Source of the DNA: Alphaproteobacteria bacterium
Lineage (GTDB): Bacteria > Pseudomonadota > Alphaproteobacteria > MPNO01 > VGEU01
Assembly (NCBI GenBank): GCA_016869145.1
Contig: VGEU01000004.1
Location: forward strand, 1-64,000
Direction: 5' to 3'
DNA: 64,000 bases
The notes under the pieces were generated by a model, which had not been told where the DNA came from, did not search any database, and saw only the letters and a list, made by a program, of their open reading frames with translations. The first letter of the stretch is position 1. Each line of letters opens with the position of its first letter. Both the position numbers and the translations under genes were made by a program. This document shows positions 1 through 64,000 of this stretch, piece after piece.

Positions 1-126
1 TGTGGTGTCGTCTCAAGGACTGGCGGCTCATCGCAACCAGATACGACAAACTCGCCGCAAACTATCTCAGCGCAGCCTTCCTCGCCGCCGCCCTCATCTA
101 CTGGAGCAAATGAGTCCAGACCCTAG
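1..126 (+). mobile_element. IS5-family insertion sequence, right-end remnant (transposase C-terminus, stop at 111-113, followed by a likely terminal repeat GAGTCCAGACCC and CTAG)
   Basis: Frame from position 3 reads WCRLKDWRLIATRYDKLAANYLSAAFLAAALIYWSK*, the characteristic C-terminus of IS5-family transposases; truncated by the window edge. Confidence 0.8.
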
Positions 127-965
127 GGCTCAGCCCGCACGCCGTCGTCGGTGGGAAGCACACGGTTGAGCCAGCGTTCGACCACGAGCGCGGCCTCGAA
201 CGCGCACGGCTCGAGCATCATGTCGTGGCCCGCGCCCTCGATCACAATCCAGTCGCCGCCGAGCGCGCGCGCCAGTCGGTCGGCCGCGTGGTTGAAGCTC
301 GCGTCCGCGCCGCCGCGGACGAAGAGCCGCGGAGAGGCGAGACGGGTGCGGTCGACGGAGACGAGCGCCTCGCCCGAATCGTTGAGCGCGGTCGGGGATT
401 CCGGAACCAGACGGGCATAGAACGCGTCGTAGGCGGCATCGTCGATGGTGGCGAACATCTTGTCGCGGAGCTCGGCCGCCGGCGGCAGCACCGGTCGCGT
501 CGGGTCGAGATGATACTCGCGCATGCGCCCGACCTCCTTCGGCGATGCCGACGCGACGAGGACGAGCGCGGTGACGCCGCCCGCCTCCGCCGCCTTGAGC
601 GCGGTGAGCCCCCCCATCGAATGCGCGATCAGGACCGCGGGCCGCCCGATCCAGTCGAGCACCGCGCGGACCGCCGCGACATAGTCGGCCTGGCCGAGAC
701 GCACATAGTCCGCGACGGCGAGCGGCGCCGAGCCCTCGTGACCGGGAAGCGACAGCGCATGGCAGTCGTTGCCGAAGCCGGCGAAGATCGGCATCCAGCG
801 GCGCCAGACCCACCAGCCGTGATAGGCGCCGTGGATGAAGAGCATCGCCGGCGCATCCGCCGCCGCCGCCTCCGCGCGCGCCGATACGACGCGGAGCCCG
901 GCGACATCGCGGACCGCCGTCACCAGCGTCGGGGCCTCGAGCTCGGCCAGCGGATCGGGGATCAT
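123..965 (-). CDS. alpha/beta hydrolase
   Basis: MIPDPLAELEAPTLV...; GxSxG-like nucleophile motif AHSMGG, FIHGAYHG oxyanion region, late GAGHD histidine; ATGA overlap with upstream permease gene. Confidence 0.85.
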   Translation of the reverse strand: MIPDPLAELEAPTLVTAVRDVAGLRVVSARAEAAAADAPAMLFIHGAYHGWWVWRRWMPIFAGFGNDCHALSLPGHEGSAPLAVADYVRLGQADYVAAVRAVLDWIGRPAVLIAHSMGGLTALKAAEAGGVTALVLVASASPKEVGRMREYHLDPTRPVLPPAAELRDKMFATIDDAAYDAFYARLVPESPTALNDSGEALVSVDRTRLASPRLFVRGGADASFNHAADRLARALGGDWIVIEGAGHDMMLEPCAFEAALVVERWLNRVLPTDDGVRAEP

Positions 966-2887
966 GCGGACCTCCGGCGTGGTGCCGCGATCACGAGAAG
1001 CGCCGCCAGCACGAGCCCCATGGCATCGACGACATAGCCGCCCGGTACCAGCGTGTGCGGCACCAGGAGCGCCGCGCCCACGACGAGGAAGAGGACGCGG
1101 CGGGCCGGCCCGAGCGCGTCGAACAGCAATCCGCTGAGCGAGGCCGAGACGAGCCAGACACCCGCGATCGCGGTCATGACGGCGACGACGACCTCGATCG
1201 TGTCGCCGGCGAGGAGAAGCGAGGGCGAGTAGGCGAACAGGAACGGCACGACGAAGGCGGGCCAGCCGAGCTTGCAGGCCTTGAACCCGACGGCCATGGG
1301 GCTGGCGCGCGCGATATTCGCCGCCGCGAAGGCGGCCAGCGCGACAGGGGGCGTGATCATCGACAGACAGCCGAAGAAGAAGACGAACATGTGCGCGGCC
1401 ATCGGTGGCACGCCGAGCTCGATGAGCGGCGGCGCGGCGAGCGTCGCCACGAGAAGATAGACGCCGGTCGTCGGCAGCCCCATGCCGAGAACGATGCAGA
1501 TCAGCGCCACCGAGACGAGGAGAACGAGGACGCTGCCTTGCCCGACCTGGATCAGACCGAGCGTCAGCGCGAAGGCGAGCCCGGTGATGTTGAGGACGCC
1601 GATGACGAGACCGGCGACGGCACAGACGAGGATGATCTCGACCGAATCGCGACCCGTGGCGACGAGCGCGCCGGTGAAGCTCCGGAGCCCGAGGCGCTGC
1701 CCGCGATACCCGACCACAGCACCGAACGGCACCAGGATCAGCGCCGCGATCACCGCGGCGCGCTCGGCCGACATGTTGAGCGAGAACAGACCCGAGAACA
1801 GAAACACGAACGGCAGGAGAAAGAACCAGCCCGCCTTCATGATATGGCGCGCCTTCGGGAGGGCGGTCCGATCGAGGCCGCGGATCCGGTCGCGCGCCGC
1901 TTCTCCGTCGACCTGGACGAACACCGACCAATAGAAGAGGAGCGACGGCACGATCGCCGCGATCGCGACCTCGGTGTAGGGAAGCTGCAGGTTCTCCGCC
2001 ATCAGGAAGGCGGCCGCGCCCATCACCGGCGGCATGAGCTGGCCGCCGGTCGACGACACCGCCTCGACCGCCCCTGCCGTCTCCGGCCGGTAGCCGGCGC
2101 GTTTCATCATCGGAATGGTGACGATCCCGGTCGACATGACATTCGAGACCGCGCTCCCCGAGATCGTCCCGAACAACGCCGAGGCGACCACCTCGACCTT
2201 GCCGGAGCCGCCGCGGAACCGGCCGAGGAGCGCGGCCGCGATGTCGGTGAAGAACTCCCCGCCGCCCGCGGCCTGCAGGACGCGGCCGAAGAAGATGAAG
2301 GCGATCACCGTCGTCGTCGCGATGATCAGGGGCGTGCCGAGGAGCGCGGCCGTGTCGAGCCCGAGATAGGATAGAAGCCGCCCGAACGGGATGACGCGCG
2401 TCTGCAATATGCCGGAGAGGAGCGGCCCGAGAAGCGCGTAGACGAAGAGCCCGAAAAAGACGAGGACCAGCGGCAGTCCCGTCGAGCGGCGTGCGCTGTC
2501 GATCACGAGCGCCATTACGACGAGGCTGACCGCCACCGCCTCCTCGCGGCGGAAGAACGCTTCGGCCTGGAGCACCGGATAGCGCCAGGCGAGGTAGCCG
2601 CAGGCGCATGCCGAAAGGATCGCGAGGCCGGTATCGATCCGCCGTCCCCACGCCGTGCGCGCCGCCCGCGCATAGCCGATGACGAGCGCGAGCCCGAGCA
2701 TCACGCAGAGGAACTGCTCGGTGTAGATCGCCACACCGAGGAGGATCTGGAGATCGGTGCCCCAGAAGATCGCGGTGACCGTGAGGGCACCGGCGGCGAT
2801 CGCGACCAGCGGGCCGCCGTTCTCGACCGGCACCAGCGGCGGCGGCGGCGCGGCCGCCGGCGGTGCCTCGCCCGAGGCGATCCTCAC
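962..2887 (-). CDS. TRAP transporter fused permease subunit (TAXI type)
   Basis: Multi-TM protein with GSAVSNVMSTGIVTIPMMKRAGYRPETAGAVEAVSSTGGQLMPPVMGAAAFLMAE and GMGLPTTGVYLL motifs; GTG start overlaps TAXI gene stop. Confidence 0.9.
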   Translation of the reverse strand: MRIASGEAPPAAAPPPPLVPVENGGPLVAIAAGALTVTAIFWGTDLQILLGVAIYTEQFLCVMLGLALVIGYARAARTAWGRRIDTGLAILSACACGYLAWRYPVLQAEAFFRREEAVAVSLVVMALVIDSARRSTGLPLVLVFFGLFVYALLGPLLSGILQTRVIPFGRLLSYLGLDTAALLGTPLIIATTTVIAFIFFGRVLQAAGGGEFFTDIAAALLGRFRGGSGKVEVVASALFGTISGSAVSNVMSTGIVTIPMMKRAGYRPETAGAVEAVSSTGGQLMPPVMGAAAFLMAENLQLPYTEVAIAAIVPSLLFYWSVFVQVDGEAARDRIRGLDRTALPKARHIMKAGWFFLLPFVFLFSGLFSLNMSAERAAVIAALILVPFGAVVGYRGQRLGLRSFTGALVATGRDSVEIILVCAVAGLVIGVLNITGLAFALTLGLIQVGQGSVLVLLVSVALICIVLGMGLPTTGVYLLVATLAAPPLIELGVPPMAAHMFVFFFGCLSMITPPVALAAFAAANIARASPMAVGFKACKLGWPAFVVPFLFAYSPSLLLAGDTIEVVVAVMTAIAGVWLVSASLSGLLFDALGPARRVLFLVVGAALLVPHTLVPGGYVVDAMGLVLAALLVIAAPRRRSA

Positions 2888-3852
2888 CGGTCGCGCCAGA
2901 TACCCTGCGCCCGGTAGAATGCGATCGCGCCGGGATGGTAGGCGATGCCGGCATCGATCCCCATCTGCGCCGGGTCGAACTCGGCCCACAGCGGCCCGGT
3001 CGCCTTGAGATCGCCAGGATTGCGATAGAGCGCCTCGACCACGCGCGCGACCGTCGCGTCGGGCACCTTGGTCGAGGTGTAGAAGACGTAATCATACTGG
3101 ACGAGGTTGACGGGCTCGATCACGCCGGTCTGGCCGGCGGACGGCTTGATCTCGACGAAGGAGGCGCGCGGCAGGCGCTTCTCGATCATCGCGCGCTTCT
3201 GCGGCGAGGCATCGAAGGACAGATAGCGGATGCCGCCGAGCGCCTGGTCCCATTCGCGGAGCGGGCCGGCGCCGAGTGCGCCGATCGAGGTCGCCGTGGT
3301 GCCGCCGCGGAAGAGATCGAACATGCGCGGAAACGCGGGCACCGGCACCTGCTGGACGTCGGCGATCGTGAGGCCGCCGTTCTCGAGGAAGGCGTCCATG
3401 ATGACGCGGCCGAGCGGGTTGCCGGTGAAGCCGGTCGGCACCTGCTTGCCGCGGAGATCGGCGACCGAGCGGATCGGCGCGTCCTTCTGGACGAGGAGGC
3501 CCGCGACGAAGGGGAAGAGCCGCGCCGCAATGCGGAGCTCGGGGTTGGGCTTGCCCTCGAGGATGACCTGGCCGTCGCGGAGATAGACCGCCTCGACCAC
3601 GTTGGCGATCGCGAACTCGAGCTCGCCCGCGTTCACCATCGGCGTGTATTGCGCGGCACCGGCCATCGGCTGCATGCGCATCTGGAATCCGGACTTCTCG
3701 GACACCACCTTTGCGATAGCGGTCGCGATCTGATTCGTGGCACCGGCCTGGGTGGTGCCGATACCGATGGTCTGGGACGCCGCGGGAAGACCCCAGGCGA
3801 CCCCCACGGCGAGGGCCATCATGGTCGAAACTAGCTGTCGGCGAAGGGCCAT
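2884..3852 (-). CDS. TAXI family TRAP transporter solute-binding protein
   Basis: Signal peptide then TIGIGTTQAGATNQIATAIAKVVSEKSGFQMRMQPMAG; adjacent to fused permease. Confidence 0.9.
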   Translation of the reverse strand: MALRRQLVSTMMALAVGVAWGLPAASQTIGIGTTQAGATNQIATAIAKVVSEKSGFQMRMQPMAGAAQYTPMVNAGELEFAIANVVEAVYLRDGQVILEGKPNPELRIAARLFPFVAGLLVQKDAPIRSVADLRGKQVPTGFTGNPLGRVIMDAFLENGGLTIADVQQVPVPAFPRMFDLFRGGTTATSIGALGAGPLREWDQALGGIRYLSFDASPQKRAMIEKRLPRASFVEIKPSAGQTGVIEPVNLVQYDYVFYTSTKVPDATVARVVEALYRNPGDLKATGPLWAEFDPAQMGIDAGIAYHPGAIAFYRAQGIWRDR

Positions 3853-4047
3853 GGCGTGCTCCGGGCTGGGTTTGAGCCGAACGCGATCTAGGTCTTAACC
3901 CTGTACCCGTCCACCGGCCACCGGCAAATTCCCGCGGGTGGTGGGAGCGGCGGAATTCTTGCGCTCCCCGGCAGCGAAATAGTGAGCATTTGTGTAGTAT
4001 TGTCGCCCTTCGCCCGTATCGTCCTCGCAAGGCCCTCGCGTCCGCTC

Positions 4048-5613
4048 ATGTCGAAGCAGTCGATCCGTCCCCGGTTTCTCCTCCACGCGCTCCAGGCGCT
4101 CGTCCTAGTCGCGACCGTCGGCTGCGCGCCAGTCACCGGCGGTGTCGTGCGCGAGACGGATTCGCGCGACATCTTCCTCGCCGGCTGGAACCACATCAAC
4201 GAGCGCTATCTCGATCCGGTCAACCTGCGCACGGTCACGCTCGACGGGTTCAAGGAGCTCCTCAAGGACGATGCCGCGCTCGCGCTCGTCGCCGAGGAGA
4301 AGGCGATGCGCCTGATGCGGACGGGCTCGGTCGTCGCCGAGCTGCGCGCGCCCGGCGAGTGGGAGACGCAGGCCTGGGCCGACGCCGCGGCGCGCCTCCT
4401 CGAGGCCGTGCGCGAGACCTCGCCCGAGATCCGCGCGAAGGGGATCGAGGCGAACTACGAGCAGATCTTCCGCGGCTCGCTCGCCGGTCTCGACAAGTAT
4501 TCGCGCTATGCCGGCCGCGAGCGCGCCAAGCAGTTCCGCGCCGCGCGCGAGGGTTTCGGTGGCATCGGCATCTCGATCCGCGTCGAGGACGCGACGACGA
4601 CGGTGATCGCGGTGCATCCCAACACGCCCGCCTCGCGTGGCGGCCTGATGATCGATGACCGCATCACCCATGTCGACGGCGAGGCGCTCGAGAAGCTCGA
4701 CCAGAACGACGTGATCCTCAGGCTCCGCGGCGCGGTCGACACGCCGGTCGCGCTGACCGTGCGGCGCGGTGCGGCTCAGATCAACGAGGTCCGGCTGGTG
4801 CGCGCGCACATCGTGCCGCCGACGGTGACGACGAGCATCGAGGGCGGCATTTTCTATATCAAGCTGTCCGGGTTCAACCAGGCGAGCGCGGCCAATCTCC
4901 GCCGCGAGATCCGCCGCATCGAACGCGAGGAGCCGCCGCTCCGCGGCATCATCCTCGATCTCCGCGGCAACCCGGGCGGGCTCCTCGACCAGGCGGTCGC
5001 GATCTCGAACATCTTCCTCAACCAGGGCCGCATCGTCTCGACGCGCGGCCGCCACCACGAGAGCTACCAGGTCTACGATGCGACGGCGAGCGCGCGGCTT
5101 GCCGGCGTGCCGATGATCGTGGTCGTCAACGGCCGGTCTGCGTCGGCATCGGAGATCGTCGCGGCGGCGCTCCGCGACGGCGGTCGCGCGATCGTCCTCG
5201 GCTCGTCCTCGTTCGGCAAGGGCACCGTGCAGACGATCCTGCCGATGCCGAACGGCGGCGAGATGAGCCTCACCTGGGCGCGGCTCCTCGCGCCGTCGGG
5301 ATTTGCGTTGCAGGACCAGGGCGTCGTGCCGTCGGTCTGCACCAGCGGCGATGCCGAGCGGACCTCGGCGCTGATGGCGGCCGTGCGCGGCAGCGAGGAA
5401 GCGGCCGGCGAAGGCCTCATCCGCCATGTCCGCGTCGCCGCCGGCGGCAGCGACCGGCCTCTGAGCGGCACCGACCGGCGGGCGGCTTGCCCGCCCTCCA
5501 ACGACGAGAAGCCGCTCGACGTGGAGCTCGCCCGCCATCTGTTCGCCTTCCCGGCGGTCTATGCGCGGACGCTCCACGCGAGCCGACCCTCGCTCGCCGA
5601 GCAGCTTCGTTAA
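4048..5613 (+). CDS. S41 family C-terminal processing peptidase (PDZ domain, lipoprotein)
   Basis: Lipobox VGC; PDZ segment GGIGISIRVEDATTTVIAVHPNTPASRGGL; catalytic NGRSASASEIVAAALRD...SSFGKGTVQ. Confidence 0.9.
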   Translation: MSKQSIRPRFLLHALQALVLVATVGCAPVTGGVVRETDSRDIFLAGWNHINERYLDPVNLRTVTLDGFKELLKDDAALALVAEEKAMRLMRTGSVVAELRAPGEWETQAWADAAARLLEAVRETSPEIRAKGIEANYEQIFRGSLAGLDKYSRYAGRERAKQFRAAREGFGGIGISIRVEDATTTVIAVHPNTPASRGGLMIDDRITHVDGEALEKLDQNDVILRLRGAVDTPVALTVRRGAAQINEVRLVRAHIVPPTVTTSIEGGIFYIKLSGFNQASAANLRREIRRIEREEPPLRGIILDLRGNPGGLLDQAVAISNIFLNQGRIVSTRGRHHESYQVYDATASARLAGVPMIVVVNGRSASASEIVAAALRDGGRAIVLGSSSFGKGTVQTILPMPNGGEMSLTWARLLAPSGFALQDQGVVPSVCTSGDAERTSALMAAVRGSEEAAGEGLIRHVRVAAGGSDRPLSGTDRRAACPPSNDEKPLDVELARHLFAFPAVYARTLHASRPSLAEQLR

Positions 5614-5676
5614 CCCGATCGTCCGCTCCGGTCGGCGAGGATCAGCGGGCGGAGATGGGATGCCGGGACGCCGGAC

Positions 5677-5707
5677 TTGACAGGAGCCCGGCTCCCTCGC
5701 CTATGTT
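5677..5707 (+). promoter_or_regulatory. candidate sigma-70 promoter of rpmG (TTGACA-N19-TATGTT)
   Basis: Hexamers read at 5677-5682 and 5702-5707, upstream of rpmG ATG at 5750; 19-bp spacer is long. Confidence 0.45.
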
Positions 5708-5749
5708 CCGCCCACCGAGAGCCGCCGTCCGCCCGCCGGAGACCCGCCC

Positions 5750-5917
5750 ATGGCCAAGTCCAACGTCGTCGTCGTCAAGCTCGTGTCGAGCGCCAATACC
5801 GGCTTCTATTACGTGACCAAAAAGAACGCGCGCAGCACGACCGAGAAGCTCGAGTTCAAGAAATACGACCCCGTCGCGCGGAAGCACGTCGTGTTCAAGG
5901 AAGGCAAGATCAAGTAA
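5750..5917 (+). CDS. rpmG: 50S ribosomal protein L33
   Basis: 55-aa [58 protein letters not shown] (too short for the supplied ORF track). Confidence 0.95.
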
Positions 5918-6010
5918 GGAAGCCGACCCGCACCCGTTTCCGGGGCCTCGCCGATCGGATCGGGGCGGCCCTTTCGATTCTCGGGCCTCGCCCAGGCCTC
6001 GCCGCCGGCG

Positions 6011-7420
6011 TCAGCGGGTCGCTGCGATCGGGCGCGGCGCCTCGTCGGGCTCGTTCTCGATCCCGCGCATGACGCAGTTGCGGCCCGAGCGCTTGGCCTC
6101 GTAGAGCGCCGCATCGGCGCGCGAGATGAGATCCTCGAGCGAGACCATGCCCGCCGTCGCGCTCGCAACGCCGATCGAGACCGTGACCGAGACCGCGCCG
6201 GCGGGCGCACCGATCTTGATCGGCTCGGCCGCCACCGCGACGCGAAGCCGCTCCGCCGCGGCCGAGGCCGAGGCGAGCGGGGAATCGGGCATCAGGATCA
6301 CGAACTCCTCGCCGCCATGGCGGACCGCGGAATCGAGCCCGCGAAGATTGGCGAGGATGCGCTCGGCGAGCGTCTTCAGGACCTCGTCGCCGGCGGCGTG
6401 ACCGTGGGTGTCGTTGATGACCTTGAAGTGGTCGATATCGAGCGCGACGAGCGACAGCATCTTGCCGGCCTGGGCGAGGCGGCTCGACATCGCCTCGAAA
6501 TGGGCGTCGAGATAGCGCCGGTTATAGAGCCCGGTCAGGCTGTCGGTGACGGCCGCGGCGACCGATTGCTGGAACTTGGCGCGGAGCCCGTCCTCGAACC
6601 GCTTGCGGCGCACCTGGGTCCGGCTCCGCGCGACGAGCTCGTCGCGATCGACCGGCTTCGGCAGGTAGTCGTTGACGCCGAGCTCGAGCGCGGTCACCAG
6701 CGTCCGGTCGTTGCCCTGATCGATCATCAGGAGGATCGGGATGTGACGCGTCTCCTCGTTCGAGCGGATCTGCGAGCAGAGGCGGAGCGCATCCTCGCCG
6801 CCGACGCGGTCGTCGACGAGGACGAGATGGGGATCGGACTTGCGCGCCTCGGCGAGCGCGGCAGTGGACGAGCTCACGTGGATGAGCTCGTGGCCGTGCT
6901 TGGCGAGCGTCTCGAGGATGCGTCCCGACCAACGGTTCTCATCCTGGGCGAGCACGATGCGCCCCGGCGCGTTGACGTCGATGCGGTCGTCGCCGGCCTC
7001 GGCGAACCGCAGCATCGTCGTCTCGCGCGCACGCCATTCGTCGGTCGCGCGCTTGAGCCGGACCAGCGACTTGATGCGCGCGAACAGCGCGATGTCGTTG
7101 ACGGGTTGGGTCAGGAAATCATCGGCGCCGGCCTCGAGGCCCTGCACGCGGTCGCTCACCTCGCTCAGCGCGGTGACCATCACGACCGGCACATGCGCGG
7201 TGGCGGGATCGGCCTTGATTCGCCGGCACACATCGAAGCCGTCCATGCCCGGCATCATGACGTCGAGGAGCACGATGTCGGGCGAGCGCTCGGCGACGAG
7301 CGCGAGCGCGGTCGGGCCGTCGTTCGCGGTGATGACGTCATAGTACTCGATCAGGAGCTTCGCCTCGAGGAGGCGAACGTTCGCCGCGATATCGTCGACG
7401 ACTAGGACACGTGCCGACAT
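6011..7420 (-). CDS. pleD: PleD family two-component response regulator with two REC domains and a GGEEF diguanylate cyclase domain
   Basis: MSARVLVVDDIAANVRLLEAKL...; RGLD I-site and GGEEF motif; directly downstream of divK. Confidence 0.93.
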   Translation of the reverse strand: MSARVLVVDDIAANVRLLEAKLLIEYYDVITANDGPTALALVAERSPDIVLLDVMMPGMDGFDVCRRIKADPATAHVPVVMVTALSEVSDRVQGLEAGADDFLTQPVNDIALFARIKSLVRLKRATDEWRARETTMLRFAEAGDDRIDVNAPGRIVLAQDENRWSGRILETLAKHGHELIHVSSSTAALAEARKSDPHLVLVDDRVGGEDALRLCSQIRSNEETRHIPILLMIDQGNDRTLVTALELGVNDYLPKPVDRDELVARSRTQVRRKRFEDGLRAKFQQSVAAAVTDSLTGLYNRRYLDAHFEAMSSRLAQAGKMLSLVALDIDHFKVINDTHGHAAGDEVLKTLAERILANLRGLDSAVRHGGEEFVILMPDSPLASASAAAERLRVAVAAEPIKIGAPAGAVSVTVSIGVASATAGMVSLEDLISRADAALYEAKRSGRNCVMRGIENEPDEAPRPIAATR

Positions 7421-7427
7421 CGGCCTG

Positions 7428-7793
7428 TCACCCGAGAACCTTCTGGATCGTTTCGAGGAAGTTCGAAACCGAGATCGGCTTCGCGATATAGGCCTCGCAC
7501 CCCCCATTCCTGATCTTTTCTTCGTCGCCCTTCATCGCGAACGCAGTGACCGCGATCACAGGGATCGATCTGAGCGTGGCGTCCTCCTTAATCCAGCGCG
7601 TCACCTCGAGGCCCGAGACCTCGGGGAGCTGGATGTCCATCAGGATCAGATCCGGCCGGTGCTCGCGGGCAATGGCGAGCGCCTCGCGTCCGTCCTTGGT
7701 CTGCAGCGTCTCATAGCCGTGAACCTCGAGCAGGTCGTGAAACAACTTCATGTTGAGCTCGTTGTCCTCGACGATCAGGATTTTCTTGGACAT
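7428..7793 (-). CDS. divK: single-domain response regulator DivK
   Basis: [35 protein letters not shown]...; 121 aa, syntenic with pleD. Confidence 0.93.
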
Positions 7794-8001
7794 CGATCCT
7801 TCCGATCATTCGCGCCCGATGGGGATGACGGCCGCTCGAACCCGCGCAACACGTCGCCGGGGCACCCTTGCTTGCAGCCGTGCCCGGCGCGTCCCCGAGC
7901 AGGAGCCTCAACGAAGAAGGTTAAGTTTTGGTATGGAACTGGTGCGCTCCGGTATGAACACTAACATGCATCAAGGCCGGTCGCGGCGGGGAAAGGCGGA
8001 C

Positions 8002-8901
8002 GTGCGCATCGGGATCGACATCGGCGGCACCAAGATCGAGGGGATCGCGCTCGGCGCGGACGGACACATCCTCGCCCGCCGGCGCATCGCCGCGCCGCGC
8101 CTGGTCTATGCCGAGACGCTGGCGGCCGTCGCGGGCCTGGTTGCAACGATCGAGGCCGAGACCGGGCAAACGGGAACCGTCGGCGTTGGCATCCCGGGTG
8201 CCATCGCCGAGGCGACCGGTCGGGTCAAGAACGCGAATTCGACCTGGCTGATCGGCGAGGCGCTCGAGGCCGATCTCGCGTCGGCGCTCGGGCGACCGGT
8301 CCGGCTCGAGAACGACGCCAACTGCTTCGCGCTCTCGGAGGCGACGGACGGCGCCGGGCGGGGCGCCGGCGTGGTGTTTGGCGCGATCCTCGGCACCGGG
8401 GTCGGCGGCGGCATCGTGATCGACGGAAAGCTCCTCGTCGGGCGGAATCGGATCGCCGGCGAATGGGGCCATAATCCCCTGCCCTGGCCGAACGACGACG
8501 AACGACCCGGTCCGCCTTGCTATTGCGGCCTCAGCGGCTGCATCGAGACCTTCCTGTCGGGGCCGGGTTTCGCCCGCGACGATGCGGCGCGCGGTGGCGC
8601 GGTGCGGACACCCGCGGCGATCGTCGCGGCCGCGGCGGCGGGCGAGGCCATCGCATCGGCGAGCCTCGCCCGCTACGAGGACCGGCTCGCGCGGGCTCTG
8701 GCGGCCGTGATCAACCTCCTCGATCCCGAGATCATCGTCCTCGGCGGCGGGCTGTCGCAGATCGCGCGGCTCTACGACACGGTTCCCGCGCTCCTGCCGC
8801 GTCACGTTTTCTCAGACCGCGTCACCACGAAGATCCTTCCGCCTGCCCATGGCGATACGAGCGGCGTGCGCGGTGCCGCATGGCTGTGGCCGGGCCGCTG
8901 A
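8002..8901 (+). CDS. ROK family sugar kinase (fructokinase/N-acetylglucosamine kinase type)
   Basis: RIGIDIGGTKIEGIALG N-terminus, CYCGLSGCIETFLSGPG zinc/ROK signature; upstream ATGs at 7933/7966 are possible. Confidence 0.88.
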   Translation: MRIGIDIGGTKIEGIALGADGHILARRRIAAPRLVYAETLAAVAGLVATIEAETGQTGTVGVGIPGAIAEATGRVKNANSTWLIGEALEADLASALGRPVRLENDANCFALSEATDGAGRGAGVVFGAILGTGVGGGIVIDGKLLVGRNRIAGEWGHNPLPWPNDDERPGPPCYCGLSGCIETFLSGPGFARDDAARGGAVRTPAAIVAAAAAGEAIASASLARYEDRLARALAAVINLLDPEIIVLGGGLSQIARLYDTVPALLPRHVFSDRVTTKILPPAHGDTSGVRGAAWLWPGR

Positions 8902-8907
8902 GCGTCG

Positions 8908-9825
8908 TCATTCCTCGACCCAGTCGCGCGTCTCGGCGTAGCGCGCGGCGAGGAAGTCGACGAACGCGCGCACCTTGGCCGACAGATGGCGGTTGTGCGG
9001 GTAGACCGCGTAGACCGCGGTGTCGAGATCGGACGGGCTCGCGCGATAGTCCGCCATCACGCGCATCAGGCGTCCGGTGCGGAGCTCCTCGCCCACCATC
9101 CAGAGCGGCAGGATCGACAATCCGAGCCCGCCCAGGACCGCCTCGTAGATCGCGTCGAAATTGTTGCTGACGAACGGCCCCTTGATCGCGATCTCCTCGA
9201 TCCCGGCGCGGCCGGCGAAACGCCAGACCGATCCGATGGTGCGGAACTTGAAGGTGAGGCAATCGTGATCGGTGATGTCGGACGGGAGCGTCGGCGCCGG
9301 ACGGCGCGCGAGATAGTCGGGGCTCGCGCAGAGAAGCCGCACATTGCCCGCGAGACGGCGCTCGATCAGGCTCGAATCGCGGAGCGCACCGACCCGCACC
9401 GCGACATCGACGCCCTCCTCGACCACGTCGACGAACGTATCGGTGAGCGTGAGATCGACCTCGACCTCGGGATAGAGGCGGAGGAACGCCGGCACGTGGC
9501 GCGCGATGTGGACCCGGCCGAACGAGATCGGCCCGTTGACGCGGAGCACGCCCCGCGGTGCGAGCGCGAGTGACGCGACCGCGTGGTCGGCCTCGTCGAG
9601 CTCGGCAAGGATGCGCTCGATGCGCGCGACATAGACCTGGCCCGCCTCGGTGAGCGCGAGGCGGCGGGTCGATCGGTTGATCAGCCGGACATCGAGCGTG
9701 TCCTCGAGCGCCGCGATCTGGCGCGTCACCGACGAGACCGATCGGTTCTCCGCCCGGGCGGCCGCCGAGAAGCTCCCGGCATGCGCCACGCGAATGAACA
9801 GCCGGAGCGATTCAAACCGGTCCAT
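8908..9825 (-). CDS. LysR family transcriptional regulator
   Basis: MDRFESLRLFIRVAHAGSFSAAARAENRSVSSVTRQIAALEDTLDVRLINRSTRRLALTEAG. Confidence 0.93.
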   Translation of the reverse strand: MDRFESLRLFIRVAHAGSFSAAARAENRSVSSVTRQIAALEDTLDVRLINRSTRRLALTEAGQVYVARIERILAELDEADHAVASLALAPRGVLRVNGPISFGRVHIARHVPAFLRLYPEVEVDLTLTDTFVDVVEEGVDVAVRVGALRDSSLIERRLAGNVRLLCASPDYLARRPAPTLPSDITDHDCLTFKFRTIGSVWRFAGRAGIEEIAIKGPFVSNNFDAIYEAVLGGLGLSILPLWMVGEELRTGRLMRVMADYRASPSDLDTAVYAVYPHNRHLSAKVRAFVDFLAARYAETRDWVEE

Positions 9826-9848
9826 TTTTGCACCATGAGCAATAAATA

Positions 9849-9859
9849 ATTGCCGCAAT
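9849..9859. promoter_or_regulatory. candidate LysR-type operator, palindrome ATTGCCGCAAT
   Basis: Perfect 11-bp inverted repeat between the lysR-type gene and the divergent small repeat gene. Confidence 0.4.
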
Positions 9860-9940
9860 CATATATTATCGTCAGCCAGCGCAAAGCATAGTTTCCTCCA
9901 ACAGCACGGCACCGCGCCGTGCCTTACCGGAGGAAAGACA

Positions 9941-10192
9941 ATGAGCAACCGGCTGGAAGTCCCCGTCACCGAGCGCATGCCGATCCGGAACGATTGGATC
10001 GAGGTCGAGCATGCCGCGCACCAGGCCCGGGCCGAGGCGTTCGCCCAGCTGTTCAAGACGATGAGCAACCGGCTGGAAGCGCCCGTCTTGGAAGCCCCCG
10101 TGACCGAGCGCACGCTGATCCGGAACGATTGGATCCAGGCCGAGCGCATCGCGCGCCAGGCCCGCGCCGAGGCATTCGCCCAAATGATGCGG
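9941..10192 (+). repeat. ~120-bp direct tandem duplication (unit 1 9941-10060; unit 2 10061-~10192 with a 12-bp insertion)
   Basis: Both units begin atgagcaaccggctggaag and share atccggaacgattggatc and caggcccg[g/c]gccgaggc[g/a]ttcgccca. Confidence 0.92.
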
Positions 10193-10282
10193 CGGCTCTT
10201 CGCCCGGCTCGCGCCGACCCCGAGCAAGGCGCGCGCGGAGCGTACGCCGCTGGTGCCGCGCTACATCTCGGGCGTCTTGTGA
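9941..10282 (+). CDS. small alphaproteobacterial hypothetical protein with internal tandem repeat
   Basis: MSNRLEVPVTERMPIRNDWIEVEHAAHQARAEAFAQLFKT / MSNRLEAPVLEAPVTERTLIRNDWIQAERIARQARAEAFAQ; SD-like AGGAGG-type sequence upstream. Confidence 0.7.
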   Translation: MSNRLEVPVTERMPIRNDWIEVEHAAHQARAEAFAQLFKTMSNRLEAPVLEAPVTERTLIRNDWIQAERIARQARAEAFAQMMRRLFARLAPTPSKARAERTPLVPRYISGVL

Positions 10283-10313
10283 GCGCGGGAAAGCCTTGAG
10301 CGCGGGAAAGCCT
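10281..10313. repeat. 17-bp tandem repeat gagcgcgggaaagcct(t) x2
   Basis: gagcgcgggaaagcctt/gagcgcgggaaagcct read directly at the 3' end of the repeat gene. Confidence 0.9.
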
Positions 10314-11124
10314 ACTGGGCGGTGCAGACCGGCCGCTTGTAGTACTCGATCTCGCGGAGACGGGCGCGCACGGAGAACTCGGCGAAGCGGATGACGAAAT
10401 CATCCGCGACGCCGTTGTCGTAGAGGCGGAGCCCGATCTCGTGGTAGGGTTGCGCGTCGCTGGAACCGATCGGAAAGAAGGCCATCTGCACAGACCAGGA
10501 GCGGCGGTCGGCGAGCGTCGCCTGGGCGCCGGTCGTCGCCTTGGACGGCGCGATCGCCGGTCCGATGACGGCGTTGATCTCGAACGCGCCGTCCTCGCTC
10601 AATCCGTCGAACACCGGACGGGCGATGATCGTCGGCGCCTTCTCGGTCAGCTTGAGGAGGAGCTCGGTGTGGGCGATCGGGAACATCGTGCCGCGCGGCA
10701 GGTCGATCCGCTTCGCCTCGGGCTGCTCGAAGACCGCGATGCCCTTCTTGCCGTCGGCGAGACGGGCCATGCCCTCGATCGCCTCGATCACCTGGTCGTC
10801 GGTCAAATTGCGGACGTTGAAATGGTACTCGGTGCCGTTGCGCGATTCCCACGTCGTCACGTTCGAGGTGATGCGCCCGGCGCTCCCGGTCGTGTAGGCG
10901 ACGTCGAGCGCGAACTGGTGATTGAACACCCAGCCGTCACAGTCTTCGGTCCAGTCGGCGTGCATCTCGCCCGAGACGGTCGCGATGCCGCTGCCCTGGC
11001 GCGCCGACATCATGGTGAGGGCATAGAGCGCCTGATGCGGCACGAACTCGGTCGCGCGGCCCGGCGCCGGGATCGCGCCCGCGACGAGGCCGGTCAGCAG
11101 TCCGGCGAGGAGAAATTGGCGCAC
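10312..11124 (-). CDS. DUF1849 family cell envelope integrity protein (EipB-like)
   Basis: EFVPHQALYALTMMSARQGSGIATVSGEMHADWTEDCDGWVFNHQFALDVAYT...; signal peptide; GTG start at 11124 (ATG 11184 alternative). Confidence 0.82.
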   Translation of the reverse strand: MRQFLLAGLLTGLVAGAIPAPGRATEFVPHQALYALTMMSARQGSGIATVSGEMHADWTEDCDGWVFNHQFALDVAYTTGSAGRITSNVTTWESRNGTEYHFNVRNLTDDQVIEAIEGMARLADGKKGIAVFEQPEAKRIDLPRGTMFPIAHTELLLKLTEKAPTIIARPVFDGLSEDGAFEINAVIGPAIAPSKATTGAQATLADRRSWSVQMAFFPIGSSDAQPYHEIGLRLYDNGVADDFVIRFAEFSVRARLREIEYYKRPVCTAQ

Positions 11125-11390
11125 CGTGAGGTCCTTGATCGCAGCATGGCGGCGGGCGCGCGGCGCGGATCGCCGCGACCGCATCCGGAATATGTGGTGG
11201 CGGGCGGCGGCGATCCAGGCGGTGCGACCGGGCAATCCGTGCCCGTCGGCCGTGGCAGCGCTTGCCCGCCGGCAATATCTGCCCAATGGCGGCGGCGCGC
11301 AACGTGTTGATTCGGCATCGGCCGGTCCTGGCACGCGGCTTGCGATGAATTTCGGGACGACGTCCCCGTAGTGCTGGCCGGAGTTGGTTG

Positions 11391-12104
11391 ATGGCCCCGC
11401 CGATGCCCGAGTTCACGACCACCGATCCCGAGATCGCCGATGCGCTCGGGCTGATCGCGACCGAGCTCGCGCGCACGCTTCCCGACGAGGCCGAGCCCGG
11501 ACGCGCCGCGCTCCTCGAGCGCGCGCTCGCCTATGCCGCGGCCGCCGAACGGCGGATCGCCGATCAGGAGCGGCGGATCGCCTTTCTCGAGGGCCTCTCG
11601 ACCACCGACGAGTTGACCGGGCTCCTCAACCGGCGCGGCTTCATCCAACAGCTCAAGCGCGTCCTCGCCGGCGCGCGCCGCTACGGCGAGACGGGGCTTC
11701 TCATCTATTGCGACCTCGACAACCTGAAGCGCGTCAACGATCGCTGGGGCCATGCCGCCGGCGATGCGCTGATCAAGCGCGCCGCCACGACGCTCGCCTC
11801 CTCCGTCCGCGAGAGCGACATCGTCGGCCGGCTCGGCGGCGACGAGTTCGGCGTGATCCTGATCCAGACCAGCCGCCGCGACGGCGCCAAACGGGCCCGC
11901 ACGCTGCAATGGCTGCTCGAGCGCACCTCGATCGGCGTCGAGGGCGTCGAGGTCCTGCTCAAGGCGAGCCTCGGCTACGAGGCCTGCGGGCCCGAGGACG
12001 GGGTCGAGGGCCTGATCGCGCGCGCCGACATGGCGATGTACGAGATCAAGCGGCGCCGCCGCGCCGCCGCCGAGAAGGCGATGGCGCGGACCGCGGCGGA
12101 ATAG
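11391..12104 (+). CDS. GGDEF domain diguanylate cyclase
   Basis: LSTTDELTGLLNRRGF... RESDIVGRLGGDEFGVIL (RxxD I-site plus GGDEF). Confidence 0.93.
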   Translation: MAPPMPEFTTTDPEIADALGLIATELARTLPDEAEPGRAALLERALAYAAAAERRIADQERRIAFLEGLSTTDELTGLLNRRGFIQQLKRVLAGARRYGETGLLIYCDLDNLKRVNDRWGHAAGDALIKRAATTLASSVRESDIVGRLGGDEFGVILIQTSRRDGAKRARTLQWLLERTSIGVEGVEVLLKASLGYEACGPEDGVEGLIARADMAMYEIKRRRRAAAEKAMARTAAE

Positions 12105-12110
12105 AGTAGT

Positions 12111-12467
12111 TCAGCGTCGCGCCAGCGCCGGCCCGGTTGCGGGCACGGTCGGGAAGTAGGTCGCATCGAAGGCGGCGTGCTCGTCCGCGGCCGGCCGGCC
12201 GTCGGCATCCCGATAGCCCACGATTTCGGGTCCCTGCTCCCAGTCCTTGGCGAGCGCGAGGAGCCTGTTCCCTTCGCCCTCGAGATAGTCGCGGCAGACC
12301 GGCGCCATCACGGCGAGACGGAACAGCGAGCAATCCCGCTCGGATGCCGCCGAGATCGCCTGATCGGGGAGGCTCTTTCCCGTCGAGACGATCGACATGC
12401 CCGACAGCGTCACGACGGTGAGCGCCGCGGCGGGCGGGAGAAGACAGCCGCCGAGGAGAAGCGGCAA
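12111..12467 (-). CDS. small putative lipoprotein of unknown function
   Basis: LPLLLGGC lipobox; conserved-looking ERDCSLFRLAVMAPVCRDY; start codon uncertain (upstream in-frame CTG near the aspS stop). Confidence 0.6.
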   Translation of the reverse strand: MPLLLGGCLLPPAAALTVVTLSGMSIVSTGKSLPDQAISAASERDCSLFRLAVMAPVCRDYLEGEGNRLLALAKDWEQGPEIVGYRDADGRPAADEHAAFDATYFPTVPATGPALARR

Positions 12468-12496
12468 GGCGACGATCGTCCAGCGGTTCAGGCCGT

Positions 12497-14281
12497 TCAG
12501 CCCTTTTTTTCCGGTGCCGGCGCGAGCCGGATATGGAGTTCCTCGAGACGGTCGGCCGGCACCGTCGCGGGCGCCTGCATCATCAGGTCCTGCGCCTGCT
12601 GGTTCATCGGGAACATGGTGATCTCGCGGATATTGGCCTCGTCGGCGATCAGCATGACGATGCGGTCGATCCCGGGTGCCGAGCCGCCATGCGGCGGGGC
12701 GCCGAATTTGAGCGCGCTCAGCATGCCGCCGAAGCGGCTCTCGACCTCGTCCTTGCCGTAGCCGGCGATCGCGAAGGCCTTGTACATGATATCGGGGCGA
12801 TGGTTGCGGATCGCGCCCGACGACAACTCGACGCCATTGCAGACGATGTCGTACTGGAATGCCTTGATGGTCAGCGGATCCTGTTTCTCGAGTGCGTCGA
12901 GCCCGCCCTGCGGCATCGAGAAAGGGTTGTGGCTGAATTCGATCTTGCCGGTCTTGTCGTCGCGCTCGTACATCGGGAAGTCGGTGATCCAGCAGAACTT
13001 AAACGGCGTCCGGTCGATCAGCCCGAGCTCGTCGCCGAGGCGGTTCCGCGCGAGGCCGGCGAACTTGCGCGCGCGGCCCGGCTGGTCGCAGGCGAAGAAC
13101 ACGGCATCGCCCTCGCCGGCGCCCGTGATCGCCTTGAGCCGGGCAATGCGCCCGGCGTCGAGGAAGCGCGCGATCGGCCCCTTCGCCTCGCCGCCCTCGA
13201 AGGTGATATAGCCGAGCCCGCCCGCGCCCTCGGCCTTCGCCCAGTCCTGCAGCTTGTCGAAGAAGCTCCGCGGCCGCGATGCGGCGCCAGGCGCGGGGAT
13301 CGCGACGACGATCGCACCCTTCGGGATCTGGTTAGCGAAGGTCTTGAACTCGGTGCCCTGCCACACCTCGGAGACGTCGGCGAGCAGGATCGGGTTGCGG
13401 AGATCGGGCTTGTCGGAGCCGTATTTCGCCATCGCCTCGTCGAACGGGATGCGCGGGAAGGGGAGCGGCGTCACCGGACGGCCGCCGCCGAACTCGACGA
13501 ACACGCCGTGCAGCACCGGCTCGATCGCCGCGAACACATCGTCCTGCGTCACATACGACATCTCGAAATCGAGCTGGTAGAACTCGCCCGGCGATCGGTC
13601 GGCGCGCGCGTCCTCGTCGCGGAAGCAGGGCGCGATCTGGAAATAGCGATCGAAGCCCGCGATCATGATGAGCTGCTTGAACTGCTGCGGCGCCTGCGGC
13701 AGGGCGTAGAAATGGCCGGGATGGAGACGGCTCGGCACCAGGAAGTCGCGCGCGCCCTCGGGCGAGGTCGCGGTCAGGATCGGCGTCTGGAACTCGGTGA
13801 AACCCTGCTCGATCATGCGCCGGCGGATCGAGGCGATGACCTGCGAGCGCAACAGGATCTTGCGGTGGACCTTCTCGCGCCGGAGATCGAGGAAGCGGTA
13901 GCGAAGCCGGACCTCCTCGCCATAGTCGCGGTCGCTGTTGACCTCGAGCGGCAGCGGCTCGGCGGTCGATTCGATGCGGAAGTCGGCGATCGCGACCTCG
14001 ACCGCGCCGGTCGGAAGCTGCGGATTGACGGTGTCGGCCGAGCGCGGAACGACCTTGCCCGTGACGATGACGACGAACTCGAGGCGGGCCTTCTCGACCT
14101 CGGGGAAGACCGCGCTCGAGGTGTCGACGACGCACTGGGTGAGGCCGTGATGGTCGCGGAGATCGAGGAACAAAAGGTGACCATGATCGCGCTTGCGGTG
14201 CACCCATCCCGACAGGCGGACGGTCTTTCCGGCATCGGACGGGCGCAACGCGCCGCAGGTGTGGGTGCGATAGGCATGCAT
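12497..14281 (-). CDS. aspS: aspartate--tRNA ligase
   Basis: [69 protein letters not shown] class II motif. Confidence 0.97.
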
Positions 14282-14409
14282 CGGTAGGCCTCGGCGGAAA
14301 ACGGCGCGGCGACGGCCGCGAGAAGCACACGGAACGCCTTGTTCTGTCAAGTTTTTCGGGTCGCGGCGAGGGTCCAGGCGAAGGGCCTGACGGGCGCCCG
14401 GGCGTCCCT

Positions 14410-14437
14410 TTGCCACCCCCCTGATTCTGTGTATAGC
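14410..14437 (+). promoter_or_regulatory. candidate sigma-70 promoter of rnd (TTGCCA-N16-TATAGC), predicting a leaderless or near-leaderless mRNA
   Basis: -10 ends at 14437 and the rnd ATG is at 14445. Confidence 0.5.
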
Positions 14438-14444
14438 ATGCGTC

Positions 14445-15599
14445 ATGAATCTGATCACGGAAAGCGAACCCCTCGCCGCCTTCGCCAAGAGGGCCGCGAA
14501 GGCCGAGTTCATCACCGTCGATACCGAGTTCCTGCGCGACAAGACCTACTGGCCGAAACTGTGCCTGATCCAGATCGCGACGCCCGAGGAGGCGGTCGCC
14601 GTCGATACGCTCGCGCCCGACGTCGATCTCGGCCCCGTGCTCAAGCTCCTCCTCGCGCCGAAGCCGCTCAAGGTCTTCCACGCCGCGCGCCAGGACATCG
14701 AGATCTTCCATCGCCTGTCGGGCAAGGTGCCGGCCCCCCTGTTCGACACCCAGATCGCGGCGATGGTGTGCGGGTTCGGCGAGGCCGTTTCCTACGAGAG
14801 CCTCGCCTCGCGGCTCGCCAAGGCGCGCATCGACAAGACGATGCGCTTCACCGACTGGGCGCGGCGCCCGCTCACCAAGAAGCAGCTCGACTACGCCATC
14901 GCCGACGTCACCCATCTCCGCCTCGTCTACCAGAAACTCTCCGACCGGCTCGAGAAGAGCGGGCGAACCGAGTGGGTCGCCGAGGAGCTCGCGAAGCTCA
15001 CCGACCCCGAGACCTACACCATCGATCCGCAGGAATCCTGGCGCCGCATCCGCTCCAAGGGCTCGAAGCCGCGCTATCTCGCCGTGCTGCGCGGGCTCGC
15101 CGCCTGGCGCGAGCGCGAGGCGCAGCGCCGCGACATCCCGCGGAGCCGGGTCATGCGCGACGAGACGATCGCCGAGATCGCCGCGCACGCGCCGACCACG
15201 CTCGAGGAGCTCGCCGCGCTCCGGAGCGCGACCGGCGAGCACACGCGCGGGCGCGTCGCGTCCGAGATCATCGCGATCGTCAACGAGGCGCTCAATCTTC
15301 CCGAGGATGCGTTGCCGCGGGTTCCCTCGCGCGAGGAGAACCTCCCCAATGCCGGGCCGTCGATCGAGCTCATGAAGGTGCTGCTCAAGCTCAAATGCGA
15401 GATGCACGGCGTCGCGCAGAAGCTGGTCGCGACGAGCGACGACATCGAGGCGCTGGCACGCGACGACGAGGCCGACGTGCCGGCGCTCCACGGTTGGCGA
15501 CGCGAGCTGTTCGGCGAGGACGCGCTCGCGCTCAAGCATGGCCGCATCGCGCTCACCACCAACGGCATGCGCCTCAAGGTCGTGCCCATTGAGCGCTGA
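14445..15599 (+). CDS. rnd: ribonuclease D
   Basis: [29 protein letters not shown] exonuclease motif; C-terminal HRDC-like region. Confidence 0.95.
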
Positions 15600-16323
15600 C
15601 GCGCCGGGCCGGACCGCGCTCGCGATCCGGCACGTCGCCTTCGAGGACTTGGGCCTCCTCGAACCGCTCCTCGCCGCGCGCGGCCTCACAGTGCGCTATG
15701 TCGAGGCGGGCGTCGACGACCTCGCGGCGATCGATCCCCTGGAGCCTCGGCTGATCGTGATCCTGGGCGGGCCGATCGGCGTCTACGAGGCGGGCGATTA
15801 TCCCTGGATCGGCGATGAGATCCGCCTCGTCGCCCGCCGGCTCGGCGCCGACCGGCCGACGCTCGGCCTCTGCCTCGGCGCGCAGATGATGGCGGCAGCA
15901 CTCGGTGCGCGCGTCTATCCGATGGGCGTCAAGGAAATCGGCTGGTCGCCGCTCAACCTGACCGCGGCGGGACGCCAATCCGCGCTCGCGCCGCTCGATG
16001 GCGCCGAGACCGCCGTTCTCCATTGGCACGGCGACACGTTCGACCTCCCCGCCGGCGCGACGTGCCTCGCCTCGACCGCGATCTGCGCCAACCAGGCGTT
16101 CGCCTGGGGAAGCCGGGCGCTCGCGCTCCAGTTCCATCCCGAGGTGACGGCCGAGGGCGTCGAGCGCTGGCTGATCGGTCACACGCTCGAGATCGCGACC
16201 GCGCCGGGCGTCTCGGTCGCCGGGCTTCGCGCCGACACGCAACGCTGGGCGCCGGTCTGTCTTCGCCAGGGTGCGGCCGCATTCGGCACCTGGCTCGACC
16301 GCGTGCTCCGCGCGCCCACGTGA
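15589..16323 (+). CDS. class I glutamine amidotransferase (GMP synthase-like) family protein
   Basis: LGLCLGAQMMAAALG nucleophile Cys motif and FHPEV His/Glu motif; TTG start overlapping rnd 3' end. Confidence 0.85.
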   Translation: MSADAPGRTALAIRHVAFEDLGLLEPLLAARGLTVRYVEAGVDDLAAIDPLEPRLIVILGGPIGVYEAGDYPWIGDEIRLVARRLGADRPTLGLCLGAQMMAAALGARVYPMGVKEIGWSPLNLTAAGRQSALAPLDGAETAVLHWHGDTFDLPAGATCLASTAICANQAFAWGSRALALQFHPEVTAEGVERWLIGHTLEIATAPGVSVAGLRADTQRWAPVCLRQGAAAFGTWLDRVLRAPT

Positions 16324-17585
16324 CCAACCGCCCGCGCGCAATCGAACGGCCCGGCGATGGGCGTCGCCGCGGTGGCCGGCGCGCGATCCTCGCGATCGCC
16401 CTCCTCCTCGCCGTCGTCGGGATCGGCACGGCGGTCTGGGCCCTCCTCGATGGCCGCCGTCTGACCGCGCCCGAGACACTCGGCCCGCCGATCCGGATCA
16501 CGACACCGGCGGGCGATCGCGTGTTCCTCCTGACCGGGCAGTGGGTGACCTGGCACGAGCGCGCGGGCTCGGGCCGCACGTCCGCCATCGTCCGCACGAT
16601 CACCGATCTCCACGTCGAACTGTGGGCGTTCGATGCCGCGAGCGCGGCGACCCTGTGGCGGCGCCGGATCGAGACCCAGCGCGACGGGTCCAAGCGCGGC
16701 GACGGGGCGGCGATCGAGGCGACCAATCCTCCGCTCGCCGGCAAGCTGTCGCGCGAGACCCATTTCTATGCCTTCGACGGCGACGGGCTCCGCATCACCG
16801 CGACCGATGCACGGATGTGGCGGATCGATCCGAAGACGCTCGCCGCCCGCCCGGCCCGCGGCGGAGCGCTCGTGCCGTTCCGCGCCGACGGCGACGAGGT
16901 GCCGCCCGCCTACCACACCCCGAACGCGAGCTACACCTTCCAGGCGCGCGGTCTCGATCTCGGTCGCCACTGGCTCGGCGTCCTGACGGACGACGAAGCG
17001 GCCCGGCTGAGCGCCCCGCCGGCCGGCGCGACGCGGATCGCCGAGATGGGCCCGGCGCCGCTCGCCGCGTTCTCGTCGCCGGGGCGATACCGGCTGTGGT
17101 CGGCGCGCGTCGACCATGTCTCCGCCGCGCCGCCGGACTGGCCGCGCCACTTGCCCGACAACTGGGGAACGAGGGCCCGCTTCTCCGCCTTCGCGCCCTT
17201 GCCGGCGAGCCCGGAGTTCCTCCAGGCGGGCCTGTTCGGCCGCTATGTCGTGAACGGCGCGCGGCCGATCTGGCTCCGCGATCCCGACAGCGTGCTCGTC
17301 CTCCACCGCGACAAGCTCGGCGAGGAGGGCAAGCTCAGGCTCACCCGCGTCGCCGGGCCGGAGGGACGCGTCGTGTGGGACGCGGCCCTGCCGCTCTCAG
17401 TTCTCCAGGCGGTGATGCCGGGTACGAAGACGATCGTGCTCTATGGGCGGCTTTTCCAGCCCCAGACCGGCGCGGCCCGGCGCGATCCGATGCACACCGC
17501 ACGCGAGGTTCTGGTCGTCGTCGATCTCGTCTCGGGCGCCGTCCACACCCACGACCAGAGCGCGGCGGCCGAACGCATGCGGTGA
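16320..17585 (+). CDS. membrane-anchored hypothetical protein (possibly PA2928 family)
   Basis: N-terminal TM AILAIALLLAVVGIGTAVWALL; repeats of beta-rich LWAFDAASAATLWRR type; GTG overlaps previous stop. Family call is from memory only. Confidence 0.6.
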   Translation: MTNRPRAIERPGDGRRRGGRRAILAIALLLAVVGIGTAVWALLDGRRLTAPETLGPPIRITTPAGDRVFLLTGQWVTWHERAGSGRTSAIVRTITDLHVELWAFDAASAATLWRRRIETQRDGSKRGDGAAIEATNPPLAGKLSRETHFYAFDGDGLRITATDARMWRIDPKTLAARPARGGALVPFRADGDEVPPAYHTPNASYTFQARGLDLGRHWLGVLTDDEAARLSAPPAGATRIAEMGPAPLAAFSSPGRYRLWSARVDHVSAAPPDWPRHLPDNWGTRARFSAFAPLPASPEFLQAGLFGRYVVNGARPIWLRDPDSVLVLHRDKLGEEGKLRLTRVAGPEGRVVWDAALPLSVLQAVMPGTKTIVLYGRLFQPQTGAARRDPMHTAREVLVVVDLVSGAVHTHDQSAAAERMR

Positions 17586-17681
17586 CGCGCGGGTCCAGGC
17601 CGAGAGGGATCGGGAAATTCGTCTGTACACGGATTATTTTTCCGGCTAGCGTCAGCCCCGCCACCATGATCGGAGCGCGCG

Positions 17682-18875
17682 ATGACGATAGAGGATCGGC
17701 CACGGGTTCTCGTGCTCGGCGGCGGCTATGCCGGGCTGACCGCCGCCGCGCGCCTCGGCGAGAGCGCGACCGGCTCGGTGACGCTCGTCGATCTCAAGGA
17801 CGAGTTCGTCGAGCGCATCCGGCTGCACGAGGTGGCCGCCGGCGCGACGCCGCGTGCGCTGCCCTATGCCCCGTTCCTCGCCCTGCGCGGCGTCGGATTC
17901 GAGCAGGCGAAGATCGCGATCCTCGATCCCGCCGCGCGCCTCGTCACGATCGACCGCCCGGACGGGACGCGTGCGGCGCTCGGCTATGACGTCCTCGTCT
18001 ATGCGCTTGGCAGCCGGACCGATCCCGGCGCCGTGCCCGGCGCCGCCCAATATGCGCACCGCCTCGACACGCTCGCCGAGGCGCGCGCGATCTGCCGGCG
18101 TCTCGCCGCCGGACCGCGCGGCACGCGCATCGTCATCGCCGGCGGCGGGCTCACCGCGATCGAGGCGGCGGCGGAGGTCGCGGAACGCTGGCCCGACCAC
18201 GCGGTGACGATCGCGGTCGGCGAGACGTTCGGCCCCGCCAGCACGCCGGGCGCGCTGTCGCCGGCGGCCATCGCCCATGTCGAGGCATGCTTCGCCCGCC
18301 TCGGCGTCCGCATCGTGCGGGCCCGCATCACGCGGCTTGCGCCGGATGCGGCGACGATCACGACCGGGGAGTCCCTCCCGTTCGACCTCGCGGTCTGGGC
18401 GGCGGGTTTCGGCGTGCCGTCGCTCGCGCGCGAGGCCGGCATCGCGGTCAACGCGCGCGGCCTCGTCGTCACCGACCATGCGCTCCGCTCGGTGAGCCAT
18501 CCCGACATCATCGCGATCGGCGATGCGGCCGAGGTGCGGACCGAGCCCGGCGGGCCGGCGCGGATGAGCTGCGCGGTCGGACGCCCGATGGGTGCGCACG
18601 GTGCGACGACGGTCGGCGCCGTCGCGACCGGTGCCATCCCGGCGCCGTTCGCCTTCGGCTACAGCTTCCGTTGCGTGAGCCTCGGGCGCGCGGACGGGTT
18701 GATCCAGTTCGTCGACGAAACCGATCGGCCGCTCGACAGCGTGTGGACGGGCGCCCGCGGCGCGCGGTGGAAGGAATATGTCTGCCGGCGCACGCTCAAC
18801 GGGATCGGGCTCGATCCCGAGCTCGGCCCGCCGCCCGACACGCCGCCGCCCCGCCCCGAACGGCGGCCGGCCTGA
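17682..18875 (+). CDS. NAD(P)/FAD-dependent oxidoreductase (NDH-2-like)
   Basis: RVLVLGGGYAGLTAAARL and RIVIAGGGLTAIEAAAEVA dinucleotide-binding motifs. Confidence 0.9.
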   Translation: MTIEDRPRVLVLGGGYAGLTAAARLGESATGSVTLVDLKDEFVERIRLHEVAAGATPRALPYAPFLALRGVGFEQAKIAILDPAARLVTIDRPDGTRAALGYDVLVYALGSRTDPGAVPGAAQYAHRLDTLAEARAICRRLAAGPRGTRIVIAGGGLTAIEAAAEVAERWPDHAVTIAVGETFGPASTPGALSPAAIAHVEACFARLGVRIVRARITRLAPDAATITTGESLPFDLAVWAAGFGVPSLAREAGIAVNARGLVVTDHALRSVSHPDIIAIGDAAEVRTEPGGPARMSCAVGRPMGAHGATTVGAVATGAIPAPFAFGYSFRCVSLGRADGLIQFVDETDRPLDSVWTGARGARWKEYVCRRTLNGIGLDPELGPPPDTPPPRPERRPA

Positions 18876-18880
18876 TCGCC

Positions 18881-19906
18881 TCAGGCCGCGCCGCGTGCGA
18901 TGCCGAGGCGCGGCATGATCTCGCGCGCGAAGGTCTCGAGCCCCTCGCGCATCGGATGGAAGTGGATCATGAAGATCTCGACACCCGCCGCCTCTAGGAC
19001 GCGCATGCGATCGGCGATCATGTCGGGCGTGCCGACCAGTCCGGGACCGAGCGCCCTCGCCGCGACCATCGAGACCGGGTCGCGTTTGCCGTAGGCCTCG
19101 AGTGCCTCCGCCTCGCGCTCGGCGGCGGCGAGGCTCTCCGCGCAGATCACGTGCGCGCTGATGCCGAAGCCGAGCGCGCGCCCATAGGACGCCGCGCGCG
19201 CCTTCATGTCCGCGACATCGCGCGCGATGGTCTCGAGGTTCTGCATCGCGAAGCCGTAATAGGGCTCGTAGGTGACGAACCAGACATCGGCGGTGCGTGC
19301 GACGACGTCGCGCCCGAGCGGGCTCCGGCTCGCGGCGTAGATCGGTGGATAGGGCTCGCGCACCGACTTGATCGGCAGGCTCGCGCCGCGGGCGCGGTAG
19401 AACTCGCCGTCGAGCGTGTAGCTCTCGCTCGTCCACAACCCCTTGATGACCTGGATGTACTCGTCCATGCGCCGGTAGCGGCCGTCCTCGGCATCGAGCG
19501 TCGCGCCGTTGCCGAACAGCTCGAACTCCTCCTTGTACCAGCCGTTGACGATGTTGAGCGCGAGACGCCCGGCGCTCACGCGGTCGAGCGCGGCGCCCAT
19601 CTTCGCGATCATCTGCGGATGCACGATGCCGGGATGGATCGCGACCATGAGCTCGATCGCGCGCGTCTCGCGCGCGAGCGCGGCGCCGACGATCCAGGCT
19701 TCGAGATCGGGACCGAGCAGCCGCTCGGCGATCAGCGTCGTCTCGAAGCCGATCGCCTCGGCGCGACGCACGATGTCGATCGCGAAGCGGAACGAGGGAT
19801 CCTCGGTGCGCGGACCGCCGCGCGTCTTGAGCTGCGCGATCGCCGCGTCCATCTCCGGCTCGGCCCGGATCGTGTGGGGGAGCGGGGTCCAGATTCCAAG
19901 TTTCAT
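18881..19906 (-). CDS. LLM class flavin-dependent oxidoreductase (SsuD/SfnG-like)
   Basis: MKLGIWTPLPH...; LALNIVNGWYKEEFELFG signature. Confidence 0.9.
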   Translation of the reverse strand: MKLGIWTPLPHTIRAEPEMDAAIAQLKTRGGPRTEDPSFRFAIDIVRRAEAIGFETTLIAERLLGPDLEAWIVGAALARETRAIELMVAIHPGIVHPQMIAKMGAALDRVSAGRLALNIVNGWYKEEFELFGNGATLDAEDGRYRRMDEYIQVIKGLWTSESYTLDGEFYRARGASLPIKSVREPYPPIYAASRSPLGRDVVARTADVWFVTYEPYYGFAMQNLETIARDVADMKARAASYGRALGFGISAHVICAESLAAAEREAEALEAYGKRDPVSMVAARALGPGLVGTPDMIADRMRVLEAAGVEIFMIHFHPMREGLETFAREIMPRLGIARGAA

Positions 19907-19938
19907 GACGGGTCTCCGCTGCAGGGCCGTCGCGCCGC

Positions 19939-20703
19939 TCACCAGGACAACAGGCCGCCATTGATGTGGACGAGCTGGCCGGTCATGTAGCCGGACCGAT
20001 CGTCGAGCAGAAAATCGACCACCGCGGCGACCTCCTCGGGTCGGCCGAGGCGGCCGAGCGGGATGCGTGCGGTATGGAGGGCGACCGTGGCGTCGTACTC
20101 GGCGACCGTGCGCCCGTCCTTGAGGAGATTGGTGTCGATCGGCCCCGGCCCGACGGCGTTGACGCGGATGCCGTGCGGCGCGAACTCGAGCGCGAGCGAC
20201 TTGGTCAGAGAATAGATGGCGGCCTTGGCGGCCGCATAGGACGCGAAATTGGCGATCCCCATGACGGCGAAATCGGACGACATGTTGACGATCGCGCCGC
20301 GGCGCGCCTTCACCATGTCGCCGATCACCGCCTGGGTGCAGAGGAACGTGCCCTTGACGTGGATGTCGATCATGTCGTCCCAGTCGTCCTCGGAGATGCG
20401 CTCGGCCGGCATGCGCCGGCTGATCCCGGCGCAGTTGAAGGCGGCCGAGACCGGCCCCATCTCGCGCGCCACGGTCTCCTTCATGGCGCGGATCGCGGCC
20501 GCGTCGCGGACATCGAGCGCGAACGCGCGCGCGCGACCGCCGGCGGAGGCGATCTCCTTGACGGTCGCCGCGACAGCGTCGCCGTTGCGGTCGACGGCGA
20601 TCACGGGCATACGCCGGGCGAGGCGGAGCGCCGCCGCGCGGCCCATGCCGCTCGCTGCACCCGTCACCAGGACGGCGCCGTCCGGCGGAGCCTTGGCGCT
20701 CAT
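19939..20703 (-). CDS. SDR family oxidoreductase
   Basis: TGAASGMGRAAALRLA; NMSS...YAAAKAA; ATGA overlap with upstream SDR. Confidence 0.92.
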   Translation of the reverse strand: MSAKAPPDGAVLVTGAASGMGRAAALRLARRMPVIAVDRNGDAVAATVKEIASAGGRARAFALDVRDAAAIRAMKETVAREMGPVSAAFNCAGISRRMPAERISEDDWDDMIDIHVKGTFLCTQAVIGDMVKARRGAIVNMSSDFAVMGIANFASYAAAKAAIYSLTKSLALEFAPHGIRVNAVGPGPIDTNLLKDGRTVAEYDATVALHTARIPLGRLGRPEEVAAVVDFLLDDRSGYMTGQLVHINGGLLSW

Positions 20704-21434
20704 ATCATCCCCCGGCCGCCATTGACGCGAATGTCCTGCGCGCTGACGAAACTCGACTCCTCGCCGAGGAGGAACATGACGGTCTCGACCATATCGTCGA
20801 CATGGCCGATCCGCCCGAGCGGAATGTCGGCGGCGCGGGCAAACATCTCGTTCTCGGACATGTTGCCGCGCGGCTGCGGCGTGTCGGTGATGCCGGGCGA
20901 GACCATGTTGACCCGTATCTGGTCGACGGCGGATTCGACCGCGAGCGAGCGTGCGAGACCGAGAATCCCGCCTTTGCTCGCGGCGTAGTGGGCGCCGGCG
21001 ACCGTGCCGTTGCGCGCGATGCTCGAGGAGAACAGCACGATCGAGCCGCGACGCGCGCGGCGCATCGCCGGTAGCACGGCCTGGCAGCACAGGAACGTGC
21101 CCTTGAGGTTGACGTCGAGATGGGCATCCCACGTCGCCTCGTCGAGCTCGAGGAACGGCATGGCCTTGAACACGGCCGCGCAACAGACGAGGCCGTCGAT
21201 CGCGCCGTGGCGGTCGAGCACGGCCGCAACCGCGGACACGATCGCGCCGCGGTCGCGCACATCGAGCGCGGTGAACGAGAGCCCGCGCGCCGAGACGCTG
21301 CGGAGCCCGCCCTCGGCGGTGTCCCACGCCGCGACGGGCCGTCCGTCGGCGAGGAGCCGGTGGGCGAGCGCAAGCCCGATCCCGCTTCCCGCGCCGGTCA
21401 CGATGACCGGGCCGCGGCCATATTGTTCGGGCAT
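20700..21434 (-). CDS. SDR family oxidoreductase
   Basis: TGAGSGIGLALAHRLL; YAASKGG active site. Confidence 0.92.
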   Translation of the reverse strand: MPEQYGRGPVIVTGAGSGIGLALAHRLLADGRPVAAWDTAEGGLRSVSARGLSFTALDVRDRGAIVSAVAAVLDRHGAIDGLVCCAAVFKAMPFLELDEATWDAHLDVNLKGTFLCCQAVLPAMRRARRGSIVLFSSSIARNGTVAGAHYAASKGGILGLARSLAVESAVDQIRVNMVSPGITDTPQPRGNMSENEMFARAADIPLGRIGHVDDMVETVMFLLGEESSFVSAQDIRVNGGRGMI

Positions 21435-21520
21435 GGTGTCCGTCTTCTCTTTGGTGGCGCCGCGCGGAGAGCGTGGCACCGCGGGCGGGAATTATCAACC
21501 GGCGGCTGGCCGAGGCAGCG

Positions 21521-23746
21521 TCATGGGCAGCATGGACACGCGACACGGCGATGGACGAAGACCGTCCGATCGGTCCCCGGAACCGGAACGGCGCGAAAGC
21601 CCGCCGCGCCCGGATCGGCGAGGAAGGCGGCGAGCGTCGCCTCGTTGCGGAAGTCATGGAGACGGCCGACCCACGCAGCGTGGACGACGAGGTCGGGGTC
21701 GACGGCGGCGAGGAACGCGGCGAAGGGCCGCCGGCCCTTGTCGATCAGGATCGCGTCCCCCGTCGCGCCGGGCAGATAGGCGCGCAGTCCGAGGCCGTCG
21801 GCGAGGAGTGTATAGGGACCCGCGAGCCCGAGAGCGCCGATCGCTGCGATTGTCGCCCGGGTCGCGAGCGGCTTGGCCTCGGCGGGTGACCGTCGCTCGA
21901 GATGGCTCGTGAACGGCGCCGGCGTCGCGGCGAGAAGGGCGAGCGCGACCAGGGCCGCGACCCCCGGCGACCAGCCCGCCCCGAGCCGGAGCGCGCCGAT
22001 TGCAGTCCCGAGGAGCGCGAGCGCGGCGATGAAGCCGACGAAGAGATAATGCTGGTGCGGATAGAGAAGGATCGCGGCGATGATGCCGGGCGAGACGACG
22101 ACCGCGAGCCGCGCCGCGAGCGGCCGCGCGAGCCGGATGAACGCCACGCGCCGGCGCATCAACGCGGCGGCGACGATGGCGAGAATCGTGATGCCGATGG
22201 CGGCCGCCTCGATCCGCGCGCCATGCTCGATCGTTGCGGGCACCAGGAGCGGCGGATGGGCGAGAAAACGCACCGCCTCGCGTGGCAGCATCGCGAGATT
22301 ATGCGCGACATGGTCGACCACGACCGAGGGTGCGACCAGCGGCCAGCGCCACCACGGCGCGCCCGGACCGAACACCGCCCCGACGACGTCGCCGAACTCG
22401 ACCAGCGGATCGAAGCCGAAGCCCCGGAGCGTCGCGATCGTCGCACGAACCGGCAACCGGCCGGCATCGGGCGCGGCCGCGACGCCATAGCGTGGCGCGA
22501 AGGCAGCGGGCGCCGCGGCGACGAGGGCGAGGACGACGAGGAGCGCCGCGGCGAGCCTCGCCGGTCGACGCCCGACGACGGCCGCGAGCGCCATCGCGAG
22601 GACAGCGAGGACCAGGACGGCCGGTACCAGGAGATAGTGGGGGCGCGGATGGATCAGGACCGCGACCGCGAGCCCGGGCGCGGCGAGGATCGCGAGCTTC
22701 GCGATGTCGACGCCGAAGCACTCCAGCATCGCGGCGTGGTGGCGGACGAAGGCCCACCCGATCGCCGCGACGCACAGAACGGAGAGAACCGCCGCCTCGA
22801 TCGTCATCGCCGTGCGGGAGGCGCCCGGCAGCATGATCGGCGGGTGGACGAAGATCGAGGCGAGTGCGAGCGGCGCGCGGACGGCGTTGTCGGCGAGATG
22901 GCGAAGAAAGGCCGCCGGATCCGAAGCCGACCACGCCCACCACCGCGCCGCGCCGGGAAAGAGTGCGGCGATGATCTCCTCGTGGTCGGTGAACGGATCG
23001 TCGGGCGCACCGGTCCAGCGTACCCAGTTGAGCGCCACGTGCTGGCTCATCGCGACATGCATCCGCCCGATCGGGTCGGCGACCGGATGAACGCCGAGCG
23101 CGACGACGGTTGCGAACGCCGCGAGGACCGCGAGCGAAGCGAGAAGAGCGCGCGGGCGCCGGTCCCGCCGCGCGAGGAAGACCGCGACCGCGACGGCGGC
23201 GAGGACGGCGATCACCATCTCGGTCCGGACATAGCTCGCGACCAGCGCGACCGCCGCGATCGCGACGAAGCCTGCCGCCCGCCCGCGGACGAGCCGCGCG
23301 AGGACGAGTCCAGCCAGGACCAGCGCGGCCAAAAACAGGGTGATCCGCGGCGCGAGCTCGATCTGGCGGATCGAGACCAGGAGGATGAACGCCGGCACCG
23401 CGACGGCGATGACCGCGCGCGGCCCGGCGATGAGGGCGGCATAGCCACCGAGGCAGAGAACGGCGAGAAGGCCCGTCAGGCGCCAGGCCCAGTCGAAGGC
23501 CGCGATCGGGCCGCCGAGGAGCGCTGCGAGGAGATTGTAATAGGCCGAGTAGAGCGCGCCGTCCCACGCGACGTCGGCGAGCGACTGCACCGGCCAGCCG
23601 AGGCCGCGGGCGAGGTAGACCGTCTCGTCCCAGAGCTCGATGTCGACCGCATCGGCAAAGCCCGCATGGACGCGCGCCCAGGCGAGGATGGCGGCCGCGA
23701 TGAGAGCGAGCGCGATCGCCGCCGTCGTCGCGCCGCGCCCGTTCAT
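21521..23746 (-). CDS. large polytopic membrane protein (glycosyltransferase-39-like architecture) with divergent internal duplication
   Basis: 741 aa, many TM segments, C-terminal soluble segment LLADGLGLRAYLPGATGDAILIDKGRRPFAAFLAAVDPDLVV. Confidence 0.75.
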   Translation of the reverse strand: MNGRGATTAAIALALIAAAILAWARVHAGFADAVDIELWDETVYLARGLGWPVQSLADVAWDGALYSAYYNLLAALLGGPIAAFDWAWRLTGLLAVLCLGGYAALIAGPRAVIAVAVPAFILLVSIRQIELAPRITLFLAALVLAGLVLARLVRGRAAGFVAIAAVALVASYVRTEMVIAVLAAVAVAVFLARRDRRPRALLASLAVLAAFATVVALGVHPVADPIGRMHVAMSQHVALNWVRWTGAPDDPFTDHEEIIAALFPGAARWWAWSASDPAAFLRHLADNAVRAPLALASIFVHPPIMLPGASRTAMTIEAAVLSVLCVAAIGWAFVRHHAAMLECFGVDIAKLAILAAPGLAVAVLIHPRPHYLLVPAVLVLAVLAMALAAVVGRRPARLAAALLVVLALVAAAPAAFAPRYGVAAAPDAGRLPVRATIATLRGFGFDPLVEFGDVVGAVFGPGAPWWRWPLVAPSVVVDHVAHNLAMLPREAVRFLAHPPLLVPATIEHGARIEAAAIGITILAIVAAALMRRRVAFIRLARPLAARLAVVVSPGIIAAILLYPHQHYLFVGFIAALALLGTAIGALRLGAGWSPGVAALVALALLAATPAPFTSHLERRSPAEAKPLATRATIAAIGALGLAGPYTLLADGLGLRAYLPGATGDAILIDKGRRPFAAFLAAVDPDLVVHAAWVGRLHDFRNEATLAAFLADPGAAGFRAVPVPGTDRTVFVHRRVACPCCP

Positions 23747-24711
23747 CGCGACGGCGCGGCGAGATGCGGCCGCAAATAATCGAGCATGCGGCGCGTCGCG
23801 ACCGCGGCACCGTCGTCGTTCAGGTGGTAGACGAGATCGAAGAACTGATCCGGCCCCTGCATGAACGCCTCGGGCGTCCCGAGCACCGGCACGCCGCGGC
23901 TCGCATAGAACGCGACCACGGCGTCGAAGAAGCGCTTCTCCGGCTCGCTGAAATAGACGTCGAACCGGAGATAGTTGGGATAGGAGACGAGGAGACGGAC
24001 GCGGTTCTCCTTGGCCCAGGCCGCGAAGCCCCGGATGCGATCCCAGGCCGGATCGTCCGGGTCGTGGAGGGCCCAGTGCTGCACGGGCCGGAGCTGGCGG
24101 AGAAACGTCCTGACGCGCGGCGTCACCGTGTCGCGCCGGTTGTTGGTCTCGTCGCCATGCGCGTTGAGCGTCTTCGCATCATAGTATTGCAGCACGATGC
24201 GCTCGGGCACGATCCGGGCCCGCACGCCTTGCGCGAGCCGCCGGAGCGGCACCGCGAAGAACAGCCGCACGCGTTCCACGACCCCGAGATGGGCGAGATA
24301 GCCGGGCTCGCGCGCGAGCACCTAATCGATGAAGTCCTCTCGGAACCGGCCGCGCTCGAGGAGCGTGATGTATTCGGGCGTGAACAGGACCGTATCGCCG
24401 GGCTTGGCGACCCGCATGCCGGTCCGGACCATGTAGTCGAGCCCGAGGAGCGCCGAGATGCCGAAATTGACCGTGCGCATCCCGGTCTCGCGCTCGATGG
24501 TCTCGGCGCGGAGCCCGAACAGCCCGCTCGAACCCGACAGGATCACGAGCCGCGGCCCCGGCGTCGCGTCCGCGATGGCGTGTTTCCGCGCGATGATTTC
24601 GGCGTGCCAGCGCGAATGCTCGGTCGGCACGCCGAGCTGGAACAGGACGGCGCCGACCCACAACGCGGCCGCGACGAGAAGCCCGATAATGGCGCCGACG
24701 ACGAAGCGCAT
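23743..24711 (-). pseudogene. SGNH/acyltransferase-associated hypothetical protein interrupted by one in-frame TAG (24322-24324)
   Basis: Contiguous frame: ...LERGRFREDFID*VLAREPGYLAHLGVVERVRLFFAVPLRR...; N-part VILSGSSGLFGLRAETIE is SGNH-like. Confidence 0.75.
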
Positions 24712-24717
24712 CGCCGT

Positions 24718-26289
24718 TCAGAACTGGAAATAGATGAACTCGGCGCGCAGCACCGCGAACACAGTCTGCCCGGCGACGAATAGGACGATCCCGGTCACGA
24801 CGCCCCAGCCGAGCGTCGGCGCCCACGGCACGCGAAAGAGCGGCCGGTTGCTGTCGGCGCGGAAGTCGAGAAGCGGGGTCGCGCGCGCAAGGATCTCCTG
24901 GCTGTTGGGCGCGAACCACGCGACGAGAAAGAGTGCGGCCACAAGATAGACGCCGTCGATGCTCCGCCAGTAGAGCATCCGGTCGGACTGCACCTCGATC
25001 CCGAGACTGCCGAGCACGGGCAAGATCGGGCGGAGCGCGTCGTAGTAGTTGGGATAGAGCGTGATGCCATTGGCGCCGGCCATCGCCTTCCAGATCAGCC
25101 ATGTCGCCTCGAGGGATTCCGAGCGGAACATCACGAGCGACACGGCGAAGAAGACGAAGAACGACACGCAACAGAGCGCGCGGCGGGCGGGGCCGGCCGC
25201 ATCGCGGCGCTCGGACGAGGAGCCCGTGACGAGCCGCCAGCCGTGGTTGACAGCGAGAAAGACGCCCATCGCGACGCCGAACAGGAGATAGGTCCAGCCC
25301 GCGCCGTGCCAGAACCCGGCGATCGCCATGGTGATCACGAGCGCCGCCGCCTAGTGCGGAAAGCCGTACTGCGCGCCGCCGAGCCGCACATAGATGTAAT
25401 CGCGGAGGAACCGCGACAGCGTGACATGCATCCGCCGCCAGAAATCGATGAAGCTCACCGACTTGTAGGGCGAATTGAAGTTCATCGGCAGCTTCACGCC
25501 GAACAGGCGCGCGAGCCCGACGGCCATGTCCGTGTAGCCCGAGAAGTCGAAATAGAGCTGGAAGGTGAAGGCGAAGGCGGCGAGCCAGGCCTCGACCAGG
25601 GTCACCGCGCCGCCGGCGGCCGCGCCGGCGAAGACCGGATCGGCATACCAGGCGAGCGCGTCGACGATCACCACCTTCTTGAACATGCCGATCGCGAACA
25701 TCGTGAGCCCGGGCGCGAGATTGGCGATATCGAAGCGGAACACCTGGTCGCGATCGAACTGCGGCAGGATCTCGTGGTGATGGACGATCGGGCCGGCAAT
25801 GAGCTGCGGGAAGAAGAGGACGAAGAGCGCGTAGCGCGCGAAGCCGTACTCGGCCGCCCGCCCCTCGTGGACGTCGACGAGATAGGCGATCTGCTGGAAC
25901 GTGAAGAACGAGATGCCGAGCGGCAGGATCACGGCGTCCCACACGAAGCGCATCCCGGTCGCGTCCTCGGCGGCGGCGACGAAGAAGTTCGCGTATTTGA
26001 AATAGCCGAGGAGCCCGATATCGCCAGCGAGCCCGAGCCACAGGACCGCGCGCGCGGCGCGGCCGTCGCGCCGGCGCCGGCCGATCTCGCGCCCGATCGC
26101 GAAGTTGAACAGGAGCGAGAACGCGATCAGGAGGAAATAGACCGGGTTCCACCACGCGTAGAAGAAGAGCGAGGCCACCACGAGGAACAAGACCGCCGGC
26201 GCGCGCCCGGCGCGATGGGCAAGAAGGTAGAAGCCCGCCACCGCGATCGGCAGGAATCCAAGGATGAACTCGAAGGAATGGAACAGCAT
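24718..26289 (-). pseudogene. MBOAT family O-acyltransferase (AlgI-like) interrupted by one in-frame TAG (25351-25353)
   Basis: Contiguous frame: ...DYIYVRLGGAQYGFPH*AAALVITMAIAGFWHGAGWTYLLFG...; LGG and FWHGAGW motifs characteristic of MBOAT fall on either side of the stop. Confidence 0.88.
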
Positions 26290-26388
26290 GCGCGGCGCCC
26301 GGCTCCCCCACCGCCCTCCCGCCCGAGAGTGGTTTCGCGGCCGTTAACAATACCTTGCGCCGGAGCCCCAGCGCGAGGGCGGGTCGCC

Positions 26389-26420
26389 GAACGAGAAAGG
26401 GCGGCCTCGCCGGGCCGCCC
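26389..26420 (-). terminator. rho-independent terminator downstream of rpsD
   Basis: Minus strand GGGCGGC-ccggcgag-GCCGCCC followed by TTTCTCGTT. Confidence 0.7.
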
Positions 26421-26450
26421 TCGATCGTCGCTCGGATCGGCGCCTCTGCG

Positions 26451-27065
26451 TCAGCGCGAGTAGAACTCGATCACGAGGTTCGGTTCCATCTGCACCGGAT
26501 AGGGCACCTCGCCGAGTTGCGGCGAGCGGACGAACTTGCCCTTGAAGTGCGGCGCGTCGAGCTCGAGATATTCCGGCACGTCGCGCTCGCCCGATTCCAT
26601 CGCCTCCTGGATCAGCGCCATGGTACGCGCCTTCGCCCGCACCTCGATCACGTCGCCTTCCCGCACCTGGTAGGACGGGATGGTCACGCGCTTGCCGTTG
26701 ACGTTGATGTGGCCGTGGTTGACGACCTGGCGCGCGGCGAAGACCGTGGGCACGAGCTTGAGGCGGTAGACGACGGCATCGAGCCGCCGCTCGAGAAGGC
26801 CGATCAGGTTCTCCGAGGTGTCGCCGCGCCGGCGCACCGCCTCGGCGTAGAGCTTGCGGAACTGCCGCTCGGTGATGTTGCCGTAATAGCCCTTGAGCTT
26901 CTGCTTGGCCTGGAGCTGGAGGCCGTAGTCGGACGGTTTCTTGCGCCGCTGGCCGTGCTGGCCGGGGCCGTATTCGCGCTTGTTGAAGGGGCTCTTGGGG
27001 CGGCCCCAGAGATTGACGGCGAGCCGTCGGTTGATCTTGTATTTCGAGCTTTCGCGTTTGCTCAT
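26451..27065 (-). CDS. rpsD: 30S ribosomal protein S4
   Basis: [49 protein letters not shown]4 domain RLDAVVYRL...[11 protein letters not shown]. Confidence 0.97.
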
Positions 27066-27126
27066 CGTTGCCACCGTTTGCCGGTTCGATTGTCCCGATA
27101 GTTCGGCCCGGACCCTGCCGGCGACG

Positions 27127-27178
27127 GGGTATGGCGTCCCATTTCGTCGGCCCCCTCACGGGGCCGGGACCATACCCG
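27127..27178 (-). promoter_or_regulatory. nested hairpin in rpsD 5' leader (candidate cis-regulatory RNA)
   Basis: Minus strand GGGTATGG-TCCC-GGCCCC-gtgag-GGGGCC-gacgaaat-GGGA-cg-CCATACCC. Confidence 0.65.
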
Positions 27179-27201
27179 CATTCTCGGGAATGAGGGCGCG
27201 G

Positions 27202-27229
27202 AGTATAGGGACGGGGGCGCGGTTGTCAA
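27202..27229 (-). promoter_or_regulatory. sigma-70 promoter for rpsD (TTGACA-N16-TATACT)
   Basis: Minus strand TTGACAACCGCGCCCCCGTCCCTATACT, immediately after trmJ stop. Confidence 0.75.
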
Positions 27230-27978
27230 ACCTTCCCCGACCCGCCGCGGCCCTGGACGAGATAGGAGACGATGCCGCGGAGCGTGCGGACCTCCTGGTC
27301 GGTGAGCCCGGCGCGGTTGAAGATGTTCCGGATGTTGCGGACCATCCGCGGCCGCTTGGCGGCGAGCCGGAGGAAGCCGGCACGGTCCAGCTCGGCCTCG
27401 AGCTGGTCGAAGAAGCCCTGGAGCTCCTCCTTGGTCGCCGGCACCGCCTCCTTTCGGACGAGGTCGGCCGGCTCCGGCGGCAGGGCGGCGACCGACCAGG
27501 CATAGGAGACGAGGAGCACCGCCATCGCGACGTTGAGCGAGGAGAAGTCCGGATTGGTCGGGATGATCAGAAGCGCGTCGGCGAGCGTGAGATCGTCGTT
27601 GTGGAGCCCGGTCCGCTCCGGTCCGAACAGGATCCCCACCCTGGCGCCCTCGGCGTTCGCCGCACGCAGGCGGCGTGCGGCCTCCACCGGCCCGAGCGCG
27701 GGCTTGACCATGTCGCGCACCCGCGCGGTCGTCGCGACGACGAGCCGGAGATCGGCGACCGCGGCCCGGGTCGAGTGATAGAGCCTGGCCGCCTCGAGCA
27801 CGCGATCGGCGCCGGCGGCCGTGTTGATCGCGGCGTGGTTCGGCCAACCGTCACGCGGACGGACGAGGCGGAGATCGGTCAGCCCAAAATTGAGCATCGC
27901 GCGCGCCGCCGCGCCGATGTTCTCGCCGAGCTGCGGCTCGACGAGGATGACAGCCGGGGTGTCCACCCTGTCGCTCAC
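27226..27978 (-). CDS. trmJ: tRNA (cytidine/uridine-2'-O-)-methyltransferase TrmJ-like SPOUT RNA methyltransferase
   Basis: VILVEPQLGENIGAAARAMLNFGLTDLRLV; GILFGPERTGL; SLNVAMAVLL. Confidence 0.92.
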   Translation of the reverse strand: MSDRVDTPAVILVEPQLGENIGAAARAMLNFGLTDLRLVRPRDGWPNHAAINTAAGADRVLEAARLYHSTRAAVADLRLVVATTARVRDMVKPALGPVEAARRLRAANAEGARVGILFGPERTGLHNDDLTLADALLIIPTNPDFSSLNVAMAVLLVSYAWSVAALPPEPADLVRKEAVPATKEELQGFFDQLEAELDRAGFLRLAAKRPRMVRNIRNIFNRAGLTDQEVRTLRGIVSYLVQGRGGSGKV

Positions 27979-29570
27979 CGGACGCTCGCCACCCCGTCAC
28001 GGTGGAGCTTGTAGACGATGCCGTCGAACAGCGCGTTGTAGGACACATCGATCACGTTCGCCGAGACGCCGAGCGTCGTCCATCGCTCGCCCGAGCGGTC
28101 GGCGCTCTCGATCATCACCCGCGTCACCGCGGCGGTGCCGGCGTCGGGGGTGAGGATGCGCACCTTGTAGTCGACGAGCACCATGTCGGCGAGCGCGGGA
28201 TAGATCGCAACGAGCGCCTTGCGGAGCGCGTTGTCGAGCGCGTTGACCGGCCCGTTTCCTTCCGCGACCGTCATGTGCCGTTCCTTGCCGACATCGACCT
28301 TGACGGTCGCCTCCGACAGCGTGATCAGCTCGCCCTTCGTGTTCCAGCGCCGCTCGTCGAGAACGCGGAAGGATTGCAGCCGGAAATACTCGGGCACCTC
28401 GCCGAGCGCGCGCCGGGCGAGGAGCGCGAAGCTCGCATCGGCGCCGTCATAGGCATAGCCCTCGAACTCGCGCGCCTTCACCTCGCGCAGGAGATCGCCG
28501 ATCTTGGGATGGCCCGGGTCGACCTCGATCCCGATCTCGCGGAACCGGGCGAGGATGTTGGAGCGCCCCGCCTGGTCGGACACCACGATGCGCCGCGCGT
28601 TGCCGACCGCTTCCGGCCTGACGTGCTCGTAGCTCCGCGGATCCTTCTCGACGGCCGAGACGTGGAGCCCGCCCTTGTGGGCGAAGGCGGATTCGCCGAC
28701 ATAGGCGGCGTTGCGCACGTGCGGGCGGTTGAGCCTCTCGTCGAGAAGGCGCGAGATACGCGTGAGCTGGGCGAGACCGGCCTCGCTCACGCCGGTCGCG
28801 AAGCCCATCTTGAGCATCAGCGAAGGCAGGATCGAGACCAGGTTCGCGTTGCCGCAGCGCTCGCCGAGGCCGTTGAGCGTCCCCTGGACCTGGCGCGCCC
28901 CGGCGCGCACCGCGGCGAGCGAGTTGGCGACCGCGTTCTCGGTGTCGTTGTGGCAGTGGATGCCGAGCCGGCTCCCGGGCACATGCTCGACGACGGCCGC
29001 GACGATGCGCGTCACCTCGTCCGGCAGCGTGCCGCCATTGGTGTCGCAGAGGACGACCCAGCGTGCGCCCGCGGCATAGGCGGCCTTGACGCAGGCGAGC
29101 GCGTAGTCGGGGTTCGCCTTGTAGCCGTCGAAGAAGTGCTCGGCGTCGAACAGCACCTCGGGCGCCTTGGTCCTGGCATAGGCGATCGAGTCCGCGATCA
29201 TCGCGAGGTTCTCTTCGCGCGGGATGGCGAGCGCCACATCGACGTGGAAGTCCCACGACTTGCCCACCATGCACACCGCGCCCGCGCGCGATCCGATCAG
29301 GTCGGCGAGGCCGGGGTCGTTCTCGGCGCTGCGGCCGGGCCGGCGGGTCATGCTGAACGCGGTGAACCGCGCGTGGCGGAGCACCGGCGCCTCGCGGAAG
29401 AAGGCGTCGTCGGTCGGGTTGGCGCCGGGCCAGCCGCCCTCGACATAGTCGATGCCGAGCTGATCGAGCGCGAGCGCGATGGCGCGCTTGACGGCGACGG
29501 TGAAGTCGACGCCCTGGGTCTGGGCGCCGTCGCGCAGTGTCGAATCGTAGAGATAGACGCGGTCGGACAT
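27975..29570 (-). CDS. cimA: (R)-citramalate synthase
   Basis: YLYDSTLRDGAQTQGVDFTV; CHNDTENAVANSLAAVRAGARQVQGTLNGLGERCGN. Confidence 0.93.
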   Translation of the reverse strand: MSDRVYLYDSTLRDGAQTQGVDFTVAVKRAIALALDQLGIDYVEGGWPGANPTDDAFFREAPVLRHARFTAFSMTRRPGRSAENDPGLADLIGSRAGAVCMVGKSWDFHVDVALAIPREENLAMIADSIAYARTKAPEVLFDAEHFFDGYKANPDYALACVKAAYAAGARWVVLCDTNGGTLPDEVTRIVAAVVEHVPGSRLGIHCHNDTENAVANSLAAVRAGARQVQGTLNGLGERCGNANLVSILPSLMLKMGFATGVSEAGLAQLTRISRLLDERLNRPHVRNAAYVGESAFAHKGGLHVSAVEKDPRSYEHVRPEAVGNARRIVVSDQAGRSNILARFREIGIEVDPGHPKIGDLLREVKAREFEGYAYDGADASFALLARRALGEVPEYFRLQSFRVLDERRWNTKGELITLSEATVKVDVGKERHMTVAEGNGPVNALDNALRKALVAIYPALADMVLVDYKVRILTPDAGTAAVTRVMIESADRSGERWTTLGVSANVIDVSYNALFDGIVYKLHRDGVASVR

Positions 29571-29705
29571 CGGAATCGCTCGTGGTTCGGGTCGGTTGCC
29601 CCGTCCGGGCCGGGCCGGCGGGTGCGCGTGGTCGTCGGTGTCCCCCGGCTCAGCCGGAGGACCCGGTAATTCTTTCGCGCCGCGACCCGAAGCCTCTCAT
29701 GGCGC

Positions 29706-31085
<1,380 letters not shown>

Positions 31086-31089
31086 CGCC

Positions 31090-32742
31090 TCACCGCTTGA
31101 AGGCGTTGACGATCGGGTAGCGGCGGTCGCGGCCGAACGAGCGCGGCGTGATCTTGACGCCGGGCGGCGCCTGGCGGCGCTTGTACTCGGCATTGAGCAG
31201 CATGCGCCAGACCCGCTGCACCATGTCGCGGTCGTAGCCCTCGGCCACCGTCTCGTCGACGCCCTGGTCGCGCTCGTTGAGCCGCTCGAGGATCGCGTCG
31301 AGGAGATCGTAGGGCGGCAGCGTGTCCTGGTCGGTCTGGTTCGGCTTGAGCTCGGCGGTCGGCGGCTTGGTGATGACGCGCTCGGGCATTACCGGGCCGG
31401 CCGGCCCGTGCGCGCCCTCCGGCCGATGCGCGTTCCGCCAGCGCGATAGCGCGAACACCGCCGTCTTGTAGACGTCCTTCAGGATCGCGTAGCCACCGCA
31501 CATGTCGCCGTAGAGCGTCGCGTAGCCGCAGCTCATCTCGGACTTGTTGCCGGTCGAGACCACCATCGACCCTGTCTTGTTCGACAGCGCCATCAGCGTT
31601 ATGCCGCGGGCGCGCGCCTGGATGTTCTCCTCCGTCGTGTCGGGTGGCAGGTTGCCGAAGGCGTCCTTCAGCATCTCGCCGAAGGCCGCCATCGCCGGCT
31701 CGATCGAGATCAAATCGAGCTGGACACCGAGGAGCTTCGCGACGCCTTCGGCGTCCTCGAGGCTCTCGCGCGAGGTGAAGGGCGAAGGCATCATCACGCA
31801 GCGCACCTTCTCGCGCCCGATCGCGTCGACCGCGATCGCGGCGGTGATCGCCGAATCGATGCCGCCCGAAAGCCCGATGATGACGCCGGGAAAGCGGTTC
31901 TTCTGCACGTAGTCGCGAAGACCCAGGACGAGCGCCTGGTAGACCGACTCGAGGCCGTCGGCGGGCCTCGCGAGCCGCGCCCGCGCGCAGTGCCAGGCAC
32001 CGTCCTCGCGCGTCCACTCGGTGAGCGCGATCTCCTCGCGCCAGCCCGCGAGCTGGGCCTTGAGCGCGCAGTCGGCGTCGAGCACGAAGGATGCGCCGTC
32101 GAAGACGAGCTCGTCCTGGCCGCCGATCTGGTTGACATAGACGAGCGGCAGCCCCGATTCGGTGACGCGTGCGACCGCGAGGTTGAGCCGCCGGTCGAGC
32201 TTCTCGGTCTCGAAGGGCGAGCCGTTGAGGACGACGAGAAGTTCGGCGCCCGATTCCTCGAGGCACTCGGTCACGTCCTCGGTCCACATGTCCTCGCACA
32301 CCATCACGCCGAGACGGACGTCGCGGAAATTGATCGGCCCAGGCAAGGGTCCCGCGGTGAAGACACGCTTCTCGTCGAAGACGCCGTAATTGGGCAGATC
32401 GTGCTTGAAGCGGACCGCCGCGATCCGGCCGCCGTCGAGGAGGAGCGCTGCGTTGTGGACGCGCCCCTGGTCACGCCACGGCGCCCCGAACAGGAGCGCC
32501 GGGCCGGCATGGGTCTCGGCGGCGAGCGCCTGGACCGCCGCCTCGACCGCGTCCAGAAAGGCCGGCCGGATGACGAGATCTTCCGGCGGATAGCCCGCGA
32601 CGACGAGCTCGCTCGCGACCAGGAGATCGGCCCCGAGCGACGCCGCCTCGTTCCGCGCCTCGCGGAGCCGCGCGATGTTGCCGGTTATGTCGCCGACCGT
32701 CGGGTTGAGCTGGGCGAGCGCGATCGCGAGTCTGTCGGTCAT
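31090..32742 (-). CDS. nadE: glutamine-dependent NAD+ synthase
   Basis: N-terminal nitrilase-like domain ([14 protein letters not shown]) plus SGGIDSA PP-loop. Confidence 0.96.
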
Positions 32743-32802
32743 CCGGTATCGCGGAACGGCGGCCGTCACCCGGCCGCCGATCCCTCCCTTGTGCCGCCGG
32801 CG

Positions 32803-34191
32803 CTACTCGGCGGCGGCGCGCCGGACCGAGCCGTTCTTCTGGTCACGCTCGGCCTTCAGAGCCTCGGCGATCAGGAAGGCGAGCTCGAGCGACTGGCTCG
32901 CGTTGAGCCGTGGATCGCAATGCGTGTGATAGCGGTCGGCGAGCGTCGCATCGGTGATCGCCTGGGCGCCGCCGGTGCATTCGGTGACGTTCTGGCCGGT
33001 CAGCTCGATGTGGACGCCGCCGGCGTGCGTGCCTTCCGCGGCGTGCACGGCGAAGAAGCCCTTCACCTCGTCGAGGATGCGCTCGAACGGCCGTGTCTTG
33101 AACCCGGACGACGACTTGACGGTGTTGCCGTGCATGGGATCGCACGCCCACACGACGACGCGGCCGGCGCGCTGCACGGCGCGCACCAGCGGCGGCAGCT
33201 TCTTGAGGATCTGGTCGCTTCCCATGCGCGCGATGACGGTGAGCTTCCCCGGCACGTTGTCGGGGTTGAGCGCATCGATCAGACGGAGGAGGCTGTCCGC
33301 CTCGGTCGACGGCCCGGCCTTGAGCCCGACCGGGTTGCCGATGCCGCGCATGAACTCGACATGGGCGCCGTCGGGCTGGCGGGTGCGATCGCCGATCCAC
33401 ACCATGTGGGCGGAGGTGTCGTACCAGTCGCCGGTGGTCGAATCGACGCGTGTCATCGCCTGCTCGAAGCCGAGATGGAGCGCCTCGTGCGAGGTGTAGA
33501 AATCGGTCTCGCGGATCTGCGGCGTCGTCTCGGAGGTGAGGCCGCAGGCGGCCATGAAGGCGAGCGTCTCGTCGAGCCGCGTGGCGAGGTCCTGGTAGCG
33601 CGAGGCCGCCGGCGAGTTGGCGACGAACTCGAGATTCCAGCCGTGCACGCGGTGGAGATCGGCATAGCCGCCTTGCGCGAAGGCGCGCAGCAGGTTGAGC
33701 GTCGCCGCCGACTGGTTATAGGCCTGGACCAGCCGCTCCGGGTCGGGCCGTCGCGCCGCCACGGTGAAGTCCATGCCGTTGATCGAATCGCCGCGATAGC
33801 TCGGCAGCTCGAGCGTGCCGATCTTCTCGGTCGGCGCCGAACGCGGCTTGGCGAACTGGCCGGCCATGCGCCCGACCTTCACCACCGTCTGGCCCGAGCC
33901 GAAGATGAGGACGATCGCCATCTGCAACAGGACGCGGAACGTGTCGCGGATATTGTTGGGGTGGAACTCGGCGAAGCTCTCGGCGCAGTCGCCGCCCTGA
34001 AGGAGGAACCCGCGTCCCTCGGCGACATCGCCGAGGCTCCTGAGGAGACGCCGCGCCTCGCCGGCGAACACCAGCGGCGGATAGGCGGAGAGCTTGCACT
34101 CGACCGCGGCGAGCGCCGCCGCGTCAGGGTAGTCGGGAACCTGCTGGATCGGCAGCGCGCGCCAGCTGTCCGGCGACCATTTCGCAGCCAT
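32803..34191 (-). CDS. class II 3-deoxy-7-phosphoheptulonate synthase
   Basis: [50 protein letters not shown]. Confidence 0.96.
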
Positions 34192-34298
34192 CACGTCCTC
34201 ACTTTCATACCACACGGGGACGGGCCTTCGAATCGCCCCGCAAAGTCAAGCATATACGGCTTTTTTGCCGGCGTTTCCACCGGCGAAGGTCGGCCGCG

Positions 34299-35675
34299 CT
34301 ATTCCGCCGCCTGGGCGGCCGGCTGCGGCACCGGGGTCCGCATGGTCACGAACTCCTCCGCCGCGGTCGGGTGGATGCCCACGGTGGCATCGAACTGGGC
34401 CTTGGTGGCCCCGCATTTCAGGGCGATGCCGAGGCCCTGGACGATCTCGCCCGCCTCCGGCCCCACCATGTGGCAGCCGAGCACCCGGTCGGTCGCCTTG
34501 TCGACCACGAGCTTCATCATGGTCTTCTCGTCGCGGCCCGACAGCGTGTGCTTGAGGCCGCGGAACGTCGCCCGGAAGATCTCGACCGCCGGGAAGCGCT
34601 TGCGCGCCGCCTCCTCGGTGAGGCCGACGGTACCGATATTGGGATGGCTGAACACCGCGGTCGGGATGTTGGCGTAGTTCATGGTCGTCGGCTCGCCGCG
34701 AAAGAGCGTTCGCGACAGCGCCATGGCCTCGGCGATCGCGACGGGGGTGAGCTGGACACGATCGATCACGTCGCCGAGCGCCCGGATCGAGGGCACGTTG
34801 GTGGCGAAATGGTCGTCGACTACGACCGCGCCCTCGGCATCGAGCGCGACGCCCGCCGCCTCGAGCCCGAGCCCGGCGGTGTTGGGCTTGCGCCCCGTCG
34901 CGAACATCACGAGGTCGGTCTCGATCGTCGAACCGTCCCTCAGCGTCGCGCGTATGCGCCCGCCCGCCGCGTCGAGGCGCGCGATGTCGGCATCGAAGCG
35001 GAGATCGACGCCCTTCTTGCGCATCTCCTCGGCGAGCGTCGTCCGCACGTCGTGGTCGAAGCCGCGGAGGAAGAGCGGCCCGCGATAGAGCTGCGTCGTC
35101 CGGCAGCCGAGGCCGTTGAAGATCGAGGCGAACTCGACCGCGATGTAACCGCCGCCGACGACGATCGCGTGGTCCGGCCGGCGCGGGAGGAAGAACGCCT
35201 CGTTCGAGGTGATCGCGAGCTCGCGCCCCGGGATGTCGGGAACGACCGGCCGACCGCCGGTCGCGACCAGGATGTTGGCCGCGGCGTAGCGTTTGCCCAG
35301 GACCTCGACGGTGTGCGCATCGACGATGCGCGCGCGGCCTTCGTAGAGCGTGACGCCGGCGCCCTCGAGGAGCTTCCGGTAGATGCCGTTGAGCCGCGCG
35401 ATCTCCTTGTCCTTGTTGGCGATCAGCCGGGCCCAGTCGAATCCGGTCGCGCCGACCGACCAGCCGAATCCGGCCGCATCCTCGAAATCCGCGTGGAAAT
35501 GCGCGGCGTAGGACAGGAGCTTCTTGGGGATGCAGCCGACATTGACGCAGGTGCCGCCGAGAAAACGCTCCTCGGCGACCGCCACGCGGGCACCGTAGGA
35601 CGCCGACATGCGGCTCGCCCGCACGCCGCCCGAGCCGGCGCCGATCGTGAACAGGTCGTAGTCGTAGCTCGCCAT
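34299..35675 (-). CDS. gor: glutathione-disulfide reductase
   Basis: [16 protein letters not shown] redox-active disulfide; C-terminal [14 protein letters not shown]. Confidence 0.93.
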
Positions 35676-35787
35676 CGCCGTCTCCGAACATTTCGATGCC
35701 GCGCCCGCGCCGGGTTCGTGCGGGTGTGCACGCGTCCGCACCCTCCACCGCGACGGCGGAGGGTCGGTGCGCGGGTGATGAGCCGCC

Positions 35788-37263
35788 TCAGGGCGCGCCG
35801 ATGCCGCCGATCAGCGCGTACTTGATCTCGAGATAGTCCTCGATGCCGTACTTGGAGCCCTCGCGGCCGAGGCCGGATTCCTTGACCCCGCCGAACGGCG
35901 CGACCTCGGTCGAGATGATGCCCTCGTTGATGCCGACGATGCCGTACTCGAGCTTCTCCATCACGCGCCAGATGCGGCCCATGTCGCGGCTATAGAAATA
36001 GGAGGCGAGGCCGAACTCGGTATCGTTGGCCATCCGGATCGCCTCGTCCTCGGTCTTGAAGCGGTAGAGCGGGGCGACGGGGCCGAAGGTCTCCTCCTTC
36101 GTCACCTTCATGTCGGTGGTGACGCCGGTCAGGATGGTCGGCTCGTAGAACGTGCCGCCGAGCGTGTGGCGGCGGCCGCCCATGACGACGCGGGCGCCCT
36201 TGGCCACGGCATCGCCGATGTGCTCCTCGACCTTCTCGACCGCGGCCATGTCGATGAGCGGGCCCTGCTGTGTCTCGCCCTTGAGGCCGTCGCCGACCTT
36301 GAGCGCGGCGACCGCGGCCTTGAGCTTCTCGGTGAACGCCTCGTAGACGCCGTCCTGGACGAGGAGCCGGTTGGCGCAGACGCAGGTCTGGCCGGTGTTG
36401 CGGTACTTGGATGCGATCGCGCCCTGCACGGCGGCGTCGAGATCGGCGTCGTCGAACACGATGAACGGCGCGTTGCCGCCGAGCTCGAGCGAGAGCTTCT
36501 TGATCGTGCCGGCGCATTGCTGCATCAGCACCTTGCCGACCTCGGTCGAGCCGGTGAAGGTGAGCTTCCTCACTATCGGGTTGGCGGTCATCTCGCCGCC
36601 GATATCGCCCGACCCGCCGGTGACGACCGAGAACACGCCCCTGGGCAGTCCCGCCCGCTCGCCGAGCTCGGCGAGCGCGAGCGCCGAGTAGGGCGTCGCG
36701 GTCGCCGGCTTCAACACCATGGTGCAGCCGGCGGCGAGCGCGGGTCCGACCTTCCGCGTGATCATCGCGGCCGGGAAGTTCCACGGCGTGATCGCGGCGC
36801 AGACGCCGATCGGCTCCTTGGTGACGAGGATGCGCTTGCCCGGCGCGAAGGACGGGATCGTGTCGCCGTAGACGCGCTTGCCCTCCTCGGCGAACCACTC
36901 GAGGAAGGACGCCGCATAGGCGATCTCGCCCTTGGATTCGGCGAGCGGCTTGCCCTGCTCGGCGGTCATCATGACCGCGAGGTCGTCCTGGTTCGCGATC
37001 ATGAGATCGGCCCAGCTGCGGATGATCCTCGCCCGCTCCTTGGCCGTCCGGGCCCGCCATGCCGGGAAGGCACGGTTCGCCGCCTCGATCGCCGCGCGGG
37101 TCTCGGCGGGGCCGAGCTTCGGCACGGTGCCGAGCTTCCTCCCCGTCGCCGGGTTGGTGACGTCGATGGTGCGGTTCGCGCCCGAGCCGACCCAGGCGCC
37201 GTCGATGTAGCAGGACTCGCGGAAGAGCTTCGGATCCTTGAGCGTCAGCGCCTCGGTCGCCAT
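35788..37263 (-). CDS. gabD: NAD(P)-dependent succinate-semialdehyde dehydrogenase
   Basis: [34 protein letters not shown]-type N-terminus. Confidence 0.93.
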
Positions 37264-37385
37264 GACAGTCCCCCGATGGTCGGATGAAGGGGGATTATAG
37301 CCGGCCCTCCCGGGGCTCGTCAGCCTCGGGCGAAGGCGGCGGCGGTCCTATTCTCGCAGGCCCCCGAGCAGCCTATGCTCATTTG

Positions 37386-38321
37386 ATGGCTTGGTTTCTG
37401 TTCATTGACGAGAGCGGGCACGACGCGGGTCAGGCGCCTTATGCCGTGTTGGCCGGAGTCGCTATTCAGGATCGCGACCTCTGGAATCGGATCAATGCGG
37501 TGCACAACGCGGAGCTGCAGCATTTCGGGCGACGCTACAGCGCCGGTACCGACGAGCTGAAAGGTCGCAAGCTTCTCAAGAGGAAAGTGTTTCTGCACGC
37601 CGCGCTGGGCGCATCCATCGACGAACAGGACGTCAGAGATCTCGCCAAGTACGCATTGGAGCACGGCGAAGCCGCCGATGCGCGTCACCTCAAGGCCCTC
37701 GCTCACGCAAAGCAGACCTATGTCCGCGCGATCCTGGAAATCTGCTCCAACTTCCGCTGCCGGGCCTTTGCGAGCATCGTCGAAACCGATGCCCGGCCAA
37801 CCGCGTCCGATGGGCTGCGGAAGGACTACGCGTACTTGTTCGAACGGTTCTTCTATTTTCTCGAGGATCAGCCCCAGGCGGAGTTCGGCGTTGTCGTCTT
37901 CGACGAGCTCGAGAAATCCAAGAGCCATATCCTCATCGAGCAGACCCAGCGTTACTTCCGCGATAGCGCCACGGGGCGACATCGTGCCAGCCGGATCATC
38001 CCGGAGCCCTTCTTCGTCCACAGCGATTTGACGACCGGGATCCAGTTGGCCGACATTGTCGCCTATTGTCTCTCGTGGGCATTTCGGCTTCCGCGCATGA
38101 CCAAGCCGGCGCGAACCGAGTTGTCGGCCTATGTCGGCCAGATCGAACGGCTGCGCTACAGGGCGGTGCGCGAGCGACAAGGTCGTCCGGATTTCGTCAT
38201 CTGGAGCTTCGCCCACATCACGGACTCAGGACCCGAATGGAGCGCGACGAGAGCGAAGACTCACAATAGAAAAAAGGCGATGCAACGCCGAAGCGCCACA
38301 AAGCCTCCATTTCTAATATAG
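37386..38321 (+). CDS. DUF3800 domain-containing protein
   Basis: MAWFLFIDESGHDAGQAPYAVLAGVAI; QLADIVAYCLSWAFR; noticeably less GC-biased codons than neighbours. Confidence 0.85.
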   Translation: MAWFLFIDESGHDAGQAPYAVLAGVAIQDRDLWNRINAVHNAELQHFGRRYSAGTDELKGRKLLKRKVFLHAALGASIDEQDVRDLAKYALEHGEAADARHLKALAHAKQTYVRAILEICSNFRCRAFASIVETDARPTASDGLRKDYAYLFERFFYFLEDQPQAEFGVVVFDELEKSKSHILIEQTQRYFRDSATGRHRASRIIPEPFFVHSDLTTGIQLADIVAYCLSWAFRLPRMTKPARTELSAYVGQIERLRYRAVRERQGRPDFVIWSFAHITDSGPEWSATRAKTHNRKKAMQRRSATKPPFLI

Positions 38322-38375
38322 TTCCAATCGCGGCACTGGCAAACCGAATTCGGTGCCGAAGGAGTTAACAACCTC

Positions 38376-39032
38376 TTATTTCGAGGCGAAGGCCGCGTCG
38401 AAGAACGCGACCTCGAGCGCCACGGCGCGGCGGAACAGCGCGACGCGACCCGCCACCCGATCGACGCCGCCGTCGGGGCCGTGGCGGTCGAGCTCGGCGC
38501 GCATCCAGGCGACGAAGTCGCGGAACCCGGGGTCGGTGTGGAGCGTGATCCACTCGGCATAATAGAAGCGCGACGGCCGCGCATCGGCGACCGCGGATGC
38601 CCAGGTCTCGTAGACCCACTCGACGGGGACGAGGACGGCGAGGATGTCGGCGTAATCGCCGCGGCGCGCCTCGGCGAGAAGCCCCTCGAAGCGATGTGTC
38701 ACGGGCGCGCGCGCCGCAGCGCGCCAGCTGGCCGGCGACACGCCGAGCGCCTCGAACGCGCGGCCGAAATAGGCGTTCTCGTCGCCGGTGAGGACGGCGA
38801 GGAAACCGGCGAAGCGCTTCTTCTCGACCATCGAGGGCGCGGCGGCGACCGCGGCGCCGACGAGGGCGGTGAGCGCGTCGAGGAAGACATAGTCCTGGAC
38901 GAGATAGCGGGCATAGACGGCGAGCTCGAGCGTGTCGGCGGCGAGCGCGCGCGTGAACGGATGGGTCGTCGCCCGCGTCCAGTCGGGCTCCGCCGCGGCG
39001 CGGAGCGTCTCGCTGAAGCATTCGCCCGTCAT
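38376..39032 (-). CDS. tenA: TenA family protein (thiaminase II-like)
   Basis: FTRALAADTLELAVYARYLVQDYVFLDAL; VEWVYETWA; YAEWITLHTDPGFRDFVAWMRAELD. Confidence 0.9.
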   Translation of the reverse strand: MTGECFSETLRAAAEPDWTRATTHPFTRALAADTLELAVYARYLVQDYVFLDALTALVGAAVAAAPSMVEKKRFAGFLAVLTGDENAYFGRAFEALGVSPASWRAAARAPVTHRFEGLLAEARRGDYADILAVLVPVEWVYETWASAVADARPSRFYYAEWITLHTDPGFRDFVAWMRAELDRHGPDGGVDRVAGRVALFRRAVALEVAFFDAAFASK

Positions 39033-39085
39033 CGCGCCCTCCCCGCGCCCGCGGCCATCGCGTGAGGGCGGGTGCGAGACGATCT

Positions 39086-40909
<1,824 letters not shown>

Positions 40910-40937
40910 GCGCCCACCCCCGGCCGAAGACGCCGCC

Positions 40938-42362
40938 TCAGCCCGCCTTCTTTCTGCCCGATGCGCCGGCCGGCGCGCTCGTGTCGGATCTGGGCGCCGT
41001 CGCGGCCGGCTTCCGCTTCGCCGCCCCCGCCCCCTTGCGCGCCCGGTTCTTCGCCGCCCAACCGGCGACCTCCTTGACCGGCGCGCGGGTGATGACGAGC
41101 GCATCGGCCGGCACATCGCCGGTGATCACCGAGCCCGCACCGACCACCGCGCCGTCGCCGATCGTGACCGGTGCGACGAGCGCGGCGTTCGAGCCGATGA
41201 AGGCGCCGGCGCCGATGTCGGTCCGGTGCTTGGCGAAGCCGTCGTAGTTGCACGTGATCGTGCCCGCGCCGACATTGGCGCCGGCGCCCACGCGCGCGTC
41301 GCCGACATAGGTGAGGTGGTTGACCTTGGCGCCGGTCTCGACGAGCGCCTCCTTGATCTCGACGAAATTGCCGATGTGGACGTCGCGCCCGATCCGCGCG
41401 CCGGGCCTGAGCCGCGCGAACGGACCGACGATCGCGCCCGGCTCGACGGTCGCGCCCTCGATGTGGCAGTAGGCGCGGATATCGACATCGTCGCCGATCC
41501 GGACGCCGCGGCCGAAGAAGACATGCGGGCCGATGGTGACGTCGCGGCCGATCGTCGTGTCCCAGCTGAGATGGACGGAGGCGGGATCGATCAGCGTCGC
41601 GCCGTTCGCCATCGCGCGCGACCGAAGGCGGTCCTGCATGATCGCCTCGGCGACGGCGAGCTCGGCGCGCGCATTGACGCCCATGACCTCGCCCTCGTCG
41701 GACACCTCGACCAGCGCGCTCCCGAGACCGCGCCGGCGGGCGATCGCGACGACGTCGGTGAGGTAGTACTCGCCCTTGGCGTTGGCGTTGCCGACCGCAT
41801 CGAGGAGCGCCCAGGCGACATCGCCGCGGAGCGCCATGACGCCCGAGTTGCAGAGCGGCACCCGGCGCTCGGCCTCGGTCGCGTCCTTGTACTCGACGAT
41901 CGCGGCGAGCGAGCCGTCGGCGGCCAAGATCACCCGGCCATAGGCGGCAGGATCGCGCGGCTGGAAGCCGAGGACGACCACCGCGGGGCGGTCGGGTCCT
42001 TCGATCCGCCGCCGCATCGCCGCGATGGTCTCGGCGGTCAGGAGCGGCGTGTCGCCGAACAGGACGAGGATGTCGCCGCCGAATGCCGTGAGCGCGTCGC
42101 GGGCGGCGAGAACGGCGTGCGCGGTGCCGAGCCGTTCGGCCTGCAGTGCGGTCGCGGCGGGGGCGACCGCGGCGGCGACGGCACCCATCTCGGGCCCGAT
42201 CACGACGACGGTGCGATCGACGGCGGCGGTGCGGAGCGCATCGAGGACGTGGCAGACCATCGGCCGGCCGGCGACCTCGTGCAGCACCTTGGGCCGCGCG
42301 GATTTCATCCGCGTGCCGAGCCCAGCTGCGAGCACGACGGCCGCGGTCGTCTTGTCAGTCAT
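40938..42362 (-). CDS. glmU: bifunctional UDP-N-acetylglucosamine pyrophosphorylase/glucosamine-1-phosphate N-acetyltransferase
   Basis: VVLAAGLGTRMKSARPKVLHEVAGRPM; left-handed beta-helix repeats; NYDGFAKHRTDIG. Confidence 0.98.
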   Translation of the reverse strand: MTDKTTAAVVLAAGLGTRMKSARPKVLHEVAGRPMVCHVLDALRTAAVDRTVVVIGPEMGAVAAAVAPAATALQAERLGTAHAVLAARDALTAFGGDILVLFGDTPLLTAETIAAMRRRIEGPDRPAVVVLGFQPRDPAAYGRVILAADGSLAAIVEYKDATEAERRVPLCNSGVMALRGDVAWALLDAVGNANAKGEYYLTDVVAIARRRGLGSALVEVSDEGEVMGVNARAELAVAEAIMQDRLRSRAMANGATLIDPASVHLSWDTTIGRDVTIGPHVFFGRGVRIGDDVDIRAYCHIEGATVEPGAIVGPFARLRPGARIGRDVHIGNFVEIKEALVETGAKVNHLTYVGDARVGAGANVGAGTITCNYDGFAKHRTDIGAGAFIGSNAALVAPVTIGDGAVVGAGSVITGDVPADALVITRAPVKEVAGWAAKNRARKGAGAAKRKPAATAPRSDTSAPAGASGRKKAG

Positions 42363-42437
42363 CGCACACCTCTGGGACCGGCTGGGGCGCCGGCGAACGG
42401 TCGGTGGAACAGAGGGCCGGACGCGCCGGCCGGGCCG

Positions 42438-43334
42438 TCAGCGCGTCGCCACGCGGAGCGGATAGGTGCCGGTCTTGTCCACCACCTCGGCGCGGACGAG
42501 ATGGACGCGCGCGCCGCCGATCGGGAGCGGCATCGCGAGGCGGACCGGGACCGGCGGCAATTCCTTCGAGAGAGGCGCAAGCCAGGCGGTGAGCTCGCGC
42601 GAGGAATCCGGGCTCTCGCCGGTCTGTCGCTGGTACTCGGAGGCTTCATCGGGATCGAACCGCGTGATCCGTTCCCACGACACCTTGCAGGCATGCGCCG
42701 GCCCGTGGAACATCGAATAGCGGTTGCGATCGAGCGTGTCGGCGCCGAGATCTTCGACCACGAGGTCGTAGCGCTTGCGGCCGTCGAACACCGGCTGCGT
42801 CCCGTTGCAGTTCCCACCCTTCTCGAACCCCTTGACCAGGGCCAGGATAGCGCTCGACAGGTCGAAGGTGTTACGCCGATGTTCATCCGGCACGCCCTTG
42901 CCGCCGTCGCCGACCGGGGGCACCGCTTTCGCGAGCTCCACGCCGCCATCGGCGGAATAGCGGAGCGTGATTAAGCGTTCCTTACGGTTCCACTTGCTCG
43001 CCGAGCCGGCCTCGACCGGCTGCACGCCCTTCTCGATCAGGTTGCCGCGCGAATAGGCGCTCATGGAGCCCTCGACCAGCCGGCTCGCCCAGCCGTCGAT
43101 CGCGAACCGGATGGCGACGTCATAGCTCGACGGCGCGAGCGCGATCGTGAAGTCGGCGCCGCTCGCATAGACGCCGCCGACGAAGATGTCGTAGCGGAGC
43201 TTGACGGTGCGGCCGTCGACCGGCACGGCGACCACCGCCTCGTCGACCGCCTTGGCGGCCGCCTCGCTCGCTTGCGCACCCGGCGCGGCGACGAAGATGG
43301 CGGCGGCGAAGAGCCCGCCGGCCATGGCTCTCAT
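42438..43334 (-). CDS. DUF3108 domain-containing exported protein
   Basis: Signal peptide; RYDIFVGGVYASGADFTIALAPSSYDVAIRFAIDGW; YDLVVEDLG. Confidence 0.82.
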   Translation of the reverse strand: MRAMAGGLFAAAIFVAAPGAQASEAAAKAVDEAVVAVPVDGRTVKLRYDIFVGGVYASGADFTIALAPSSYDVAIRFAIDGWASRLVEGSMSAYSRGNLIEKGVQPVEAGSASKWNRKERLITLRYSADGGVELAKAVPPVGDGGKGVPDEHRRNTFDLSSAILALVKGFEKGGNCNGTQPVFDGRKRYDLVVEDLGADTLDRNRYSMFHGPAHACKVSWERITRFDPDEASEYQRQTGESPDSSRELTAWLAPLSKELPPVPVRLAMPLPIGGARVHLVRAEVVDKTGTYPLRVATR

Positions 43335-43423
43335 CGTCGATCGACCACGCATGGGACCCTCGCTCAGGCCGCGCATCAGCGCCGACGGGCACGGACGACA
43401 ACATCGGCCGCCGGCATTTGATC

Positions 43424-43452
43424 AGTATTTGACCTCGGCCCCGGATTGGCAA
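43424..43452 (-). promoter_or_regulatory. candidate promoter of DUF3108 gene (TTGCCA-N17-AATACT), with GGGTTgttAACCC inverted repeat just upstream (43454-43466)
   Basis: Read on the minus strand; 17-bp spacing. Confidence 0.45.
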
Positions 43453-43566
43453 TGGGTTGTTAACCCTGTTTCGCCGAATCCGCCCGCCGCGACCGGGCTT
43501 GGCGGTGCGCCGGCCGGCCTGTAGGTTGGCCCGGCCCCCAACCGGGCCCCATCTGGGAAGGATCCG

Positions 43567-44547
43567 ATGCGCCCCCTTGGCCCCCTCGCCTTCGTGCTCG
43601 CCGTGGTGGCCACCCTCGCGCTCGTTCCGGCCGGGGCGTCCGCCCAGACCTATCCCACCAAGCCGGTCCGCATCCTGATCGGCTTCGCGCCGGGCGGGCC
43701 GACCGATGTGGTCGGCCGCATCCTCGCCGACTACCTGACCAAGGCCATGGGGCAGCCCTTCGTCGTCGAGAGCCGGACCGGCGCCTCGGGTGTCGTCGCC
43801 GGCCAGGCGCTCGTCGCCTCGGCGCCAGACGGCCACACGCTCAATCTCGTCAACTTCGCGGTCATGTCGGTCGCCAAGTCGATGTACCCCGACATGACCT
43901 ACGACCCGGCGACCGATTTCGCACCGGTGACCGTCCTGGTCCGTTCGGCGATGATCATTCTGGTCAATGCCGACGTGCCGGCGCGCAACCTCGGCGAGTT
44001 CGTCGACTGGGCCAAGACGAACCGCGGCAAGGTCAATTACGGCTCGCCCGGAATCGGCACCCTTCTCCACCTCGCCTCCGAGCTCCTCAAGTCGCAGCTC
44101 GGTTTCAAGAGCCAGCACATCGTCTATCGCGGCGGCGGACCGTTCGGCCAGGGCATGATCCAGAAGGAGATCCAGTGGGGTCTCGACGTCCCGAATACGA
44201 CGCTGAACCTTATCCGCGGCGGCCACGCGCGGGCGATCGCGGTGACGACGCCCGAACGTTGGCCGGCCTTCCCCGATGTGCCCACGCTCACCGAGCTCGG
44301 GGTCAAGGACGCGGCGTGGACGAACTGGTTCGGCCTCGTCTCGCACGGCCAGACGCCGCGCCCGATCGTCGAGCAGCTCTCGGCCGAGATCGCCAAGGGC
44401 TGGAAGACGCCCGAGGTCGTCGAGCGGCTGAAGACCGCGGGCTATGAGCCGTGGACCCTGACGCCCGACGAGACGACGCGCCACTTCGCGGCCGAGCGCG
44501 CGCGATGGACCGCTGTCGTCAAGGCGAACAACATCAAGGCCGAGTAG
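43567..44547 (+). CDS. Bug family tripartite tricarboxylate transporter substrate-binding protein
   Basis: YPTKPVRILIGFAPGGPTDVVGRILADYLTKAMGQPFVVESRTGASGVVA. Confidence 0.93.
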   Translation: MRPLGPLAFVLAVVATLALVPAGASAQTYPTKPVRILIGFAPGGPTDVVGRILADYLTKAMGQPFVVESRTGASGVVAGQALVASAPDGHTLNLVNFAVMSVAKSMYPDMTYDPATDFAPVTVLVRSAMIILVNADVPARNLGEFVDWAKTNRGKVNYGSPGIGTLLHLASELLKSQLGFKSQHIVYRGGGPFGQGMIQKEIQWGLDVPNTTLNLIRGGHARAIAVTTPERWPAFPDVPTLTELGVKDAAWTNWFGLVSHGQTPRPIVEQLSAEIAKGWKTPEVVERLKTAGYEPWTLTPDETTRHFAAERARWTAVVKANNIKAE

Positions 44548-44578
44548 CGCCCCGCCGGTCGGCCGGCCGGTCAGCCGG

Positions 44579-45202
44579 TCAATAGAGCTCGTCCGGCACG
44601 AGCTTGGCGTAGCTCACGTCGAAGTCGGCGGCGTTGACCGCGGGGTCGCGCGCGGCGGCGAACATGCCCATCGTCGGCACGCCGGCCGGGCGCTTCTGTC
44701 CCGCCGTGGCCCACAGGCCCGACCGAACGAAGGCCTTCGCGCAATGCGGGAACGCCTGGCGCACGGTGACGACGATCACCACCGTCGGCTCCTTGCCGTG
44801 GACGGCGAAGCGGGCTCGGAGCGCCGTCTCGACCGAGAGCCGCGCCGGGCCGTTGACGCGATAGGTCTCATCGACGCCCGGCACCATGAACAGGACACCG
44901 ACCTCGGGGTTCTCGACGATGTTGCGGAGCCCGTCGATCCGGTTGTTGCCGCGCCGGTCGGGGATCAGGAGCGTGCGGTCGTCGGCGACCGTCACGAAGC
45001 CCGGCGCGTCGCCCTTGGGCGAGACGTCGGCGCCCTGCCGGCCCGAGGTCGCGAGGAGCAGGAACGGCGCGGCGGCGATGAAGGCGCGCCCGGCGGGATT
45101 GATGTAATCGACCTCCTTGGCGGCCACGCGCGCGCTCGGCGCGTCATAAAGCGCGACGAGCTCGTCGAGCGAGCGAATGAACTGGCCCTCGATCGTATCC
45201 AT
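44579..45202 (-). CDS. pyridoxamine 5'-phosphate oxidase family (PPOX-class, MSMEG_1061-like) FMN-dependent protein
   Basis: PFLLLATSGRQGADVSPKGDAPGFVTVADDRTLLIPDRRGNNRIDGLRNIVENPEVGVLF. Confidence 0.88.
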   Translation of the reverse strand: MDTIEGQFIRSLDELVALYDAPSARVAAKEVDYINPAGRAFIAAAPFLLLATSGRQGADVSPKGDAPGFVTVADDRTLLIPDRRGNNRIDGLRNIVENPEVGVLFMVPGVDETYRVNGPARLSVETALRARFAVHGKEPTVVIVVTVRQAFPHCAKAFVRSGLWATAGQKRPAGVPTMGMFAAARDPAVNAADFDVSYAKLVPDELY

Positions 45203-45299
45203 GGCGGTTCTCCCGTGTCCTGACGCGGCCGGTCTCGGCGCGGCATGTCCTGACGCGGTAGCGAGTGTAGCAAATGCGGCCGCGCGGCGCAGGCGCCGC

Positions 45300-45329
45300 T
45301 TGCCTTGGGGCCGCCCGTCTCGCTAGAAG
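45300..45329 (+). promoter_or_regulatory. candidate promoter of tRNA-Val (TTGCCT-N18-TAGAAG)
   Basis: Located 12 nt upstream of tRNA 5' end. Confidence 0.4.
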
Positions 45330-45340
45330 AGGGGCGGAGC

Positions 45341-45415
45341 GGGCGCGTAGCTCAGCGGGAGAGCACTGCTTTCACACGGCAGGGGTCGCTGGTTCAATCC
45401 CAGCCGCGCCCACCA
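45341..45415 (+). tRNA. tRNA-Val (anticodon CAC), CCA encoded
   Basis: Cloverleaf: gggcgcg acceptor, gctc/gagc D-stem, ctgct-ttCACac-ggcag anticodon arm, gctgg-ttcaatc-ccagc T-arm, cgcgccc + acca. Confidence 0.95.
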
Positions 45416-45481
45416 GTCCTACCCCTATTACGAAGCCGTTGGCCCGCACGGCCAGGGCGGTGGCCGGCCTGGGCAGCGAGC

Positions 45482-45722
45482 TCAGCGCGGCGTCACGACG
45501 GCGGCGTCGCGCCCATCGGTCCGCGCCTCAAGCGGGCCGACCAGCGCCTCGATCTCGGCCATCGTGAACCGCGGCGTGATGTGCTGCGGGCAGTTCCAGT
45601 CGAACGCCTCGACCGTGATCACGATCCCCCGCTCGACCCGCGCCGGATAGCCCGCGACCTCGAGCCGGGCCAGGGTCGTGGTGTCGTCACGATCGACCAC
45701 GCGGGCGCGGCCGAGGAGCTCG
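45482..45722 (-). pseudogene. C-terminal remnant of a pyridoxamine 5'-phosphate oxidase family protein, 5' part absent
   Basis: Minus frame LLGRARVVDRDDTTTLARLEVAGYPARVERGIVITVEAFDWNCPQHITPRFTMAEIEALVGPL is a typical PPOX C-terminus; upstream sequence in this frame is antisense to the oxidoreductase gene. Confidence 0.75.
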
Positions 45723-47656
45723 AGTGCGACTGGTCCAAGGTGACGACCGAATACCCGACACCGGGCCAGAACCTCGCGCGCAACCGCGTGTGGGGCAATT
45801 TCTCGACCGGCGGCAGCCGCGGCATCCGCGAATCGCACGACTATGTGCGCAAGGGCGGCGCCGCCGCGCGCGAGATGCTGATCCAGGCCGCCGCCACCGC
45901 CTGGGGCGTCCCCGCCGCCGAGTGCGGCGCCGCGAACAGCGTCATCACCCATCGCCCGAGCGGGCGCACGACGACCTACGGCAAGATCGCCGAGGCGGCG
46001 GCCAAGGTCGAGCCGCCGAAGGAGATCACGCTCAAGGACCCGAAGAACTGGCGCGTCGCCGGCAAGAGCGTGAAGCGCCTCGACACCGCCGAGAAGCTCA
46101 CCGGCAAGCAGGTCTACGGCATCGACCTCCGGCTTCCCGGCATGGTCAACGCCGCGATCAAGGACTGCCCGATATTCGGCGGCAAGGTGAAGAGCATCGA
46201 TGGCGACAAGGTCAAGTCGATGCGGGGCGTCAAGGCGGTCGTCCGTGTCGGCGACAGCGCGGTCGCCGTCGTCGCCGACACCTGGTGGCGGGCGAAAACC
46301 GCGCTCGATGCGCTGCCGATCGTCTGGGACGAGGGGCCGAATACCGGCGTCTCGAGCGCGACGATCGCGGCGACGCTCAAGGACGGTCTCACCGCGACGG
46401 AGGCTTTCGTCGGCAATCGCACCGGTGATGCCGCGGCGGCGATCGCGGGCGCGGCGAAGAAAGTGGAGGCGGTCTACTCCTATCCCTATCAGAACCACGC
46501 GACGATGGAGCCGATGAATGCGACCGCGCTCTACACCGCCGAGCGCTGCGAGGTGTGGACGCCGACGCAGAACGGCGAGGCCGCGCTCGCCGCCGCGGCG
46601 GAGGCGGCGGGACCGCCGCCGGCCAAGTGCGAGGTGCACAAGATCCATCTCGGCGGCGGCTTCGGCCGGCGCGGCGCGGTGCATGACTGGGTGCGCCAGG
46701 CGGTGCTGATCGCCAAGGAGATGCCGGGGTCACCGGTCAAGCTGATCTGGTCACGCGAGGAGGACATGCTGCACGGCCGGTTCCACCCGGTCACGCAGTG
46801 CCGGATGGTCGGCGCCCTCGATGCCTCGAACGCGCTCGTCGGGCTCCACATGCGCATCTCCGGCCAGTCGATCCTCGCCGGCGTGTTTCCGCAGAACCTG
46901 CAGCAAGGCCGCGATCCGGTGACGTTCCAGGGCCTCAACCCGGGCGGCGCCGAGGGCGCGTTCGGCTACACGATCGCGAACCTCCTGATCGACCACGCGA
47001 TGCGCAACCCGCCGGTGCCGCCGGGCTTCTGGCGCGGCGTCAACCACAACCAGAACGCCATCTATGTCGAGTGCTTCATCGACGAGCTCGCGCACGCGGC
47101 CGGCCAGGATCCGCTCGCGTTCCGCCGCACGCTGATGAAGAACCACCCGAAGCACCTCGCCGTCCTCGAGGCGGCGGCGGAGAAGGCGGGCTGGGGCAAG
47201 CCGGCGGCGCCCGGCGTGCACCGCGGCATGGCGCAATGCATGGGCTTCGGCAGCTACACCGCGGCCGTCGCGGAGGTCTCGGTGTCGAGCGGCGGCGCGC
47301 TCAAGATCCATCGCATCGTCGCCGCCGCCGATCCCGGGCACGCCGTCAACCCGAGCCAGATCGAGGCCCAGGTCGAGGGCTCGTTCGTCTATGGCCTCTC
47401 CGCCCTCCTCTACGGCGAGTGCACGGTGAAGGGCGGGCGCATGGAGCAGGAGAACTTCGACACCTACAACGTCATGCGCATGGACGAAATGCCGGCGGTC
47501 GAGACGATCGTGATGCCGTCCGGCGGGTTCTGGGGCGGTGTCAGCGAGCCGACGATCGCGGTTGCGGCGCCCGCCGTCCTCAACGCGATCTTCGCCGCGA
47601 CCGGCAAACGCATCCGCGAGTTCCCGCTGTCGAAGGCGGATTTGCGCCGGGCGTGA
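45720..47656 (+). pseudogene. 5'-truncated molybdopterin-binding xanthine dehydrogenase / isoquinoline 1-oxidoreductase beta-subunit-like protein
   Basis: ECDWSKVTTEYPTPGQNLARNRVWGNFSTGGSRGIRESHDYVRKGGAAAREMLIQAAA... to complete C-terminus; TAT signal and the first ~100+ residues missing. Confidence 0.8.
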
Positions 47657-48114
47657 GACCGGGGAGGATCGCGGCGTGGTGCAGCATGGCGACCGCGCTC
47701 GCGACCGCGGCGCCGGCGATCGCGTCGGAGCCGGCGGTCGTCCCTTACATCGTCACGGGCGATGCGATCGCAGCACCCCTCACCGCGACGCCCGGCGATG
47801 CGGCGCGCGGGCGGGCGATCGTCGTCCAGCGCCAGCGCGGGCTCTGCCTCCTCTGTCATTCGGGTCCGTTCCCGGAGGAGCGCTTCCAGGGCGATCTCGC
47901 GCCGAGCCTCGCCGGCGCGGGCGCGCGCTGGAGCGCGGGCCAGCTTCGTCTTCGTCTGGTCGACAGCCGCGCCCTCAACCCGACGACGATCATGCCCGCC
48001 TATCACCGCATCGACGGGCTCGCGCGCGTCGGCCCGGCGTGGCGCGGCAAGCCGGTCCTCTCGGCGCAGGAGATCGAGGACGTGGTCGCGTTTCTCGTGA
48101 CGCTCCGCGATTGA
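47653..48114 (+). CDS. soxX: sulfur oxidation c-type cytochrome SoxX
   Basis: CLLCHSGPFPEERFQGDLAPSLAGAGARWSAGQLRLRLVDSRALNPTTIMPAYH; GTG start overlaps preceding TGA. Confidence 0.92.
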   Translation: MRPGRIAAWCSMATALATAAPAIASEPAVVPYIVTGDAIAAPLTATPGDAARGRAIVVQRQRGLCLLCHSGPFPEERFQGDLAPSLAGAGARWSAGQLRLRLVDSRALNPTTIMPAYHRIDGLARVGPAWRGKPVLSAQEIEDVVAFLVTLRD

Positions 48115-48130
48115 GCCGGGCGGGCGCGAC

Positions 48131-48589
48131 ATGAGACGCCATGGCCCGCCGCTGTCGCGCCGCGCACTGCTCGCCGGCGGAACCGGGCTCGTCGCGGTCG
48201 CGCTCGTTCCCGCGGTCCGCGCGAGCGACGAGACGATGGACGCCGCGATCCGCGCCTTCACCCAGGGCGGCGCGCTGCGCGACGGCCGCGTCGTGCTCGA
48301 CGTGCCGCCGCTCGTCGACAACGGCAACTCGGTCAATCTCTCGGTCACGGTCGAGAGCCCGATGACCGCGGCCGATCACGTGCGGTCGATCGCGGTGTTC
48401 AACCAGAAGAACCCGCAGCCGCAGGTCGCCGTGTTCCATCTCGGGCCGCGCGCCGGCCGCGCCGAGGTGACGACGCGCGTCCGCCTCGCCGATTCGCAAC
48501 GCCTCGTCGCGATCGCGCCAATGAGCGACGGGAGCCTGTGGCGCGCCTCGACGGACGTCCTCGTCACCCTCGCCGCGTGCCTGGAGTAG
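48131..48589 (+). CDS. soxY: thiosulfate oxidation carrier protein SoxY
   Basis: TAT-like SRRALLAGGTGLVAVAL; PPLVDNGNSVNLSVTVESPMTAADHV; C-terminal Cys. Confidence 0.9.
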   Translation: MRRHGPPLSRRALLAGGTGLVAVALVPAVRASDETMDAAIRAFTQGGALRDGRVVLDVPPLVDNGNSVNLSVTVESPMTAADHVRSIAVFNQKNPQPQVAVFHLGPRAGRAEVTTRVRLADSQRLVAIAPMSDGSLWRASTDVLVTLAACLE

Positions 48590-48593
48590 CGCC

Positions 48594-48917
48594 ATGACGC
48601 GACCGCTCGTCCATGTGCCGGCGACCGCGCGGAAGGGCGCGGTCATCACCATCAAGACCCTGATCGCGCATCCGATGGAGACCGGGTACCGCCCCGACGA
48701 GAACGGCCGGCTGATCCCGCGCGATATCATCGGCGAGCTCGTCTGCCGCTATAACGGCAAGGAGGTTTTCCGCGCCGAGCTCGCGCCCGCGATCGCCGCC
48801 AATCCCTATGTCGCGTTCACGACGGTGGCGACCGAGACCGGCACGCTCGAGTTCCGCTGGACCGATCTCACGGGAAAACACTGGACTCACACCGCCCCGA
48901 TCACCGTTGTCGCGTGA
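48594..48917 (+). CDS. soxZ: thiosulfate oxidation carrier complex protein SoxZ
   Basis: VITIKTLIAHPMETGYRPDENGRLIPRDIIGELVCRYNGKEVFRAEL. Confidence 0.94.
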   Translation: MTRPLVHVPATARKGAVITIKTLIAHPMETGYRPDENGRLIPRDIIGELVCRYNGKEVFRAELAPAIAANPYVAFTTVATETGTLEFRWTDLTGKHWTHTAPITVVA

Positions 48918-49693
48918 CCTACGCCCGCCTTCCCGCGCTTCTCCTCGCACTTCTCGCCGTCGCGCCCGCGCACGCCGATCCGATCCCGCCCGGCGAGCGG
49001 CTCTCGGGCGCGGCCTTCATGTCGCGCGAGACGCGGACGATGCAGGAGGACGATTTCGCGAACCCCGGCATGCTGTGGGTGCGCGAGGGCGAGGCGCTGT
49101 GGGCGGAAAAGGCGGGCGCCGCGGCGCGCGCCTGCGCCGACTGTCACGGCGCGGCCGAGGCGACGATGAAGGGTGTCGCGGCGCGCTATCCGGCGTGGGA
49201 GTCCCGCGACGGCCGCCCAGTCGATCTTCTCGGACGGATCAATCTCTGCCGTGTGCGCCACCAGGAGGCCGCGCCGCTCGCGTGGGAGAGCCGCGCCCTC
49301 CTCGCGCTCGGCACGCACGTCGCCGCCGCCTCGCGCGGCGAGGCGATCGCGCCCGACCCCGATCCCCGCCTCGCGCCCCATCGCGCCGAGGGCCGCGCGC
49401 TCTACGAGACCCGGATCGGCCAGCTCGATCTCGCCTGCACGCAGTGCCACGACGCGCAGTGGGGCCGGCGCCTCGCCGGCAATCCGATCCCGCAGGCGCA
49501 TCCGACCGGCTATCCGCTTTACCGGCTGGAATGGCAGGCGGTCGGCTCGCGGCAGCGGCGGTTGCGGAATTGCATGACCGGCGTGCGCGCCGAACCCTTC
49601 GCCTATGGCGATCCGGCGTTCATCGCGATCGAGCTCTATCTGATGGAGCGCGCCGCGGGCATGACGATCGAGACGCCCGCGGTCCGGCCCTGA
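48914..49693 (+). CDS. soxA: sulfur oxidation c-type cytochrome SoxA (two CxxCH motifs)
   Basis: CADCHG and CTQCHD heme motifs; RLRNCMTGVRAEPFAYG. Confidence 0.93.
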   Translation: MTYARLPALLLALLAVAPAHADPIPPGERLSGAAFMSRETRTMQEDDFANPGMLWVREGEALWAEKAGAAARACADCHGAAEATMKGVAARYPAWESRDGRPVDLLGRINLCRVRHQEAAPLAWESRALLALGTHVAAASRGEAIAPDPDPRLAPHRAEGRALYETRIGQLDLACTQCHDAQWGRRLAGNPIPQAHPTGYPLYRLEWQAVGSRQRRLRNCMTGVRAEPFAYGDPAFIAIELYLMERAAGMTIETPAVRP

Positions 49694-49773
49694 CCAAGCC
49701 ACGCCGCGATCACGCCGCCGCCGCTAGCCGCGCGCGCGGACGACGGCGGAGAACGCGACCGCGCAGACCGACC

Positions 49774-50388
49774 TCAGGACAGACGCGAGAACGGCGCCGG
49801 GATCGCGATGAGATTCTGCTGGTCGAGCAGGATCTCGCCGGTCTTGGGCGGCCAGATGCCCTGCTTGAGCGCCTCGGCGCGGATGCGCATGCGCTCGTTC
49901 AGGTTCTCATAGGCCCAGACATGGACCCATTTGTTGAGCGGTCCGACATCGGTGTACCAGGCGCCGACGAGCGGCGAGAGCTTGGTGCGCTTCTCGATCA
50001 TCTCGCCCCAGCGCTGGACCACGGTCGGGATCGTGCCGGCCTTGTAGGTGTAGGTGCGGAACTCATAGATGTTGCCGAGCTTCTTCTCGCCGAGCGGCGG
50101 GGAGAACGGCGCCGGGATCAGGATGCGGACGTCCTGGTCGACGACGTGCTCGAGGATCTTGGGCGGCCAGCCGCCGGCGGCGGCGGCATCCTTCCGGATC
50201 TGGTCGCGCTGGGTGACGCTGTCATACTGCCAGACATGGATCATCTGGTTGAGCGGCCCGATCTCGGTGTTCCAGTAGCCGCAGAAGCCGGGGAAGCGGT
50301 TGCGATGCTTCAAGCCTTCCTCGAAGCCCTTCTGCACCGCCGCCGCGGTGCCCGGCTGCAGCATGTAGATGCGTGTCTCGACGATCAT
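49774..50388 (-). CDS. NIPSNAP family protein (two repeats)
   Basis: ETRIYMLQPGTAAAV...GYWNTEIGPLNQMIHVWQYDS and YEFRTYTYKAGTIP...GAWYTDVGPLNKWVHVWAYEN. Confidence 0.93.
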   Translation of the reverse strand: MIVETRIYMLQPGTAAAVQKGFEEGLKHRNRFPGFCGYWNTEIGPLNQMIHVWQYDSVTQRDQIRKDAAAAGGWPPKILEHVVDQDVRILIPAPFSPPLGEKKLGNIYEFRTYTYKAGTIPTVVQRWGEMIEKRTKLSPLVGAWYTDVGPLNKWVHVWAYENLNERMRIRAEALKQGIWPPKTGEILLDQQNLIAIPAPFSRLS

Positions 50389-50675
50389 GACGGTCCCCCT
50401 GGCGCGGGCGTCGGCGGCCTTGCGTCGGCCGCGTTCCCGCTGTTGACGATAAGGCCTCGCCGCGCTCGCGAGGATCGCGCACCACCCGGGCGAACCGGTC
50501 CGGCTGGTCGAGGTCGATCCGCGGCGCGGCGCGTAGACTTAGGCGACATAGGCGCGCCGGATACGTTCCCCGAGAAGGCGCGGGCTGTCCAGCGCGATCA
50601 CGCCGTCCTTGGTGTCGCCGCGCCGATCGGTGCGGGCGCGACCGGACGCGGTCGAGACGGCGACGATCGCAGCAC

Positions 50676-51857
50676 CTAGACCGACCGGCGCACCAGGAAC
50701 CTGACGCCGACGACGAAGGCGGGGAGCGCGGCGGCGAGGAAGATCGCCGGGAACGCGCCGGTCGCGCCGATCCAGGCGCCGGCCGCCGCCGGGTAGACGA
50801 CCATCGAGCCATAGGCGAAGAAGACGACGCCGCCGGTCACGAGGCCGGCGAGCCCGGGCGGCGCGCAGCGCGCGACCTCGGCGAGGAGCACGCCCTGGAA
50901 GCTCACCCCAGTGAGGCCGAAGGCGAGGCAGGCGGCGACGACGACGCCCGTGTCGCGGCCGCCGAGGAGCGCGATCGCGACCAGCGCCGCCGCCATCGCG
51001 ACCCCGAGGATGCCGAGGAGCGTGCGCGGGGCGACGAAGCGGCTCGCCACCCAGCCGAGCACGACGCGCCCGATGATGCCCGATCCCTGTGCGACCGCGT
51101 AGATCGTGCCGGCGGCGGCGAGCGAATAGCCGAGGCCCTTGGCGAGATAGACGACGAGAAAGGCGCCGAACACGATCTGCGCGCCGGTATAGACGCAGCT
51201 CGCGATCGCGAGCTCGCGGATGCGCGCCTCCCAGAGGACGGCGCGGAGCGGGCGGCCGACATCGCCGACGGTCACCGGGCGGTGTGGGTCGCGGTCGTCG
51301 TCGATCCGCGCCCGGATCGGCTGCACCACGAGGACGAAGCCGAAATAAGCGAGCGACAGCACGACGAGCGTACCCTGCCAGCCGAACACTGCGACGAGGG
51401 CGGTGGCGAGCGCCCCGGCGAGGACACCGCCGAGCGGCACGCCGGTCTGCTTGACCGAGAAGATGAAGGGCGCGAGCCGCGGCGGCGCGAAGCGCGCGAG
51501 GATGTGCGAGCTCGCCGGCGTCGACGGCCCGGAACCGAGCCCGAGCAGGATCGCGGCGACGGCGAACAGCGCGAGGCTGCCGCCGCCCGCGACCGCGAGC
51601 CCGATCCCGGTCACCACGATGCAGGCCTGGCTCACCCGGAGCGCGCCATAGCGCAGCATGAAGCCGCCGCCGACCAGCGAGGAGACCATCGCCGCGCCAT
51701 AGGTCAGCGCCGAGAACGCCCCGACATAGCCGGCGCCGATGCCGAGATCGGCGATGATCGCGGGCGCGATGACCGGCACGACGAGGTTGCTCATCGTCGC
51801 CAGCGCCTGCTGCACGAGCATGGCGGCGACCGAGATCGTGATCAGGGAGCGGAGCAC
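50676..51857 (-). CDS. MFS transporter
   Basis: 12-TM pattern, LGLGSGPSTPASSHILARFAPPRLAPFIFSVKQTGVPLGG. Confidence 0.9.
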   Translation of the reverse strand: MLRSLITISVAAMLVQQALATMSNLVVPVIAPAIIADLGIGAGYVGAFSALTYGAAMVSSLVGGGFMLRYGALRVSQACIVVTGIGLAVAGGGSLALFAVAAILLGLGSGPSTPASSHILARFAPPRLAPFIFSVKQTGVPLGGVLAGALATALVAVFGWQGTLVVLSLAYFGFVLVVQPIRARIDDDRDPHRPVTVGDVGRPLRAVLWEARIRELAIASCVYTGAQIVFGAFLVVYLAKGLGYSLAAAGTIYAVAQGSGIIGRVVLGWVASRFVAPRTLLGILGVAMAAALVAIALLGGRDTGVVVAACLAFGLTGVSFQGVLLAEVARCAPPGLAGLVTGGVVFFAYGSMVVYPAAAGAWIGATGAFPAIFLAAALPAFVVGVRFLVRRSV

Positions 51858-52209
51858 CGGGGGACGCGGAAGGGCCGGACGGTCGGCCGGTTGACGGTCG
51901 CCCGGTTATAGCGGGCTTCGCGCGGACGGGCACGCGCGGCGGGCGGATCAGGGACCCCGAACAGATCCGCGGCGGCCCGGTGGGCCGCCGCGTCCCTGCG
52001 GTTCCTGACACGATGACTGAACGCCGACGCGACGCAAGCGAGGCGCCACTGACGCGGACGATCCAGACGGGAATGCGACTACCCCCAGTCTCCCCCGGAC
52101 GTCCGCCGACGCCGGCACCCATGATCCTTGTAGAGGGATCGCATGACAGAAGCTGTGATGGCCGTCACGCAAGTCCGGGAAATAGGCGGGGCCGGGAGAT
52201 CGCCGTCGC

Positions 52210-52584
52210 TCAGGCGGCGGTGCGCTTCCGCCGTACATAGGCGGCGGTCAAGTGCTCGGCGCAGTAGAGGCGCCCGGGCTGGCAGGTCTTGCCGCAGATG
52301 TGGAGCCCGTATTTCCCGGGATCGTCGGTCGGTGAGCGGCACATCCAGCTCCGCATCTCCGGGGCGTCGATCGGCGGCGGCTCGATCCGGACCGGCACCA
52401 CGATCACCGGCTCGGGCGGCGGCGGGCTCTTGACCGCGCCGCGCTGGAGGTTGAGGCGGTGGGCCTTGCCGATCACCGCGTTGCGGGTTACGCCGCCGAG
52501 CTTGTCGGCAATCTGCCGGGCGGAATACCCATCCGCCCAGAGCCGCGTCAACGCATCGATGCGTTCGGCAGTCCACACCATCAT
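52210..52584 (-). CDS. gcrA: GcrA family cell cycle regulator
   Basis: VWTAERIDALTRLWADGYSARQIADKLGGVTRNAVIGKAHRLNL; C-terminal CGKTCQPGRLYCAEHLTAAYV. Confidence 0.95.
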   Translation of the reverse strand: MMVWTAERIDALTRLWADGYSARQIADKLGGVTRNAVIGKAHRLNLQRGAVKSPPPPEPVIVVPVRIEPPPIDAPEMRSWMCRSPTDDPGKYGLHICGKTCQPGRLYCAEHLTAAYVRRKRTAA

Positions 52585-52639
52585 GCCGCCCCCTCACTGT
52601 CCCCGTTTTCCAGATGTCGGGGATAATTGGAATGCGACC

Positions 52640-52667
52640 ACTATATATTGCGTCAGGATTGTTGCAA
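52640..52667 (-). promoter_or_regulatory. candidate promoter of gcrA (TTGCAA-N16-TATAGT) with GANTC site at 52692-52696 upstream
   Basis: Read on minus strand within an AT-rich pocket 55-110 bp upstream of gcrA. Confidence 0.55.
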
Positions 52668-52734
52668 TACGTTTATCGGCCGAAACGGCCGGATTCGCCT
52701 GCAAAGTCGTAGATGGAGGGGCGCGGGCGGCCGC

Positions 52735-53427
52735 TCAGGCCGGTTTCGGGTTGAGCGGACGGATGCAGTCGGCGTCGTCGTTCCGCACATTGTTGACCCG
52801 GGCGCTCACCCGGTAGAACGCCATCGGCTCGGCCGGGAAGGGAACGAGCAGGCGACGGAGCGCCTCGATCGGGCTCGCCGGTTCGAGCCAGGCCGCATGG
52901 GCCTCGGACGCCAGCATGACCGGCATGCGCTCGTGGATCGGCGCGAGCTTGGCGTTGGCCTCGGTGGTGAGGATCGTGAAGGTCTCGAGCGCGGCGGCCG
53001 GGTCCTTGGGCCCGGCCGGTGACCAGCTCTCCCAGAGGCCAGCGAACGCGAACGTCGCGCCGCCCTTGAGGCCGATCCGAAAGGGCTGCTTCTTCCCGTC
53101 CTCGAGCCGCCACTCGTAGAAGCCGTCCGCCGGGACCAGACAGCGCCGGGCGCGGAACGCGGCGTGGAAGGCGGGCTTCTCATGCGCGGTCTCGGCGCGC
53201 GCGTTGATCATCTTCGCCGCCCCGGTCGCGTCCTTCGACCATGACGGGACGAGCCCCCAGCGGAGTTGCACGAGGACGCGCCCGCCGCTTTCCGGATCGA
53301 GGCGAAGGACCGGCGCCGTCTGGGTCGGCGCGACATTGTAGCGGGGCGCGAGATTGGGCTGGTTCGCGAAGTCGAACAGCTGGCGCATCGCCTCCGGCGC
53401 GGTCGTGATGCTGTAGCGCCCGCACAC
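52735..53427 (-). CDS. SOS response-associated peptidase (SRAP/YedK/HMCES family)
   Basis: (M)CGRYSITTAPEAM with Cys2; NARAETAHEKPAFHAAFRARRCLVPADGFYEW; IHERMPVML. Confidence 0.95.
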   Translation of the reverse strand: MCGRYSITTAPEAMRQLFDFANQPNLAPRYNVAPTQTAPVLRLDPESGGRVLVQLRWGLVPSWSKDATGAAKMINARAETAHEKPAFHAAFRARRCLVPADGFYEWRLEDGKKQPFRIGLKGGATFAFAGLWESWSPAGPKDPAAALETFTILTTEANAKLAPIHERMPVMLASEAHAAWLEPASPIEALRRLLVPFPAEPMAFYRVSARVNNVRNDDADCIRPLNPKPA

Positions 53428-53546
53428 CGGCGTTCTCCCCGTCCGTTCGCAGGGGCTTTGACCCCGCCCCGGCCGCACGATAAGGAAACGCGATCCGTCC
53501 CTCAACGCCCCCGGCCGCGTCCCGCTGCCGGGCCGCACGCACGCCG

Positions 53547-54932
53547 ATGGCCGCTGCCCCGTCCCGCCTGCCCCGCCTTCTCGCCCTCGTCGCGGTCATC
53601 GCCGGCACCGCGCTCTTTCTCGCGCCCGCACACGGCATGGCGCCGGCGGCGCAGAAGGCACTCGGGCTCGTCGTGTTCGTGGTCGGGCTGTGGGCGACGA
53701 ACGCGATCCCGGTGCACGTCACGAGCTTCCTCTTCTTCTTCCTCGCCACCGTGACCGCGTTGGCGCCGCCCTCGGCGGTGTTCTCCGGCTTCGCGGCCGG
53801 CGCGACGTGGCTCGTCTTCGGCGGCGTCGTGATCGGGATGGCGGTGCACGCGACCGGGCTCGGCCGTCGCATCGCGACCGGGCTCGTCCTCCTGTTGCCG
53901 CGCTCTTATCTCGGCACCATCACCGGGATCAGCCTCGCCTGTGTCGGGCTCGCCTTCGTACTGCCGTCGGCGATGGGCCGGGTCGTGATCCTGATCCCGA
54001 TCGTCCAATCGCTCGCCGATCGGATGGGCTTCGGGCCCGACCGCAACGGCCGGCACGGCATGGCGATGGCGGTCGGGCTGTCCTCGATCCTGCCGGCGAT
54101 GTCGCTCCTGCCGGCGACGACGCCCAACGTGGTGCTCGCCGGCGCCGCCGAGAGCCTCCACGGCGTCGTCCTCCACTACGGCGCGTTCGCGTTCCTGCAC
54201 GGGGTCGCGGGGCTCCTCGCGATCCCGGTCATCATCCTCCTCGTCGTCGTGATCTTCCCCGACCGCGCCGGCGTGCGCGCCGATCCGGAGCCGCCCGGCC
54301 CGATCGGCGCCGAGGAGCGCCGCCTCGCCCTCGTCCTCGTCCTCACGCTCGCGTTCTGGGCGACCGACGTCGTCCACGGCATCGCGCCGGCCTGGGTCGC
54401 ACTCGGCGCGGCGATCGTGTGCATGCTGCCCTATGTCCGCCTGGTCTCGCCCGAGGCGGTGGTGCGGGAGGCCAATTATTCGCCGTGGTTCCTGCTCGCC
54501 GGCATCATCGGTCTCGGCGCGGTCGTGTCGCATACCGGGCTCTCGCAGGTGCTCGGCCGGGTGATGCTGGACACGGTCGGCTTCGCGCCCGGTGCCGATT
54601 TCTACAATTTCGCCGCGATAATCGTCGTCGAGACGGTGCTCGGCGTCCTGATGACCTTCCCGTCGGTGCCGGCGATGCTGACGCCGCTCGCCCCCGACAT
54701 CGCCGCCGCCGCCGGCTGGCCGCTCGAGACGGCGGTGATGGCGCAGGTGCCCGGTTTCTTCGCGATCCTCCTCCCCTACGAGGCGCCGCCGATCCTGACC
54801 GCGATGCTGCTCGCGCGCGTGCCCTATGGCGGCGTCGCGCGGCTCTGCCTGTCGTTCACCGCGATCTATCTCGTGGCGATCACGCCGGTGAACTTCCTCT
54901 GGTGGCGCGCGCTCGGCATGTTCGCCGAATAG
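53547..54932 (+). CDS. SLC13/DASS family anion permease
   Basis: GLWATNAIPVHVTSFLFFFLATVTAL; LPSAMGRVVILIPI; SLLPATTPNVVLAGAAES. Confidence 0.88.
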   Translation: MAAAPSRLPRLLALVAVIAGTALFLAPAHGMAPAAQKALGLVVFVVGLWATNAIPVHVTSFLFFFLATVTALAPPSAVFSGFAAGATWLVFGGVVIGMAVHATGLGRRIATGLVLLLPRSYLGTITGISLACVGLAFVLPSAMGRVVILIPIVQSLADRMGFGPDRNGRHGMAMAVGLSSILPAMSLLPATTPNVVLAGAAESLHGVVLHYGAFAFLHGVAGLLAIPVIILLVVVIFPDRAGVRADPEPPGPIGAEERRLALVLVLTLAFWATDVVHGIAPAWVALGAAIVCMLPYVRLVSPEAVVREANYSPWFLLAGIIGLGAVVSHTGLSQVLGRVMLDTVGFAPGADFYNFAAIIVVETVLGVLMTFPSVPAMLTPLAPDIAAAAGWPLETAVMAQVPGFFAILLPYEAPPILTAMLLARVPYGGVARLCLSFTAIYLVAITPVNFLWWRALGMFAE

Positions 54933-54933
54933 C

Positions 54934-55950
54934 TCAGCGCGCGAAGGCTCGGGCGAGGAACTCGGCGACGGCGCGGTTCGATTGCGCGCGCACCGCGTCG
55001 TCGCGGCCGATCAGATAGCCGCCCGACCCGGCGCAGAGCCCGAGGATGATCTTGCGCGAGAAGCTCCCCGACATGGCGAGCCAGGTGTTGTCGTCGCGCG
55101 CTATGCCGTCCGCCTCGACGGTGAGCCGGCAGTCGTTGAGCGTGCGCCCGATCCTGTACGGGCCGCCGAAGCCGCCGTCCCACTGGTGGAAGGCGCCGGG
55201 AAAGGCGATCGTGCGGACCGCCGCGCCGCCGGCCTCGAGGTCGCCCATCACCTCGGCGCAGCGCTTCGGGTCGACGATCTCGTCGGCGGTGCCGTAGAGC
55301 ATCAGTACCGGCGCACCGGTCGCACGCCGGTCGCGCAGGCGCGCGATGCAGGGGCCGTAATAGGCGATATGGGCGGCGAAGCGCCGGCCGTCGGGCGCGT
55401 AGGCGCGCGCGACCTGCTCGAACGCGGCGAGGAGCGCCACCATGCCGCCGTAGGAGAACCCCACCAGCGCGACCCGGCGCGGGTCGATCGCGGGCTCCTG
55501 GGCGAGCCAGTCGAGCGCGGCGAAGGCATCGGCGAGGAACATCGCCTCGGTGATCTCGATCAGCCGTTCGGTGAACGTCGTCGCGCGGTCGCGCCGCGCG
55601 CCATAGGTCTCGACGACGAGCGCCGCGATCCCCATCGCGGCGAATTGCGGACCATAGGTGAGCTCGCGCGCGCCGAGAACGCCGCCCGCCCCGTGCAGCA
55701 TCACCACCGCCGGCGCCGGCCGCTCGCGCGAATAACCACGTGGCAGATAGAGCGTCGCGCGGCCGAGCGTCGAGGGTGCGGCCTCCTCGCCTGCGCGGAC
55801 GTCGGCGAGCGCGAACGGGCTCCGCGTCGCGAACTCGACCCGGCGGCCCTCGATGCCCGCGACCGCGGCACCCTCCGGCCACGGGTCGACGAACTCGGTC
55901 GCCTCAGCGCGCGCTGCGAGACCGAGCGCAAGAGCCGCCCACAGAACCAT
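54934..55950 (-). CDS. exported dienelactone hydrolase / alpha-beta hydrolase family protein
   Basis: Signal peptide; VVMLHGAGGVLG, ALVGFSYGGMVAL, GAFHQWDGG. Confidence 0.85.
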   Translation of the reverse strand: MVLWAALALGLAARAEATEFVDPWPEGAAVAGIEGRRVEFATRSPFALADVRAGEEAAPSTLGRATLYLPRGYSRERPAPAVVMLHGAGGVLGARELTYGPQFAAMGIAALVVETYGARRDRATTFTERLIEITEAMFLADAFAALDWLAQEPAIDPRRVALVGFSYGGMVALLAAFEQVARAYAPDGRRFAAHIAYYGPCIARLRDRRATGAPVLMLYGTADEIVDPKRCAEVMGDLEAGGAAVRTIAFPGAFHQWDGGFGGPYRIGRTLNDCRLTVEADGIARDDNTWLAMSGSFSRKIILGLCAGSGGYLIGRDDAVRAQSNRAVAEFLARAFAR

Positions 55951-56084
55951 CACGCCGCGCCGCACGTCCGTCCTCCCGCCGCTCGCCGGCGCGATCGTCG
56001 CGCGGAGAGGCGGCCCTTGGCAATCCGCCATCGCTGGTGCACCCTCGTCCGCGTGGATCGCGCGATCGAGACGGGAGACCGCCC

Positions 56085-57239
56085 ATGGACTTCGAACTGC
56101 CGGAAGAGCTCCGGATGCTCAAGCAGACGGTGAGGAGCTTCGTCGACAAGGAGATCATCCCGATCGAGATGACGGCGATGGACCGCCACGACCTCAAGCC
56201 CGAGGTCCGCGCCGCGCTCGAGAAGAAGGCGAAGGAGCTCGGTCTCTGGATGCTCGATGTGCCGACCGAATATGGTGGCCAGGGCCTCAGCATGCTCGGC
56301 CTCGTCGTCGTGTGGGAGGAGATCGCGCGCACGGTCGGCCTGCCGCCGCGCGGGCCGCTGATCTTCGGGCCGGACCCGCGCCCAATCCTCTTCATGCTCA
56401 ACGAGAAGCAGAAGGAGAAATATCTCTACCCCGTGCTGCGGGGCGAGAAGAAGGCGACCTTCTGCCAGACCGAGCCCGATGCCGGCGGCGATCCCGGCTC
56501 GATGCGCACCACCGCCGTGCGCCAGGGTGACCACTACATCCTCAACGGCTACAAGCGTTTCATCAGCCACGTCGATATCGCCGACTTCCTCCAGGTCGTG
56601 TGCGCGACCGACCGCTCCAAGGGCTCGCGCGGCGGGCTCTCGGTGCTGCTCGTCGACAAGGACACGCCCGGCGTCAAGATCACGCGCTCGACCTACAAGA
56701 TGATGGGCGATCTCACCTTCGAGATCGCCTTCGACGACGTCAAGGTCCCGGTCGAGAACCTGATCGGCGAGGAGGGCGCCGGCATGGCGCGGGCCCAGAA
56801 ATGGCTCACCATGGGCCGGCTCTACCAGGCGTGCCGCGGCCTCGGCGTCGCGCAGCGTTCGCTCGAGCTCGCGGTCAAGTACTCGAAGCAGCGTGTCACC
56901 TTCGGCCGCCCGGTCGCCGACCGTCAGGCGATCCAGTTCATGCTCGCCGACATTTATATGAAGCACGAGATGTGCCAGAATTTCGTCTACCGTACGGCGT
57001 GGCGGTCGGACCAGGACACGCTGGAGCGGCACGAGCCCTTCATGTGCAAGGTCTATGGCACCGAGCTCGGCTTCGAGGCGGCGGATCGCTGCCTCCAGAT
57101 TCACGGCGGTCTCGGCCTCACCGTCGAGATGCCGACGCAGAAGATGTGGCGCGATGCGCGCGGCTTCATGATCACCGAGGGTCCGGTCGAGATCATGCGC
57201 TCGGTGATCGCGCGCCACGTCTTCCGCGCCTATGAATAG
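56085..57239 (+). CDS. acyl-CoA dehydrogenase family protein
   Basis: FELPEELRMLKQTVRSFVDKEIIPIE; CQTEPDAGGDPGSMRTTAV; C-terminal IHGGLGLTVEMPTQKMWRDARGFMITEGPVEIMR. Confidence 0.94.
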   Translation: MDFELPEELRMLKQTVRSFVDKEIIPIEMTAMDRHDLKPEVRAALEKKAKELGLWMLDVPTEYGGQGLSMLGLVVVWEEIARTVGLPPRGPLIFGPDPRPILFMLNEKQKEKYLYPVLRGEKKATFCQTEPDAGGDPGSMRTTAVRQGDHYILNGYKRFISHVDIADFLQVVCATDRSKGSRGGLSVLLVDKDTPGVKITRSTYKMMGDLTFEIAFDDVKVPVENLIGEEGAGMARAQKWLTMGRLYQACRGLGVAQRSLELAVKYSKQRVTFGRPVADRQAIQFMLADIYMKHEMCQNFVYRTAWRSDQDTLERHEPFMCKVYGTELGFEAADRCLQIHGGLGLTVEMPTQKMWRDARGFMITEGPVEIMRSVIARHVFRAYE

Positions 57240-57249
57240 GGAGGAGATC

Positions 57250-58047
57250 ATGCGCATCCGTCCGGAGTTCGAACACCTCGTCGCGCTGTCGGGTCTGTTG
57301 TGGGCGGGCGAGGCGGAGGTCGCGCGCACCTACTTCAATGCCAAGACGCGCACGCCCGAGACCGACCGCAAATGGCTCGCCCATCAGGCGTACAAGGAGT
57401 ATTGGGGCTCGGGCTTCGTCGACCCCACGGTCGGATTGATGGGCGAGTGGTCGCGCGAGATCCTCGATAAGATCCCCGCGCTCGACCGCGACCTCGACCG
57501 CCACGACATGCTCGGGCTGGTCGAGCAGATGTACGCCGAGTTCCATCATTATTGCCTGTTCGCCGACATCTATGACGCGCTCCTGCCGCCCGACGGCCGC
57601 AAGCTCACGCCGGCGATGATCAAGAACTGGCCCGAGGGCGAGGCGCTCGACAACTACCGGATCGCGGTGCGCAAGAAGCACGGCGCGTTCGGCTGGAAAT
57701 CGCTCCACTTCACCGAGGGCGGCTATTGCTCGCTCTACCGCGAGGGCGCGCGGCTCAAGGGTCGCGGCGGCATCGACGACCGAATCGCGGCGGCCTGCCA
57801 GCGCGTCTACGACGACGAGGTCGAGCACATGCTCCGCGGCATGCTGGAGATGAACGGCGACGACATGACGGCGGCCGAATGGGCCGCGCTCGAGACCCTC
57901 GTCATCGACCAGCTCCGGCTCCGCATCAAGATGCGGAACGGCCAGTTCGGCTATCCCCTCTCGGACGCGCGGATCGAGGCGATCTACAAGGGCGACATCG
58001 AGCCGATGGCATTCGACTACGGGCTCGCCCGCGCGGCCGCCGAGTAG
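57250..58047 (+). CDS. uncharacterised protein, probable ferritin-like di-iron fold
   Basis: Two ExxH motifs: YAEFHHYCLFADIYDAL and DDEVEHMLRGML in helical context; SD GGGAGGAG upstream of ATG 57250; 10 bp after ACAD stop. Confidence 0.65.
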   Translation: MRIRPEFEHLVALSGLLWAGEAEVARTYFNAKTRTPETDRKWLAHQAYKEYWGSGFVDPTVGLMGEWSREILDKIPALDRDLDRHDMLGLVEQMYAEFHHYCLFADIYDALLPPDGRKLTPAMIKNWPEGEALDNYRIAVRKKHGAFGWKSLHFTEGGYCSLYREGARLKGRGGIDDRIAAACQRVYDDEVEHMLRGMLEMNGDDMTAAEWAALETLVIDQLRLRIKMRNGQFGYPLSDARIEAIYKGDIEPMAFDYGLARAAAE

Positions 58048-58063
58048 GCGCGGTCGGCCGGGC

Positions 58064-58789
58064 TCAGGCCCGGCCGATCGTCTCCTTGATCATCGCCGAG
58101 AAGGCGCGGAGCGCGCCCGCGCCGTCGCCGCGGAACGACGAGCCGTGCATGGCCGCGAGCGTCTGCGGCGCGAGCGCGGCGAGACCCTCGATGATGCCCT
58201 CGGTGCGCGGCGTCCACGGCATCGCATGCGCCATCGGCCCCTGCAATTGCTGGCGCGTATAGGCGGCGGTGCGGCCGAGAATGTCGCTCTCCGTCACCGC
58301 CTCGACGTCGCCGTTGTGACCGAAGAGATCGGAGACGAAGAGCGTCCGCGCGGTTTCCTCGTAGAGGAGGCTCGCGTCCCAGCCATGTGGCACGTGCGCG
58401 GTCGCGATGGTGCGGAACCGATATTTGCCGGTGGTGAGACGCTCGTCGGCGGCGAGAACGCGCGCCGGCTTGTCGCAGTAGTCCGCCATGCACACGCGCG
58501 CGCCGACGAAGCTGCAGAGCGGCTGTGCGTTCGGGGCCACCGCGAGCCACTCGTTCAGCGCGCCGCATTCGTCGGGCTCGAAATGGCTGAAGCCGATCCA
58601 GCGGATCGTCGCCGGGTCGAGGACGCGCGAGGCCGCCTCGCGCACCTCGGGGAACGCGCGGCGAAGATTGGTGTGATAGAGGAGCGGCTCGGCGTCCTTC
58701 ACCAAGAACGAGTTGAACTGGAAGTTGGTCGCCTGGTTGTAGACGGTGAGGCGGTAGATGTCGGGCGCGATCTCCGCGACGGTCGCCAT
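58064..58789 (-). CDS. MBL fold protein of the ODP/flavodiiron (di-iron oxygen-binding) type
   Basis: IGFSHFEPDECGALNEWL (HxExD), TAHVPHGWDA, LFVSDLFGHNGD. Confidence 0.83.
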   Translation of the reverse strand: MATVAEIAPDIYRLTVYNQATNFQFNSFLVKDAEPLLYHTNLRRAFPEVREAASRVLDPATIRWIGFSHFEPDECGALNEWLAVAPNAQPLCSFVGARVCMADYCDKPARVLAADERLTTGKYRFRTIATAHVPHGWDASLLYEETARTLFVSDLFGHNGDVEAVTESDILGRTAAYTRQQLQGPMAHAMPWTPRTEGIIEGLAALAPQTLAAMHGSSFRGDGAGALRAFSAMIKETIGRA

Positions 58790-58907
58790 GGCGGTGTCTC
58801 CTTCGATGGAGGCCGCATCGTGCCACGGCGCGCCGTGTCCGTCCCATGCTGTCGCATCATGCCGCCATCGCGCCGGCACAGGGCCGGATCGACGACGCGC
58901 CGAAGGC

Positions 58908-59288
58908 TCAGTTCTGGGCGCGTCGTTTGCGCGGCGGGTGATAGAGGACGAGCATCACGAGGTCCTCGTCGCCGGTGTTGAGGAGGTTGTGGCGCTGGCC
59001 GGCGCTGATCGGCGCTACCGTGCCGGCGCGGAGCGGCGCCGTCCGGCCCTCGACATCGAGCCGGCCCTCGCCGGAGACGACGTAGAACAGATGCGCCCAC
59101 GGCTCGGTGTGCTCGGGCGATCGGCCGCCGGGGCCGATCCGGGTCAGCTCGAGCCCGTAGGCGCCGCCGGTATAGGCGTCATCGACCAGGGTCTTGTAGG
59201 CCGCATGGGAGACCGCGAGCCCGCGGAGCTCGGTCCACGGGATCGAAGCGGGGTCGAAGGCGGGCGGACCCGCCGGCTCGTCATCCAT
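58908..59288 (-). CDS. cupin domain-containing protein
   Basis: GGRSPEHTEPWAHLFYVVSGEGRLDVEG...ISAGQRHNLLNTGDEDLVMLVLY. Confidence 0.88.
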   Translation of the reverse strand: MDDEPAGPPAFDPASIPWTELRGLAVSHAAYKTLVDDAYTGGAYGLELTRIGPGGRSPEHTEPWAHLFYVVSGEGRLDVEGRTAPLRAGTVAPISAGQRHNLLNTGDEDLVMLVLYHPPRKRRAQN

Positions 59289-59620
59289 CACCAATATCCG
59301 ATCGGCCGTTCGCTGCCGGCCACGATATAGGGCCGGCCCCAGGCATCGTAGCACTGGGTGGCGGCGACGGCGACCCGTCGGCCGTACCAGTCGCGCGTCA
59401 CGCGCTCGACCGGGTGGCAGCCATAGGTGCGTGGGCTATGATAGTGGCGCGGCGGCGGGCGGTGATAGTGGCGGTGATAATAGGGCGGCGGGAGGTGATA
59501 GCCGTCGCCGAAGTGGAGCGAGAAGCCGCCGCGGAAGTCACCCGCCTCGGCCGGCGCGGCGATCAGCATCAGCGCCAGGACGGCGATCATGGCCCCGAGG
59601 GCCTTCGTCACGGACCGCAT
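59288..59620 (-). CDS. exported His/Tyr/Pro-rich hypothetical protein
   Basis: Signal peptide then HLPPPYYHRHYHRPPPRHYHSPRTYGCHPVERVTRDWYGRRVAVAATQCYD. Confidence 0.75.
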   Translation of the reverse strand: MRSVTKALGAMIAVLALMLIAAPAEAGDFRGGFSLHFGDGYHLPPPYYHRHYHRPPPRHYHSPRTYGCHPVERVTRDWYGRRVAVAATQCYDAWGRPYIVAGSERPIGYW

Positions 59621-59685
59621 CGAACCCTCCCTTGGCTCGCTGCGGACCGATATACGGGCCGATTATGGCCCGAGTGCGGCGGGGG

Positions 59686-60174
59686 TCAGGCGAGGCGACG
59701 GTTGAGGATGTCGAGCGCGGCCGCGACCGCGGCGAGACGGACCGCGTCGCGGTCGCCGGCGAAGAAATGGCGCTCGAACAGGGTGCGCTCGCCCCGCCGC
59801 GACGCGGCGACGAAGACGGTCCCGACCGGATGCGTCGAGGAGCCGCCGCCCGGCCCGGCATAGCCGGTGACCGCGACCGCGACGCCGGCGCCCGAATGCG
59901 CGAGCGCACCCTCGGCGAGGCCCTGGGTGACCTCGCCGCTCACCGCGCCGTGCGCGGCCGAGACCGTCTCGGCGACACCGAGCCCGGTCGCCTTGGCGCT
60001 GTCGTGATAGAGAACGAAGCCGCGCTCGAACACCGCCGAGGCGCCGGGCACGGCGGTGAGGCAGGCCGAGACGAGGCCCGCGGTGCAGGTCTCGGCCGTC
60101 GCGATGCGGATGCCGTGCGCCTTCGCCGCGGCGAGCGCGGCGGCGGCACGGTCGAGATGCGGTTTCGGGAACAT
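59686..60174 (-). CDS. pncC: CinA family protein (PncC-like nicotinamide-nucleotide amidohydrolase)
   Basis: IATAETCTAGLVSACLTAVPGASAVFERGFVLYHDSAKA; AVTGYAGPGGGS. Confidence 0.92.
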   Translation of the reverse strand: MFPKPHLDRAAAALAAAKAHGIRIATAETCTAGLVSACLTAVPGASAVFERGFVLYHDSAKATGLGVAETVSAAHGAVSGEVTQGLAEGALAHSGAGVAVAVTGYAGPGGGSSTHPVGTVFVAASRRGERTLFERHFFAGDRDAVRLAAVAAALDILNRRLA

Positions 60175-60181
60175 GGCGGCC

Positions 60182-61639
60182 TCAGGCGCTGTGGTCGACG
60201 AAGACGTTCTTCACCTCGGTGTAGAGCGCGAGCGCATAGGTGCCGAGCTCGCGCCCAATGCCCGAGCGCTTATAGCCGCCGAACGGCGCGAACAGGCCGT
60301 AGCGGCTCGCGCTGCCGTGGCTGTTGATCGAGACCATGCCGCTCCGGACCGCCTTGGCGACGCGGAGCGCCTTGCCGATGTCTCTCGTCCACACCGAGCC
60401 GTTGAGACCGTAGTCGCTGTCGTTCGCGATGCGGACGGCCTCGGCCTCGTCGGCGAACGGGATGACGGTGAGCACGGGCCCGAATATCTCCTCGCGCGCG
60501 ATGCGCATCGCGTTGGTGGCGTCGGCGAAGACGGTCGGCGCGTAGTAGTTCCCGGTGCCGAAGCCGGCCGGCCGGCCGCCGCCGGCGACCAGCCGGGCGC
60601 CCTCGGCGCGGCCGATCGCGACATAGCCATCGACCGTCGCCCATTGCGCCGGCGAGACCAGCGGACCCATCTCGGTCGCCGGGTCGAGCGGATCGCCGAC
60701 CCGGAACGCGGCGGTCGCGGCGAGAAGCCGATCGAGCACGCGGTCCATCGCGCCGGCCTCGACGAGGAGCCGGGTGCGCGCCGAGCAGCTCTGCCCCGCG
60801 TTGCCGAAACAGGCCGGCACCGCCGTGGCGGCGGCCTTGTCGAGATCGGCATCGGCGAAGACGATATTGGCGCTCTTGCCACCGAGCTCGAGCGTCACGC
60901 GCTTGATCTGGTCGGCGGCGGCCTTGACGATCGCCGCACCCGTCGTCGTCTCGCCGGTGAACGAGATCTTGTCGATCAGCTTGTGCGTCGCGATGGCATC
61001 GCCGAGCCCGCGCCCCGGTCCCGGCAGGACCGCGAGGACGCCCGGCGGCACGCCGGCCGCGAGCGCGATCCGGCCCAGCATCAGCGATGTGACCGGCGTG
61101 TGGCTCGCCGGCTTCAGGATCACCGTGCAGCCGACCGCGAGCGCCGGCGCGAGTTTCCACGACGCGGCGAGGAACGGGAAGTTCCACGGCGTGATCGCAC
61201 ATACGACGCCGACCGGCTCGCGCAGCGTGAAGTCGAGGATCGGATCGCCGAGCGGGATCGTCTCGCCGAAGAACTTGTCGGCGGCGCCGGCGTAATAGTC
61301 GAAGACGCGCGCAGCGGCGTCGACCTCGTTCCGCGAATTGGCGATGGTCTTGCCGCCGGTCCGCGTCTCCCAGACGGCGATCGTCTCGGCTTCCGCACGG
61401 ATGCCGTCGGCGATCTTCTGGAGGACCCGGCCGCGGTCGAACGGGCGCATGCCGGACCACCGGCCGGCATCGAACGCCCGCCGCGCGGCCGCGGCCGCGC
61501 GATCGAGATCGACGACGCCCGCCTTGGCGACGGTCGCGACCGTCTCGCCGGTCGCCGGGTTCGCGACCGCGAAGCTCGCGCCGTCGGCGGCAGCGGCGAA
61601 CGCGCCGTCGATCAGGAGCCCGGTCGGCGTTGCGGTCAT
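60182..61639 (-). CDS. aldehyde dehydrogenase family protein
   Basis: [55 protein letters not shown]. Confidence 0.95.
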   Translation of the reverse strand: MTATPTGLLIDGAFAAAADGASFAVANPATGETVATVAKAGVVDLDRAAAAARRAFDAGRWSGMRPFDRGRVLQKIADGIRAEAETIAVWETRTGGKTIANSRNEVDAAARVFDYYAGAADKFFGETIPLGDPILDFTLREPVGVVCAITPWNFPFLAASWKLAPALAVGCTVILKPASHTPVTSLMLGRIALAAGVPPGVLAVLPGPGRGLGDAIATHKLIDKISFTGETTTGAAIVKAAADQIKRVTLELGGKSANIVFADADLDKAAATAVPACFGNAGQSCSARTRLLVEAGAMDRVLDRLLAATAAFRVGDPLDPATEMGPLVSPAQWATVDGYVAIGRAEGARLVAGGGRPAGFGTGNYYAPTVFADATNAMRIAREEIFGPVLTVIPFADEAEAVRIANDSDYGLNGSVWTRDIGKALRVAKAVRSGMVSINSHGSASRYGLFAPFGGYKRSGIGRELGTYALALYTEVKNVFVDHSA

Positions 61640-62385
61640 GCGAAGGCGAGCGCCTCGCCGGCGAGCCGCCGCGCCGCCTCGCCCGGATCGGGGGCCGCAT
61701 AGATCGTGCGCCCGACGACGGCATAGGCGCGGCAACCCGTCGCCTCCTTGAACGAGCCGCCGATCGAGCCGCCGAGCGCGCCGATCCCGGGCAGGAACAA
61801 GGACGGCTCGTCGATCCGCTCCCGGAGGAACCGGGCGAGCCGCGCGACCTTCTCCGGATCGTTCGCCGGCACGACGAAATGATCGGCGCCCTTGTCGATC
61901 GCACGCTCGAAGATGCGGGTCAGCGCATCGTCGGCGATATAGCCACCGCCCGAGACGACATAATCGGCGAGCGGCAGCTCGCCGCCGACGACGGGACAGA
62001 GCCGGTTCGCGATCGCGCCGCCGACGAACGCGTCGACCGCGCGGGGGCCGGCGACCGGAAACAGGATCAGCCCGTCGGCGCCGGCGGCGCGGCAGGTCGC
62101 GGCGAACTTCGCGGCCATGTCGGGAACGTCGGGCCCGGCCTTCTGGTGGTCGTAGATCAGCGGCAGGTCGGTCTCGCGCCGGAGCATCCGGATCGCGCCC
62201 TCGAGCCCGAGGCGGAGAGTCGCGGTGAGCCCGAGCTTGTAGGCGACGATACCCGGGATGCGGGTCGTCGCGGCGACGATGCGCGCGATCTCGTCGACCG
62301 AGTCGGCATCGAGCGCCGGCATGACGCCGTGGCTCGCGCGGAGCGTCACGTCATGGAGGCCCGCGAGATCGACGCGCCGGAGCAA
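61636..62385 (-). CDS. orotidine 5'-phosphate decarboxylase-like (HUMPS superfamily) protein
   Basis: GIVAYKLGLTATLRLGLEGAIRMLRRETDLPLIYDHQKAGPDVPDMAAKFAATC...; ATGA overlap with ALDH; TTG start proposed. Confidence 0.75.
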   Translation of the reverse strand: MLRRVDLAGLHDVTLRASHGVMPALDADSVDEIARIVAATTRIPGIVAYKLGLTATLRLGLEGAIRMLRRETDLPLIYDHQKAGPDVPDMAAKFAATCRAAGADGLILFPVAGPRAVDAFVGGAIANRLCPVVGGELPLADYVVSGGGYIADDALTRIFERAIDKGADHFVVPANDPEKVARLARFLRERIDEPSLFLPGIGALGGSIGGSFKEATGCRAYAVVGRTIYAAPDPGEAARRLAGEALAFA

Positions 62386-62390
62386 CGAGC

Positions 62391-63290
62391 CTACTCCGCG
62401 GCGCGCGCGGCGGCCTTGAGCCGGGCGATGTCGCGCTGCGCCGACGGCTTGATGTCCTTGACGTCGAGCGAGATGTCGACCGCGGTGATCGAGTGGGTGA
62501 GATCGCCGATCGAGATCACATCGACGCCGGTCTCGGCGATCGGGACGATCGTGGTCTCGCGCACCCCGCCCGACGCCTCGGTGATGGCCTTGCCCTTGCA
62601 CATCTTGACGCCCTCCCGCATCTCGGGGAGCTCCATGTTGTCGAACATGATGACGTCGGCCTTGCAGCGGAGCGCCTCCTCGACCATCTCGAGCGTCTCG
62701 CACTCGACCTCGATCTTGAACGTGTGCTGGGCGCGGGCGCGCAGGAGCTCGACCGCGTTGGTCAGCCCGCCCGCGATCTTGATGTGGTTGTCCTTCACCA
62801 GGACGCAGTTGTGCAGCGAGAAGATGTGGTTGTGCGCGCCGCCGACGCGGACGGCGTATTTCTGCAGCACGCGGAAGCCGGGCCAGCCCTTGCGCGTATC
62901 GGTGAGCCTCACGCCGGTGTGCTTGACGAGCTCGCTGTAGCGCCGCGTCTTGGTCGCGATGCCCGACATCTGCTGCAGCCAGTCGATCGCGCAGCGCTCG
63001 ATCATGAAGAACGTCGAGGCGCGAGCCCTGATCTTGAGCAGGATCGTGCCCGGCTCCATCAGCTCGCCGTCCTTGACCGACACGTCGACGACGGCGTCGG
63101 GCTGCACGATCTTGATCGTCTCGTCGGAGAGGAGGAGGCCGCAGATCACGCCGTGCCCCTTGGCGTAGATCTGGCCGGTCTGCCACGGATCGTCACCGAC
63201 CAGGAAGCCACCGGTGGTGTCGCCGGGGCCGATCTCCTCGCGCAGACCTTGCTCGACGAAGGGGCGGATCATGAAACGGTTGAGCTGCAT
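62391..63290 (-). CDS. nadC: nicotinate-nucleotide diphosphorylase (carboxylating), NadC/ModD type
   Basis: REEIGPGDTTGGFLV; LQQMSGIATKTRRYSELVKHTGVRLTDTRKGWPGFRVLQKYAVRVGGAHNHI. Confidence 0.92.
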   Translation of the reverse strand: MQLNRFMIRPFVEQGLREEIGPGDTTGGFLVGDDPWQTGQIYAKGHGVICGLLLSDETIKIVQPDAVVDVSVKDGELMEPGTILLKIRARASTFFMIERCAIDWLQQMSGIATKTRRYSELVKHTGVRLTDTRKGWPGFRVLQKYAVRVGGAHNHIFSLHNCVLVKDNHIKIAGGLTNAVELLRARAQHTFKIEVECETLEMVEEALRCKADVIMFDNMELPEMREGVKMCKGKAITEASGGVRETTIVPIAETGVDVISIGDLTHSITAVDISLDVKDIKPSAQRDIARLKAAARAAE

Positions 63291-63313
63291 GGCGTTTCTC
63301 CGGTTGCAAGGGT

Positions 63314-64000
63314 CTAGCGCGCGGTTCCATCCATCGCGTCGCGGAAGGCGCGGCCTTCCTTCATGACGAGGTGGATGCGCGCGCGCTCCTCGAGGATGCG
63401 GATATCGGTGAGCGGATCGCCGTCGACGACGACGATATCGGCGATGCGGCCTTGTTCGAGGCTGCCGAGCTCGGGCCGCTCGATGCAGGCGGCCGCCGTC
63501 GAGGTCGCGGCGACGATCGCTTCCATCGGGCTCATGCCAAGCCAGTCGACCATGAAGCGGAGCTCGGCCAGGTTCTCGCCGACCATCAGCCGGTGCGACT
63601 GGTCGGTGCCGAAGGCGACCTTGACGCCGCGGCGGACGGCATCGCGCCAGAGCGGGATCTGGCCCTGCATCCTGTCGTAGATCTCGGCGTCCTTCTTGTC
63701 CTCCTGCGCGAGCTGCTGCGCGCCCCAGGCCTTGTTGCGCTGGCGGTGCTCGACCGAGAGCGGCACGAGGGCGAGCGTCGGCACCCACCAGGTGCCCTGG
63801 CGCAGCATCATGGCGACGCATTCCTCGTCGATGAACCAGCCGTGCTCGACCGAGTAGACCCCGGCGCGGAGCGCATTCCGGATGCCGGCGACGCCCTCGG
63901 CGTGGACCGCGACGCGCTTCTTCTTCATCGCCGCCTCGGTGACCGCGCAGGCGATCTCCTCGACCGTGAACTGCGGCTCGTCCCAGTGATCGGTGACCGA
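63314..64000 (-). CDS. amidohydrolase family protein (imidazolonepropionase-like), N-terminus beyond window
   Basis: KKRVAVHAEGVAGIRNALRAGVYSVEHGWFID; VKVAFGTDQS; GSLEQGRIADIVVVDGDPLTDI; frame continues to the window edge. Confidence 0.88.
   Translation of the reverse strand, partial: SVTDHWDEPQFTVEEIACAVTEAAMKKKRVAVHAEGVAGIRNALRAGVYSVEHGWFIDEECVAMMLRQGTWWVPTLALVPLSVEHRQRNKAWGAQQLAQEDKKDAEIYDRMQGQIPLWRDAVRRGVKVAFGTDQSHRLMVGENLAELRFMVDWLGMSPMEAIVAATSTAAACIERPELGSLEQGRIADIVVVDGDPLTDIRILEERARIHLVMKEGRAFRDAMDGTAR

Follow-up and report, generated by a model that had tools for sequence, protein, structure and literature searches.

The heme-oxygenase-like di-metal oxidases and oxygenases (HDOs: UndA, SznF, BesC, AetD, CADD, PolF; Pfam PF14518) are a fast-growing class of enzymes whose set of three histidine and three carboxylate ligands (3H/3C) is taken as a signature. 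Of these ligands, core helix 1 contributes a D/E-x2-H motif, core helix 2 a Glu and core helix 3 an H-x3-(D/E)-x2-H motif; in AetD, they are D76/H79, E140 and HX3EX2H, respectively (PMC11611611). The 3H/4C class, SznF/RohS, has a further Glu, which comes from auxiliary helix 2 (PMC11611611, PMC13108848), and FlcD is a mononuclear Fe enzyme because the last two ligands, on core helix 3, are lost (PMC13108848, PMC11363339). The known HDOs are mostly enzymes of natural-product pathways (PMC13108848). I describe here a new, unnamed protein family that is probably a ligand-set variant of this kind of enzyme. The member under study, hereafter the candidate, is encoded in the window, i.e. the whole 64,000-nucleotide stretch of DNA that was analysed, where the features of its locus are the following.

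57250 to 58047, forward strand: the candidate, a 265-residue predicted heme-oxygenase-fold metalloprotein (open reading frame, alignment, AlphaFold2 model with pLDDT 93.8 and pTM 0.90, Foldseek)
56085 to 57239, forward strand: acyl-CoA dehydrogenase (ACAD), 384 residues (Pfam N, middle and C domains; closest PDB entry 1ukw)
57240 to 57244, forward strand: Shine-Dalgarno sequence GGAGG of the candidate gene, 5 nt before the ATG at 57250 (sequence)
58064 to 58789, reverse strand: ODP-type di-iron metallo-beta-lactamase-fold protein, 241 residues, convergent neighbour (PF19583; alignment to 1e5d)
58908 to 59354, reverse strand: Cupin_2 protein, a neighbour only (PF07883, E = 2.6e-17)

The open reading frame of the candidate is genuine. 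Its ATG lies 10 bp downstream of the ACAD stop codon (TAG, 57237-57239) behind a good Shine-Dalgarno sequence, as the initial annotation had read it, and the two genes are probably co-transcribed in the source genome. A second in-frame ATG, at 57232, would overlap the end of the ACAD gene, but the alignment of the homologues to the candidate starts only at about residue 3-10. The ACAD matches all three Pfam domains of its family, and its alignment to 1ukw (E = 1e-78) places a retained TEG glutamate on the catalytic-base YEG. Downstream, the metallo-beta-lactamase-fold protein previously credited with a flavodiiron-like signature does match the ODP family (50.9 bits, for a cutoff of 27.2). Its alignment to the rubredoxin:oxygen oxidoreductase ROO of D. 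gigas retains the six flavodiiron ligand positions H/E/D/H/D/H, read against the Fe-binding residues of that structure, with a Glu in place of the His that follows the Asp of ROO. The gene that follows encodes a cupin, again as annotated. The stop codons of the ODP gene and of the candidate gene are 16 bp apart and, because the two genes are convergent, the ODP gene is outside the transcription unit of the candidate. Elsewhere in the window, an uninterrupted reading frame (38376-39032, reverse strand; match G000:C4:38400-38999) encodes a protein related to TenA/THI-4 (PF03070).

Conservation was assessed on an alignment of 44 homologues, whose identity to the window protein ranges from 26 to 61%. 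The two ExxH motifs that had first drawn attention to the candidate, AEFHHY and DEVEHM, correspond to E97xxH100 and E190xxH193, and their Glu and His are present in every homologue, a conservation that, as judged from this alignment, is far beyond chance. Sixteen positions are invariant in all 44 sequences, namely E21, E23, K49, E50, R84, E97, H100, R137, E156, G157, D189, E190, H193, R225, M228 and R229; two homologues from outside the order, aligned with the family profile, keep the same residues when inspected by eye. The polar ones among them can be sorted as follows.

Putative metal ligands: E97, H100, E156, E190, H193
Further invariant carboxylates: E21, E23, E50, D189
Invariant basic residues: K49, R84, R137, R225, R229

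The invariance is concentrated on Glu, Asp, His, Lys and Arg, and it is chiefly this pattern that bears out the earlier call of a metal site; a carboxylate/His site in this family is well supported by it. In the AlphaFold2 model, helix 84-110 carries E97xxH100, helix 146-167 carries E156 and helix 175-202 carries E190xxH193, while E21 and E23 sit in helix 5-29, and K49 and E50 in the second helix (36-52). Along core helices 1 to 3, the candidate ligands follow the order of the HDOs: E/D-xx-H, then Glu, then (D/E)xxH. However, residue 186, the counterpart of the first His in the HDO motif Hxxx(D/E)xxH, is Ile (28 sequences) or Val (16 sequences) throughout the alignment, and the full 3H/3C set is thus not present in the family. 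The family differs further from the HDOs in that E21, E23, E50, D189 and the five Lys/Arg residues lie outside the HDO signature, and in a short extra helix (62-78).

The model of the candidate, obtained with the family alignment as input, is all helix, and that of a paralogue about 30% identical to it, built separately, is of similar quality (pLDDT 91.1, pTM 0.87). The leading Foldseek matches of the candidate model in the PDB are TenA, UndA, AetD, CADD-like proteins and FlcD, and all 50 matches listed for the paralogue model are heme-oxygenase-like (TenA, UndA, PolF, BesC, AetD, CADD). For both models the probability is about 1.00, with TM-scores of 0.45-0.6 and best E-values of 0.016 for the candidate and 0.0046 for the paralogue; neither model has a Foldseek match below E = 1e-3. 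Given these modest E-values and TM-scores, the relation to heme-oxygenase-like folds suggested by the models is distant but consistent. The first ferritin-like entry met by the candidate model, a ribonucleotide reductase beta subunit, ranks 40th (probability 0.47, TMq 0.33). Independently, at the sequence level, the family was compared by hhalign with 20 PF14518 proteins; the match (P = 6e-4, probability 28%) scored better than all 60 block-shuffled versions of the family alignment and brought E97, E156 and H193 onto core-helix positions of the HDOs. Since no significant match was obtained with HDO subsets of six and of five sequences, sequence homology of the family to HDOs is suggestive only. 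Alignments of TenA, rubrerythrin and PaaA/PaaC gave no hhalign signal with the family. The PF14518 profile itself unexpectedly matched PaaA/PaaC with a probability of 94%, so single hhalign scores need care, as cross-matches between helical bundles do occur. With two independent models pointing to one fold and no profile signal to rubrerythrin or PaaA/PaaC, the description of the candidate as ferritin-like gives way to heme-oxygenase-like, at the level of predicted structure.

That the initial annotation did not recognise the family is understandable, for searches of Pfam, NCBIfam and PDB sequences with the candidate returned no match, and the family profile found only chance matches in the PDB. 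A Pfam scan of all 44 members produced nothing but scattered sub-threshold matches, none of them to PF14518, and neither the candidate nor any of the 44 matches PF03070. The candidate is one of three paralogues in its own genome, the other two being 31-33% identical to it, and 22 of the 27 source-order genomes carry the family. It is absent from the approximately 165 other class genomes of the first class search, from all but one of 399 phylum genomes, the exception being the source genome itself, and from the plasmids and viral contigs searched. Restriction to the order was considered and rejected when a class-wide profile search uncovered copies in a second, unrelated genus, where five of seven species have one copy, about 42% identical. 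Across the phylum genomes searched, the distribution of the family is therefore sparse and not order-restricted. One source-order match (on contig G011:C78) agrees in position and neighbourhood with that in the Defluviicoccus sp. bin129 record (L004), and another homologue (L015, G019:C93:1533-2306) has two in-frame stops, TGA and TAA, and looks like a pseudogene. Besides its three family copies, the source genome has eight PF14518 matches, an unusually high number (for example C5:14937-15485, C31:6810-7322 and C1:48369-48869), and such matches are present in only 20 of 115 class genomes.

Alignment, models and analogy with characterized enzymes together make it fairly probable that the family is HDO-like but divergent, a metalloenzyme whose ligand set has been altered and which most likely houses a non-heme di-metal (di-iron) centre. 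With the HDOs it shares the predicted fold, the size and the occurrence in biosynthetic or catabolic operons. The conserved residues and their predicted placement are most simply read as a site for two metals, to which two His and no fewer than four carboxylates contribute. The site would comprise E97 and H100 from core helix 1, E156 from core helix 2, and E190 and H193 from core helix 3, and the missing Fe1 histidine would have its place taken by at least one of E50, E23 and E21, so that about two His and at least four carboxylates would take the place of the canonical 3H/3C set. The family, its invariant residues, predicted fold, lost histidine and neighbourhoods are results of the analysis; from the analogy with HDOs I infer the metal, its nuclearity, the O2 chemistry and the nature of the substrate. 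The reduced site would bind O2 and, like UndA or SznF, generate a peroxo-type oxidant, which would oxidise, desaturate or cleave a small anionic substrate gripped by the invariant Lys and Arg residues. Different subfamilies would act on different substrates, that of the candidate being a product or a substrate of the ACAD. A set of two His and at least four carboxylates is not described for the heme-oxygenase-like fold in the HDO literature examined. More tentatively, and as a proposal that could well be wrong, a heme-oxygenase-fold family may have converged on ferritin-like ligands, with carboxylates recruited from auxiliary helices to a putative di-iron site, and may be put to both catabolic and natural-product use. 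The HDO class would be widened by a sister family whose ligand set is different yet strictly conserved; such a family would escape mining based on motifs or Pfam, and would offer a test of the role of the Fe1 histidine.

Other readings of the same residues have to be weighed against a di-metal HDO-like site. The loss of one canonical His recalls FlcD, which has the heme-oxygenase-like fold predicted for the candidate and, like it, a deviating core-helix-3 ligand set, and which is a precedent for ligand loss on that helix resulting in a mononuclear iron enzyme (PMC11363339); here, too, one half of the site, Fe1 or Fe2, might have gone with the missing histidine. This is unlikely, since it is the last two ligands that FlcD lost, whereas their counterparts E190 and H193 are invariant here and the first His is gone, and since several extra invariant carboxylates are what would be expected of a compensated two-metal site. 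A true four-helix ferritin-like protein of a new family, with a carboxylate-bridged di-iron site, would account for the order of the motifs (Glu, ExxH, Glu, ExxH), which is that of rubrerythrin, PaaA/PaaC and AurF-type proteins, and for a few sub-threshold Pfam matches (Ferritin in one of 44 members, E = 0.056; DUF455 in three of 44, the best no better than E = 0.11). I nevertheless hold it to be quite unlikely, because the top folds of both models are heme-oxygenase-like with no four-helix ferritin bundle, so that Foldseek strongly disfavours it, and because the profile comparisons with rubrerythrin and PaaA/PaaC are not significant. Finally, the prominence of TenA structures among the fold matches, and the many invariant Lys and Arg residues that could bind an anionic substrate directly, would fit a non-catalytic or metal-free heme-oxygenase-fold protein, such as a lyase or hydrolase resembling TenA or PqqC, whose conserved acidic and basic residues would make up a substrate site. 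TenA enzymes are not known to have a metal-ligand set such as the one apparent in the candidate family, with which they share the predicted overall fold but no sequence-profile similarity. Without a metal, it is difficult to account for two invariant ExxH pairs and an invariant Glu at the ligand-helix positions of HDOs, which makes this reading most improbable.

The remaining alternative concerns the locus rather than the site, namely that the candidate belongs to a dedicated system, either as an ACAD-coupled oxygenase or within an O2-protection module made of ACAD, candidate and ODP protein. The 10-bp spacing, the strong Shine-Dalgarno sequence and an adjoining ODP protein with a complete ligand set speak for it. 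Linkage was examined by comparing 40 homologous loci of up to about 16 kb each, which contain no close homologue of the window ACAD, nor of the ODP, cupin or hydrolase genes of the window; the sole ACAD encountered, about 6 kb away from a homologue, is only 27% identical. The closest relatives of the ACAD (50-60% identity) are located elsewhere in 24 of the 26 other order genomes, none of them near the candidate family. The ACAD/ODP/cupin neighbourhood is thus private to the source genome and the homologues essentially never co-occur with the ACAD, so that joint acyl-CoA oxidation or O2 protection, as first proposed, is not supported as a conserved function. As the arrangement was seen once and the convergent ODP gene is not co-transcribed, a dedicated system is very unlikely. 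In the source genome alone, a role of the candidate on the ACAD pathway is possible and, because of the 10-bp spacing, the ACAD is its likely pathway partner there.

The loci compared have no constant neighbour or electron-transfer partner in common, and the genes nearby differ from one subfamily to another. The homologue is accompanied by a Mo-hydroxylase large subunit, an SDR, an amidohydrolase and a cupin in four loci (L004, L034-L036), by an NvfI-like 2-oxoglutarate dioxygenase and a GNAT protein in five (L038-L041, L053), by ring-hydroxylating dioxygenase subunits in three (L043, L050, L051), by TauD in three more (L066, L070, L072) and, in many, by a fumarate-reductase-like flavoprotein with a 2Fe-2S protein. 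Proximity to oxygenases is weak evidence because these genomes are very rich in them: the source genome (3.9 Mb) encodes 48 Rieske proteins, and 3-80 are found per genome in the source order. An association with Rieske oxygenases, seen near several copies, was dropped as evidence on this ground.

The clearest context for the family is provided by the second genus, in which the homologue lies in an operon between a methyltransferase gene and a gene for a salicylate-synthase-like enzyme, preceded by an amidase and an AMP-ligase (PaaK/BagE-like), with a further methyltransferase and an ATP-grasp enzyme nearby. This order is kept in all five carriers (one operon ends at the end of its contig) and, in L212, the start and stop codons of the homologue overlap both neighbouring genes. 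The operon resembles a small biosynthetic operon, compact, conserved and apparently undescribed, and this context suggests an O2-dependent tailoring enzyme; the presence of the salicylate-synthase-like gene offers a concrete path to the substrate. An SDR gene is also found at the operon (L212, 1946-12365, and likewise L211, L217, L218 and L219), and a gene of the chromate-transporter family adjoins it.
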